A stretch of DNA of 39,933 nt from a bacterium. Its GTDB lineage: Bacteria; Verrucomicrobiota; Verrucomicrobiia; Limisphaerales; UBA11358. The position numbers were made by a program, and so were the translations under genes. The stretch lies in contig JAKALA010000036.1 of NCBI GenBank assembly GCA_021813325.1, positions 1 to 39,933 of the forward strand. Reading direction: 5' to 3'. Below, piece after piece: positions 1 to 39,933 of this stretch; position 1 is the first letter of the stretch; each line of letters opens with the position of its first letter. The notes below the pieces were generated by a model. That model did not search any database, was not told the DNA's origin, and saw nothing but the letters and a program-made list of their open reading frames with translations.

Positions 1-324
1 GGCTTCGCCCCTTGGGTGGTTGGGTGGCTTGCGTCAAGATCATCGCCCGGCTCGCCTCCTTCACCGCGGGCTTTCGCCCGCGTCCGCCCGCATCGGCCAG
101 CCCGGCCAGTCCCTGCTGGCGAAATCACCCGCACCACTTGCTGACAATCCGCCGGCGCACGCCGACCCGCCGGGCGGTCTCCTCCTGGGAAAGGCCCTCG
201 GCGCGGGCCAGAATAATCCGCGCCGCTGCTCCGTTCGTTGCGGGGTGGTGGAAGCCCGAATCAAGGCTGCCAAGGCTTTTCGTTGATCCGCATCCACATC
301 CAAACCCTGCACAGGTCTTGCCAT
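1..324 (-). pseudogene. IS630-family transposase remnant (N-terminal part, frameshifted, runs off the left edge)
   Basis: On the minus strand an ATG at 324 opens a frame with the helix-turn-helix start of IS630-type transposases. The reading continues in a second frame after the loss of one G near 234-237, with 'ARIILARAEGLSQEETARR' and then 'VGVRRRIVSKW'. An in-frame TGA at 125-127 stands where an Arg codon (CGA) is expected. After it the family pattern resumes ('FRQQGLAGLADAGGRG', 'RKPAVKEASRAMILTQ') up to the window edge. One frameshift plus one nonsense codon make this a dead copy. The catalytic DDE part would lie outside the window. The family call rests on recognising the N-terminal pattern, not on a search. 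Confidence 0.8.
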
Positions 325-378
325 GCCCCCCCCCAGTTTCCGCCCTAAATCATCTTTTGTCCAACTATTTAGTAAACA

Positions 379-618
379 CTACACTAGCGACGTGGGGCGG
401 GCGTCGGCGATTTTCTGGCCGGCGGCAAAATAAATCTGCGCGGCAACCGACCGCAACGCGTAGTCGATGAGCGGAGTTTTCGGCGATTGCAACGCCAATT
501 CCAACTGCCAGAACAGGTGCGGATAATCCGCGCCGCCGTTGCCGGACAAGCGCGAAACGTCAATGTCCAGTTCGGCGATTGTGCGGCTTATACCGCCGCT
601 GAAATGCTTTCGGCTCAT
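379..618 (-). pseudogene. Probable 3'-truncated gene of unknown function, cut by the IS630 element
   Basis: A 79-residue frame starts at an ATG at 618 and ends at a TAG just where IS-like sequence begins. Third codon positions are G/C-rich like the genes around it, and the peptide has normal composition (for example 'ELDIDVSRLSGNGGADYPHL' and 'IDYALRSVAAQIYFAAGQ'). It is therefore probably the N-terminal piece of a real gene that lay downstream of tyrS on the same strand. The last residues and the stop probably come from the end of the inserted element. I do not recognise the family. It could also be a small intact gene, or a chance frame. Confidence 0.4.
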
Positions 619-708
619 TTTTTATTCGACGGGTTCAACCAAAAACAGCAAACGGGAAACTATTCCCTTATTTCAGTCAGAGCCTCGTGATCTTGACGGC
701 TATAAAAG

Positions 709-2067
709 TCATTTCGCCGTCACCACAACGTAATTTTTTTTGCCTTTACGCAGCAGCATGTGCTTGCCGAAGAGCAAATAGTTTAAAGTAATCACGCGCT
801 GAAAATTTCTTTCGCGAACATTGTTCACATAAATACCACCGCTCTCGATATCCTTTCGCGCTTGTCCTTTTGACTGACAAAGCTTCGCTTCAACTAACAC
901 GTCAACGAGCATGGTCCCGGAACCTTCTAATTTCTGTTTTGAAATTTGAACGCTTGGAAGGTCCGCAACAATCGTATCCAGCAAAGATACAGCCTCGTCT
1001 TGTGCTACAGATTTCTTAAGAATTTCCTCTAACGAAATATTGGCCTCTAACTCAGACCATTCTATCGTAGCAGCAACCTTTTGGTGAATAGTTCCAAATA
1101 ATGCCTCGCTAGCTGATTCTACAGCTTCAGTAAGCTTATTCCCATGAATTAAGCTCGTTACTGCTTTGGCCAGCGCCTTGTGGGCCTCACGCGCTCCGGG
1201 ATTCGCATGGTGTTGATTTTCCAGCGACGCAACTGCTTCCTTCGTCAAAAACGTGAAGAATTTGAGATAGCGGATGACATCCGCATCGGCCGTGTTGATC
1301 CAGAACTGGTAAAACTTATAGACGCTCGTTTTCTTCGGATCGAGCCAGACGGAACCGCCTTCGGTCTTGCCGAACTTGGTGCCGTCGGACTTCGTGATGA
1401 GCGGCATGGTCAGGCCGTAACCTTGCTTGCTCAGCTTCTTGCGCAACAGATCAATGCCGGCGGTAATGTTGCCCCACTGGTCACTGCCGCCGATCTGCAA
1501 TTCGCAGCCGTGATCGCGGGCGAGCACATAAAAATCAAACGCCTGGAGCAGCATGTAGCTGAATTCGGTGTAGCTGATGCCCACTTCGCGATCTTCCATG
1601 CGGGCGCGCACGGATTCCTTGGCCACCATTTGATTCACCGAAAAGTGCTTGCCGATGTCGCGCAGAAAATCGAGGTAGCTCAAATTCGCCGTCCAATCGG
1701 CGTTGTCCACGAGCTTGGCGGGATTTTGCTTGGCGTCAAAATCGAGCAGCTTCGCCAACTGCGGACGGACCGCTTCGACATTGGCCTTGATTTGTTCCTT
1801 GGTGAGCAACGAGCGCTCGGCGGATTTGCCGCTGGGATCGCCAATGCTGCCGGTCGCGCCACCGGCTACGGCGATGGGATGATGCCCGAAATTCTGGAAA
1901 CGGCGCAGCGCGAGCAATGGCACCAGATGCCCGACGTGCAGCGAATCCGCTGTGGGATCAAAGCCGCAGTAAAGCGTGAGGGGCGAAGCCAGCTTCTTCG
2001 TCAATTCCGCCGTGTCGGTGCAATCGGCAATCAAGCCGCGCCATTGTAATTCGTCCAGAATGGTCAC
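709..2067 (-). CDS. tyrS: Tyrosyl-tRNA synthetase
   Basis: Cytosolic class I synthetase that charges tRNA-Tyr with tyrosine. The HIGH-type motif is seen as HVGH inside 'DPTADSLHVGHL' (residues about 44-47). The KMSKS-type loop is KFGKT at about 231-235. The tyrosine-pocket region 'QIGGSDQWGNI' is present, and the C-terminal ~60 residues look like an S4 RNA-binding domain ('KGQARKDIESGGIYVNN'). At ~452 residues the length is a little above the usual 400-430. I chose the GTG at 2067 because the protein then begins 'VTILDELQWRGL', as in relatives. A TTG at 2109 would add 14 unlikely residues. No clear ribosome site supports either. The codons from the stop up to about 1150 are distinctly AT-rich compared with the rest of the gene. 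Confidence 0.95.
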   Translation of the reverse strand: MTILDELQWRGLIADCTDTAELTKKLASPLTLYCGFDPTADSLHVGHLVPLLALRRFQNFGHHPIAVAGGATGSIGDPSGKSAERSLLTKEQIKANVEAVRPQLAKLLDFDAKQNPAKLVDNADWTANLSYLDFLRDIGKHFSVNQMVAKESVRARMEDREVGISYTEFSYMLLQAFDFYVLARDHGCELQIGGSDQWGNITAGIDLLRKKLSKQGYGLTMPLITKSDGTKFGKTEGGSVWLDPKKTSVYKFYQFWINTADADVIRYLKFFTFLTKEAVASLENQHHANPGAREAHKALAKAVTSLIHGNKLTEAVESASEALFGTIHQKVAATIEWSELEANISLEEILKKSVAQDEAVSLLDTIVADLPSVQISKQKLEGSGTMLVDVLVEAKLCQSKGQARKDIESGGIYVNNVRERNFQRVITLNYLLFGKHMLLRKGKKNYVVVTAK

Positions 2068-2141
2068 AGCGGGAGGATAGATTTTTGATGGCCCATTGCC
2101 AATTGCCAATTGACTGGCAGGGCGAACGTCCCCGGGAGCCG

Positions 2142-3467
2142 TTAGAGTTTCACGCTGCGCAGTGGTTTGTTGACGGGATAATCGTCGTCGCCGCCCGGAT
2201 GGTCATCCGTTTGATTGTATTGCCAGTCGCCCGGTTTCATCAAAATCGTGAAATCGTGGATGTCGCCAGTCACGCGGCCCAGGATCGCGCCGTTGAGCCA
2301 GTCGAGGCTCGGATTGCGCTTGGAAAGCCGGTAGTCCTTGATCCGCACGTTCATGGTAACAGATTCCGCCGGCACGCCTCTGAATTCAAAGGCACCGTCG
2401 GCGTTTAGTTTGGTTTCGAGACTATCCATGGCTTTCTCGCGGGCAAGGAACATTCGCGTATCCGCCGGCACCGGCTGGCCATCAGATAACACCACGCGGC
2501 CGGAAATGGTGAACGCAGGCTGGATTTCCAGCCGGCCCAAATCCTGCCTCTGGCCGGAATCGCCCGTGGTGACAATTTGATTCGGGAGCGCGCCCTCGCC
2601 CTGGAGCGACTTCATCGAGGTGAAGACGACGAATTCGCGATTCGGCGGAATATTCATCAACGTGAAGTGCCCGTTGGTGTCGGTCGCCACGGAATCGCAG
2701 TTGAAATATTTTCCGCACTGGCGCTCGGTGGTGGTGGCGGAAACCGAAATATCTTTGACCGGCTGGCCATGGCGGAGAATTTGTCCGGTGAGCGTCACGC
2801 CCTCCGGCAGCTTTACCAGATAATCGCCGCCAGGTTTGAGAGTGACCCATTGTTTAGCCACGCCACGACCTTCCGCCGTCGCGTAAACCGTGTCCACATT
2901 GTTCGATTTGCAAAACAACACGAAACGGCCGTTATCGTCCGCCACAGCCAGCGGCTCGACGACCGCGTCGTTGCCGCCCCAGCGGGTCATCTGCCCCATG
3001 GCGACGCCTTCGGGACTGATGGCCGCGCCAGGCACCGGCTTGCCGTTTTCGTCAATGACCATGCCTTTGATGCGCAAGGGCGATTTGAGCGCGGCTTCGG
3101 TCAGGGGTGAGAGCGTGATTTTTTGCGGCGCATTGGTTGGGTCCACGCCCGAAACAAACTGGCTTTCATACCCCGCAGCCACGATGAGCAACCGGAACCG
3201 CAGGGTCGGATCCAACGATGCGATTTTAAAATGCCCATCCGCATCCGTTTGCGCGTTTTTCTGGCAATCGGCGTAGCATGAAGGGCACAAAACCGACGTG
3301 CCTTGTTTCGGCCCGGCGGTGTAAATGAACACCGAAGCCTTCGCGATGGGCGTATCGCCGGTCCCGACCACTTGTTCGGTCAAGTCGGGCCGCTCGTCCG
3401 CCGCCGCCGCGCAGACACACACCAGCATCAGACTGAAGCGGGCCAGTATTTTAAACACAGTATTCAT
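2142..3467 (-). CDS. Secreted protein with carboxypeptidase-regulatory-like repeats
   Basis: A 441-residue protein with a signal peptide (residues 1 to ~23, ending 'CVCAAAADE'), so probably periplasmic or exported. The rest is a series of beta-sandwich repeats of the carboxypeptidase regulatory-like type, recognisable by turns such as 'GKPVPGAAISPEG', 'TLTGQILRHGQPVKDISV' and 'TISGRVVLSDGQPVPADT', each followed by a 'D.NG.F' strand. A small Cys cluster, 'CPSCYADC', sits at about residues 60-67. No catalytic residues were recognised. The gene begins 12 bases after the stop of the BlaR1-fusion gene and shares its repeat type, so the two are probably co-transcribed and may work on the same extracellular ligand. 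Its exact role is unknown. Confidence 0.7.
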   Translation of the reverse strand: MNTVFKILARFSLMLVCVCAAAADERPDLTEQVVGTGDTPIAKASVFIYTAGPKQGTSVLCPSCYADCQKNAQTDADGHFKIASLDPTLRFRLLIVAAGYESQFVSGVDPTNAPQKITLSPLTEAALKSPLRIKGMVIDENGKPVPGAAISPEGVAMGQMTRWGGNDAVVEPLAVADDNGRFVLFCKSNNVDTVYATAEGRGVAKQWVTLKPGGDYLVKLPEGVTLTGQILRHGQPVKDISVSATTTERQCGKYFNCDSVATDTNGHFTLMNIPPNREFVVFTSMKSLQGEGALPNQIVTTGDSGQRQDLGRLEIQPAFTISGRVVLSDGQPVPADTRMFLAREKAMDSLETKLNADGAFEFRGVPAESVTMNVRIKDYRLSKRNPSLDWLNGAILGRVTGDIHDFTILMKPGDWQYNQTDDHPGGDDDYPVNKPLRSVKL

Positions 3468-3479
3468 AGTTCAACGGGC

Positions 3480-6400
3480 TTATTGTTTTTTCAACGCACG
3501 CTCCACGGTGGCGCGAACCAGTTTGCCGTCCAGATCATGCGCGATGACGCGGCCATCGGGGCCGATCAAATCGAAAGAAGGCAGCGATGTCACGTTGAAT
3601 TCGGTTGCGGCGCGCGCGCGTCCGGCGGCATCCAGCCGGGCCTGCGGCCACGAATAACCGCGCGCCTTGATGGCGGCCAGTGCTTGCGCCGAATCGTCAT
3701 CGAGATTCACTCCCAGCGCAGTGAATTGACCGCTCGCACCAAGCTCGGTTTGCATTTTTTCGATGGCGGCAAGCTGTTCCGTGCAACGGTCGGACCAGTC
3801 CGCCCAAAACGCCAGCAGCACGGTTTTGCCTTTGAATTGATGCAAGGAAACGGTTTTCCCGTCGAAATCTTCCGCCGCCAACTGCGCCGGTTTGGACGAC
3901 TCCAGCGGCAGCTCGGTCGCGGGCTTGACGTTCATGCGGATGGTTCCCAAATCAAACGCGCCTTGGCCGCCCGGCACCGAAACGTCGCGCGTCAGCGAAC
4001 CCAGTTCATCGCGCTGCAGGCCAAAGCGCTCACGGTCATTTTTCGGCGGGCGCGTGACGCGCAGGCGAAGTTCATAATCGCCCGGCGGCACATCGTCGGC
4101 ATGGAAATTTCCACCCTGATCAAACACCAGTTCAAATTGCTGTTGGGCGCGCTCCGCCGCCTGCACCTCCGGTGAATGCGCGTAGGCTTTGCGCGCCTTT
4201 TCGTAAGCGGTTTTGTTGACGTAAGCCCAGTAGGTCGGTGCGGGCGGCATCACTAATTTGGTTTTCAACACCAGAACTTGCGCATCATTTTGCCAGTCCA
4301 CGGGCGTTTCCGTTTCGACATGGCCGATGATCTGCCGGCCGCCGAAGGTATAATCAATCTGCTTGTGCTCGCCCGCCTTCAATGCAAACGGCCAGCGATG
4401 GCTTTCCACGGTGAAAACGCCATAAATGATGTGGGGTTGCTGATACAAAACACCGTCGGATGGCGGCAAGTTCGTGAACAAGAAGTGCCCGTGCTCGTCG
4501 GTTTGAGCGCTGTAAACCAAATCAAATCCTTCCAAAGTGTTCCAATTCATCGGCGCCTTGACCGAAACGGCGGCGTTGGCCACCGGTTTGCCGTCGGTTT
4601 TCAAAACACCTTCGACGCTCGCCCAGGCCTGCAACTGAATTTCCTTGGATTGCCGCAATTCGCCGACCGTCACAGAGGCGAAACCGCTGCGATGCGTCAC
4701 CACAAGGTATTGGTTGTCATCCGCGGCGGTAAAATGAAACGTGCCGTCGTCCGCCGTGCGTTCCGTGACACAGCCACGGCCGGGATACGAGCGATTCGGC
4801 GCGTTGAAAAATACGGTCGAGCCATCGGCGCCGCACAGCACCACTTTTGCCTCCGCCGCCGGCTGACCGTCGGGTTGCCGGACCATGCCCGCGGGCGCGA
4901 CACCCTTGATTAGTTTGATGATCAAGTTTTGATCGCCTTCATCAAAATACAATTCGTCGCTGCTCCACGGGCGATAGCCATCCGAGCAGATTCGCAGCTT
5001 GTAGTAATCCGCCGTGCCGAGCCGAAATTCAGAAAAGTTGATCGCCGATTGAAATTCACCGTTTGCACTCGGATTGCCCCACGATTTAAAATCCTGATTC
5101 CACTGCAAGTCGCGCTGGACTTCAAATTGGGATACCGGCTCGCCGCTTTCGGCATCGCGAACGCTTAAGTGGACCGTGATGCTTTTGTCCGAGCCATTGC
5201 GCAGCTGCACGGTTTTCACGGTCCCATCGGCGAGCAATTTCGCGGCACGCACCGGATAATTGGTGCTGCTGATCCAGAAACTCACGGGCTGATCCGGCGC
5301 ATTGGTCCAGACGGCGAGGCCGCTGGCATCCGTCACCCCGTTCCAATCCACGAGCTGATTCCCCGAACGCCAGTCGATGACGCGAAACGTCGCGCCCGCC
5401 ACCGGTTCGCCGTGTTCGCCGACCACGCGCGCCCGCAATGGTTGGGCTGGCGGCAGGACTATTTGCTTTTCGGCGGCGCTGTCGGCAGCGGAAAGGACAA
5501 CGGTCTTTGAGGCAAAACCATCTGCCTCAGCCGTCACCACAAATTGCGGCACCACCCATTGGCTGAATGTAAAGGTGCCATCCGCCTTGTTGGTGCAGGT
5601 GAAAATGGGTGTCTGGCTGACCTGTCCGCCACGGGCTTTCAGAATCACGCCGGAAACCGGCTGTCCGGCTGAATTCACGATTCGTCCATGAATCGTATAA
5701 CCGTCCTTGAGTGTCAGAACGGCATTGGTGGCCTGCAAGTCGGCCAGGGATATGCGTTCGGCCGATTCCACGGACAACCTGGCTTCGCCGGCCTCGGTGG
5801 TGAATTGGCTGCGCGCACCGCCGGGCCGCACCACATCCACGCGCACGGCCACCAGATCTCCGGGGAAATTATCCATGTGCCAGAAACCATGGTCATCCGT
5901 GGTGACTCCGGTTCCGGAACGTGATACTTCCGAATATTCCTGATGCAATTTCACGCCGGTGCCCATGGAAAATCCCCGATAGCCAAAACCCCACGGAATC
6001 ACCGCCGCACCGGCCACCGGCTGGCCATGATCGTCCCGCACGAACCCACCAATGGTGATGCCTTTCTGCAAATGAAACGTGTAACTGTCCGGCAATGTCT
6101 CGATCACCTTGCCGCCATCGGAAACCCACATCACCGAGCGGTCAGGATAGTTGCTGGCCATCACCCCAAGGCTGAAATTTTGCATGTTTGCCAGCGGCAA
6201 AGCGGGCGGCAATGGGAATTGAATCGACGCCACACCACGCAAATCTGTCATCCAGCCCGGCGGGTTGGTTTGAAAAGACCCGGTAAGATACGGCGTATTC
6301 ACTCTCGCTCCCGGCACGGGCTGTCCCGTCTGTGCATCCAGAACGGTAACGGTCATTTTGATCGGGTTGATGTCGGTGTTCGTGGCGTTTGCTCCGCCTG

Positions 6401-7580
6401 CGGCATCGGCTGCAACCTTGATGCGCGGTTTGGGTGGCTGATTTGATTCCGCGTCGGTCAAGGTCGCCACGGCAACACCGGCGATCAAAACGATGGCCAG
6501 CGCCGACCATTTTCCGGGCCGGCGAAAATTGGCAATCATGGAGATGCGCCGCCGCATCTGGCGTTTGTCTTCCAGAATGCCGACCAGTCCCGGGATCGCC
6601 TGCGGACGGCTCAAATTTTCCAGCAATTTCACCACCGTCTCGCCGTAGGCCGTGCCGGCGGTGTCGCCCGCGCGCAACAGCGTAAGTTCGTCGCAGGCGA
6701 GTTCGCGATCGGCGCGAAGCCGGGCAAAACCGAACCACAGCAACGGGTTGAACCAATGGGCAATTTGCAGTGCCGTCACCAGCCAGTTCAGCCATAAATC
6801 ACCGCGCTTCACATGCGCCAGTTCGTGAAAAAAAACATACCGCAGCTCGCCGTGGTTGAACTGCCCGCCAAAGCCGCGCGGAACGAGCAACCGCAGCTTC
6901 AGCAGGCCGAACAATGCCGGACTTTGCACCGCATCGGTTTCCAGCAATTCCACCCGCCGGTTGACGCGAAATTCGCGACGACAATCTTCGAGCAGGCTTT
7001 GCAGGCGCGCATCCGTCGGCACGGTTGCGCCCGCAAGTTTCTGCCGGAAACGGAGCGTTTGCACCAGCACCACGCCGGACAAAAGCGCGCCCCCCGTCAG
7101 CCACAAACCAGCGAGCCAGGGAATCACAAGTTCACGCCCATTCAAAGCTCGCTTCGGCGCAGCGGCAGCGTTGACAGCCGGAACGGCGGCGGCCGAGGCA
7201 GATTGAACCGGCGGCGGCAGGACTGGCGGGACCGCGACGGCGCCTGACGGTGTTTCCGTTTGAGTTCGTTCCGCGGCCATCGCCGGGACGGAAGTCGGAC
7301 GCGCGGAAGCGGGGCGACTTTCTGCGGGCCGCGAATCGCGCGGAGCTTCAATCGGCACGGCCGGTCGGACCAAATTGAACAGGCTCATGGCGCTCTGAGG
7401 ACTGAAGGGCAGCAGCAGCCGCGCGAGCACGATCCACCACAGCGCAAACCGCCAGCGGTGGGTCAGGTGGCGACGAAAGATCCATTGCACGGCCAGCACC
7501 AGCAACACCAGCAGGCCGGCCTGCGTGGAATGCGTGAGCAGCCAGTTGAGGTGATTTTCCCAGCCCGGATGGATTTTCAT
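3480..7580 (-). CDS. BlaR1-like M56 sensor protease fused to carboxypeptidase-regulatory repeats and a C-terminal redoxin domain
   Basis: A 1366-residue membrane protein. The first ~375 residues are an M56 (BlaR1/MecR1) module. Hydrophobic helices lie at about 21-35, 44-60, 152-176 and 358-374. The zinc motif HELAH is at 252-256, and the likely third ligand Glu is in 'DRELACDE' at about 293. In this family the cytoplasmic protease inactivates the partner repressor BlaI after an external signal. The usual penicillin-binding sensor domain is missing. In its place are ~850 residues of repeated 'G.V.D..G.PVAGA' sandwiches. Residues ~1232-1366 look like a TlpA/AhpC-type thioredoxin fold, but the active site reads W-S-D-R-C (Ser1263, Cys1266), with the first Cys of CxxC replaced by Ser. 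The cis-Pro lies in 'SLPSF' (~1334). A good ribosome site (AGGAG) lies 6 bases before the ATG, which overlaps the blaI stop. Confidence 0.85.
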   Translation of the reverse strand: MKIHPGWENHLNWLLTHSTQAGLLVLLVLAVQWIFRRHLTHRWRFALWWIVLARLLLPFSPQSAMSLFNLVRPAVPIEAPRDSRPAESRPASARPTSVPAMAAERTQTETPSGAVAVPPVLPPPVQSASAAAVPAVNAAAAPKRALNGRELVIPWLAGLWLTGGALLSGVVLVQTLRFRQKLAGATVPTDARLQSLLEDCRREFRVNRRVELLETDAVQSPALFGLLKLRLLVPRGFGGQFNHGELRYVFFHELAHVKRGDLWLNWLVTALQIAHWFNPLLWFGFARLRADRELACDELTLLRAGDTAGTAYGETVVKLLENLSRPQAIPGLVGILEDKRQMRRRISMIANFRRPGKWSALAIVLIAGVAVATLTDAESNQPPKPRIKVAADAAGGANATNTDINPIKMTVTVLDAQTGQPVPGARVNTPYLTGSFQTNPPGWMTDLRGVASIQFPLPPALPLANMQNFSLGVMASNYPDRSVMWVSDGGKVIETLPDSYTFHLQKGITIGGFVRDDHGQPVAGAAVIPWGFGYRGFSMGTGVKLHQEYSEVSRSGTGVTTDDHGFWHMDNFPGDLVAVRVDVVRPGGARSQFTTEAGEARLSVESAERISLADLQATNAVLTLKDGYTIHGRIVNSAGQPVSGVILKARGGQVSQTPIFTCTNKADGTFTFSQWVVPQFVVTAEADGFASKTVVLSAADSAAEKQIVLPPAQPLRARVVGEHGEPVAGATFRVIDWRSGNQLVDWNGVTDASGLAVWTNAPDQPVSFWISSTNYPVRAAKLLADGTVKTVQLRNGSDKSITVHLSVRDAESGEPVSQFEVQRDLQWNQDFKSWGNPSANGEFQSAINFSEFRLGTADYYKLRICSDGYRPWSSDELYFDEGDQNLIIKLIKGVAPAGMVRQPDGQPAAEAKVVLCGADGSTVFFNAPNRSYPGRGCVTERTADDGTFHFTAADDNQYLVVTHRSGFASVTVGELRQSKEIQLQAWASVEGVLKTDGKPVANAAVSVKAPMNWNTLEGFDLVYSAQTDEHGHFLFTNLPPSDGVLYQQPHIIYGVFTVESHRWPFALKAGEHKQIDYTFGGRQIIGHVETETPVDWQNDAQVLVLKTKLVMPPAPTYWAYVNKTAYEKARKAYAHSPEVQAAERAQQQFELVFDQGGNFHADDVPPGDYELRLRVTRPPKNDRERFGLQRDELGSLTRDVSVPGGQGAFDLGTIRMNVKPATELPLESSKPAQLAAEDFDGKTVSLHQFKGKTVLLAFWADWSDRCTEQLAAIEKMQTELGASGQFTALGVNLDDDSAQALAAIKARGYSWPQARLDAAGRARAATEFNVTSLPSFDLIGPDGRVIAHDLDGKLVRATVERALKKQ

Positions 7581-7954
7581 TTTTTCTCCTGTTGTTTGAG
7601 CAAGGTTTTGAGTTCGGAGATTTCCGAGGACGAGAGTTTCTGATGCTCCACAAAATGCGCGAGCATTGGTCGCAACGAGCCACCAAAGACCCGGTCCAGA
7701 AAAGACCGGCTTTCTGCGGAGACACAGTCCTTTTCCGTGACCAGCGGATGGTAGAGATACGCGCGTCCGTCTTTCTTGAAACCCAGCGCACGCTTTTTGA
7801 CAAGGCGGTTCAGCAGGGTTTTGACGGTCTTGGGATGCCAGTCATCCAAGGCGGCCAAGCGGTCAATGATTTCCTGCGCGGTGACAGGCGAACGGTTCCA
7901 GCAGATTTTCATGACTTCCCATTCGGCTTCGGAAATGCGGGGTGTGGCGCTCAT
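7577..7954 (-). CDS. blaI: BlaI/MecI/CopY-family transcriptional repressor
   Basis: A 125-residue cytoplasmic repressor. The N-terminal winged helix is typical ('ISEAEWEVMKICWNRSPVTA', then 'WHPKTVKTLLNRLVKKRAL' and the wing 'GFKKDGRAYLYHPLV'). The C-terminal helices form the dimerisation part. Members bind as dimers to TACA-N2-TGTA palindromes and are inactivated by proteolysis triggered by a BlaR1-type partner. Here that partner follows at once, overlapping by four bases (ATGA). Two matching palindromes lie 10-48 bases upstream of the start, which points to autoregulation of this operon and perhaps control of the divergent AAA gene. What it responds to cannot be read from the sequence. The symbol is used in the family sense and does not imply beta-lactam resistance. 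Confidence 0.93.
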   Translation of the reverse strand: MSATPRISEAEWEVMKICWNRSPVTAQEIIDRLAALDDWHPKTVKTLLNRLVKKRALGFKKDGRAYLYHPLVTEKDCVSAESRSFLDRVFGGSLRPMLAHFVEHQKLSSSEISELKTLLKQQEKK

Positions 7955-7963
7955 AATTATATG

Positions 7964-7977
7964 ATTACAGATGTAAT
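7964..7977. promoter_or_regulatory. BlaI-type operator 1
   Basis: A palindrome with 6-bp arms, ATTACA-GA-TGTAAT, containing the BlaI/MecI core TACA-N2-TGTA. It begins 10 bases upstream of the blaI start codon, in the divergent spacer between blaI and the AAA ATPase gene. Confidence 0.82.
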
Positions 7978-7986
7978 TGATTTATT

Positions 7987-8002
7987 GATTACACAAGTAA
8001 TC
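7987..8002. promoter_or_regulatory. BlaI-type operator 2 (degenerate)
   Basis: An inverted repeat, GATTAC-ACAA-GTAATC, with its centre 24 bases from the centre of the first operator. The outer arms match operator 1 but the inner half-site is TTAC/GTAA rather than TACA/TGTA. Paired sites at this spacing fit two repressor dimers on nearly the same DNA face. Binding is inferred. Confidence 0.65.
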
Positions 8003-8072
8003 CTTCCGGTCAACAGATTTTCCGAAGAATAATCCGGCGATCGTAAAAAACCGTTGCGTTGCCGGTGCGTTT

Positions 8073-9609
8073 GTGAAAAATCGCGCTGTGTCCAGCCGTT
8101 TAAAAACTTCCAATACCGCCGCGGGTGCCTTGGCGGTGGAAAGCCCGTTACACGACCTCGAGGCGATCATTCGCTCACGCACGCCGCTCGTGGCGGTGGA
8201 AAGCAATGAAGAGCCACAAATTGTGCGGATGGTGCGCCAGATTGCGCAGCGCATGCAGGCCAAGGCCTTTCGCTGGACGGTGACCGAAGGTTTGAAAGCG
8301 TTTGATCCGGGCGATCAGCCGCTCCAGTCAGTGGTCAAAGCACAGGACATTCTGGATTACATCAAAACCAGCTCAAAACATTCGTTGTTCGTCCTGCTGG
8401 ATTTTCATCCGTATCTGGAGGATGCCGTGCAGGTGCGACGGCTCAAGGACATTGCCCTGACCTATAATTCGCATTTTTCCACGGTGTTGATTGTCAGTTA
8501 CACGCTGAAAATTCCGCGCGAACTGGAACCGTTCACCGCGAATTTCCGTCTGCCGCTGCCGTCGCTCGAACAATTGCGCGGCATCGTTTTGGAAGTCGCG
8601 GCGGAATGGGGCGGCGAACACAACCAGCAAAATGTGCAAACCACGAACAAGGTGCTGGAACAGCTCGTGCGCAATCTGGGCGGGCTGACCGCCACGGACG
8701 CCCGCCGGCTCGCCGCCAAGGCCATCAACGACAACGGCGCGATCCGAATCCGACATGCCGGAACTGATGCGGGCCAAATATCAATTGCTGGGGCGCGAAT
8801 CCCTGCTGTCCTTTGAAAATGAAACCGTGCAGTTCGGCCAGGTTGGCGGCATGAAACGGCTCCGTCATTGGCTGACACTGCGAAAGGACTTTTTTCTCGA
8901 TCCCAATCCCACGCTGGATCCGCCCCGTGGCGTATTGCTGATCGGCATTCAAGGCTGCGGCAAGAGCCTGGCCGCCAAGGCCGCCGCCGGAATTTTTGGG
9001 GTGCCGTTGCTGCGCCTGGATTTCGGCATGCTTTACAACAAGTATTACGGCGAAACCGAGCGAAACCTCCGCAACGCACTGGAAACCGCCGAAGTCATGT
9101 CGCCCTGCGTGCTCTGGATCGACGAAATCGAAAAGGGCCTGAGCGTGGACAACGATGACGACGGCCTTTCGCGCCGCGTATTGGGAACCATGCTCACCTG
9201 GCTGTCCGAGAAGCGAAAATCAGTTTTCATCGTGGCCACCGCCAATGACATCACCAGTCTGCCGCCGGAAATGGTGCGCAAAGGCCGGTTCGACGAAATT
9301 TTCTTTGTTGATCTGCCGTCGCCCGAAAATCGCCGGGAAATTCTCGACATTCATCTGCGCAAGCGCGGACTCGAGGTGCAGGATTTCCGCCTCGAAGATC
9401 TGGTGCCAGCCACGGACGGTTTCTCGGGTTCGGAAATCGAACAGGCCATCGTTTCCGCCATGTATGTGGCCCACGCCCAAGGCGCTCCCATGGCCCAGAC
9501 CGAGCTGCTGGAAGAAATCAACCAAACCAAACCGCTTTCCGTGGTCATGGCTGAAAAAGTCCAGGCGTTGCGACAATGGGCGGATGGGCGAACCGTGTCC
9601 TGCGATTGA
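8073..9609 (+). CDS. Ycf46-like AAA+ ATPase, split by one frameshift
   Basis: Two overlapping frames together encode one ~510-residue AAA protein. The first (GTG at 8073 to 8816) carries the N-terminal half, ending '[20 protein letters not shown]'. The second takes over at about 8745 with '[16 protein letters not shown]' and runs to 9609. It has Walker A '[12 protein letters not shown]', Walker B '[10 protein letters not shown]', sensor 1 'VATAND' and the Arg-finger region '[14 protein letters not shown]'. Reading GCG-ATC-GAA-TCC, without one C at about 8747, restores a single frame. This is a sequencing error, a real disruption or a frameshift event. Relatives are soluble AAA ATPases of poorly defined cellular role. 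The gene diverges from blaI. Confidence 0.85.
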
Positions 9610-9690
9610 GTTCAAAAATTTCCGCAATTTAGCCGCAAAACTTTCCCGTTTTGACTTTGCGATTTCATTGCTTTGCGGGAAAATCCGCCG

Positions 9691-11301
9691 GTGTCAAAAA
9701 TGTTGAAAGCTTCCGGCGCGATGGCCGGCGCCACCTTGTTCAGCCGCGTGCTGGGCATGGTGCGAGTCATGGTGTATGCGCGCTTCATGGGCGACGGCTG
9801 GGTGGCCGGCGCCTTTACGTTTGCGTTTCAAATCCCCAATCTCTTCCGCCGCCTGCTGGGCGAAGGCGCCTTGACGGCCGCGTTCATTCCCATCTTTAAG
9901 GAAAAGGAAAAAAAACACGGCGAAGTGGAAATGTGGCAGGCGGCCAACGCCGTGGTTTCGGGACTGGTGGTGACCGCGAGCATTTTGATCGCGCTGGTCA
10001 TGGCCGGACTGGCCATCGCGCTGTCGGTGGGGGTTTTTCCGGCGAGCACCAGCCTGATGTTGCAATTGTTGTTCGTGATGTTTCCCTACATGTTGCTGGT
10101 CTGCATCGCGGCCTCGTTCATGGGCATGCTGAATGCCCGCGGTTATTTTTTCATCCCGGCCATGGGCGCCACGATGTTGAATCTGGTGATGATTTCATCG
10201 GTGCTTTTTTGGGCGCCGCGTTTAGGATTGTCCCTGCCGAAAGAAGGCCGGCTGCCGGTGCAAATTTTCGCGCTGGCTTACGGCGTGCTCGTCGCCGGGG
10301 TGGCCCAGGCGGTGTTTCAAGTGCCCGCGCTCTGGCGCGACGGCTACCGTTACCGCTGGGTTTCGCCGTGGCGCAATGAAACAGTGCGTCTGGTGGTCAC
10401 ACGCATGATCCCCGGCACCATTGGCGTGGCCGCCTTCCAGTTGAATGTGCTGCTGGTGCAAAGTCTGGCGTTTTGGATCAACCCGCAAATCAATGCCTCA
10501 TTTGAATATGCGGTGCGGTTGATGGAGTTGCCGCAGGGCATGTTCGGCATTTCGTTGGCGACGTATATGCTCACAACTTTAAGCGCGCTGGCGCTGGATA
10601 GGAATTATTCGGAATTTCGCGCCACGCTGCGTCACGGGATCAGTTCGCTGGTTTTTGTCAATCTGGTGGCCGCCGCGCTGCTGGTGGCCTTGGCCCAACC
10701 CATCATGCGGCTGCTGTTTGAACGCGGGTTGTTCACGGCCGCCGCCACCAACCGAGCCGCCTTTGCCTTGGTTTGTTTGGCGCCAGGATTGGTGGCCTTT
10801 TCCACGGTGAACGTGCTGGCCCGCGCCTTCTTCGCCCTGGGCGACACCAAAACGCCAATGAAAATCAGCATCGCCTGCCTGGCGCTGAATTTGATGCTGG
10901 CGGCCATTTTAATCGCGCCGCTGAAGCAAGGCGGTCTGGGCATCGCCAACACGGTCACATCCGTCTGCAACGTGGTGTTGCTCCTGTTCGCCTTGCGAAA
11001 AAAACTGGGCAAACTGGAAATGCAACCCCTGCGCGACACGCTGCGGCCATTGCTGCTGGCCGCGATGCTTGCGGGCGTGGTGGCCTGGTGCAGTTGGGAA
11101 CGCTGGGAACACTGGCTGGGGCACGGCACATTGGCCCTGAAGATGGGGGCCGTTTTTGTGCCCGCCAGCCTGGCCGGCATCATCTACTGGCTGATGGCGT
11201 TGATGTGCCAAGTTCCGGCAGCCAAGGAAATGACCGATCTGGTGCTCGCAAAAACAGTCAGGAAATCCAACGCGGCGACCGCGAATAACGACAAGCAGTG
11301 A
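9691..11301 (+). CDS. murJ: MurJ/MviN lipid II flippase
   Basis: A polytopic inner-membrane protein of ~536 residues with about 14 hydrophobic helices. It is a member of the MOP superfamily that moves lipid II across the membrane for peptidoglycan synthesis. The N-terminus shows the family signature: 'SGAMAGATLFSRVLGMVRV', then 'FTFAFQIPNLFRRLLGEGAL' followed by 'TAAFIPIF', with the conserved Arg residues. The GTG at 9691 gives 'VSKMLKASGAM', matching the usual family start. An ATG at 9700 and a TTG at 9673 are alternatives. The gene follows the AAA ATPase in the same direction and meets ispE tail to tail with four bases between the stops. Confidence 0.93.
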   Translation: MSKMLKASGAMAGATLFSRVLGMVRVMVYARFMGDGWVAGAFTFAFQIPNLFRRLLGEGALTAAFIPIFKEKEKKHGEVEMWQAANAVVSGLVVTASILIALVMAGLAIALSVGVFPASTSLMLQLLFVMFPYMLLVCIAASFMGMLNARGYFFIPAMGATMLNLVMISSVLFWAPRLGLSLPKEGRLPVQIFALAYGVLVAGVAQAVFQVPALWRDGYRYRWVSPWRNETVRLVVTRMIPGTIGVAAFQLNVLLVQSLAFWINPQINASFEYAVRLMELPQGMFGISLATYMLTTLSALALDRNYSEFRATLRHGISSLVFVNLVAAALLVALAQPIMRLLFERGLFTAAATNRAAFALVCLAPGLVAFSTVNVLARAFFALGDTKTPMKISIACLALNLMLAAILIAPLKQGGLGIANTVTSVCNVVLLLFALRKKLGKLEMQPLRDTLRPLLLAAMLAGVVAWCSWERWEHWLGHGTLALKMGAVFVPASLAGIIYWLMALMCQVPAAKEMTDLVLAKTVRKSNAATANNDKQ

Positions 11302-11305
11302 ACGG

Positions 11306-12178
11306 TTAGAAAGGAACCGCCGCCACCCAGCCTTGAGCGCCGAATTCAGATTTAAATTTCCCGGCCAAATTTTCGGCGGCGCTTAAATCCCGGGTGATGG
11401 CAAAGGTGGTTGAACCGCTGCCGGACATCAACGAAATCAACGCGCCCTGTTCGCGGAAAAATCGCTGGTAAAGTTCCAGCGCGGGAAATTTTTCAAACGC
11501 CGGCGCTTCCAAGGAATTGTAAAAGTCCCCAACGTCGGCGGGCCAGGACTTCGCTTGTAAAGCGGTCACGAGTTTTTCTGCGCGTCCCGGTTGGCCGTTC
11601 AAGGCTTTCGGAAAACGGGCGAGATTTTGATACGACCACGGCGTGGAAATGCCGAAGCCGGGATGCACCAGCAAAATGGCCTTGCCGCGCAAGGCGGGAA
11701 AGGCTTCGAGGGGTTGCACCCGCTCGCCGCGCCCGGTGGCCAAAGCCGGCTGGGCATACAGAAAGAAAGGCACATCCGAACCCAAAACCGCCGCCAGCTC
11801 GTGCAATTGGGCGGGCGGCAAAGGTGATCCGAACAGTTCATTGAGCGCGGTGAACGTCACCGCCGCATTGGCGCTCCCGCCGCCGATGCCGCCGGCCAGG
11901 GGCAGATTTTTCTGCAAGTGAATCCGCACGCCGGCGCTGATTTCCGCCGCCTGCAGGAAGGCCGTGGCCGCGCGATGGACCAGATTCTTGGCATCCGTTG
12001 GCAGTTCGGGATGGCTGCACGACAGCTCAACGCCGCTGCCGCCACGTTCAAATCGCATCTCGTCACAGATGTTGACGGGCTGCATGACGGTCTCCAACTC
12101 GTGAAACCCATCAGCGCGTTTGCCAAGGATGTTCAGGATCAGATTGACCTTGCAGGGCGATTTTTTTTCCAAGGGCAT
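11306..12178 (-). CDS. ispE: 4-diphosphocytidyl-2-C-methyl-D-erythritol kinase
   Basis: A GHMP kinase of 290 residues. It phosphorylates CDP-methylerythritol with ATP in the non-mevalonate (MEP) route to isoprenoids, including the undecaprenyl carrier used by MurJ substrates. Family marks are the N-terminal 'SPCKVNLILNILGKRADGFH', the ATP-binding glycine loop 'LPLAGGIGGGSANAA', 'LGSDVPFFLY' and the C-terminal 'LMSGSGSTTFAI'. The ATG at 12178 is preferred. A TTG at 12208 would place the start inside the terminator hairpin of the upstream gene. Confidence 0.95.
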   Translation of the reverse strand: MPLEKKSPCKVNLILNILGKRADGFHELETVMQPVNICDEMRFERGGSGVELSCSHPELPTDAKNLVHRAATAFLQAAEISAGVRIHLQKNLPLAGGIGGGSANAAVTFTALNELFGSPLPPAQLHELAAVLGSDVPFFLYAQPALATGRGERVQPLEAFPALRGKAILLVHPGFGISTPWSYQNLARFPKALNGQPGRAEKLVTALQAKSWPADVGDFYNSLEAPAFEKFPALELYQRFFREQGALISLMSGSGSTTFAITRDLSAAENLAGKFKSEFGAQGWVAAVPF

Positions 12179-12186
12179 GGGCGGCT

Positions 12187-12221
12187 TAAAATAAAAACGC
12201 GCCAACAAGCGTGTTGGCGCG
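12187..12221 (-). terminator. Rho-independent terminator of the TIGR04073-like lipoprotein gene
   Basis: A perfect 10-bp stem, CGCGCCAACA / TGTTGGCGCG (12198-12207 with 12212-12221), with a 4-base loop. On the minus strand it is followed at once by a T-rich run (complement of 12187-12197). It lies 22 bases after the stop of the lipoprotein gene and ends just before the ispE start, so ispE probably needs its own promoter or read-through. Confidence 0.85.
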
Positions 12222-12243
12222 CGGAGCTAAATCGGTTTCACAC

Positions 12244-12681
12244 TTAGTAATCGAAAATCTGGAAGCGGCAGCCCGGAAGAAACGGCGCCACGGCGCCACC
12301 GGAAAAACCCGTGTAGGTATCGGTGTCAAAGGTGGAACCGGAGATGAGGCCGGGCTGGTAGCTGTCGGGATATTGGGGATTGATGGCGACGCAGTTGGTG
12401 CAAACCGGATCGTAGCTGGGAATCGGGAAGGTCACCATTTCATAAATGCCAATGCCGATGCGGGACATGGATTTGCAGAATCCATGCACCACGCCGTAGG
12501 AATAATTGACATCCGGGGCGGAAAAGACGGTGTTTTGCTCCACTTCGCGGCGCATGTCGCCCCAACGAATCACTTCGCAGGTATTGCTGAAGCCGCGGGA
12601 AAGCTTTTGTTGCGGACCAGTGCAGCCGGTAATGCCAACCGCCGTCGCGGCAATGGTAAAAAGAAAAATCAGTTTGCGCAT
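12244..12681 (-). CDS. Lipoprotein resembling exosortase-associated TIGR04073 family
   Basis: A 145-residue protein with a lipoprotein signal: a charged start, a hydrophobic stretch and a lipobox ending '..VGITGC' at about residue 20. The mature part shows the pattern I associate with the TIGR04073 family of exosortase/PEP-CTERM-bearing bacteria: 'KLSRGFSNTCEVIRWGDMRR', then 'RIGIGIYEMVTFPIPSYDP' and 'PDSYQPGLI'. The ATG at 12681 is chosen over a frame start at 12726 because GAGAAG lies just upstream and the signal peptide then starts correctly. The molecular function of the family is unknown. No exosortase is visible in this window. Confidence 0.75.
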   Translation of the reverse strand: MRKLIFLFTIAATAVGITGCTGPQQKLSRGFSNTCEVIRWGDMRREVEQNTVFSAPDVNYSYGVVHGFCKSMSRIGIGIYEMVTFPIPSYDPVCTNCVAINPQYPDSYQPGLISGSTFDTDTYTGFSGGAVAPFLPGCRFQIFDY

Positions 12682-12751
12682 ACGCTTCTCAGTTGATGGT
12701 GGGAGCTTACCCCGAATTGACGGCAAGTAAAGCGCCTTTTATTTCAAATCC

Positions 12752-13846
12752 TTAGCGACGCAAATAATGCAGCAATGGGGGCAGGGCATATTTCACGCCC
12801 AGCCAGATCAGCCACCCGACCAGCACCGCGCCAGCCACGGTCAACAACAACCGTCGCCTCGCCTTGTTGCGATCCGGTTGTTCCCAATACCAAGCAATCC
12901 AGACGGTCACCTCATAAAGCAATTGCAGCGGCACAAACATAACCACTTGGGTGATGACCTCGGGCGTGGTCAGCACCGCGCCCAAAACGAGGTTGATGAC
13001 GATCATGTAACGCCGCGCCTTGGCCAGCGTGGAATAACTGATCACGCCGATTTTAACCAGCGTCAGAATCACCACCGGCAATTCAAAACCCAACCCCATG
13101 CCCAGCATGAACCGGCATACGAAGCTGATGTATTCCTGCGCCTGCCATTGAAACGCCCCCAATCCCAGCCACTGTGAATATTTCTGGGACGCCATCAAGG
13201 CCACGGGCATCAGGATGAAATAACAAAAGGCCACGCCGACCGCGAACAGTCCGCCACCGATGAACACCGCCCGGTAAATGTGTTTACGCTCATTGCGTTT
13301 CAGCGCGGGAAAGACGAAGGCCGCGATGAAATAAAGCAGAAACGGCGCGGCCAGCACCATGCCGCCATAGAATGCCACCTGAACCGCAACAAAAAAGCCG
13401 CCCGCCGGGCTGAAGTTCACCAGATCCACTTTCATCCGGTGCATGGCTGAAATGACCTGCGGATCGTTGGAGACGCGCCAGGTAAGAATATGATTCGTGC
13501 CATCGATGATTGGCACGATTTGGATGGCCGAAAAGCGATTGGAACCCAAATCCAATGAACGCTGTTCCTCGGAAGACAGGATAAAATTGCCGAGGGAATT
13601 GGTGCCGAAACTGACATTCACCACGGCATTGGTGCCGGGGTAACTGGCGGGGGCCTGCATCAGCGGCCACTTGAGAATTTCCACGACGTAGTTGGCGCCA
13701 AAGAGGCACACAATCATGGCCAGCCCCAGCGCGGCGCTCAATTTGACCAGCAGCCAGCGGAAATCCTCAAGATGCTCAAGGAAGCCTTTTACTGGACCGC
13801 CTTCGGGCAATTCATCCGCGCCCTCGGGTTCGTGCTCGTCAGCCAT
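12752..13846 (-). CDS. tatC: Sec-independent (Tat) translocase subunit TatC, long form
   Basis: A 364-residue polytopic membrane protein. It is the receptor subunit that binds twin-arginine signal peptides and, with TatA, exports folded proteins. The N-terminus 'GFLEHLEDFRWLLVKL' corresponds to the conserved HLxELR region. Later parts 'FVFPALKRNERK', 'FMLGMGLGFELPVVI' and 'TPEVITQVVMFVPLQLLYE' match the family. It is ~100 residues longer than typical TatC. Most of the excess is in the first periplasmic loop (about residues 65-150), where a hydrophilic segment with no recognised domain is inserted. tatA lies 18 bases upstream on the same strand, so the two are probably co-transcribed. Confidence 0.95.
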   Translation of the reverse strand: MADEHEPEGADELPEGGPVKGFLEHLEDFRWLLVKLSAALGLAMIVCLFGANYVVEILKWPLMQAPASYPGTNAVVNVSFGTNSLGNFILSSEEQRSLDLGSNRFSAIQIVPIIDGTNHILTWRVSNDPQVISAMHRMKVDLVNFSPAGGFFVAVQVAFYGGMVLAAPFLLYFIAAFVFPALKRNERKHIYRAVFIGGGLFAVGVAFCYFILMPVALMASQKYSQWLGLGAFQWQAQEYISFVCRFMLGMGLGFELPVVILTLVKIGVISYSTLAKARRYMIVINLVLGAVLTTPEVITQVVMFVPLQLLYEVTVWIAWYWEQPDRNKARRRLLLTVAGAVLVGWLIWLGVKYALPPLLHYLRR

Positions 13847-13864
13847 GCGGGACCAATCTTATCG

Positions 13865-14125
13865 TCAGGACTTGGGGCTTGGCGAATCGGAAGATTGAGA
13901 GATGGTCTTGCTCGGACGCGGTGCCGGCGGCGCACTGTGCGAATCGTCCTGGGCATTTTGGATCTCGTCGGTGACTTCTTTTGTGGCCTTCTTAAATTCC
14001 TTGATGCCCTGGCCCATGCCGCGCGCCAATTCCGGAATCTTCTTGGCGCCGAACAAAATCAGGACGACCGCCAGAATCAAAACGACTTCTGTGCCACCCA
14101 AGGCCCATGCAAAATTGATATTCAT
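13865..14125 (-). CDS. tatA: Sec-independent (Tat) translocase subunit TatA/TatE
   Basis: An 86-residue protein with one N-terminal membrane helix ('[20 protein letters not shown]'), then the conserved '[20 protein letters not shown]' amphipathic helix and a charged, Ser/Pro-rich tail. TatA oligomerises to form the passage for folded proteins brought by TatC. Its position just before tatC fits. No separate TatB is seen nearby, so this may be the single TatA-type subunit of a minimal TatAC system, or another copy may lie elsewhere. Confidence 0.95.
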
Positions 14126-14191
14126 AAATATGTCTAGGTTGTTTAAAGCTACGCCGGTTTACTGGCGGAGTAAAGTGCAATTGGCCCGCCG

Positions 14192-15298
14192 CTAAACGGC
14201 GGCCGCCACGGCATCGCCCATCTGGGAAGTGCCAATCTTCTTCGCCGTCGGGTCGAGCGGGTTGAAGATGTCGCCGGTGCGATTGCCGTCATGGATGGCT
14301 TGGGTCACAGCCTTTTCAATGGCTGCCGCCGCGTCATGCAAACCGAAGCTGTGCCGCAGCAGCAGCGCGGAGGAAAGGATTTGCGCGATGGGATTAGCCA
14401 GGTTTTTCCCAGCGATGTCCGGAGCGGTGCCTCCCGCCGGCTCATAAAAACCGAATGTTTGGCCGCCGGTCGTCGCACCGAGGCTGGCGCTGGGCAACAT
14501 GCCCAGGGAACCGCCAAGCGCGGCGGCTTCGTCGCTCAAGATGTCGCCGAACATGTTTTCGCAGAGCATCACGTCGAACTGCGTGGGCTTGAGCATGAGT
14601 TGCATCGCGCCATTGTCCACGAACATGTGTTCGAGCGTCACGTCAGGATATTGTTTGCCAATCCGGGTGACGGTTTCGCGCCAGAGGATGCCGTTTTCCA
14701 AAACATTCGCCTTGTCGATGCTGGTGAGCTTCTTCCGGCGCAATTGGGCCGACTTGAAGGCCACATGCGCGATGCGTTCGATTTCCGACGTGGTGTAAAC
14801 CATCGTATCAATGGCACGCTGCTGACCGTTGCCGAGTTCTTCGGTTTTCTTAGGCTGGCCGAAATACATGCCGCCGGTGAGTTCGCGGACGACCAGAATA
14901 TCAATGCCGTCGCCCTGGCGTTCCTTCGCCAGCGGACAGGCATGCGCGAGCGCTTTCGGGAGCGAAACGGGACGTAAATTGGCAAACAGGCTGAACTCCT
15001 TGCGCAAACGCAGCAACGCGGCGCGCTCGGGACGTTCTTCCTTGGGAATTGTGGGATCACGATCCGGCAGGCCGACCGAACCGAACAAAATGGAATCGCT
15101 CTGCTGGCAAAGCGCCAGCGTGGTATCGGGCAGTGCTTTGCCGGCGGCGTCAATACCCGCCCAGCCAACCGGCGCCTCGGTGATGTTGAGTTGAAAGCCG
15201 AAATTTTTTTCCGTGGCGCGGAGCACCTTGATGGCTTCGCGCATGACTTCGGGGCCGATGCCGTCGCCCGCGAGCGCAGCGATGTTGAAATTTTTCAT
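14192..15298 (-). CDS. leuB: 3-isopropylmalate dehydrogenase
   Basis: A cytosolic 368-residue NAD-dependent dehydrogenase that oxidises and decarboxylates 3-isopropylmalate in leucine synthesis. Motifs include 'LAGDGIGPEVMREAIKVL' at the N-terminus, the substrate-binding 'LFANLRP' and 'VVRELTGGMYFG', 'SIDKANVLENG', the metal-binding 'NMFGDILSDEAAALGGSLGM' and the NAD-site 'EPAGGTAPDIAGKNLANP'. The ATG at 15298 starts 'MKNFNIAALAGDG' exactly as in relatives. The frame is open further upstream but those codons look non-coding. Other leucine genes are not in the window. Confidence 0.97.
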   Translation of the reverse strand: MKNFNIAALAGDGIGPEVMREAIKVLRATEKNFGFQLNITEAPVGWAGIDAAGKALPDTTLALCQQSDSILFGSVGLPDRDPTIPKEERPERAALLRLRKEFSLFANLRPVSLPKALAHACPLAKERQGDGIDILVVRELTGGMYFGQPKKTEELGNGQQRAIDTMVYTTSEIERIAHVAFKSAQLRRKKLTSIDKANVLENGILWRETVTRIGKQYPDVTLEHMFVDNGAMQLMLKPTQFDVMLCENMFGDILSDEAAALGGSLGMLPSASLGATTGGQTFGFYEPAGGTAPDIAGKNLANPIAQILSSALLLRHSFGLHDAAAAIEKAVTQAIHDGNRTGDIFNPLDPTAKKIGTSQMGDAVAAAV

Positions 15299-15386
15299 GT
15301 GTTGGAACGGACAGTTTATTTTATTCGCGCAGGGTGACAATCCAAAACCAGAAGGTCCGCCGTGGTTGAAAGCCGATTCGAGCCAG

Positions 15387-17537
15387 CTACTTGAATCGGT
15401 CCCTTTTCCCCGGAGCATTCGTGGAGCGAAATGATTCGCGCCAGGGCTGCCCGGAGTTGTATTGCGCCCATCGCTTTTGCATGTCGCCGGCGGCCGGCAA
15501 TTGGGCGGCATTGGCCAGATCAACGGCCTGTTTTGCGCAAACGGTGGCATTGGAAAAATCACCGCTGTTCGCATACGCCATCCCAAGAATATCCAAAACC
15601 ACAGGCTGCGAATGCGCCGCCAGCGCATCCGCTTTTTGAGCCAGCGTCAAAGCCAGTTGCCCATCCCGGGCCGCAGCATTTTCGTTCGCGGCCAGATAAT
15701 GGGCCGCCGTGGCGAGCACCTGAAAATTTTCGGGTTCGGTGGCCACGGCGACACGGAGCTCATTCACTGCCTCCGTGTCACGACCCTGCGCGAATTCGAT
15801 TTTGGCCAGCTCGATGTGCGGTTGGGCGGAATGCGGATCCAGCCGCATCGCTTCATTGAATTCTGTGCGCGACTCGGCTTCGTTTCCCAATTCTGCCAAA
15901 GTTCGCGCCAAGGCAACATGGAAAGCCGCGTATTGGGGTTCCGCCTGAACGCACCGGCGAAATTCCTCCACGGCATCGGCCAGCCGTCCCATGCGCTCAT
16001 AGAGGCTGCCTAAATTAAAGTGAATTTTATTGAGACTGGGATTCACCCGCAACGCCTCCTGATACTCGTGAATGGCCTCTGCATGGCGATTCGCCCGATC
16101 CAAGGCGATGGCAAGGTTGAGATGTGCCATGTCGTTGTTTTGCGTCATGGTGTCCGCGTAAAAATCGCCGCAGGGCTTGAGTGCGGTTTCGTATTCGCGG
16201 AGCGCTTCCTCATTCTGATTTTGCAGACTCAAGGCGACGCCGAGATTGACCGCCGCCATCTTGTTGTTGTGCGTTACGGCCAGCGCGTGGCGGAAGAGAG
16301 TTTCACTATCTTGCCAATAGCCGATTTGGCGTTCGGTCAGCCAGATGCACGCGCTCAAGCTCACTGTCGCCACTCCCACAATCACCGGTTTCGGCGGGGA
16401 GTTTTTTGGAAGCCACGCCTCCAGCAGGAAGACCGCCGCTAGAAAAATGCCGATGGATGGCAGATAGGCGTATCGGTCCGCCATGGCGGCGCTGCCAACC
16501 TGCACTAAACCGACCACCGGCACCAACGTGCCTAAAAACCACAACCAGCCAACGATGCCACATGGTTGGCGGTGACGCCATCTCCAAGCCACAAGGGAAA
16601 TCGTCACCAGCGCCAGTAACGCGAGCAAAAATGCGGTTTTGGAGATTTCAGCCAGCGGATAAAGGACCGCCAAATCCACCGGCCAAATCATTTTCAATAG
16701 ATATTTCGCATAGGCGACCGTGGCGTTTTCGAGACGGTAGGCCAGTGAAAGCTGGTTCAGCGAAGCCACCGTGCTCATCGAACGTTGGGCCAAAACGGTG
16801 ACGGCACAAGAAACGCCGGCCAGCGCAAAGAAGGGCCATTTTTCCAAGACAATCGCCAACCGGGATTTTCCTTTATCCGGCGCTGAAACCGACATTCGCT
16901 GCAACGGCCAGTAATCCAGCAGCAACAACACAAATGGCAGCGTCACCAGCATCGGTTTGGCTAGCAGTCCGAGAGCAAAAAATAACAGCGCCAGCCAATA
17001 GGCCGACGACATGGGTTTGCGGCTGGGGCCGTCAGTTTGACGCCTCGTTTTCGGTCCGGCTTCCAGCACATAACGCGCGTAACTGAGCAGGCTGAGCAGC
17101 GCAAAGAACGTGCTTAACACATCTTTGCGCTCGGATACCCAGGCGACTGATTCCACGTGCAGCGGATGCCACGCAAACAACGCTGCCACCATGGCCGAGG
17201 GCCACATCTTCCCCGTCATTCGCAGGATCAATACGAACAGCAGCACCACATTGAAGACATGGAAAAGAATGTTTACAAAATGATGCGGAGCCGGGTTCAC
17301 ACCAAACAGCGAGCAGTCCAGCATGTGCGAAAGCCAGGTGAGTGGATGCCAGTTGCCCACGTGATAACCGGCAAAAGCCCACTGAATTCCCTCGGCGCTC
17401 AAACCCTTTTGCACGACCGGATTGCTGGTCACATATCGGTCGTCGTCATAGCTCAGAAAATCGCAGCGGGTGCATGGCAGATACACCACCAAGGTGACCA
17501 AGGCGAGCAGCAAGGCGACAAGACGCGGACGCGACAT
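15387..17537 (-). CDS. Membrane protein with TMTC/ArnT-like glycosyltransferase N-terminus and TPR C-terminus
   Basis: A 716-residue protein. Residues 1 to ~400 have about ten hydrophobic helices and resemble the membrane part of TMTC/GT39-like proteins. Typical stretches are 'YDDDRYVTSNPVVQKGL', 'NWHPLTWLSHMLDC' and 'WHPLHVESVAWVSERKDVLS', where Asp and His pairs sit near the predicted outer face. Residues ~410-700 are tandem tetratricopeptide repeats ('AIHEYQEALRVNPSLNKIHF', 'NLGSLYERMGRLADAVEEF'). Such proteins are common in Verrucomicrobiota and are often called O-linked mannosyl or GlcNAc transferases without proof. I infer a membrane glycosyltransferase or scaffold. Substrates are unknown. 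Confidence 0.8.
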   Translation of the reverse strand: MSRPRLVALLLALVTLVVYLPCTRCDFLSYDDDRYVTSNPVVQKGLSAEGIQWAFAGYHVGNWHPLTWLSHMLDCSLFGVNPAPHHFVNILFHVFNVVLLFVLILRMTGKMWPSAMVAALFAWHPLHVESVAWVSERKDVLSTFFALLSLLSYARYVLEAGPKTRRQTDGPSRKPMSSAYWLALLFFALGLLAKPMLVTLPFVLLLLDYWPLQRMSVSAPDKGKSRLAIVLEKWPFFALAGVSCAVTVLAQRSMSTVASLNQLSLAYRLENATVAYAKYLLKMIWPVDLAVLYPLAEISKTAFLLALLALVTISLVAWRWRHRQPCGIVGWLWFLGTLVPVVGLVQVGSAAMADRYAYLPSIGIFLAAVFLLEAWLPKNSPPKPVIVGVATVSLSACIWLTERQIGYWQDSETLFRHALAVTHNNKMAAVNLGVALSLQNQNEEALREYETALKPCGDFYADTMTQNNDMAHLNLAIALDRANRHAEAIHEYQEALRVNPSLNKIHFNLGSLYERMGRLADAVEEFRRCVQAEPQYAAFHVALARTLAELGNEAESRTEFNEAMRLDPHSAQPHIELAKIEFAQGRDTEAVNELRVAVATEPENFQVLATAAHYLAANENAAARDGQLALTLAQKADALAAHSQPVVLDILGMAYANSGDFSNATVCAKQAVDLANAAQLPAAGDMQKRWAQYNSGQPWRESFRSTNAPGKRDRFK

Positions 17538-17661
17538 GGCAAACTATTATGGAATTTCCCGAGTCTTGCAAAGTGCGTTCTCTCAAATGCCTGAAATGAC
17601 ACGAAGATTGCATCAGACAACTCCAATTGCTCTAATTGGCGCCAACATTTTACAAATTACC

Positions 17662-18591
17662 ATGGCTTTGAGACGCAAGCGGACAATATGGATTTTGCTG
17701 GCCGGAATAGCCGCAGTTGTGGGACTGGCGGCATTTCTCTTCTTCCGTTTCGCCCGGCCAATTGGCGCCGGTCCAGCGGGTCCAAGTGTTCCGCGGGAAA
17801 TCTTTTCAAAAACATGGACGCAACGGCCGGTCATGCTGCTTGGCTTGGGCGACAGCGTCACCGCCGGTTTTGGGTCACGAAAAGGGTATTCCTATTTTGA
17901 CCGGCTCATTAAAAATCCAGCGGATGAATTCCCCGATTTGAGCGGCCTGAATTTGTCAGCCGTTTTTCCCAATTTAGTGGCAACCAATCTCTCGGTCTCG
18001 GGCAGCACGTCCGACGAGGTTGCAGCCCGGCAGTTGGCGCACGTTCCGGCCTACGGCAGCAATGTGCTGGGGATTGTGGTCATGACCACCGGCGGCAATG
18101 ACCTCATTCACAATTACGGTCATACGCCGCCACGCGAAGGAGCCATGTATGGCGCCACATGGGAGCAGGCCAGGCCGTGGGTGGAAAATTTCAAACACCG
18201 TTTAAACGAAACTTTAAATCTCATCAAAAGCCGCTTTCCCGGAGGCTGTGAAATTTTCCTGGCCAACATTTTTGATCCGACGGACGGGATTGGAGACGCG
18301 GAGCTGGCGGGGTTGCCTGCCTGGAAAGATTCAACGGTCATTCTCAACGCGTATAATCAGGTAATCCAAGAATGTGCCGCCGAAAACCCCGAAATTCACT
18401 TAGTCGATATGCACACGGCTTTCTTGGGACATGGAATTCACCGCACTCAATTCTGGCGGCAGCATTTTGACTGGAAAGATCCGCATTACTGGTTTTATAC
18501 AAATCTGGAAGATCCCAACGAGCGCGGTTATGATGTGATCCGCCGGTTGTTTCTGAATGAAATCGCCCAGGCCCGGAATCGCATTAACTAG
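17662..18591 (+). CDS. Membrane-anchored SGNH/GDSL-type hydrolase
   Basis: A 309-residue protein with an N-terminal membrane anchor or uncleaved signal ('TIWILLAGIAAVVGLAAFLF'). The GDSL block I is 'LLGLGDSVTAGFG', with the nucleophile Ser in GDS. An Asn-bearing block follows, and block III 'TTGGNDLIHNYG' gives Gly and Asn for the oxyanion hole. In the place of the usual DxxHPN block V the sequence reads 'LEDPNERGYDVIRRLF', so the expected His is an Asp. A His shortly before ('WKDPHYW') might serve instead. Likely an esterase or lipase acting outside the membrane. The frame is open further upstream (ATGs at 17587 and 17596), but 17662 gives the best signal anchor. Confidence 0.8.
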   Translation: MALRRKRTIWILLAGIAAVVGLAAFLFFRFARPIGAGPAGPSVPREIFSKTWTQRPVMLLGLGDSVTAGFGSRKGYSYFDRLIKNPADEFPDLSGLNLSAVFPNLVATNLSVSGSTSDEVAARQLAHVPAYGSNVLGIVVMTTGGNDLIHNYGHTPPREGAMYGATWEQARPWVENFKHRLNETLNLIKSRFPGGCEIFLANIFDPTDGIGDAELAGLPAWKDSTVILNAYNQVIQECAAENPEIHLVDMHTAFLGHGIHRTQFWRQHFDWKDPHYWFYTNLEDPNERGYDVIRRLFLNEIAQARNRIN

Positions 18592-19083
18592 ATGTCATTG
18601 CCCTACAAAATCGCCACGCTCCTTTACGGTTTTAATGAGCAGGATGAAGTGCTGCTGCTGGAACGGGCGCAAGAGCCCAACCGCGGCTTCTGGAGTCCCT
18701 TTGGCGGCAAGTTGAAAACCGAGATCGGCGAGTCGCCCTACACCTGCGCCTGTCGCGAAGCCCACGAAGAAATCGGACTGGCTTTGACACCTTCTAACTT
18801 GCATCTGGCCGGACTGATCAGCGAACACGGGTATCAAGGTCAAACCCACTGGCTGATGTTTCTGTTTGAAATCAAAGTAAAATTGCAAACCCTGCCGCCG
18901 CCGCACGCCGAAGGGCGCTTTGAGTTTTTTCCGAAAGCGAAAATCCCTTCCCTCAAAATCCCGCAAACGGATCGGGAGCAGATCTGGCCGTGGTTCTGGC
19001 GTCATCGCGGCGGTTTTTTTGCGGCGCATTGTCATTGTCACGCGGATGGCCACAACGACTGGTCTTTGGAGGAAACCACATGA
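18592..19083 (+). CDS. Nudix hydrolase (MutT/8-oxo-dGTP diphosphatase-like)
   Basis: A 163-residue Nudix-fold protein. The Nudix box is 'GGKLKTEIGESPYTCACREA' followed by HEEIGL. Its metal-binding REAHEE core is intact, but there are two extra residues before the first Glu compared with the standard G-x5-E spacing. The N-terminus 'KIATLLYGFNEQDEVLLLER' resembles the MutT-like group that hydrolyses oxidised dNTPs, though the substrate cannot be fixed. The ATG directly abuts the TAG of the SGNH gene, and the end overlaps tadA by ATGA, so the three genes form one operon. A His/Cys-rich tail ('AAHCHCHADGH') is unusual and might bind metal. Confidence 0.88.
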   Translation: MSLPYKIATLLYGFNEQDEVLLLERAQEPNRGFWSPFGGKLKTEIGESPYTCACREAHEEIGLALTPSNLHLAGLISEHGYQGQTHWLMFLFEIKVKLQTLPPPHAEGRFEFFPKAKIPSLKIPQTDREQIWPWFWRHRGGFFAAHCHCHADGHNDWSLEETT

Positions 19084-19574
19084 GCGAGCCCATCATTGAT
19101 TTGCACAGCGATGATTACTTCATGGCGGAAGCTTTGCGCCAGGCCATGAAGGCCTACGAATGCGGCGAAGTTCCCGTGGGCGCCGTGGCCGTGCGCAATG
19201 GACGCATCATCGCCCGCGCTTTTAATCAGGTGGAAACCTTGAAAGACGCCACGGCTCATGCCGAAATGCTCGCTCTTACCCAGGCGGAAAATGCCGTGGG
19301 CGACTGGCGGCTGACGGATTGCACGCTCTACGTCACCAAGGAACCCTGCCCCATGTGCGCGGGTGCCATTGTGCATACGCGGCTGGCACGCGTGGTGTTC
19401 GGCGCGGGCGACCCCAAAGGCGGCGCCGCCGGCGGCGCGCTCAATCTCCTGCAATTTCCCACGCTGAACCATCGTTGCGAAATTACCGCCGGCTTGCGCA
19501 TGCAAGAATGTCGCGGCTTGCTGCAGCAATTTTTCGCCCAACAAAGAGCCGCCAAGGAAAAGAACAACAACTAG
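19080..19574 (+). CDS. tadA: tRNA-specific adenosine deaminase
   Basis: A 164-residue zinc enzyme that converts adenosine 34 to inosine in tRNA-Arg(ACG), needed for wobble decoding. The deaminase motifs are complete: 'ATAHAEMLAL' with zinc ligand His60 and catalytic Glu62, and 'KEPCPMCAGAI' with Cys90 and Cys93. The 'VVFGAGDPKGGAAGG' segment is typical of TadA. GGAGG at 19068-19072, seven bases before the ATG, fixes this start, which overlaps the stop of the Nudix gene (ATGA). The frame is open further upstream but in shadow of the Nudix gene. Confidence 0.95.
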   Translation: MSEPIIDLHSDDYFMAEALRQAMKAYECGEVPVGAVAVRNGRIIARAFNQVETLKDATAHAEMLALTQAENAVGDWRLTDCTLYVTKEPCPMCAGAIVHTRLARVVFGAGDPKGGAAGGALNLLQFPTLNHRCEITAGLRMQECRGLLQQFFAQQRAAKEKNNN

Positions 19575-19638
19575 ACGTCGCAGCCGCAAAAATGAAAATC
19601 GGTATAACGGCGCCACGGTGTTCAATTCTGGTTTGAAG

Positions 19639-19661
19639 CATTCGCCGCTGAACGGCGAATG
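19639..19661. repeat. Hairpin between convergent tadA and hydE
   Basis: A perfect 9-bp inverted repeat CATTCGCCG / CGGCGAATG with a 5-base loop, lying between the ends of tadA (+) and hydE (-). It could act as a bidirectional transcription stop, but neither side is followed by a T-run, so it may instead be a repetitive palindromic unit. Confidence 0.5.
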
Positions 19662-19721
19662 TTGACCGGGTTTATCTCCAGCGTCCGCCCGAAGTTTGGC
19701 CTGACCTTTAAGCCGACGGTC

Positions 19722-20813
19722 TCAAGCCAAATTCAATTCGGTTTCCCAACTGTCAGGCGCCAGGCGGACTTGTTTTTTTCGTCCGCCCGGTCCCGTGCCA
19801 ATATGTCGGCCAATGGCCTGCATTTGACCGGCCAGATCGGCGCGCTGATTTTTCGGCTCGGTAATGCACGCCTTGGACGGATAAATCTCGTAGAACCGGC
19901 GGTATTTGTGCGGCGTAAGATTCGGCATGAAAACGTTGGCGCCGCGGCGCAGCCCGAGATCGCGGCCATTGGTCTTGTTGAGAGTGGCCAACGCCGTCGT
20001 AGCCGGAATGTTGGCGTCAGGCCGGAGCAGTCGCGTCAAAGCCACCGCCTTGTAAACCAGCAATTCTGAATTGGGCACTTGATGGTTTTTTGACGGGGAA
20101 AATATTGGCAAGCCCATGCCTAACGGTGTTGCTGGATGCGGAATGAACGGTCCGATACCAATCATGTCCAAGTCGAGCTCGCGGAACAAAAGAATGTCGT
20201 TCGCCAGGCTTTCGTAGGATTGACCGGGAATACCGACCATCACGCCGCTGCCAGTTTCATAGCCAAGTTCTTTCAAACGCCGCAACATAGCGATGCGATC
20301 GCACGGACGATTGCCCAACGGCGGATGAATCTCCTCAAACAGGTTGCGATCCGATGTTTCAAAACGCAGAAGATACCGGTCGGCCCCGGCTTCCCGCCAT
20401 GATTTTAAATCGCTGTCCGGACGTTCCCCCAAACTCAAGGTCACCGCGAGCGGGGTTTCGGTTTTGATGCGGCGAATGATGTCTGCCATCCACTGCGTCT
20501 GTAGTCCATAATCTTCACCGCCTTGAAGCACCACGGTGCCGAAGCCCAATGCGACCGCCTGGTTGGCTGCCTCCGAAATTTCGTCGGCCCGCATCCGGTA
20601 ACGGACCAGCCTGGTATTACCCGCCCGCAAGCCACAGTAAAAACACTGGCGGGCACAGAAATTGGAAACCTCCACCAGCCCCCGCAGAAACACGGCGTCG
20701 CCGACGTGCGCACGCCGCGTTTCGTTCGCCCGCCGCCATAATTCCTCCAGCCGCTGCGGGTCGGTTTCGCGCAACCAGGCGAGAATTTCGGTCTTAGTGA
20801 TTGGCGTATTCAT
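19722..20813 (-). CDS. hydE: [FeFe]-hydrogenase H-cluster radical SAM maturase HydE
   Basis: A 363-residue radical SAM protein that takes part in building the diiron part of the H-cluster, acting on the HydG product. The SAM-cluster motif is C-x3-C-x2-C at Cys53, Cys57 and Cys60 ('NFCARQCFYCGLRAGN'). 'VVLQGGEDY', 'RYLLRFETSDRNLFEEIHPP' and 'SGVMVGIPGQSYESLANDI' are typical of HydE and separate it from biotin synthase. It is the last gene of the hyd operon. Its ATG overlaps the hydF stop by four bases, so translation is probably coupled. Confidence 0.95.
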   Translation of the reverse strand: MNTPITKTEILAWLRETDPQRLEELWRRANETRRAHVGDAVFLRGLVEVSNFCARQCFYCGLRAGNTRLVRYRMRADEISEAANQAVALGFGTVVLQGGEDYGLQTQWMADIIRRIKTETPLAVTLSLGERPDSDLKSWREAGADRYLLRFETSDRNLFEEIHPPLGNRPCDRIAMLRRLKELGYETGSGVMVGIPGQSYESLANDILLFRELDLDMIGIGPFIPHPATPLGMGLPIFSPSKNHQVPNSELLVYKAVALTRLLRPDANIPATTALATLNKTNGRDLGLRRGANVFMPNLTPHKYRRFYEIYPSKACITEPKNQRADLAGQMQAIGRHIGTGPGGRKKQVRLAPDSWETELNLA

Positions 20814-22168
20814 GCCGACACCGCTTGCTTCTGTTGGTCTCGGTAAAATTCCAATGCCGCTGGAAATGGAGCCAGCGCCCGTTCAAAAATCCCGAGGCTA
20901 TAAGCGATGGTCAGGCCGTAATTGGTGATGGGCACGCCCGCCTGCTGGCATTTGAGAATGCGGCTCAACATCTCGCGGCGGTTCCACATGCACGCGCCGC
21001 AATGGATCACCAGTTTGTAATCTGCCAGATCTTTTGGAAAATCCCGGCCCTGACTGTTTTCGATCTGGAGTTTGGCACCGACGTATTGCGTCAGCCAGCG
21101 CGGAATTTTTACCCGCCCGATGTCCTCACCGATGGGATGATGCGAGCAGGCCTCGGCGATCAACACGCGGTCGCCGCCGCGCAGATTTTCGATGGCCATC
21201 GCGCCTTGCACTTGCGCCAGCAAATCGCCTTTGAAACGCGACATCAAAATCGAAAAACTGGTCATCGGCACGTCGCGCGGCGTGTCGGCGGCCACTTTCA
21301 GGAACGCCTGCGAATCGGTGACGACCAGCTTCGGGGGCGTTTTCAATCGGTCCAGTCCGGCGCGGAGTTCGCGTTCCTTGACCACCAGGCACATTGAATC
21401 GCTGTCGAGCAAATCGCGGATCGCCTGCACTTGCGGCAAAATCAAACGTCCTTTCGGTGCTTCTTTGTCAATCGGCACCACGAGCACCGCCAGTTCACCG
21501 GGGCCGACCAGATCGCCAAGAATCGCCGGATTATCGACGAAATCTGCCGGAGCCGCTGACAGCAACGCCTCGCGCAGTTCCAAGATGCCGTCGCCGGTGA
21601 TGGCGGAAGTGCGGACGACTTTAAATGGAGCGGTGCCTTCTTGTCCTTGACCTGAACCTTGGTGATGAATCGTTTGGAGTGCGCGGACATGTCCGCGCTT
21701 TGAACCGAGGCGACATGTCGCCTCGGAAGAAAGTTGCGACACGTCGCCGCACTCCAAGGCAGGTTCGCGGGAAGTGGGAACGCCACAATCGATTTTGTTA
21801 AGCACAACGACTGTCGGCGTCTTGCGCGAATCCAGCTCGCTGAGAATTTCCTCCTCGAAATTACCCCACTTGCCGGATTCAGTGACCAACACGGCCACAT
21901 CCGTTCGCTCCAAAACCTGACGGGATTTTTCCACGCGCATGGTGCCCAATTCGCCAACGTCGTCTATGCCGGCGGTGTCGATGAACAGCACCGGACCCAG
22001 CGGCAGCAATTCCATCGGCTTCTCCACGGGATCCGTGGTCGTGCCGGCCACTGGTGAGACAATCGAGACTTGCTGGCGCGTGAGCGCATTGAGCAGCGAC
22101 GATTTACCAACATTTCGCCGACCGAAAAACGCGATGTGCAGGCGATGACTTTTGGGCGCGGTGATCAT
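20810..22168 (-). CDS. hydF: [FeFe]-hydrogenase maturation GTPase HydF (with an in-frame repeat insertion)
   Basis: A 452-residue GTPase and scaffold that carries the diiron precursor and hands it to HydA. GTPase motifs are G1 'GRRNVGKSS' (about 16-24), G3 'DTAGIDD' (64-70) and G4 'NKID' (124-127). The C-terminal iron-sulfur motif CxH-x45-HCxxC is intact (Cys341, His343, His389, Cys390, Cys393). Between G4 and 'RTSAITGDGI' there is an extra segment. Residues 138-165 are encoded by an 84-bp palindromic element whose length keeps the frame. The insertion is in a surface loop of the G domain, so the protein is probably still active. ATGA overlaps join hydF to aspA before it and hydE after it. 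Confidence 0.95.
   Translation of the reverse strand: MITAPKSHRLHIAFFGRRNVGKSSLLNALTRQQVSIVSPVAGTTTDPVEKPMELLPLGPVLFIDTAGIDDVGELGTMRVEKSRQVLERTDVAVLVTESGKWGNFEEEILSELDSRKTPTVVVLNKIDCGVPTSREPALECGDVSQLSSEATCRLGSKRGHVRALQTIHHQGSGQGQEGTAPFKVVRTSAITGDGILELREALLSAAPADFVDNPAILGDLVGPGELAVLVVPIDKEAPKGRLILPQVQAIRDLLDSDSMCLVVKERELRAGLDRLKTPPKLVVTDSQAFLKVAADTPRDVPMTSFSILMSRFKGDLLAQVQGAMAIENLRGGDRVLIAEACSHHPIGEDIGRVKIPRWLTQYVGAKLQIENSQGRDFPKDLADYKLVIHCGACMWNRREMLSRILKCQQAGVPITNYGLTIAYSLGIFERALAPFPAALEFYRDQQKQAVSA
21674..21757. repeat. 84-bp palindromic element inside hydF
   Basis: Bounded by perfect 10-bp inverted ends TTGGAGTGCG / CGCACTCCAA. Inside are three palindromes in a row: a perfect 18-bp one at 21681-21698 (centre GGACATGTCC), a perfect 22-bp one at 21705-21726 (centre CGACATGTCG), and an imperfect 12-bp one at 21736-21747 (GCGACACGTCGC). 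The length is a multiple of three and the hydF frame runs through it (28 codons). This looks like a REP- or MITE-like genomic repeat, since it carries no gene of its own. Confidence 0.88.
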
Positions 22169-23694
22169 GGCTGCTGCGTGGCGGCGGCTCGGGAGAGCGC
22201 CGCTAAATTAGTGTTTGAATGGCGGCGCTCTGCCGAGTCGCCGCTACAGATTTCGGGCGAACCCAGCCGGCAAACCGCCTCTGGGCTGATCAATCCGTCA
22301 AATTGCTCGCCCGTCAGCCAGGCTCGATTTATCACAATTTCGCGAAGGCTTTGGCGGCTTTCGCGGGCCAAGGTGGCCGCTTGCGCCGCACGTTCGTAGC
22401 CCAGCAAAGGCACCAGCGCCGTCACCGTTGCGGTGGAATTTTCCACTTGTTCGCGGCAACGGGTTTCATTGGCTTGAACCCCTTCGATGCAATGACGCCG
22501 CAGGATGTCGTTGGCGCGGGCCAGCAAATCCAAGCTGTCCAGCAGACTGTCGGCAACGAGCGGCAGAAATGGATTCAGTTCCAGCGAGCCGGAAGCGCAG
22601 GCCATCGTGATGGTGGCATCGTGGCCGATCACGCGCATGGCAGCCTGGCTGACCGCTTCGGGGATTACCGGGTTCACTTTTCCCGGCATGATGGAGGAAC
22701 CGGCCTGACGCGACGGCAGCGTGATTTCGCCCAGCCCAGCTTCGGGCCCCGAGGCGAGCAGGCGCAGGTCGGCGCAGATTTTCAGCAACGAAACCGCATG
22801 CGCCTTGAGGATGCCCGAGACTTCGACGAATACGTCGGCGTTCTGCGTGGCTTCCACCAGGTTTTCCGCGCGCGCAAAACCGATGCCGGTGATTTCGCGC
22901 AGTTGATCCACCACCTGGAAAATGTATTGGCGTGGAGCGGCCAAGCCGGTGCCAATGGCGGTGCCGCCCAGATTTACGACCCGCAGACGCTCCTCACATT
23001 TGTAGATGCGCCAGCGGTCGCGGTTGATGGCTTCCGCATACGCGCCAAATTCACGGCCCAGCGTAGTCAGCACGGCATCTTGAAACTGCGTGCGGCCCAC
23101 CTTGACAACGTGCGCAAATTTCTTTTCCGCCGTTTGAAACGATTCCTGCAATGCGACGACCTGTTTTTCCAGCGCTTGCAGCCGCCGGATGGCCGCCAGC
23201 CGCAACGCTGTTGGATAAGTGTCGTTGGTGGATTGATGGAGATTCAAGTCGTCGAGCGGCGAGATCTGTGGCGGCGACGCCTCGTCGCTGACCGTGGTCG
23301 CGACAGGAACGTCGCCGCCACGGATTTCCGAAATGATTTTCCCCGCGCGATTGGCCAGCACTTCGTTGACATTCATGTTGGTGCTGGTGCCGGCTCCGCC
23401 TTGCAAGGCGTCCACGATAATGCAGCCGCCCAGATCGCCATGGGCCAGTTCGCAGCAGGCGCGCTCAATGGCATCGGCCTTGAGCCGGTCGTCGGCCCAG
23501 GCGCCGAGCGCCCGGTTGGTCCGGGCACAGGCGAGTTTCACGTCGCCAAAGGCGCGGGCCAGTTCGGGATGCGCCGATTTGCCGGCGAGCGGAAAATTTT
23601 CCAGCGCCCGTTGCGTGTGAATGCCATGCAACGCATCCGCTGGAACCGGCAATTCGCCCAGACAATCCCGTTCAATGCGAAAGGGGGCTGTCAT
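22165..23694 (-). CDS. aspA: Aspartate ammonia-lyase
   Basis: A 509-residue member of the fumarase/aspartase superfamily that splits L-aspartate into fumarate and ammonia. Signature regions are 'GGAGTSTNMNVNEVLANRA', 'LHQSTNDTYPTALR' and the mobile SS loop 'GSSIMPGKVNP' (332-342), which holds the catalytic Ser. Fumarase is the main alternative, but the N-terminus ('ERDCLGELPVPADALHGIHT') favours aspartase. Two oddities exist. Residues 125-143, between 'SEI' and 'ISPLDDLNL', come from a 54-bp palindromic insertion. The last ~27 residues come from another inverted repeat. The gene lies between hydG and hydF and overlaps hydF by ATGA. The ammonia could feed the amine bridge of the H-cluster, and the fumarate could be an electron sink (both inferences). 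Confidence 0.92.
   Translation of the reverse strand: MTAPFRIERDCLGELPVPADALHGIHTQRALENFPLAGKSAHPELARAFGDVKLACARTNRALGAWADDRLKADAIERACCELAHGDLGGCIIVDALQGGAGTSTNMNVNEVLANRAGKIISEIRGGDVPVATTVSDEASPPQISPLDDLNLHQSTNDTYPTALRLAAIRRLQALEKQVVALQESFQTAEKKFAHVVKVGRTQFQDAVLTTLGREFGAYAEAINRDRWRIYKCEERLRVVNLGGTAIGTGLAAPRQYIFQVVDQLREITGIGFARAENLVEATQNADVFVEVSGILKAHAVSLLKICADLRLLASGPEAGLGEITLPSRQAGSSIMPGKVNPVIPEAVSQAAMRVIGHDATITMACASGSLELNPFLPLVADSLLDSLDLLARANDILRRHCIEGVQANETRCREQVENSTATVTALVPLLGYERAAQAATLARESRQSLREIVINRAWLTGEQFDGLISPEAVCRLGSPEICSGDSAERRHSNTNLAALSRAAATQQP
22178..22247. repeat. 70-bp inverted repeat forming the 3' end of aspA
   Basis: Two 26-bp arms (22178-22203 and 22222-22247) pair with three mismatches around an 18-bp spacer. 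The arms are rich in GGCGGC/GCCGCC. It lies wholly inside aspA, encodes most of the last ~27 codons, and ends 10 bases before the hydF start overlap. Confidence 0.85.
23268..23321. repeat. 54-bp palindromic element inside aspA
   Basis: Ends are a perfect 12-bp inverted repeat, GTGGCGGCGACG / CGTCGCCGCCAC, with a smaller GTCGC/GCGAC pair inside. The 54 bp equal 18 codons and keep the aspA frame, adding a segment ('RGGDVPVATTVSDEASPP') that I do not expect between the aspartase motifs. Confidence 0.85.
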
Positions 23695-23753
23695 ATTTTT
23701 ACGGGAACATTGGTCGGCTGTTTCCTCTGAATCCCAAGATGGTCAGTTGCCCA

Positions 23754-23954
23754 CCTCACCCCGGCCCTCTCCCCATCGGCTCCGAAAACTCCGCCGACGC
23801 GGAGAGGGAGAAGCGCTCGCCGCGTTACGCTGTTGGAAAGCTCCTGGTAGTTTAGCGGTTCAAGGCGGGAAGTATTGAGCAAACCGAGCCTGTGATAATT
23901 TCTTAAGGCGGTGAACGATTCCCCCTCTCCCAGCGCGAGAGGGCCGGGGTGAGG
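23754..23954. repeat. ~200-bp element with 18-bp inverted ends between aspA and hydG
   Basis: Perfect 18-bp inverted ends, CCTCACCCCGGCCCTCTC (23754-23771) and its complement (23937-23954). Each end also has a nested CTCTCC/GGAGAG or CCCTCTC/GAGAGGG stem. It fills most of the 331-bp gap between aspA and hydG. No gene is seen in it. It resembles small non-autonomous repeats common in intergenic DNA. Confidence 0.82.
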
Positions 23955-24025
23955 GAGAACAACACCCCAATCAATTTCAGCGTTATTCTGATAAAATGGC
24001 TGATGAATACTCATTGCATCTCACC

Positions 24026-25435
24026 TCAAACAAACACGTCCTTTTCGTTCTGACGGACACGGGCTACGAGTTCGTTGGCCGTTTTGCCGATGGCGCCGGG
24101 CATGGTTTGCAGCTCGCGATTCACGAGTTTTTCGCCGACCTGCCGGGTCTCCGCCGCCGCATAGCCCATAAGATATTCCAGGCAGCTCGACAAGGCGTTG
24201 GGGCTGCAATGTTCCTTGATTAATCCGGGCTTGGCCAAGTCCATGAAATCCGCGCCGGTGCGGCCGAGGCGATAACAAGCCGTGCAGAACGAAGGCGTGT
24301 AACCGAGCGATGCCAAGTCGCGCACCACTTCGTCGAGCGAACGATGGTCGCCAAGCTGGAATTGCTCGGCATTGTGGCCGTCGCCGCATTCGGCGTAGCC
24401 GCCGGGATTGCAGCGGCTGCCCGCCGAAATCTGCGAAACACCCAGCTGGAACGTCGCCCGCCGGGTGTCGGCGTTTTCGCGGGTGGACATGATGATGCCG
24501 GTGTAAGGCACCGCAAGGCGCAGGATGGCGACGATCTTTTTGAAGTCCGCATCCGAGACCACATGCGGCGGGCGTTCGGCAAGGGACGATCCCACGGCCG
24601 GTTCGATGCGCGGCACGCTAATGGTGTGCGGGCCGACGCCGAATTGCTCTTCAAGATGATGAATGTGCTGCTGCATGGCGAGCATCTCGAATTTCCAATC
24701 GTAAAGCCCGAACAACACACCGATACCGACGTCGTCGATGCCCGCCGTCATCGCGCGGTCCATCACGTTCACGCGCCAATCGAAGTTTTTCTTCGCGCCC
24801 AGGGTGTGAACCTTGGCATAAGTTTCGCGGTGATAGGTTTCCTGAAACAACTGGTAGGTGCCGATGTGGGCGTCCTTAAGCTGACGGAATTGCTCCACGG
24901 TGAGCGGGGCGATGTTTACATTCACACGGCGGATTTCGCCGCGTCCATTCTTGGTGGAGTAGATCGTATTCAGGGCTTTGAGGATGTAATCAAAACCCTC
25001 GTGCGGATACGATTCGCCAGCGACGAGCAGCACCCGCTTGTGCCCCTGATTAATCAGCACCTCCACCTCCTTGGCGATTTCGGCCTGCGTCAGGGTGCGG
25101 CGTTGCAATTCCGTGTTGGCGGCGCGGAACGCGCAGTAGCTGCACTCGTTTTTGCAAAGATTGGAAATGTAGAGCGGCGCGAACAGGACGAGGCGGTTGC
25201 CGTAAATCTCATCCTTCACAAACCGCGCCGCCGCGAACATCTCTTCCATCAGCGCCGCATCCTGGATTTCCATCAAGACGGCCACTTCGCCGGCATCCAG
25301 GCCTTCGAGCTGGCGCGCTTTGGACAACACCTCGCGGACGCGTGCCGGACTGGACCGGCGGGCGGTGTCGAGCGTGGAGCGAATGGCGGTTTCGTTGATG
25401 AAGTTACTGGATGGTTTGGGAGCGGTGATGTTCAT
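24026..25435 (-). CDS. hydG: [FeFe]-hydrogenase H-cluster radical SAM maturase HydG
   Basis: A 469-residue radical SAM tyrosine lyase that makes the CO and CN ligands of the H-cluster from tyrosine. The SAM cluster motif C-x3-C-x2-C is at Cys94, Cys98 and Cys101 ('NLCKNECSYCAFRA'). The HydG-specific C-terminal motif C-x2-C-x22-C (Cys384, Cys387, Cys410), which holds the second cluster with the dangler iron, is intact. This separates it from ThiH. Residues 'SYPHEGFDYILKALNTIYST' and 'VGIGVLFGLYDWKFEMLAM' are typical. The gene follows hydA with a 64-bp gap holding a small palindrome. Confidence 0.97.
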   Translation of the reverse strand: MNITAPKPSSNFINETAIRSTLDTARRSSPARVREVLSKARQLEGLDAGEVAVLMEIQDAALMEEMFAAARFVKDEIYGNRLVLFAPLYISNLCKNECSYCAFRAANTELQRRTLTQAEIAKEVEVLINQGHKRVLLVAGESYPHEGFDYILKALNTIYSTKNGRGEIRRVNVNIAPLTVEQFRQLKDAHIGTYQLFQETYHRETYAKVHTLGAKKNFDWRVNVMDRAMTAGIDDVGIGVLFGLYDWKFEMLAMQQHIHHLEEQFGVGPHTISVPRIEPAVGSSLAERPPHVVSDADFKKIVAILRLAVPYTGIIMSTRENADTRRATFQLGVSQISAGSRCNPGGYAECGDGHNAEQFQLGDHRSLDEVVRDLASLGYTPSFCTACYRLGRTGADFMDLAKPGLIKEHCSPNALSSCLEYLMGYAAAETRQVGEKLVNRELQTMPGAIGKTANELVARVRQNEKDVFV

Positions 25436-25453
25436 AAATATTTTGGTTGGCCG

Positions 25454-25483
25454 GCCGCCCTACAGCTGTAGTTGGAGGGCGGC
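25454..25483. repeat. 30-bp palindromic unit between hydA and hydG
   Basis: Arms GCCGCCCT / AGGGCGGC enclose a 10-bp palindrome TACAGCTGTA. It lies in the 64-bp gap after the hydA stop. It could weaken transcription into hydG or stabilise the hydA mRNA end, but no T-run follows, so a plain terminator is unlikely. Confidence 0.7.
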
Positions 25484-25499
25484 GCGGCGCATTCAAAGC

Positions 25500-28400
25500 T
25501 CAGGAGCTTTTGGCATTTTTAAACGACATTTTGCGCACAAAAGGCCGGTAGTGGGTGTGGAGCAGCGTGTGCGCCTTGTGGGAATTGGGGCGCTCGTAAT
25601 ATTCCTGATACAGGCGCAGGATGTCGGGATTCTCGTGCGACCGACGTAGCTGGGCTTTGTTGTCAATGTCCACCAGCACGTTCTGGCGCTTCTCCAACGT
25701 GTTCAACTTTTCCGGAACCGGATGGCCGGCGCCGCAAATACAACCGCCGGGACAGGCCATGACTTCAATGAGGTCGAAGCCGCAGGGTTCGCCGTTCAAA
25801 ATTTTCTGGATGATCGGCTCGGCGTTTTTCAGGCCGGAAACGACCGCAACTTTCAACGGGCCGCCCGGCATTTGCACCTCGGCTTCCTTGATACCCTCGA
25901 AACCGCGCACGGCTTCGAACACCAGGCCTTGCTGGCCGGTCGCCGGGTTGGTGGGGAGGGGTTGGCCGGTGACATTTTCCACCGCCATGCGGAGCGCGGC
26001 TTCGGCCACGCCGCCGGAAGCGCCGAACAAAACACCGGCGCTGCTGACCATGCGATACGGATCATCGAATTCCGTCGGCTTCACGGAGGTTAGGTCAAAG
26101 CGGATGAGCTTGAGCATTTCCAGCATTTCCATGGTGGTGAGCACGGCGTCCACATCGCGGATGCCTTCGGGGGCGAATTCCGGCCGCGCGGCTTCCTGTT
26201 TCTTGGCGAGGCAAGGCACGACGGAAACCACGAAGAGTTTTTCCTTCGGAATGCCGGCCCACCGGGCGAAATGGTTTTTCACGGTGGCCCCCATCATTTG
26301 CTGGGGCGATTTGCAGGATGAAAGATGCGGAATGAGTCCGGGATAGCGGCGTTCCACGAAGTTGACCCAGCCCGGGCAGCAGGAGGTGAATTGGGGCATG
26401 ACGCCTTTGCCCTGCACGCGGTTCAGGAATTCAGTGGTCTCTTCCATGATGGTGAGGTCGGCGGCGAAGCAGAAATCGAACACCTTGTCGAAGCCGAGCG
26501 CTTTGAGCAAACCAGCCATGTAGGGGGCCGCTTCGGTGGGGGCGACTCCCAGTTGGGCGGAAATCACACTGCGCACCGCCGGCGCGACAAAGCCAACCAC
26601 GATTTTGTCGGGGTCGTTCAGCGCGCGGAAGACCTTGCCCTTTTCGCGCCGGTAATCAAGCGCGCCGCAGGGGCAGGCGTTCACGCACTGGCCACAACTG
26701 ACACAATCGGTCTCCCACAACGGTTCGCCGGTGCGGGTGCCGACGAGCTGCCGGCCTTGTTCCAAGTTGAAGGCGAGCACGTCCGGCCCTTCCAACTGGG
26801 AGCAGACGGCCACGCAGCGACCGCAGGAAATGCACTTGTTGGCGTCGCGGATGATAAAGGGATGATGGTCGTCGATCGCAAATTTCGGCCGTTTATGCAC
26901 GGGCTTGGAATACACGACGCCGTGGCGGCGCGCTTCCTTGCGGAGCGTGCAATCAAAACGTTCCATGCAGCCGCATTTGAGGCAGCGATCGGCTTCGGCC
27001 CTGGCCGTGGCTTCGCCCAACCCTTTTTCCACTTCCACAAAACTTTTGATGCGTTCGGACGGAGCCAGCGCGGGCATGGTGGCGCGCGGAATGCGGGGCA
27101 TTTCCTCGAATTCCCAGCGGGGCAAATCTTCCAGCGTGCCGCGCGAGCAGTTGTAATTGGCGTTTTCTTCCTGCACATAACCCTTGGTGAGGAAGGAATC
27201 CATGGCTTCGGCCGCGCGCCGTCCGGCGCCGATGGCTTGAATCACCGTCGCCGGCCCGGTCACACAATCACCGCCAGAAAACACCTTGTCCACCGAGGTC
27301 TGAAGCGTCTTGGGATTGATTTCAATATCGCCCCACTTGTTCAGTTTTACCGGCAGATCGTTGTAAAGGAATTGCGTGTTGGTGCTCTGGCCGATGGCGC
27401 CGATGATGGTGTCGGCTTCCACAACGTGTTCGGAACCGTCCACCGGCACGGGCCGGCGGCGGCCGGAACGGTCCGGCTCACCCAACTGCATTTTGATGCA
27501 GTGCAGTGCCTTTTTGCCGTCGGCGCGGGTGGCGATTTTGGTGGGCGCGGTCAGGAAAACCATTTCCACGCCTTCGTGCAGGGCTTCCTCTACTTCGAAG
27601 GGTTCGGCGGGCATTTCCTCGCGGGTGCGGCGGTAAACGAGTTTGACTTTTTTGGCTCCTTTACGCAGCGCGGTGCGGGCGCAATCAATGGCGGTGTTGC
27701 CGCCACCGATGACGACCACGGTTCCGCCCAGATTGATGGCGGTCCCGAGCGTCACTTGTTCGAGGTAGTTGATGCCAAGCCACACGCCGGGAGAATTTTC
27801 ACCCTCGATATGCAGGGCGGTCGCGCGCCAGGAGCCGATGGCCAGATAAACGCTGTCAAAATCCTTCCGCAAATCTTCCAGCCGGAGATGCACGCCCAGC
27901 GCCTTGCCGGTCTGAAGTTTGACGCCCAGGCTTTTGATCACGTTGATTTCCTTGTCCAACGTGGCTTTGGGCAGACGATATTCAGGAATGCCAAACCGCA
28001 TCATGCCGCCGGCGTAAGACTGCCGCTCAAACACCGTGACCGCATGGCCTTTGATGGCGGAATAATACGCGGCGGAAAGTCCGGATGGCCCCGCGCCGAT
28101 GATGGCAATGCGTTTGCCGGAAGGTTCGGCAACACGCGGAAGCCACGGCGTTTCCTTGGCCATGTCCAAATCCGCCACGAAACGTTTGACGTAATTGATG
28201 GCCACGGCGGAATCCACCAGTTTGCGGCGGCATTGCGCCTCGCACGGATGCGGGCAAACGCGGCCGCACGCCGACGGAAACGGATTGCGGTCTTTGATGA
28301 CGCGCAGCGCCGCTTCGTAATTACCATTCCGCACCTGGCGCAGATAGCTCTGGATGTCAATGTTCGCCGGACAGGTCATCACACAAGGCGCCACGCAATC

Positions 28401-28715
28401 CGCGTTGTGGTCGGACAGCAACTGTTCCAGGCGGATTTTGCGGTAGCTCTCCAGTTTGGGGCTATTGGTGGTAATCTGCATGCCGGCTTGCACCGGCGTC
28501 TGACACGCCTTCACTTCGCGCCCTTCCGGACCCAATTCCACCACGCATAGTCCGCAGTTGCCGTTGGAGCGTTCGAGCCGCAGATCATAGCAAAGGTGCG
28601 GAATATGCACCCCCTCCTGGATCAATGCCTGCAAGATGGTGATGTTGCCATACACTTCCATTTCACGGTTGTTTACCGTGATTTTGATGCGTTGTTGTTC
28701 GGATATTTGTTGCAT
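25500..28715 (-). CDS. hydA: Single-chain NAD(P)H-linked [FeFe]-hydrogenase with GltD-like flavin module
   Basis: A 1071-residue enzyme expected to couple NAD(P)H and H+/H2. Domains in order: a 2Fe-2S domain (Cys42, 54, 57, 71); a GltD/dihydropyrimidine dehydrogenase-like 4Fe-4S part (Cys107, 111, 115 and Cys150, 154, 158, 162); an FAD/NAD(P) module (~200-515) with GAGPSG at 207-212, GGGN at 337-340 and 'GGDCVTGPATVIQAIGAGRR'; a Cys group at 578-589; two 4Fe-4S motifs (Cys628-638 and Cys671-681); and the H-cluster domain. L1 is TSCCPGW (Cys779, Cys780), L2 is VPCLAKK (Cys835) and L3 is 'ACPGGCICGAGHP' (Cys988, Cys992). Residues matching the known proton path of clostridial CpI are kept (Glu759, Glu762, Arg766, Cys779, Ser799). 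L2 has Val for the usual Met, and L3 has CGAGHP for NGGGQP. The start is the ATG at 28715. A perfect Rex site lies ~80 bp upstream. Confidence 0.93.
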   Translation of the reverse strand: MQQISEQQRIKITVNNREMEVYGNITILQALIQEGVHIPHLCYDLRLERSNGNCGLCVVELGPEGREVKACQTPVQAGMQITTNSPKLESYRKIRLEQLLSDHNADCVAPCVMTCPANIDIQSYLRQVRNGNYEAALRVIKDRNPFPSACGRVCPHPCEAQCRRKLVDSAVAINYVKRFVADLDMAKETPWLPRVAEPSGKRIAIIGAGPSGLSAAYYSAIKGHAVTVFERQSYAGGMMRFGIPEYRLPKATLDKEINVIKSLGVKLQTGKALGVHLRLEDLRKDFDSVYLAIGSWRATALHIEGENSPGVWLGINYLEQVTLGTAINLGGTVVVIGGGNTAIDCARTALRKGAKKVKLVYRRTREEMPAEPFEVEEALHEGVEMVFLTAPTKIATRADGKKALHCIKMQLGEPDRSGRRRPVPVDGSEHVVEADTIIGAIGQSTNTQFLYNDLPVKLNKWGDIEINPKTLQTSVDKVFSGGDCVTGPATVIQAIGAGRRAAEAMDSFLTKGYVQEENANYNCSRGTLEDLPRWEFEEMPRIPRATMPALAPSERIKSFVEVEKGLGEATARAEADRCLKCGCMERFDCTLRKEARRHGVVYSKPVHKRPKFAIDDHHPFIIRDANKCISCGRCVAVCSQLEGPDVLAFNLEQGRQLVGTRTGEPLWETDCVSCGQCVNACPCGALDYRREKGKVFRALNDPDKIVVGFVAPAVRSVISAQLGVAPTEAAPYMAGLLKALGFDKVFDFCFAADLTIMEETTEFLNRVQGKGVMPQFTSCCPGWVNFVERRYPGLIPHLSSCKSPQQMMGATVKNHFARWAGIPKEKLFVVSVVPCLAKKQEAARPEFAPEGIRDVDAVLTTMEMLEMLKLIRFDLTSVKPTEFDDPYRMVSSAGVLFGASGGVAEAALRMAVENVTGQPLPTNPATGQQGLVFEAVRGFEGIKEAEVQMPGGPLKVAVVSGLKNAEPIIQKILNGEPCGFDLIEVMACPGGCICGAGHPVPEKLNTLEKRQNVLVDIDNKAQLRRSHENPDILRLYQEYYERPNSHKAHTLLHTHYRPFVRKMSFKNAKSS

Positions 28716-28792
28716 GATGATTTAAATTGCCGATAAAAAAACAGACGGGAGGATTTACCCGCAACCCAACCCAACGGGTGGATCGATTCGCG

Positions 28793-28812
28793 CTTGTGAA
28801 ATTTTTCACAAG
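28793..28812. promoter_or_regulatory. Rex operator upstream of hydA
   Basis: A perfect palindrome, CTTGTGAA-ATTT-TTCACAAG, exactly matching the Rex consensus TTGTGAA-N4-TTCACAA. It lies in the 145-bp gap between the rex stop and the hydA start, ~78 bp before the hydA ATG. Rex bound here would block the hyd operon when NADH is low and release it when NADH rises. Confidence 0.92.
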
Positions 28813-28860
28813 CCTTGTGACGAAGTTATCGGGGGTGATGCGCATAGGCATGTAGCTTGG

Positions 28861-29589
28861 TCAACGCATCGGAACGGCGGCGGAAATATTCCGGGCCATG
28901 GCCGGGGTGGCCTGGGGTCTCATTTGGAGGTTCGCAAAAAGCTTTTGCGACAAGGCCGCAATCGAACAATACAGGTCTTCGTCATGCACAATCACATGTT
29001 CGGGCACGTGCAGCCGGACAGGTGCAAAATTCCAGATCGCACGAATGCCGCCCGCGACCATGCCATCGGCGACCGCCTGCGCCTCGGTGGCGGGCACGGT
29101 CAGAATGCCGATCAAAATGCGCATCCGTTGCGCGAGTTCTTTCATTTTTTCGGCGGGCAGGATTTGCGTGCCGTGGATTTTGGTCCCTATTTTCAAGGGA
29201 TCCACGTCGAAGCCCGCCACGATCTTCAGTCCGCACTGCTCGAATTTGCGGTTGCCCAGCAACGCCGAGCCCATGCTGCCGGCCCCCGCCAAAAACGCAT
29301 GGTTCAAATTGTTCCAACCGAGAAAGCGCTCCAAATCGCGGATCAGATTTTCGAGCACATAGCCGACGCGCGGTTTGCCCGCGACGCCGACCGATTCGAG
29401 GTCCTTGCGCACCTGCGTGGGATCCAGCGCCAGCCGCGCGCCGATGTCCGTGCAGGAAACCGTCCGGCGCCCCATCGCCTGCCATTCTTTCAGGAACCGA
29501 TGATACGGCGGCAGCCGCTTGAGCGTTGGCCCGGGAACCACTTTGCAGGTGGTTCCGCCGGCCGGGCTGAACTGGAGTTTAAGCTTCAA
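28861..29589 (-). CDS. rex: Redox-sensing transcriptional repressor Rex
   Basis: A 242-residue protein with an N-terminal winged helix ('RLPPYHRFLKEWQAMGRRTV', then 'LDPTQVRKDLESVGVAGKPR' with 'VGY') and a C-terminal Rossmann domain (GAGSMG at 102-107, 'GFDVDPLKIG'). Rex dimers bind DNA when NAD+ dominates and leave when NADH binds. It lies directly upstream of hydA, with a perfect Rex site between them. The start is uncertain: TTG at 29589 gives a short extra leader, while GTG at 29541 would start closer to the family N-terminus. An AT-rich stretch with TATCGATA (29602-29609) upstream may hold its promoter. Confidence 0.93.
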   Translation of the reverse strand: MKLKLQFSPAGGTTCKVVPGPTLKRLPPYHRFLKEWQAMGRRTVSCTDIGARLALDPTQVRKDLESVGVAGKPRVGYVLENLIRDLERFLGWNNLNHAFLAGAGSMGSALLGNRKFEQCGLKIVAGFDVDPLKIGTKIHGTQILPAEKMKELAQRMRILIGILTVPATEAQAVADGMVAGGIRAIWNFAPVRLHVPEHVIVHDEDLYCSIAALSQKLFANLQMRPQATPAMARNISAAVPMR

Positions 29590-29844
29590 TCGGTAATTTA
29601 ATATCGATAATACTTTCTCTATTCAACAAAGTTTCGGATGGTTGTCAATGCGCGCGTGGCGATTGAATCAAGTAGTAGCCGGGGGTTTAACTGAAATTAG
29701 CGAGGCTGCATAAATCGGCGCAACATTCTTGACCACAATCATATTAACATAAATTAAAGCGCAAGCTTGATCGCAATCGCTCGCGCCACCGAAAACGGCG
29801 ATTGCATCGGCGGCGGCGGGTCAATATCGTTAAATAATTATCGC

Positions 29845-30618
29845 ATGAGCCGAAATCAACCCGACATCTCCGGGTCTGCCAACCAGCGTTCCCGCAAATC
29901 GCGCCGGATCGTTGCCGACGAACCCGCCCCGCCGCCGGCCGGGGACAAAACGGCTTTTCCCGAGGAGGTGCTGCGGCAATCCCCGGTTTTGTCCCGCGCG
30001 GGCCTGCCCTGCGTGAAGCGGATGCCGGCTTATTTGCAGTTGTTGCGCGTCCTGCAAATGCAGGGGCACGAAACGGTGTCCGGCACCGTGCTGGCCAGCG
30101 TGCATCATTTGGAACCGGTCATTGTGCGGAAGGATTTGGCCATGACCGGCGCGGCGGGCATGCCGCGCGTGGGGTTTCGGATCACTGAGTTGATTCAAGC
30201 CATCGAAAAATTTCTGGGCTGGGACCAGCAGACCAAGGCGGTTTTGATTGGAGCCGGGAACCTTGGCCGCGCCCTGCTGGGCTATCAAGGCTTCCAGGAT
30301 TACGGACTGCGCATCATGGGCGCTTTCGATTCGGATCCCCGAGTGGTCGGTCAGTGGATGCACGGCCGAAAGGTCCAGCCCATGGATCAATTAGCCCGTT
30401 TCGTCAAAAAGAGCGGCGTCATTCTCGGCGTGCTGACGGTGCCGGTTGAGGCAGCGCAAGAAACCGCCAATTTGATGGTCCAGGCCGGCATTCGCGGGAT
30501 TTGGAATTTCACCCCGGTCAAACTGGTGCTGCCGGAAACGATTTTGATTCAAAAAGAAGATCTCGCGGAAGGCCTGGCGGTGCTTTCCCACCGCCTGCGG
30601 CATTTGACGATGAAATAG
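29845..30618 (+). CDS. Second Rex-family regulator (divergent paralogue)
   Basis: A 257-residue Rex homologue read away from rex. After a basic, Pro-rich leader of ~50 residues ('SANQRSRKSRRIVADEPAPP') comes the winged helix ('KRMPAYLQLLRVLQMQGHET', then 'PVIVRKDLAMTGAAGMPRVG'), with the RKDL of the recognition region kept. The Rossmann domain follows (GAGNLG at 136-141, 'GAFDSDPRVVGQ', 'IWNFTPVKLVLPE'). It differs clearly from its neighbour, so this is an old duplication or separate acquisition, not a recent copy. It may share or compete for the same operators, or may have a different target. The ATG at 29845 is chosen because it follows an AT-rich leader. The frame is open upstream to 29767. 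The 255-bp spacer between the two rex genes holds AT-rich dyads but no perfect Rex site. Confidence 0.88.
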   Translation: MSRNQPDISGSANQRSRKSRRIVADEPAPPPAGDKTAFPEEVLRQSPVLSRAGLPCVKRMPAYLQLLRVLQMQGHETVSGTVLASVHHLEPVIVRKDLAMTGAAGMPRVGFRITELIQAIEKFLGWDQQTKAVLIGAGNLGRALLGYQGFQDYGLRIMGAFDSDPRVVGQWMHGRKVQPMDQLARFVKKSGVILGVLTVPVEAAQETANLMVQAGIRGIWNFTPVKLVLPETILIQKEDLAEGLAVLSHRLRHLTMK

Positions 30619-30654
30619 GCACCGGCAGCGAAACGCCTGCCAGATTGCCCTGCC

Positions 30655-32181
30655 TCATCCCCACAACTGACGATCGAGCGAACGATACTGGATGGCTTCG
30701 CTGATGTGCTCGCAGGCAATGTCGCCGGCGCCTGCCAGATCCGCAATGGTTCGGGCGACCTTTAAAATCCGGTCGTAAGCGCGGGCGCTCAAGTTGTATT
30801 CATTCATCGCGTGTTTCAGCAAATCCCGCGTCGGCTCGTCCAGTTCGCAATGAAGCTTCAGCTCTTTGGCCCCCATGCGCGCGTTGCACGTGACTTTAGG
30901 TTTGCCGGCAAAGCGGGTGAGCTGAAGTCTGCGGGCGGCCACAACGCGTTCGCGGATTTGCGCCGAAGTTTCGCCGGGCTGCGCGTTGCTCATTTCGCGA
31001 AACTTCACCGGCGGCACCTCGATGTGCAGATCAATGCGATCCAGCAACGGCCCGGAAATCCGGCCCAGGTAATTTTGAATCTCGCGCGGCGACGATTTCG
31101 ACTCGCCCGGCATTTTGCCATCCGGCGTTGGATTCATTGCCGCGACCAGCATGAATTGCGACGGAAAAGTCATCGTGCCCGCCGCCCGCGAAATGGTCAC
31201 GATGCCTTCCTCCAGCGGCTGGCGCATGGTTTCCAAAACGCTGCGTTTGAACTCGGGCAGCTCGTCGAGAAAAAGCACGCCGTGGTGCGCCAGCGAAATT
31301 TCCCCGGGCGTTGGATTGATGTTGCCGCCCAGCAGGCCGGCGTCGCTGGCGGTGTGATGCGGCGCGCGAAAGGGACGTTGCGTGACCAGCGCCTGCGCGG
31401 GTTTCAGCAGCCCCACGATGCTGTGAATCTTGGTGGTTTCCAGCGCCTCGGCGAGCGTGAGCGGCGGCAGAATGGTGGCCAGCCGTTTGGCCAGCATGGA
31501 TTTGCCCGTGCCCGGCGGGCCGATCATCAGCGCGTTATGGCCGCCGGCAGCCGCGATTTCCAACGCGCGTTTGACATTTTCCTGGCCTTTGACCTCGGCG
31601 AAATCGTGGTCGTCATCGTGGATGTGATTAAAAATTTTGGCGATGTCCACCTTGGTCGGTGCGATGCGGATGGCGCCTTCGAGGAATTGCGCGGCTTCGC
31701 GAAGGTTCTGCACGGGGATGACCTGCAGGCCCTGAACCACCGCCGCTTCGGCGGCATTTTCCGCCGGCACGAGCACGCCGGTTTTGCCATCGGCTTGGGC
31801 TTTGAGCGCAATCGACAAGACGCCCTTGACCGGCCGCACGCCGCCGGTGAGCGCCAGTTCCCCCACGATGGCAAAATTATCGAGTTGGTCGGTTTCAATC
31901 TGTTCGCTCGCCGCGAGCATCCCAACGCCGATGGGCAAATCAAAGCTCGGGCCTTCTTTTTTCACATCCGCCGGGGCGAGGTTGATGGTGGTTTTGCCCA
32001 TCGGAAATTTGTAGCCGGAGTTGGCGAGCGCGGTGGAGACGCGGTCCTTGGACTCCTTCACCGCGGTGTCCGGCAAGCCAACCAAGGCGATGAAGGTTTC
32101 GCCATAACCACAGTTGACCTCGACCTCGACCGCGAAGGCGTCAATGCCGTTGACCGCTGCTGAACAGACCCGTGAGAGCAT
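30655..32181 (-). CDS. comM: YifB/ComM family Mg-chelatase-like AAA+ ATPase
   Basis: A 508-residue protein with an N-terminal Lon-like fold ('FAVEVEVNCGYGETFIALVG', 'FDLPIGVGMLAAS'), a AAA+ core with Walker A 'GPPGTGKSMLAKRLA' and Walker B 'GVLFLDELPEF', and the family strand 'RPFRAPHHTASDAGLLGG'. ComM is a helicase that helps integrate incoming DNA during natural transformation. Most bacteria carry a copy, competent or not. After 'AAMNP' the sequence reads 'TPDGKMPGESKSSPREIQNY', without the four zinc-type cysteines found in many homologues. No competence genes lie nearby. It meets the second rex gene tail to tail. Confidence 0.93.
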   Translation of the reverse strand: MLSRVCSAAVNGIDAFAVEVEVNCGYGETFIALVGLPDTAVKESKDRVSTALANSGYKFPMGKTTINLAPADVKKEGPSFDLPIGVGMLAASEQIETDQLDNFAIVGELALTGGVRPVKGVLSIALKAQADGKTGVLVPAENAAEAAVVQGLQVIPVQNLREAAQFLEGAIRIAPTKVDIAKIFNHIHDDDHDFAEVKGQENVKRALEIAAAGGHNALMIGPPGTGKSMLAKRLATILPPLTLAEALETTKIHSIVGLLKPAQALVTQRPFRAPHHTASDAGLLGGNINPTPGEISLAHHGVLFLDELPEFKRSVLETMRQPLEEGIVTISRAAGTMTFPSQFMLVAAMNPTPDGKMPGESKSSPREIQNYLGRISGPLLDRIDLHIEVPPVKFREMSNAQPGETSAQIRERVVAARRLQLTRFAGKPKVTCNARMGAKELKLHCELDEPTRDLLKHAMNEYNLSARAYDRILKVARTIADLAGAGDIACEHISEAIQYRSLDRQLWG

Positions 32182-32537
32182 GGGATGTTTTTGCAGAATT
32201 CATTTCCGCCGGCAATCTTTAACTTGAGTTCACCGGAGCAACCGTCCGCGAAGTTCTTTGGCGCCGAAGAATGATCACGCCTGACATTGAGCCGTGCAGC
32301 CTTGGGGGATGGATGGGGCGTTGGACCATGGCTCCCACTGTGTTCAACACCGGTGGTTGCCCTTTACCTGAAATGACTCCGCAATGATTCGACCCGCAAT
32401 CCGTGAGGTCTTGGCCTCGCCACCGGCTCCATCACCAATCCCGTCATGACGCTGGGCGAAGCGTGCGGCCGGGCATCGTTTGAAAATTTGCAAATAACAC
32501 TTGATAATAAAATTCGAATCGCGATTAATAACTATGC
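32182..32537. other. Intergenic region before the 1263-residue protein gene
   Basis: A 356-bp stretch without a convincing gene. It contains the left copy of a ~55-bp repeat (32367-32422), and an AT-rich segment at ~32495-32535 that is the best place for a promoter of the next gene. No tRNA-like or CRISPR-like structure was seen. Confidence 0.6.
32367..32422. repeat. Dispersed repeat, copy A
   Basis: About 55 bp starting CCTGAAATGACTCCGCAATG and ending TTGGCCTCGCCA. It matches 36586-36638 at roughly 80% identity in the same orientation, judged by eye. The two copies flank the 1263-residue protein gene. Confidence 0.65.
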
Positions 32538-35500
32538 ATGAGTAAAGAATTCCCCTTTTCGGCACCCCGAGGTGGAGATCTTCTCCGCTTGCGGTCCTCC
32601 CTGATCTGGCATTATTCCGCCGGCCGCCGGTTGGCCTCCGGCTGGTTGGTCGCTTGGGCCATGCTGGCGACGGCGCTAGCCCAGCCGGTCATCGTTTCGG
32701 TGAGTCCCACAAATGGCGCCACGGGCGTCGCCGGTGAATTGCCGGTGGTCTTCAGCTTTAACGTGCCCATGGATACGAATATGTCTTTGGCCTATTTTTT
32801 CAGCGGGGCCGGGTTGGTGCTCACGGACACCAGTTGGAGCGCCGACGGCAGGCGCATGACCAATACGCCGTCATCCGCGTTCCCCGGAAATACCGCCATT
32901 AATTGGATGGTCATGGGCCAGTCGGCCACCGGGCAAATGCTGGGCGGCACGACCTCCGGCAGTTTCACCACGGGCAGTGGCGGACCCACCCTGTTGTCGG
33001 TGACTCCTCAAACCGGCAGCACCAATGTCGCGCTGGCCGCCCCGGTGATTTTCACCTTCAACACCAACATGGCTAAGACGGCCTGCCGGGCGATGTTCTA
33101 CGGTGCTTTGGGCTCGCCGGTGTCGGTCATAGGCGCGTGGAATGCCGAGGGCACGCAGTTCACCAACACTCCCAATCCGCCGTTCACTCCCAACACGTCC
33201 ATCAGTTGGTTGATCGTGGGGCAGGATGCCTGGGGGCGTGACTTGAGCGGCGCGGTCAGCGGCGGATTCATGACGGGCAATGGTGGCGGCACCACGCCCA
33301 CGCTGCTCTCCATGATGCCCACCAACACCGCCACGGGCGTCCAAACCAACCTGCCTGTAATTTTCGTCTTCAGCGTGGCCATGGACACCAACTTGACGGT
33401 GGCACAATTCCGCGATGCGGCCAATTCGTCACAGCTTCTGCCGGTCACTTCGTCTTGGGCCGGAAACCAAACGATGCTGAGTTGCACACCAACTCCCGGC
33501 TTCCCGGCGGGCAAGTCGATTCTCTGGAGCGTCCAAGGCCAGGCGGCGACGGGCGAGGTTTTTGCCGGCGCGAACGGCTCGTTCAACACCGCCGGATCTT
33601 CGGGTCCTCTGACTTTCACGGCTTTGCTGTCGCGCGGCGAAGTATTCGAGCAGTTGGACTCCGACCTGTTCCAACTTTCAGGCCAGGAGTTCAGGGCGTT
33701 ATCCGGCAAAGTCGCTGCGCGCAGCTTTGCCGTCGCCACGCCTTCGCAACACACCAACGCTCTGTCCGAGGTGGGAACGCCCGACGCGGTGGCGTTTACG
33801 GATGTTGAAACGGGGACGCCCGCCTGGGCCACGAATTATCCGTCCGGCAGTTATCCATTTCTTTTGAACAGCGCGGGCAACCTGTCGATGGCCAGCGTCA
33901 GCCTGAATGACAGCCTCTTACCGGCGGCACCGCGGCTGTTGAACTGGGAATATCCCCCGCGCGCGCTCTTGTCCCAACCGCTCGCACTGCAATGGAACTG
34001 GGACGCCGGCGGCGCCACCGTGAATTATGTGCGGGTGGAAATCGAGCAAAGCGGCCAGGTCATTTTCGCCTCGCCGCTCCCCGACACTCCGGGAGCGCTG
34101 AACGCCGTCTCGAACAGCGTCATCGTGCCCGCCGGCGTGTTCACCAACACCGCCTTGGCCGAGGTCAGCCTCAGCGCCTTCAGCTACACCGGATGGAACA
34201 CGAACTCGGTGGCCGGCTTGACGCTGCGCGCGGCCCGGCATCGAACCACGAAATTTGACTTGCGCGTGGCGGACCCGGCAACGCCGCCACCGGCGCTGCG
34301 TTCCACCAATCTGGCCGGTTTTGCGCTCGGTGAACCGTATCGGTTTATGTTGCGCACGACGAACGGGGTGCGTCCCATTCAGTTCGCCCTCGCCGGCGGC
34401 GCGTTGCCGCCGGGCTTGACGCTGGAGGCGGACGGTTCCCTGACGGGCCAGGCCACGGGTGCGGGCACTTTTGACGCCACGGTGCGAATGACTGATCTGG
34501 TCGGCCAGAGCACGACCCAGAACTTGCGGGTCGTCACCGCGCAGTTGCCTTTGTTCGCCAGGCCGTGGCTGGAGAATGCCAGCGCCGCCGCCGGTCCCAA
34601 GGTTCAGTTTGAGTTGGTTGGTGGCGCGGGGGCCGATTGTGTGATCGAGCAGTCCACGAATCTCGCCAATTGGACGACACACCTGACGACGAATTCACCG
34701 CTAAACCGGTTGACCCTGCAAGTGCCGCTCGCCGACCAAGTCATGTTTTTCCGGGCGCGCGGTCTCAATCAATCGTTGCCCCATACGCCTAATCCGCGCA
34801 CCGTTGTGCCCGTCCTGAACACGAACACAACCACCTCCGCCGAGCTGCCCTGGCTGGGCGGGACACTGAGTCTTACCAACACCGCCGGCTATGTGTTCAC
34901 GTTGAATGTTCCGCCCGGCGCGCTCCGGCGGCCGGAGTTGATCACCATGACCGACGTTGCGCAAGTGCAGGGGCTGCCATTGAGTGGCGGATTGCAGGCG
35001 GCGGTGGACTTGCAGCCGGAGGGCTTAACGTTCCGAAAACCAGTCCGGCTGGACATCACCGCGCCGGCGGCCCCCGATCCCAAAACCTTGATTGCCTTCG
35101 GCGCGCTGGCCGATGGCAGCCAGTTTGCCTTGCGTCCTTCGTTCGTCACGAATCGAACCGCGTCGCAGTTTTTGCGGCATTTCTCCTCGGCCGGCGTGGG
35201 CAACGGCACGGCGGGAGAGGCCCAGGCCCAGGCCCAGAATTTCCCCCCGGACGACCCGAATAATTCCGCCGAACAGGATGCCGCCTCCGCGATACAAAAC
35301 TGCCGGGTGGATCCCAACTGCGATATTAATTCGGAGGAGACCAAGGCTAAACTCAGGGAGATTTATGTGCAGATGGCGGACCAGGTCATTCTGCCAGCCC
35401 TGAGGGCCGCCAGCAGTGGCACCTCGGATGACGCCCTTGATCAAGCCCTTTACAAATGGCTGGACTGGGCCAGGCAGATCACATTGCTGGGGCTGGTATC

Positions 35501-36329
35501 CGACATGGACGGCGGCACTGCCGCGGGGAATCTGCCCGACCGCATGCGCCGCGCCACAGCCATGGCTTCCGACGGCGTCATCAACGGCATTGATCGCGCG
35601 TGCCAGGAATGTATCCATCACGATCTTGCCCGGATGAGCCGGGTGCTGCGCCTGGCCCATGTGGGGGAACTTCTCGGGTTTGGCACGCTGGGACTTTGGA
35701 AGGAGTGCGCGCAAAAATGCCTGGTTTACAAACTGAAAATTGAGGCGGAAATTACGGCCACCACCTCGTCGGGCACGTATCGCACCAAGACCAGGACCGA
35801 GCCGAAGTTGACCCTGGCGAATGACAGCGGGGAAAAATATGGCGAATCCTTCACCGGTTCGGGCCGGTGGTTCATTGAGGAATTTGAGCCGCTGGAATCG
35901 AATTGTTCCATGACCCCGGGGCTGGCGTCGGGGACCGCCAGAATTCCGACGGTCCTGGTGGATTTATTCAAGGAACGCACGGTCACCGTGCCCCTGTTGG
36001 GCAGCTTTGTCGTCTATGACTACGATCCGACCCTGTGGGTCGCGCTAGGCGCCGAATTGAGCGGCACGCCCTCGGAAAACCTGACGATCCAGTGCCCGCA
36101 AGAGCCGCCTCAGACAGTGGACCGGGTTTTCGGTCCGGCTTTCCTCACGTTCCACGCGGACGAGACTGGCTCCGACCAGACCGGCTCCATGGTGCTGTGG
36201 CTGCGGAATTTTGATCAGGGTTCCGGCGAGACGATCTTCACCAAGGACTACGTTCGCGAGCATGCGACCTCCAAAGGCCCGGTGCAGGAGAAAACCCACA
36301 TTGAACTGATTCACACCCCCAGCCAGTAA
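32538..36329 (+). CDS. Large secreted protein with Ig-like, putative-Ig and ZU5-like domains
   Basis: A 1263-residue protein with a long N-region followed by a hydrophobic segment ending 'AMLATALAQP' (~55), probably a signal peptide. Three tandem SbsA-type Ig-like (Big_5) domains follow at about 55-150, 153-255 and 257-360, each opening like 'SVSPTNGATGVAGELPVVF'. Around 605-690 is a putative-Ig (He_PIG-like) domain ('ALPPGLTLEADGSLTGQATG'). Near 705 is the 'IEQSTNLANWTTH' motif common in exported verrucomicrobial proteins. About 774-875 resembles a ZU5-type domain ('LNVPPGALRRPELITMTDV'). The ~350-residue C-terminus with a few Cys pairs ('CRVDPNCDI', 'CQECIHH') is unknown. No catalytic motif or PEP-CTERM tail was found. 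A surface or adhesion role is a guess. Confidence 0.75.
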   Translation: MSKEFPFSAPRGGDLLRLRSSLIWHYSAGRRLASGWLVAWAMLATALAQPVIVSVSPTNGATGVAGELPVVFSFNVPMDTNMSLAYFFSGAGLVLTDTSWSADGRRMTNTPSSAFPGNTAINWMVMGQSATGQMLGGTTSGSFTTGSGGPTLLSVTPQTGSTNVALAAPVIFTFNTNMAKTACRAMFYGALGSPVSVIGAWNAEGTQFTNTPNPPFTPNTSISWLIVGQDAWGRDLSGAVSGGFMTGNGGGTTPTLLSMMPTNTATGVQTNLPVIFVFSVAMDTNLTVAQFRDAANSSQLLPVTSSWAGNQTMLSCTPTPGFPAGKSILWSVQGQAATGEVFAGANGSFNTAGSSGPLTFTALLSRGEVFEQLDSDLFQLSGQEFRALSGKVAARSFAVATPSQHTNALSEVGTPDAVAFTDVETGTPAWATNYPSGSYPFLLNSAGNLSMASVSLNDSLLPAAPRLLNWEYPPRALLSQPLALQWNWDAGGATVNYVRVEIEQSGQVIFASPLPDTPGALNAVSNSVIVPAGVFTNTALAEVSLSAFSYTGWNTNSVAGLTLRAARHRTTKFDLRVADPATPPPALRSTNLAGFALGEPYRFMLRTTNGVRPIQFALAGGALPPGLTLEADGSLTGQATGAGTFDATVRMTDLVGQSTTQNLRVVTAQLPLFARPWLENASAAAGPKVQFELVGGAGADCVIEQSTNLANWTTHLTTNSPLNRLTLQVPLADQVMFFRARGLNQSLPHTPNPRTVVPVLNTNTTTSAELPWLGGTLSLTNTAGYVFTLNVPPGALRRPELITMTDVAQVQGLPLSGGLQAAVDLQPEGLTFRKPVRLDITAPAAPDPKTLIAFGALADGSQFALRPSFVTNRTASQFLRHFSSAGVGNGTAGEAQAQAQNFPPDDPNNSAEQDAASAIQNCRVDPNCDINSEETKAKLREIYVQMADQVILPALRAASSGTSDDALDQALYKWLDWARQITLLGLVSDMDGGTAAGNLPDRMRRATAMASDGVINGIDRACQECIHHDLARMSRVLRLAHVGELLGFGTLGLWKECAQKCLVYKLKIEAEITATTSSGTYRTKTRTEPKLTLANDSGEKYGESFTGSGRWFIEEFEPLESNCSMTPGLASGTARIPTVLVDLFKERTVTVPLLGSFVVYDYDPTLWVALGAELSGTPSENLTIQCPQEPPQTVDRVFGPAFLTFHADETGSDQTGSMVLWLRNFDQGSGETIFTKDYVREHATSKGPVQEKTHIELIHTPSQ

Positions 36330-36855
36330 TCCGGCAAATCGCGGACGGCCAGGTCGGGGGCAAGTCGGATTTATCCTGGATTCCGCCATGGAAACCGCGA
36401 AATACGCGGCATACGCGAACCGGGCGGGGTTTCGGAACCATTTCCCGGATGGATGAAAGGATTTGGCGGTCTCACCAACTCGCTTTGGCCGTTGTTTTCG
36501 CGGGGTTGGCGGGGTTGCGGTTTATTCCCACCGCGGAGTTTAGGTTTATAATTTTGCGAAGTTGGTGGGGCAATCATCCGCGCAACCTGAAACGACTGCG
36601 GCAATGACTCAACCCGCAACCATGTCTTGGCCTCGCCAACAGTTTTGGCTCTGGGCCGGGGTTGGTCTTGGCCATGAAAGCGTTTCAACTTTGACACGGC
36701 AATGGGGCGAGGCCGTTCCCGTGGAAGCAGGTTTGACAGCCATTCGCCGGTCTGCTCTCCTGAAGTCATGTCAACAAAGGAACAATGGGAATCCGCCATG
36801 TCTGTGATCAGGCGAGCTTTTTAAATTAATTGCAACGTTGGGCAACACGAGCATC
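36330..36855. other. Intergenic region with repeat remnants
   Basis: A 526-bp stretch with no convincing gene. Frames on both strands here show no family features and have Pro/Arg-rich composition typical of non-coding GC-rich DNA. It contains the right copy of the ~55-bp repeat (36586-36638). Confidence 0.55.
36586..36638. repeat. Dispersed repeat, copy B
   Basis: Begins CCTGAAACGACTGCGGCAAT and ends TTGGCCTCGCCA. It is a same-orientation partner of the copy at 32367-32422, with small gaps and substitutions between them. Confidence 0.65.
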
Positions 36856-37191
36856 ATGCGATTTTTAAACGCCATCATCGTTGCCTTGCTTTCAGCGTTG
36901 AGCTTGTATTATCTCGTCGGCTTCACCAGATCAGTCTGGCCTTTGCGAGATTCGTGGGAGGATGATCGTTTTCGGATTTTTGCGTATCCAGAGGTGACAG
37001 CTTACACGCCGTTTGATGTCGAGCATCATGCGTGGGGAGCACGGCGCTGGATGTTGTTCAAGGTTGGCGATTTTCCGACCGGCGAGGCGAGAGTTGTGTT
37101 TTCTTTTCCGAGCTGGTATCTGGCATTGTCGGCGGCAGGAGTTTTGATTTATGCGGTGTTTTATTTTTGTCACAGACGACGTGCTGCCTAA
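36856..37191 (+). CDS. Small membrane protein of unknown function
   Basis: A 111-residue protein with two hydrophobic segments, 'FLNAIIVALLSALSLYYLVG' near the start and 'WYLALSAAGVLIYAVFYF' near the end. A ~60-residue hydrophilic part lies between them, probably on the outer side, and a basic tail HRRRAA follows. Composition and codon use look like a real gene, though its AT content is a little higher than its neighbours. I do not recognise the family. The ATG at 36856 is chosen over a TTG at 36838. It stands alone between two gene-poor stretches. Confidence 0.6.
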   Translation: MRFLNAIIVALLSALSLYYLVGFTRSVWPLRDSWEDDRFRIFAYPEVTAYTPFDVEHHAWGARRWMLFKVGDFPTGEARVVFSFPSWYLALSAAGVLIYAVFYFCHRRRAA

Positions 37192-38085
37192 CCCAACACT
37201 GGAGCCGGTTACGCCGGTCGGTTTTCGCCGCGAGTTTCGGGTCGGCGGGAGTCACCGGCGGCGTGGTTCGCGCTTTTGGTCGTTGATATGGCTTGAAATT
37301 GTCAAGCAAGCAGAGTGTCTGCGTTCCGAAATTTTTCATTTTATCCGGGTTTGCGTCACCGCCGCTTGTTTGAGCCAGGGACAGGAACACATTGTTGCCG
37401 CGGTTTGAATGCTGAGATACATGAGTCCATTCGGCGGCGGCCGAAAAGTTATCAATCTTCCACGGTCCGAATTAGCGTAAGGCTGCAAGTTTAGGCCCGA
37501 GGATCGGATTGGCTACGGCCTCCAACGACCATCGCGTGTAACGCCTGACCGGGTTCCCGCCCCTGGTTGAAAAAAGTCTAGCACAGCTTCCACGCTGGGT
37601 GATTGGCAGTTTGGATGGCCAGTTTCACCAATTGCACGCGTCATTGCGTTGCGTTGGTATTCGCCGGCGTTGTGGCCTGTGTCGAGGCATTCAGAGCGAG
37701 GTTCGTGGGTGGACAAAGCGTTGGCTTGTGTATCGGCATATTTCACCTATTTTTTCCACGGAGTTTTAAACTCATATTTTTATTCAGTCGCTGGTTAACC
37801 CCTCTTAAACCCGGAGAGTCAACGGGCAAAAGGCATAACCCGCGGAAAATTTTGCAAACCGTTGAACGAACCTCAGCCGTGAAGTTCCGACTAAATTTCA
37901 GCAACAGCCGTGGATGCGAAGCCTCCAGCCAACCAAAACCGCGCCTTTCACCGACGGTGCCGCCACCGTTCCGGCTGCACCCACTGCCATCTTGATGGCC
38001 GCGAGCATGCTCATCCCGCCAAAGCCCGCGGCGCGAAAGGACAAATCTGAAAAATTCGGGTGCATCCGTGGTAGGAAAATAAAAT
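37192..38085. other. 894-bp region without a convincing gene
   Basis: Several open frames overlap on both strands, but none has recognisable domains or consistent codon use. A stretch at about 37555-37770 (+) reads like decayed coding sequence ('VEKSLAQLPRWVIGSLDGQF') with a stop upstream and loss of quality downstream. The last ~50 bp before selD are AT-rich and probably hold its promoter. Confidence 0.5.
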
Positions 38086-39672
38086 ATGAAAATTGATTTT
38101 GCCAAACGGCGGCGCGTGATGGAGCGCTCGATGCAATTGGGCCATTGCATTTGTGACGCGCGCCGGAGCTGTCCCTGCGACGTGCTGCGCGAACAGGACA
38201 TCTGCCCCTGCGCGGGCGAACGTCCCGATCCCGTGGCCGCCGAGCAGATGAAATTGATGGATCATGTGCGCAACGCCGGGTGCGCCTCGAAGATTCCGCC
38301 GGCGCAATTGGAGGCCGTGCTGGCGCGGCTGCCCGCGGTCAATGATCCCAACATCATCTCCGGTCTGGCGGCGGCGGATGACGCGGCGATTTACCGGCTG
38401 ACGGACACGCTCAATCTCGTGCAGACGGTGGATGTCTTCACGCCCTGCGTCGATGACGCGCGGCAGTTCGGCCGGATTTGCGCGGCGAATTGTCTTTCGG
38501 ACATCTACGCCATGGGCGGCACTCCGCGCACGGCGTTAAGCGTGCTGGCCTTTCCTTCGGAAAAACTTCCGGGCGACCTCGTTTATGAAATGCTGGCGGG
38601 CGCCATGGAAATTTTCGCCGAGGCGAATGTCGCCTTGGTGGGCGGGCACAGCGTCAAAGATGAGGAAATTAAACTCGGCTTTGCGATCACCGGCTTGATT
38701 GATGCCGCCGAGGCCGCCGCGTTGGAAACGCCAAGCGCGGGCGATGTGCTGGTGTTGACCAAGCCGCTGGGCACGGGCGTGCTGACCTTCGCGCGGCAAA
38801 TTGGGCGCGACTTTCCGGACGGCATGGCGGCGGCGGAATTGTCCATGGCCACGCTGAATCGCGTGGCGGCCGAAGCGATGCGTGAGGCTAAAGCTACCGC
38901 CTGCACGGATGTCACCGGCTTTGGGCTGTTTGCCCATTTGCGCCGGATGCTGCGGGCCAGCGGGCTGGGCGCGGAGATTTTTGCTGAATCGCTGCCGGCG
39001 TTTCCGGGAGCCTTGGACGCTTTGCGTCAAGGCGTGATTCCGGGCGCCATTGAGCGCAATCGCGAATATGTGGGCGAGGATTTGCTGGCGGCGGCCGGCG
39101 TGGACGAGGCGGCGGCACATCTCGGCTTTGACGCCCAGACGTCCGGCGGATTGCTTATTGCCATCGCGCCCGATCGGCTCGCGGCGCTTCAGCAGGCTTT
39201 GGCCGGACGCGGCGCGGCGGGCCATGTCATCGGGCGCATCAACCAAGAGGCCGGCATCCTCCGGCTGCAAAACGGCAAAGTGGATTTCGTGCAGACAAGT
39301 TTTAAACCCGTTGAAACCATGCACACTCCAGAATCCTCCCCTGCCGCGCCCGGCGAAGGTTGTTGCGCGGATATTTTCACAAGCAGCGCCGCGCAAAGCA
39401 CCGTGGCCGAATCTCAGCAGGCCTTTGGCGCCTTGATCCGTTCCGTGCAGGCGCCCGGCGTGTTGAATGAGAAAACAAAGGAGTTGATTCTTTTCAGCCT
39501 GATCGTGGGCACGCGCTGCCAGCCGTGTTTCGAGGCGCATTATCAAAAGGCGCGCAAGCTGGGCATCACGCCGGCGGAACTGGACGAGGCGGCTTGGTGC
39601 GCGATCGCTTTGGGCGGGGCGCCGGTGAAAATGTTTTATCAGGAAATGCTGGATGGAAAAGCCAAAGGCTGA
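38086..39672 (+). CDS. selD: Selenophosphate synthetase (SelD) fused to an FTR-like Cys motif and an AhpD-like domain
   Basis: A 528-residue protein in three parts. Residues ~19-45 hold six cysteines as CIC-x5-CPC-x8-CPC. The CPC-x8-CxC part matches the cluster-binding spacing of ferredoxin:thioredoxin reductase catalytic chains. Residues ~55-410 are SelD, which makes selenophosphate from selenide and ATP. Its active-site loop is 'AGCASKI' (Cys66, Lys69), with Ser in place of the second Cys of GCGCK. 'AADDAAIY', 'GGHSVKDEEIKLGF' and 'TDVTGFGLFAHL' are typical. Residues ~444-528 are a carboxymuconolactone decarboxylase/AhpD-like domain with the redox motif CxxCxxxH (Cys478, Cys481, His485). 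The common SelD is ~350 residues. A short AGGA precedes the ATG. No selA, selB or selU is seen here. Confidence 0.9.
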   Translation: MKIDFAKRRRVMERSMQLGHCICDARRSCPCDVLREQDICPCAGERPDPVAAEQMKLMDHVRNAGCASKIPPAQLEAVLARLPAVNDPNIISGLAAADDAAIYRLTDTLNLVQTVDVFTPCVDDARQFGRICAANCLSDIYAMGGTPRTALSVLAFPSEKLPGDLVYEMLAGAMEIFAEANVALVGGHSVKDEEIKLGFAITGLIDAAEAAALETPSAGDVLVLTKPLGTGVLTFARQIGRDFPDGMAAAELSMATLNRVAAEAMREAKATACTDVTGFGLFAHLRRMLRASGLGAEIFAESLPAFPGALDALRQGVIPGAIERNREYVGEDLLAAAGVDEAAAHLGFDAQTSGGLLIAIAPDRLAALQQALAGRGAAGHVIGRINQEAGILRLQNGKVDFVQTSFKPVETMHTPESSPAAPGEGCCADIFTSSAAQSTVAESQQAFGALIRSVQAPGVLNEKTKELILFSLIVGTRCQPCFEAHYQKARKLGITPAELDEAAWCAIALGGAPVKMFYQEMLDGKAKG

Positions 39673-39807
39673 AGGCTAGGGAGACGCTGCGGGCTTTGCT
39701 CCGCCTCGTCGGGCCGCAACGGCTCGCTGGCGTGCAGTTTTTTACAGTCCCCCCCCCAGCCGGGTGAGAGCCACAAAGCCAGGGTGGAGGTGGGCCGCTT
39801 GAAGGGC

Positions 39808-39933
39808 GCGATCCGCGAAACGCTCAAGGCGTTGCGACTGCGCTACGCGCGGGAAAAAATCTGGGCAATTTTCGAGCCTCGTTCGAATAGCACCCGCCGG
39901 AACGTGTTTCAGGCGGAGTTGGCGGCAGCATTT
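39808..39933 (+). pseudogene. 5'-truncated mpl-like fragment (UDP-N-acetylmuramate:tripeptide ligase), runs off the right edge
   Basis: The frame to the window end reads 'AIRETLKALRLRYAREKIWA' then 'IFEPRSNSTRRNVFQAELAA'. This matches the region after the 'DDFAHHPTA' motif in the C-terminal domain of Mpl, the ligase that recycles murein tripeptide. The expected upstream sequence is absent. Before 39808 the same frame gives 'GESHKARVEVGRLKG', unlike any Mpl, and no ATG starts it. The frame is continuous back to the selD stop. It is a gene remnant, a junction made by rearrangement or insertion, or an assembly join. The short spacer before it has a run of nine C's at 39749-39757. Confidence 0.6.

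Follow-up and report, generated by a model that had tools for sequence, protein, structure and literature searches.

The closest described relatives of the elements reported here are the GTAG-tagged REPs and REPINs with their RAYT (TnpAREP). Like the elements reported here, these are hairpins with a short 5′ foot that occur as inverted pairs with a HUH tyrosine transposase beside them, and in some genomes they are present in many copies. According to parts of PMC8266576 and PMC6006769, TnpAREP cuts single-stranded hairpins that have the right foot, and passages of PMC6006769 describe the residues W94, Q95 and R104 as well conserved in the GTAG-associated subclasses. Transposases of the same superfamily with non-GTAG flanking structures are on record as well, namely TIRtrons/TIRYT (parts of PMC3733652) and TnpAY1 subclass 2.6 and class 3 (parts of PMC6006769). 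Moreover, sections of PMC3733652 report intragenic REPs in Opitutus terrae and Rickettsia conorii, as well as RPEs, name O. terrae, a member of the Verrucomicrobia, as the species with the most GTAG in-frame REPs, and describe different REPs close to one site in recB of Xanthomonas.

The locus compared with these systems is a hydrogenase operon in a window of 39,933 nucleotides, which is contig C21 of a 4.28-Mb genome in 123 contigs (Limisphaerales, Verrucomicrobiota). Like the intragenic REPs and RPEs in the sections of PMC3733652, the hyd units include in-frame palindromes within genes, and the HydF loop described below parallels the recB case in having different palindromes near one site. 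Since in-frame REPs and the recB case are already in print, the palindromes found within hyd genes exemplify a phenomenon that is known, with hyd genes as another target. The intragenic REPs of those sections are GTAG or CGTC tagged, whereas the hairpin foot of unit 1 in the operon is TTGGAGT and thus neither of these. In the class of unit 1 the foot is TTGGA[G/C]T and the RAYTs are without Q95, H101 and R104, which distinguishes it from the GTAG REPs and REPINs; unit 2, with GT[AG]G feet, resembles the latter. The motifs stated for TIRtrons/TIRYT and for TnpAY1 subclass 2.6 and class 3 in parts of the two papers (GGGGWSAS; CnGA foot) are also unlike TTGGA[G/C]T and set these systems apart. 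No REP tagged with TTGGAGT or GGAGTGC was found under those tags in the open-access literature, and the main text of PMC6006769 nowhere uses the word Verrucomicrobia. As far as could be found in the open literature, the TTGGA[G/C]T class and its RAYT clade have not been described previously. For the operon as a whole, we consider it likely that each unit goes back to its own insertion of a small non-autonomous palindromic element, and that at least two of these elements are of REP/RAYT type.

The operon is located on the minus strand and comprises, in the order of transcription, the gene of a hydA-type [FeFe] hydrogenase with a fused GltD-like part (25500..28715), hydG (24026..25435; TIGR03955), an aspA-like gene (22165..23694; 509 aa), hydF (20810..22168; 452 aa; TIGR03918) and hydE (19722..20813; TIGR03956). 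The named closest relatives of its HydF are MAGs of Limisphaerales or Verrucomicrobia subdivision 3. An earlier note on this DNA had pointed to five inverted-repeat units in about 3.8 kb of the operon, three of them in coding DNA with unbroken frames, and to a near absence of such units elsewhere in the window. This description was borne out, with units 1 to 4 being strong inverted repeats and unit 5 a weaker hairpin. Unit 1 (21674..21757, minus strand) is an element of 84 bp with three hairpins; it belongs to the TTGGA[G/C]T class and is located in frame within hydF. The aspA-like gene contains unit 2 (22178..22247, minus strand), a REP dimer of two GT[AG]G-footed hairpins in inverted orientation that encodes the AspA tail, and unit 3 (23261..23328, minus strand), a GTGG-footed palindrome in frame. 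Unit 4 (23754..23954), a 201-bp element with CCTCACCCCGGCCCTCTC arms, is situated in the hydG-aspA spacer and unit 5 (25454..25483) in the hydA-hydG spacer, neither being assigned to a strand. No stop is caused by unit 1 in hydF, by unit 2 at the 3′ end of aspA or by unit 3 inside aspA.

At a fixed score cut-off, units 1 to 4 were the sole inverted repeats in the entire window, compared with a mean of 1.3 in ten dinucleotide shuffles. The folding z-scores of the four units were −6.5, −7.3, −5.4 and −5.4, respectively, and none of 200 shuffles folded as well. The hairpin of unit 5 was modest (z −3.7; 0/200 shuffles as good) and remained under the cut-off of the repeat detector. In a sample of 296,272 bases of the own genome 27 such inverted repeats were counted, corresponding to an expectation of 0.35 per 3.8 kb, a Poisson P of 0.0005 for four or more in one 3.8-kb stretch, and approximately 0.5 such stretches per genome. 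Another stretch with four repeats was present in the same sample (L025). The crowding of units in the operon is therefore unusual, though not unique in the genome.

The corresponding sites in relatives were found either empty or filled otherwise. For HydF, 14 proteins from the window and from loci of the order were aligned, with the partial genes at L176 and L177 excluded. The loop after the NKxD motif is short in 11 of the 14 proteins and filled in three, and the three fillers are three different palindromes: the window has unit 1, L038 a CCCTCACCC-type element and L175 a GTGGCACAGGCG-type element. In a HydF structure predicted from 11 rows (mean pLDDT 71.7), residues 129-180 have a pLDDT below 50 and no secondary structure. 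The HydF loop with its three unrelated palindromes illustrates how small mobile DNA can make a protein longer with the frame still open. AspA with unit 3 is 13 residues longer than the six relatives that cover this stretch, and its tail is made up by unit 2; L174 has a unit 2 of the same family at the corresponding place, and L173 has a different hairpin there, as judged by eye and by folding (the contigs of L174 and L173 are also designated L037 and L040). The hydG-aspA spacer of 331 bp in the window compares with 6-25 bp in six of ten other Limisphaerales operons and 87-209 bp in the remaining four; of these long spacers three contain a scored palindrome (L174, L175, L180) and the fourth, in L181, one recognized by eye. 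As judged from these comparisons of sequence, the units are insertions relative to the relatives.

In a tree of the operon, L174 pairs with L173 (support 99), and the window is placed weakly (45) on a long branch. Unit 2, shared by the window and L174, was considered as proof of common descent and dismissed as such, because L173, the sister of L174, is without the element; given this and the weak placement of the window, shared ancestry and separate insertion are both possible for unit 2. The 'hot spot' proposed in the earlier note suits single sites, namely the HydF loop and the gene junctions, better than the operon as a whole. The simplest reason why such sites are filled repeatedly is that insertion is tolerated there. 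The elements may land at many places, those in hyd genes being the survivors in tolerant loops and at gene ends; the insertions would have persisted here because they lie at gene junctions or in tolerant loops and keep the frame. To HydF and AspA the inserts are presumably harmless.

The earlier note had reasoned that units that are single-copy and conserved in all homologues would be ordinary coding DNA. Unit 1 does not answer this description: it is a single element in its own genome, where a BLAST search returned nothing besides the unit and its reverse, but the homologous proteins lack it and relatives contain multiple copies. Its core pattern was detected in 23 of 116 genomes of the order with up to 22 matches each (G018 22, G074 22, G081 20, G025 18). 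A wider pattern for half-sites gave 79 matches in G285 and 16 in G275, both of the same genus, 40 in G074, two in the own genome and zero in six of the ten genomes queried, the reversed control giving one match each in G275 and G074. G285 contains 21 complete elements in 20 stretches, 20 of them with a length of exactly 84 bp, which have three hairpins in common; in the window copy the middle hairpin is kept via paired changes and two pairs are lost in one outer hairpin. Over 19 sequences, from which the structure itself had been derived, 94.9% of cells were paired as against 31-47% when the structure was slid, and five pairs were double-changed.

The length of unit 1 equals 28 codons, and on average 5.5 of the six frames are open in the G285 elements, compared with 3.6 in shuffles and five in the window copy. 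Due to a length that is a multiple of three and frames that are mostly open, such an element could enter a gene in either direction with the frame unbroken. A long reading frame spans 12 of the 21 elements in G285. Among 18 frames across these elements no Pfam family scored above the cut-off and one match was found below it. In-gene insertion as a rule for the family was considered and rejected: for the copies examined in G285 no known gene could be assigned as the site, and coding insertion is therefore probably not the rule.

A Y1_Tnp search of six genomes gave a weak match in G074, at a locus (L201) where complete unit-1 palindromes flank a RAYT ORF on both sides. This ORF of 175 aa scored 77.2 bits against NCBIfam REP_Tyr_transpos (NF047646), just below the cut-off of 80, and 24.7 against Pfam Y1_Tnp (cut-off 23), and it contains HYH (HUH motif) and YVHYNP (Y...NP). 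Homologues were present in 32 of 116 genomes of the order (E ≤ 1e-15), and 30 homologue loci were selected by protein homology for the analysis of their flanks. Strong palindromes were located on both sides in 16 of the 30, and the 9-mer TTGGAGTGC, with at most one mismatch and within 700 bp, on both sides in 27; altogether 143 TTGGAGTGC tags were counted near the 30 loci compared with 12.6 in shuffles. A strict grammar, defined as TTGGA[G/C]T followed by a hairpin and TTT, was matched on at least one side in 26/30 loci and on both sides in 17/30, with 77 matches within the flanks and none in shuffles. Over the whole loci it gave 82 matches (74 of them outside the defining G074 locus), in 888 kb of control loci from other phyla one match, in the window unit 1 alone and in the own-genome 296-kb sample none. 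Tag and TTT are constant between genomes and the stem is variable. Since the tag was first read from these same RAYT flanks, all tag counts are descriptive, and the shuffles and control loci served as a safeguard. The earlier note's reading of several families of small mobile palindromes is supported by their recurrence in other genomes, by the unit-1 copies flanking a RAYT and by the empty or refilled sites of relatives.

In the own genome, where the earlier note had advised looking for a RAYT, no RAYT of this clade was found at E ≤ 1e-15. Y1_Tnp gave five matches there, four above the cut-off, and no pattern of unit 1, unit 2 or unit 4 was present within approximately 1.5 kb of any of the five, so that a transposase of the own genome driving unit 1 was rejected. 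The lack of a clade RAYT together with the single unit-1 element means that there is no sign of activity in this genome. G018 (89% complete) likewise gave no clade RAYT at E ≤ 1e-15 despite its 22 unit-1 matches, from which it follows that copies and RAYT are not always found together.

The contrast between one element in the own genome and the many half-sites in G285 of the same genus would also be expected if the operon had been transferred horizontally from a palindrome-rich relative with the elements included. Such an import would agree with the presence of HydF in a mere 15 of 293 genomes of the order (E ≤ 1e-60) and with the long branch of the window in the operon tree. However, the support around that branch is weak (45), the order hydG-aspA-hydF-hydE of the window is common to genomes of the same genus, and a donor with identical inserts was not found; we therefore regard import as unlikely. 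Still less probable is that the hairpins are RNA structures kept by selection for tuning the stability, termination or translation of the hyd mRNA. The predicted RNA folds are strong and palindromes recur at the hydG-aspA junction of relatives, as would be expected of such structures, yet the relatives have other sequence families or nothing at those places, the unit-1 family is dispersed elsewhere in them, and Rfam gave no match at gathering score anywhere in the window. The suggestion of the earlier note that selection for RNA structure sets the protein ratios found no support, since relatives do not retain the units at these places, apart from the same-family unit 2 in L174. That GC-rich genes merely contain chance palindromes is scarcely credible overall: the weakness of unit 5 and the presence of another four-repeat stretch in the own genome would fit, but the added lengths missing from homologues, the family copies elsewhere and the fold z-scores do not, and this reading is refuted for units 1 and 2 and possible for unit 5.

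Returning to the insertion of REP/RAYT-type elements, the proteins of the clade were compared at the positions that read the guide. Residues were numbered by an alignment to E. coli TnpAREP 4er8, a weak one (E = 0.04), under which Q95, H101 and R104 are absent from 20/20 readable clade RAYTs (20 of the 30 loci) and W94 is kept. Position 95 has F, H or M in place of Q, position 101 has S or T in place of H, and position 104 has T, V or S in place of R. In nine other readable RAYT-like genes of the same genomes, R104 is kept in all nine and Q95 in seven, and GT[AG]G hairpins are found at six of these nine loci. In a tree, 26 clade members stand apart from the nine with a support of 100/98, a split that is to be expected since the 26 were gathered by homology; two of the nine are on long branches. 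Since GTAG is common to most of the REPs described so far, a clade in which both the tag and the contact residues differ is a natural experiment, and swaps of tag and residues between the two RAYT classes would be a direct test of the recognition determinants.

From the families to which units 1 and 2 belong, the conserved hairpins, the RAYT flanked by unit-1 copies, the tag and the residue change, the following mechanism may be proposed. A REP-associated tyrosine (HUH) transposase would act in trans on single-stranded DNA, recognizing a hairpin by its short 5′ tag and moving inverted hairpin pairs. The TTGGA[G/C]T class would work like the TnpAREP system with a different foot, its tag presumably being read by the clade RAYT and the unit-1 elements probably being mobilized in trans. 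On balance we favour, with some reserve, the wider reading that in a Limisphaerales REP/RAYT class the guide has changed from GTAG to TTGGA[G/C]T with the guide-reading residues changed alongside, and that its 84-bp frame-safe element provides functional enzymes such as HydF with new loops.

Of the remaining units, unit 2 shows the foot, the inverted dimer and the multiple copies of GT[AG]G-tagged REPs. Its family was detected in 31 of 116 genomes of the order, with 95 half-sites in G085 and 82 in G090 (reversed control at most one match per genome), and further complete copies are present in the own genome on C7, C109 and C99. Among the fetched RAYT loci, which are part of all matches, no unit-2 copy was located beside a RAYT. 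Unit 3, with its GTGG feet, is probably a GTGG-footed relative of the GT[AG]G REPs. By eye, a palindrome adjoining a Y1_Tnp match of the own genome (L005) resembles unit 3. No transposase could be tied to unit 4 or unit 5. The arm pattern of unit 4 gave nine matches in the own genome, including its own two arms, and none in the control.

In a genome of the same genus, the 3′ end of hydE contains an element of the unit 1 family, the 84-bp three-hairpin class (10675-10758 of a contig covered by both L037 and L174), and the hydE frame is extended by this element to 390 aa. At another locus, L182 (G034:C523), a single open frame of 812 aa spans HydF and HydE (reverse-complement 9466-11904), and the linker between the two parts holds a CGTAGCGC-type palindrome at 10689-10805 in reverse-complement coordinates. 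This arrangement is an apparent gene fusion via an in-frame palindrome.

In the window's own genome, an arm of the type of unit 4, the 201-bp element of the hydG-aspA spacer, lies about 0.4 kb from a complete element of the type of unit 2, the REP dimer (C7:74821-75322; L116 and L127), and this is a further small palindrome cluster. On contig C26 of the same genome (L005, 1381-1477), a GTAGCTGCGACG...CGTCGCAG palindrome, judged by eye to be similar to unit 3, the palindrome inside aspA, adjoins a Y1_Tnp match. In the Limisphaerales genomes searched, palindromes of 70-170 bp, again different in sequence, adjoin other divergent Y1_Tnp/RAYT-like genes at nine loci (L203, L206, L207, L224, L226, L232, L236, L237 and L238), hinting at additional element/transposase pairs.

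The aspartate ammonia-lyase-like gene of the window (22165-23694) is located in the hydG-hydF interval, as in most Limisphaerales operons examined; L182, L183 and L184 are without such a gene between hydG and hydF. In the window HydA (25500-28715), a fusion protein of 1071 aa, an [FeFe] hydrogenase is joined to a GltD-like NAD(P)-oxidoreductase part. Across the hydrogenase part, it shares only about 43% identity with the operon-proximal hydA of relatives.
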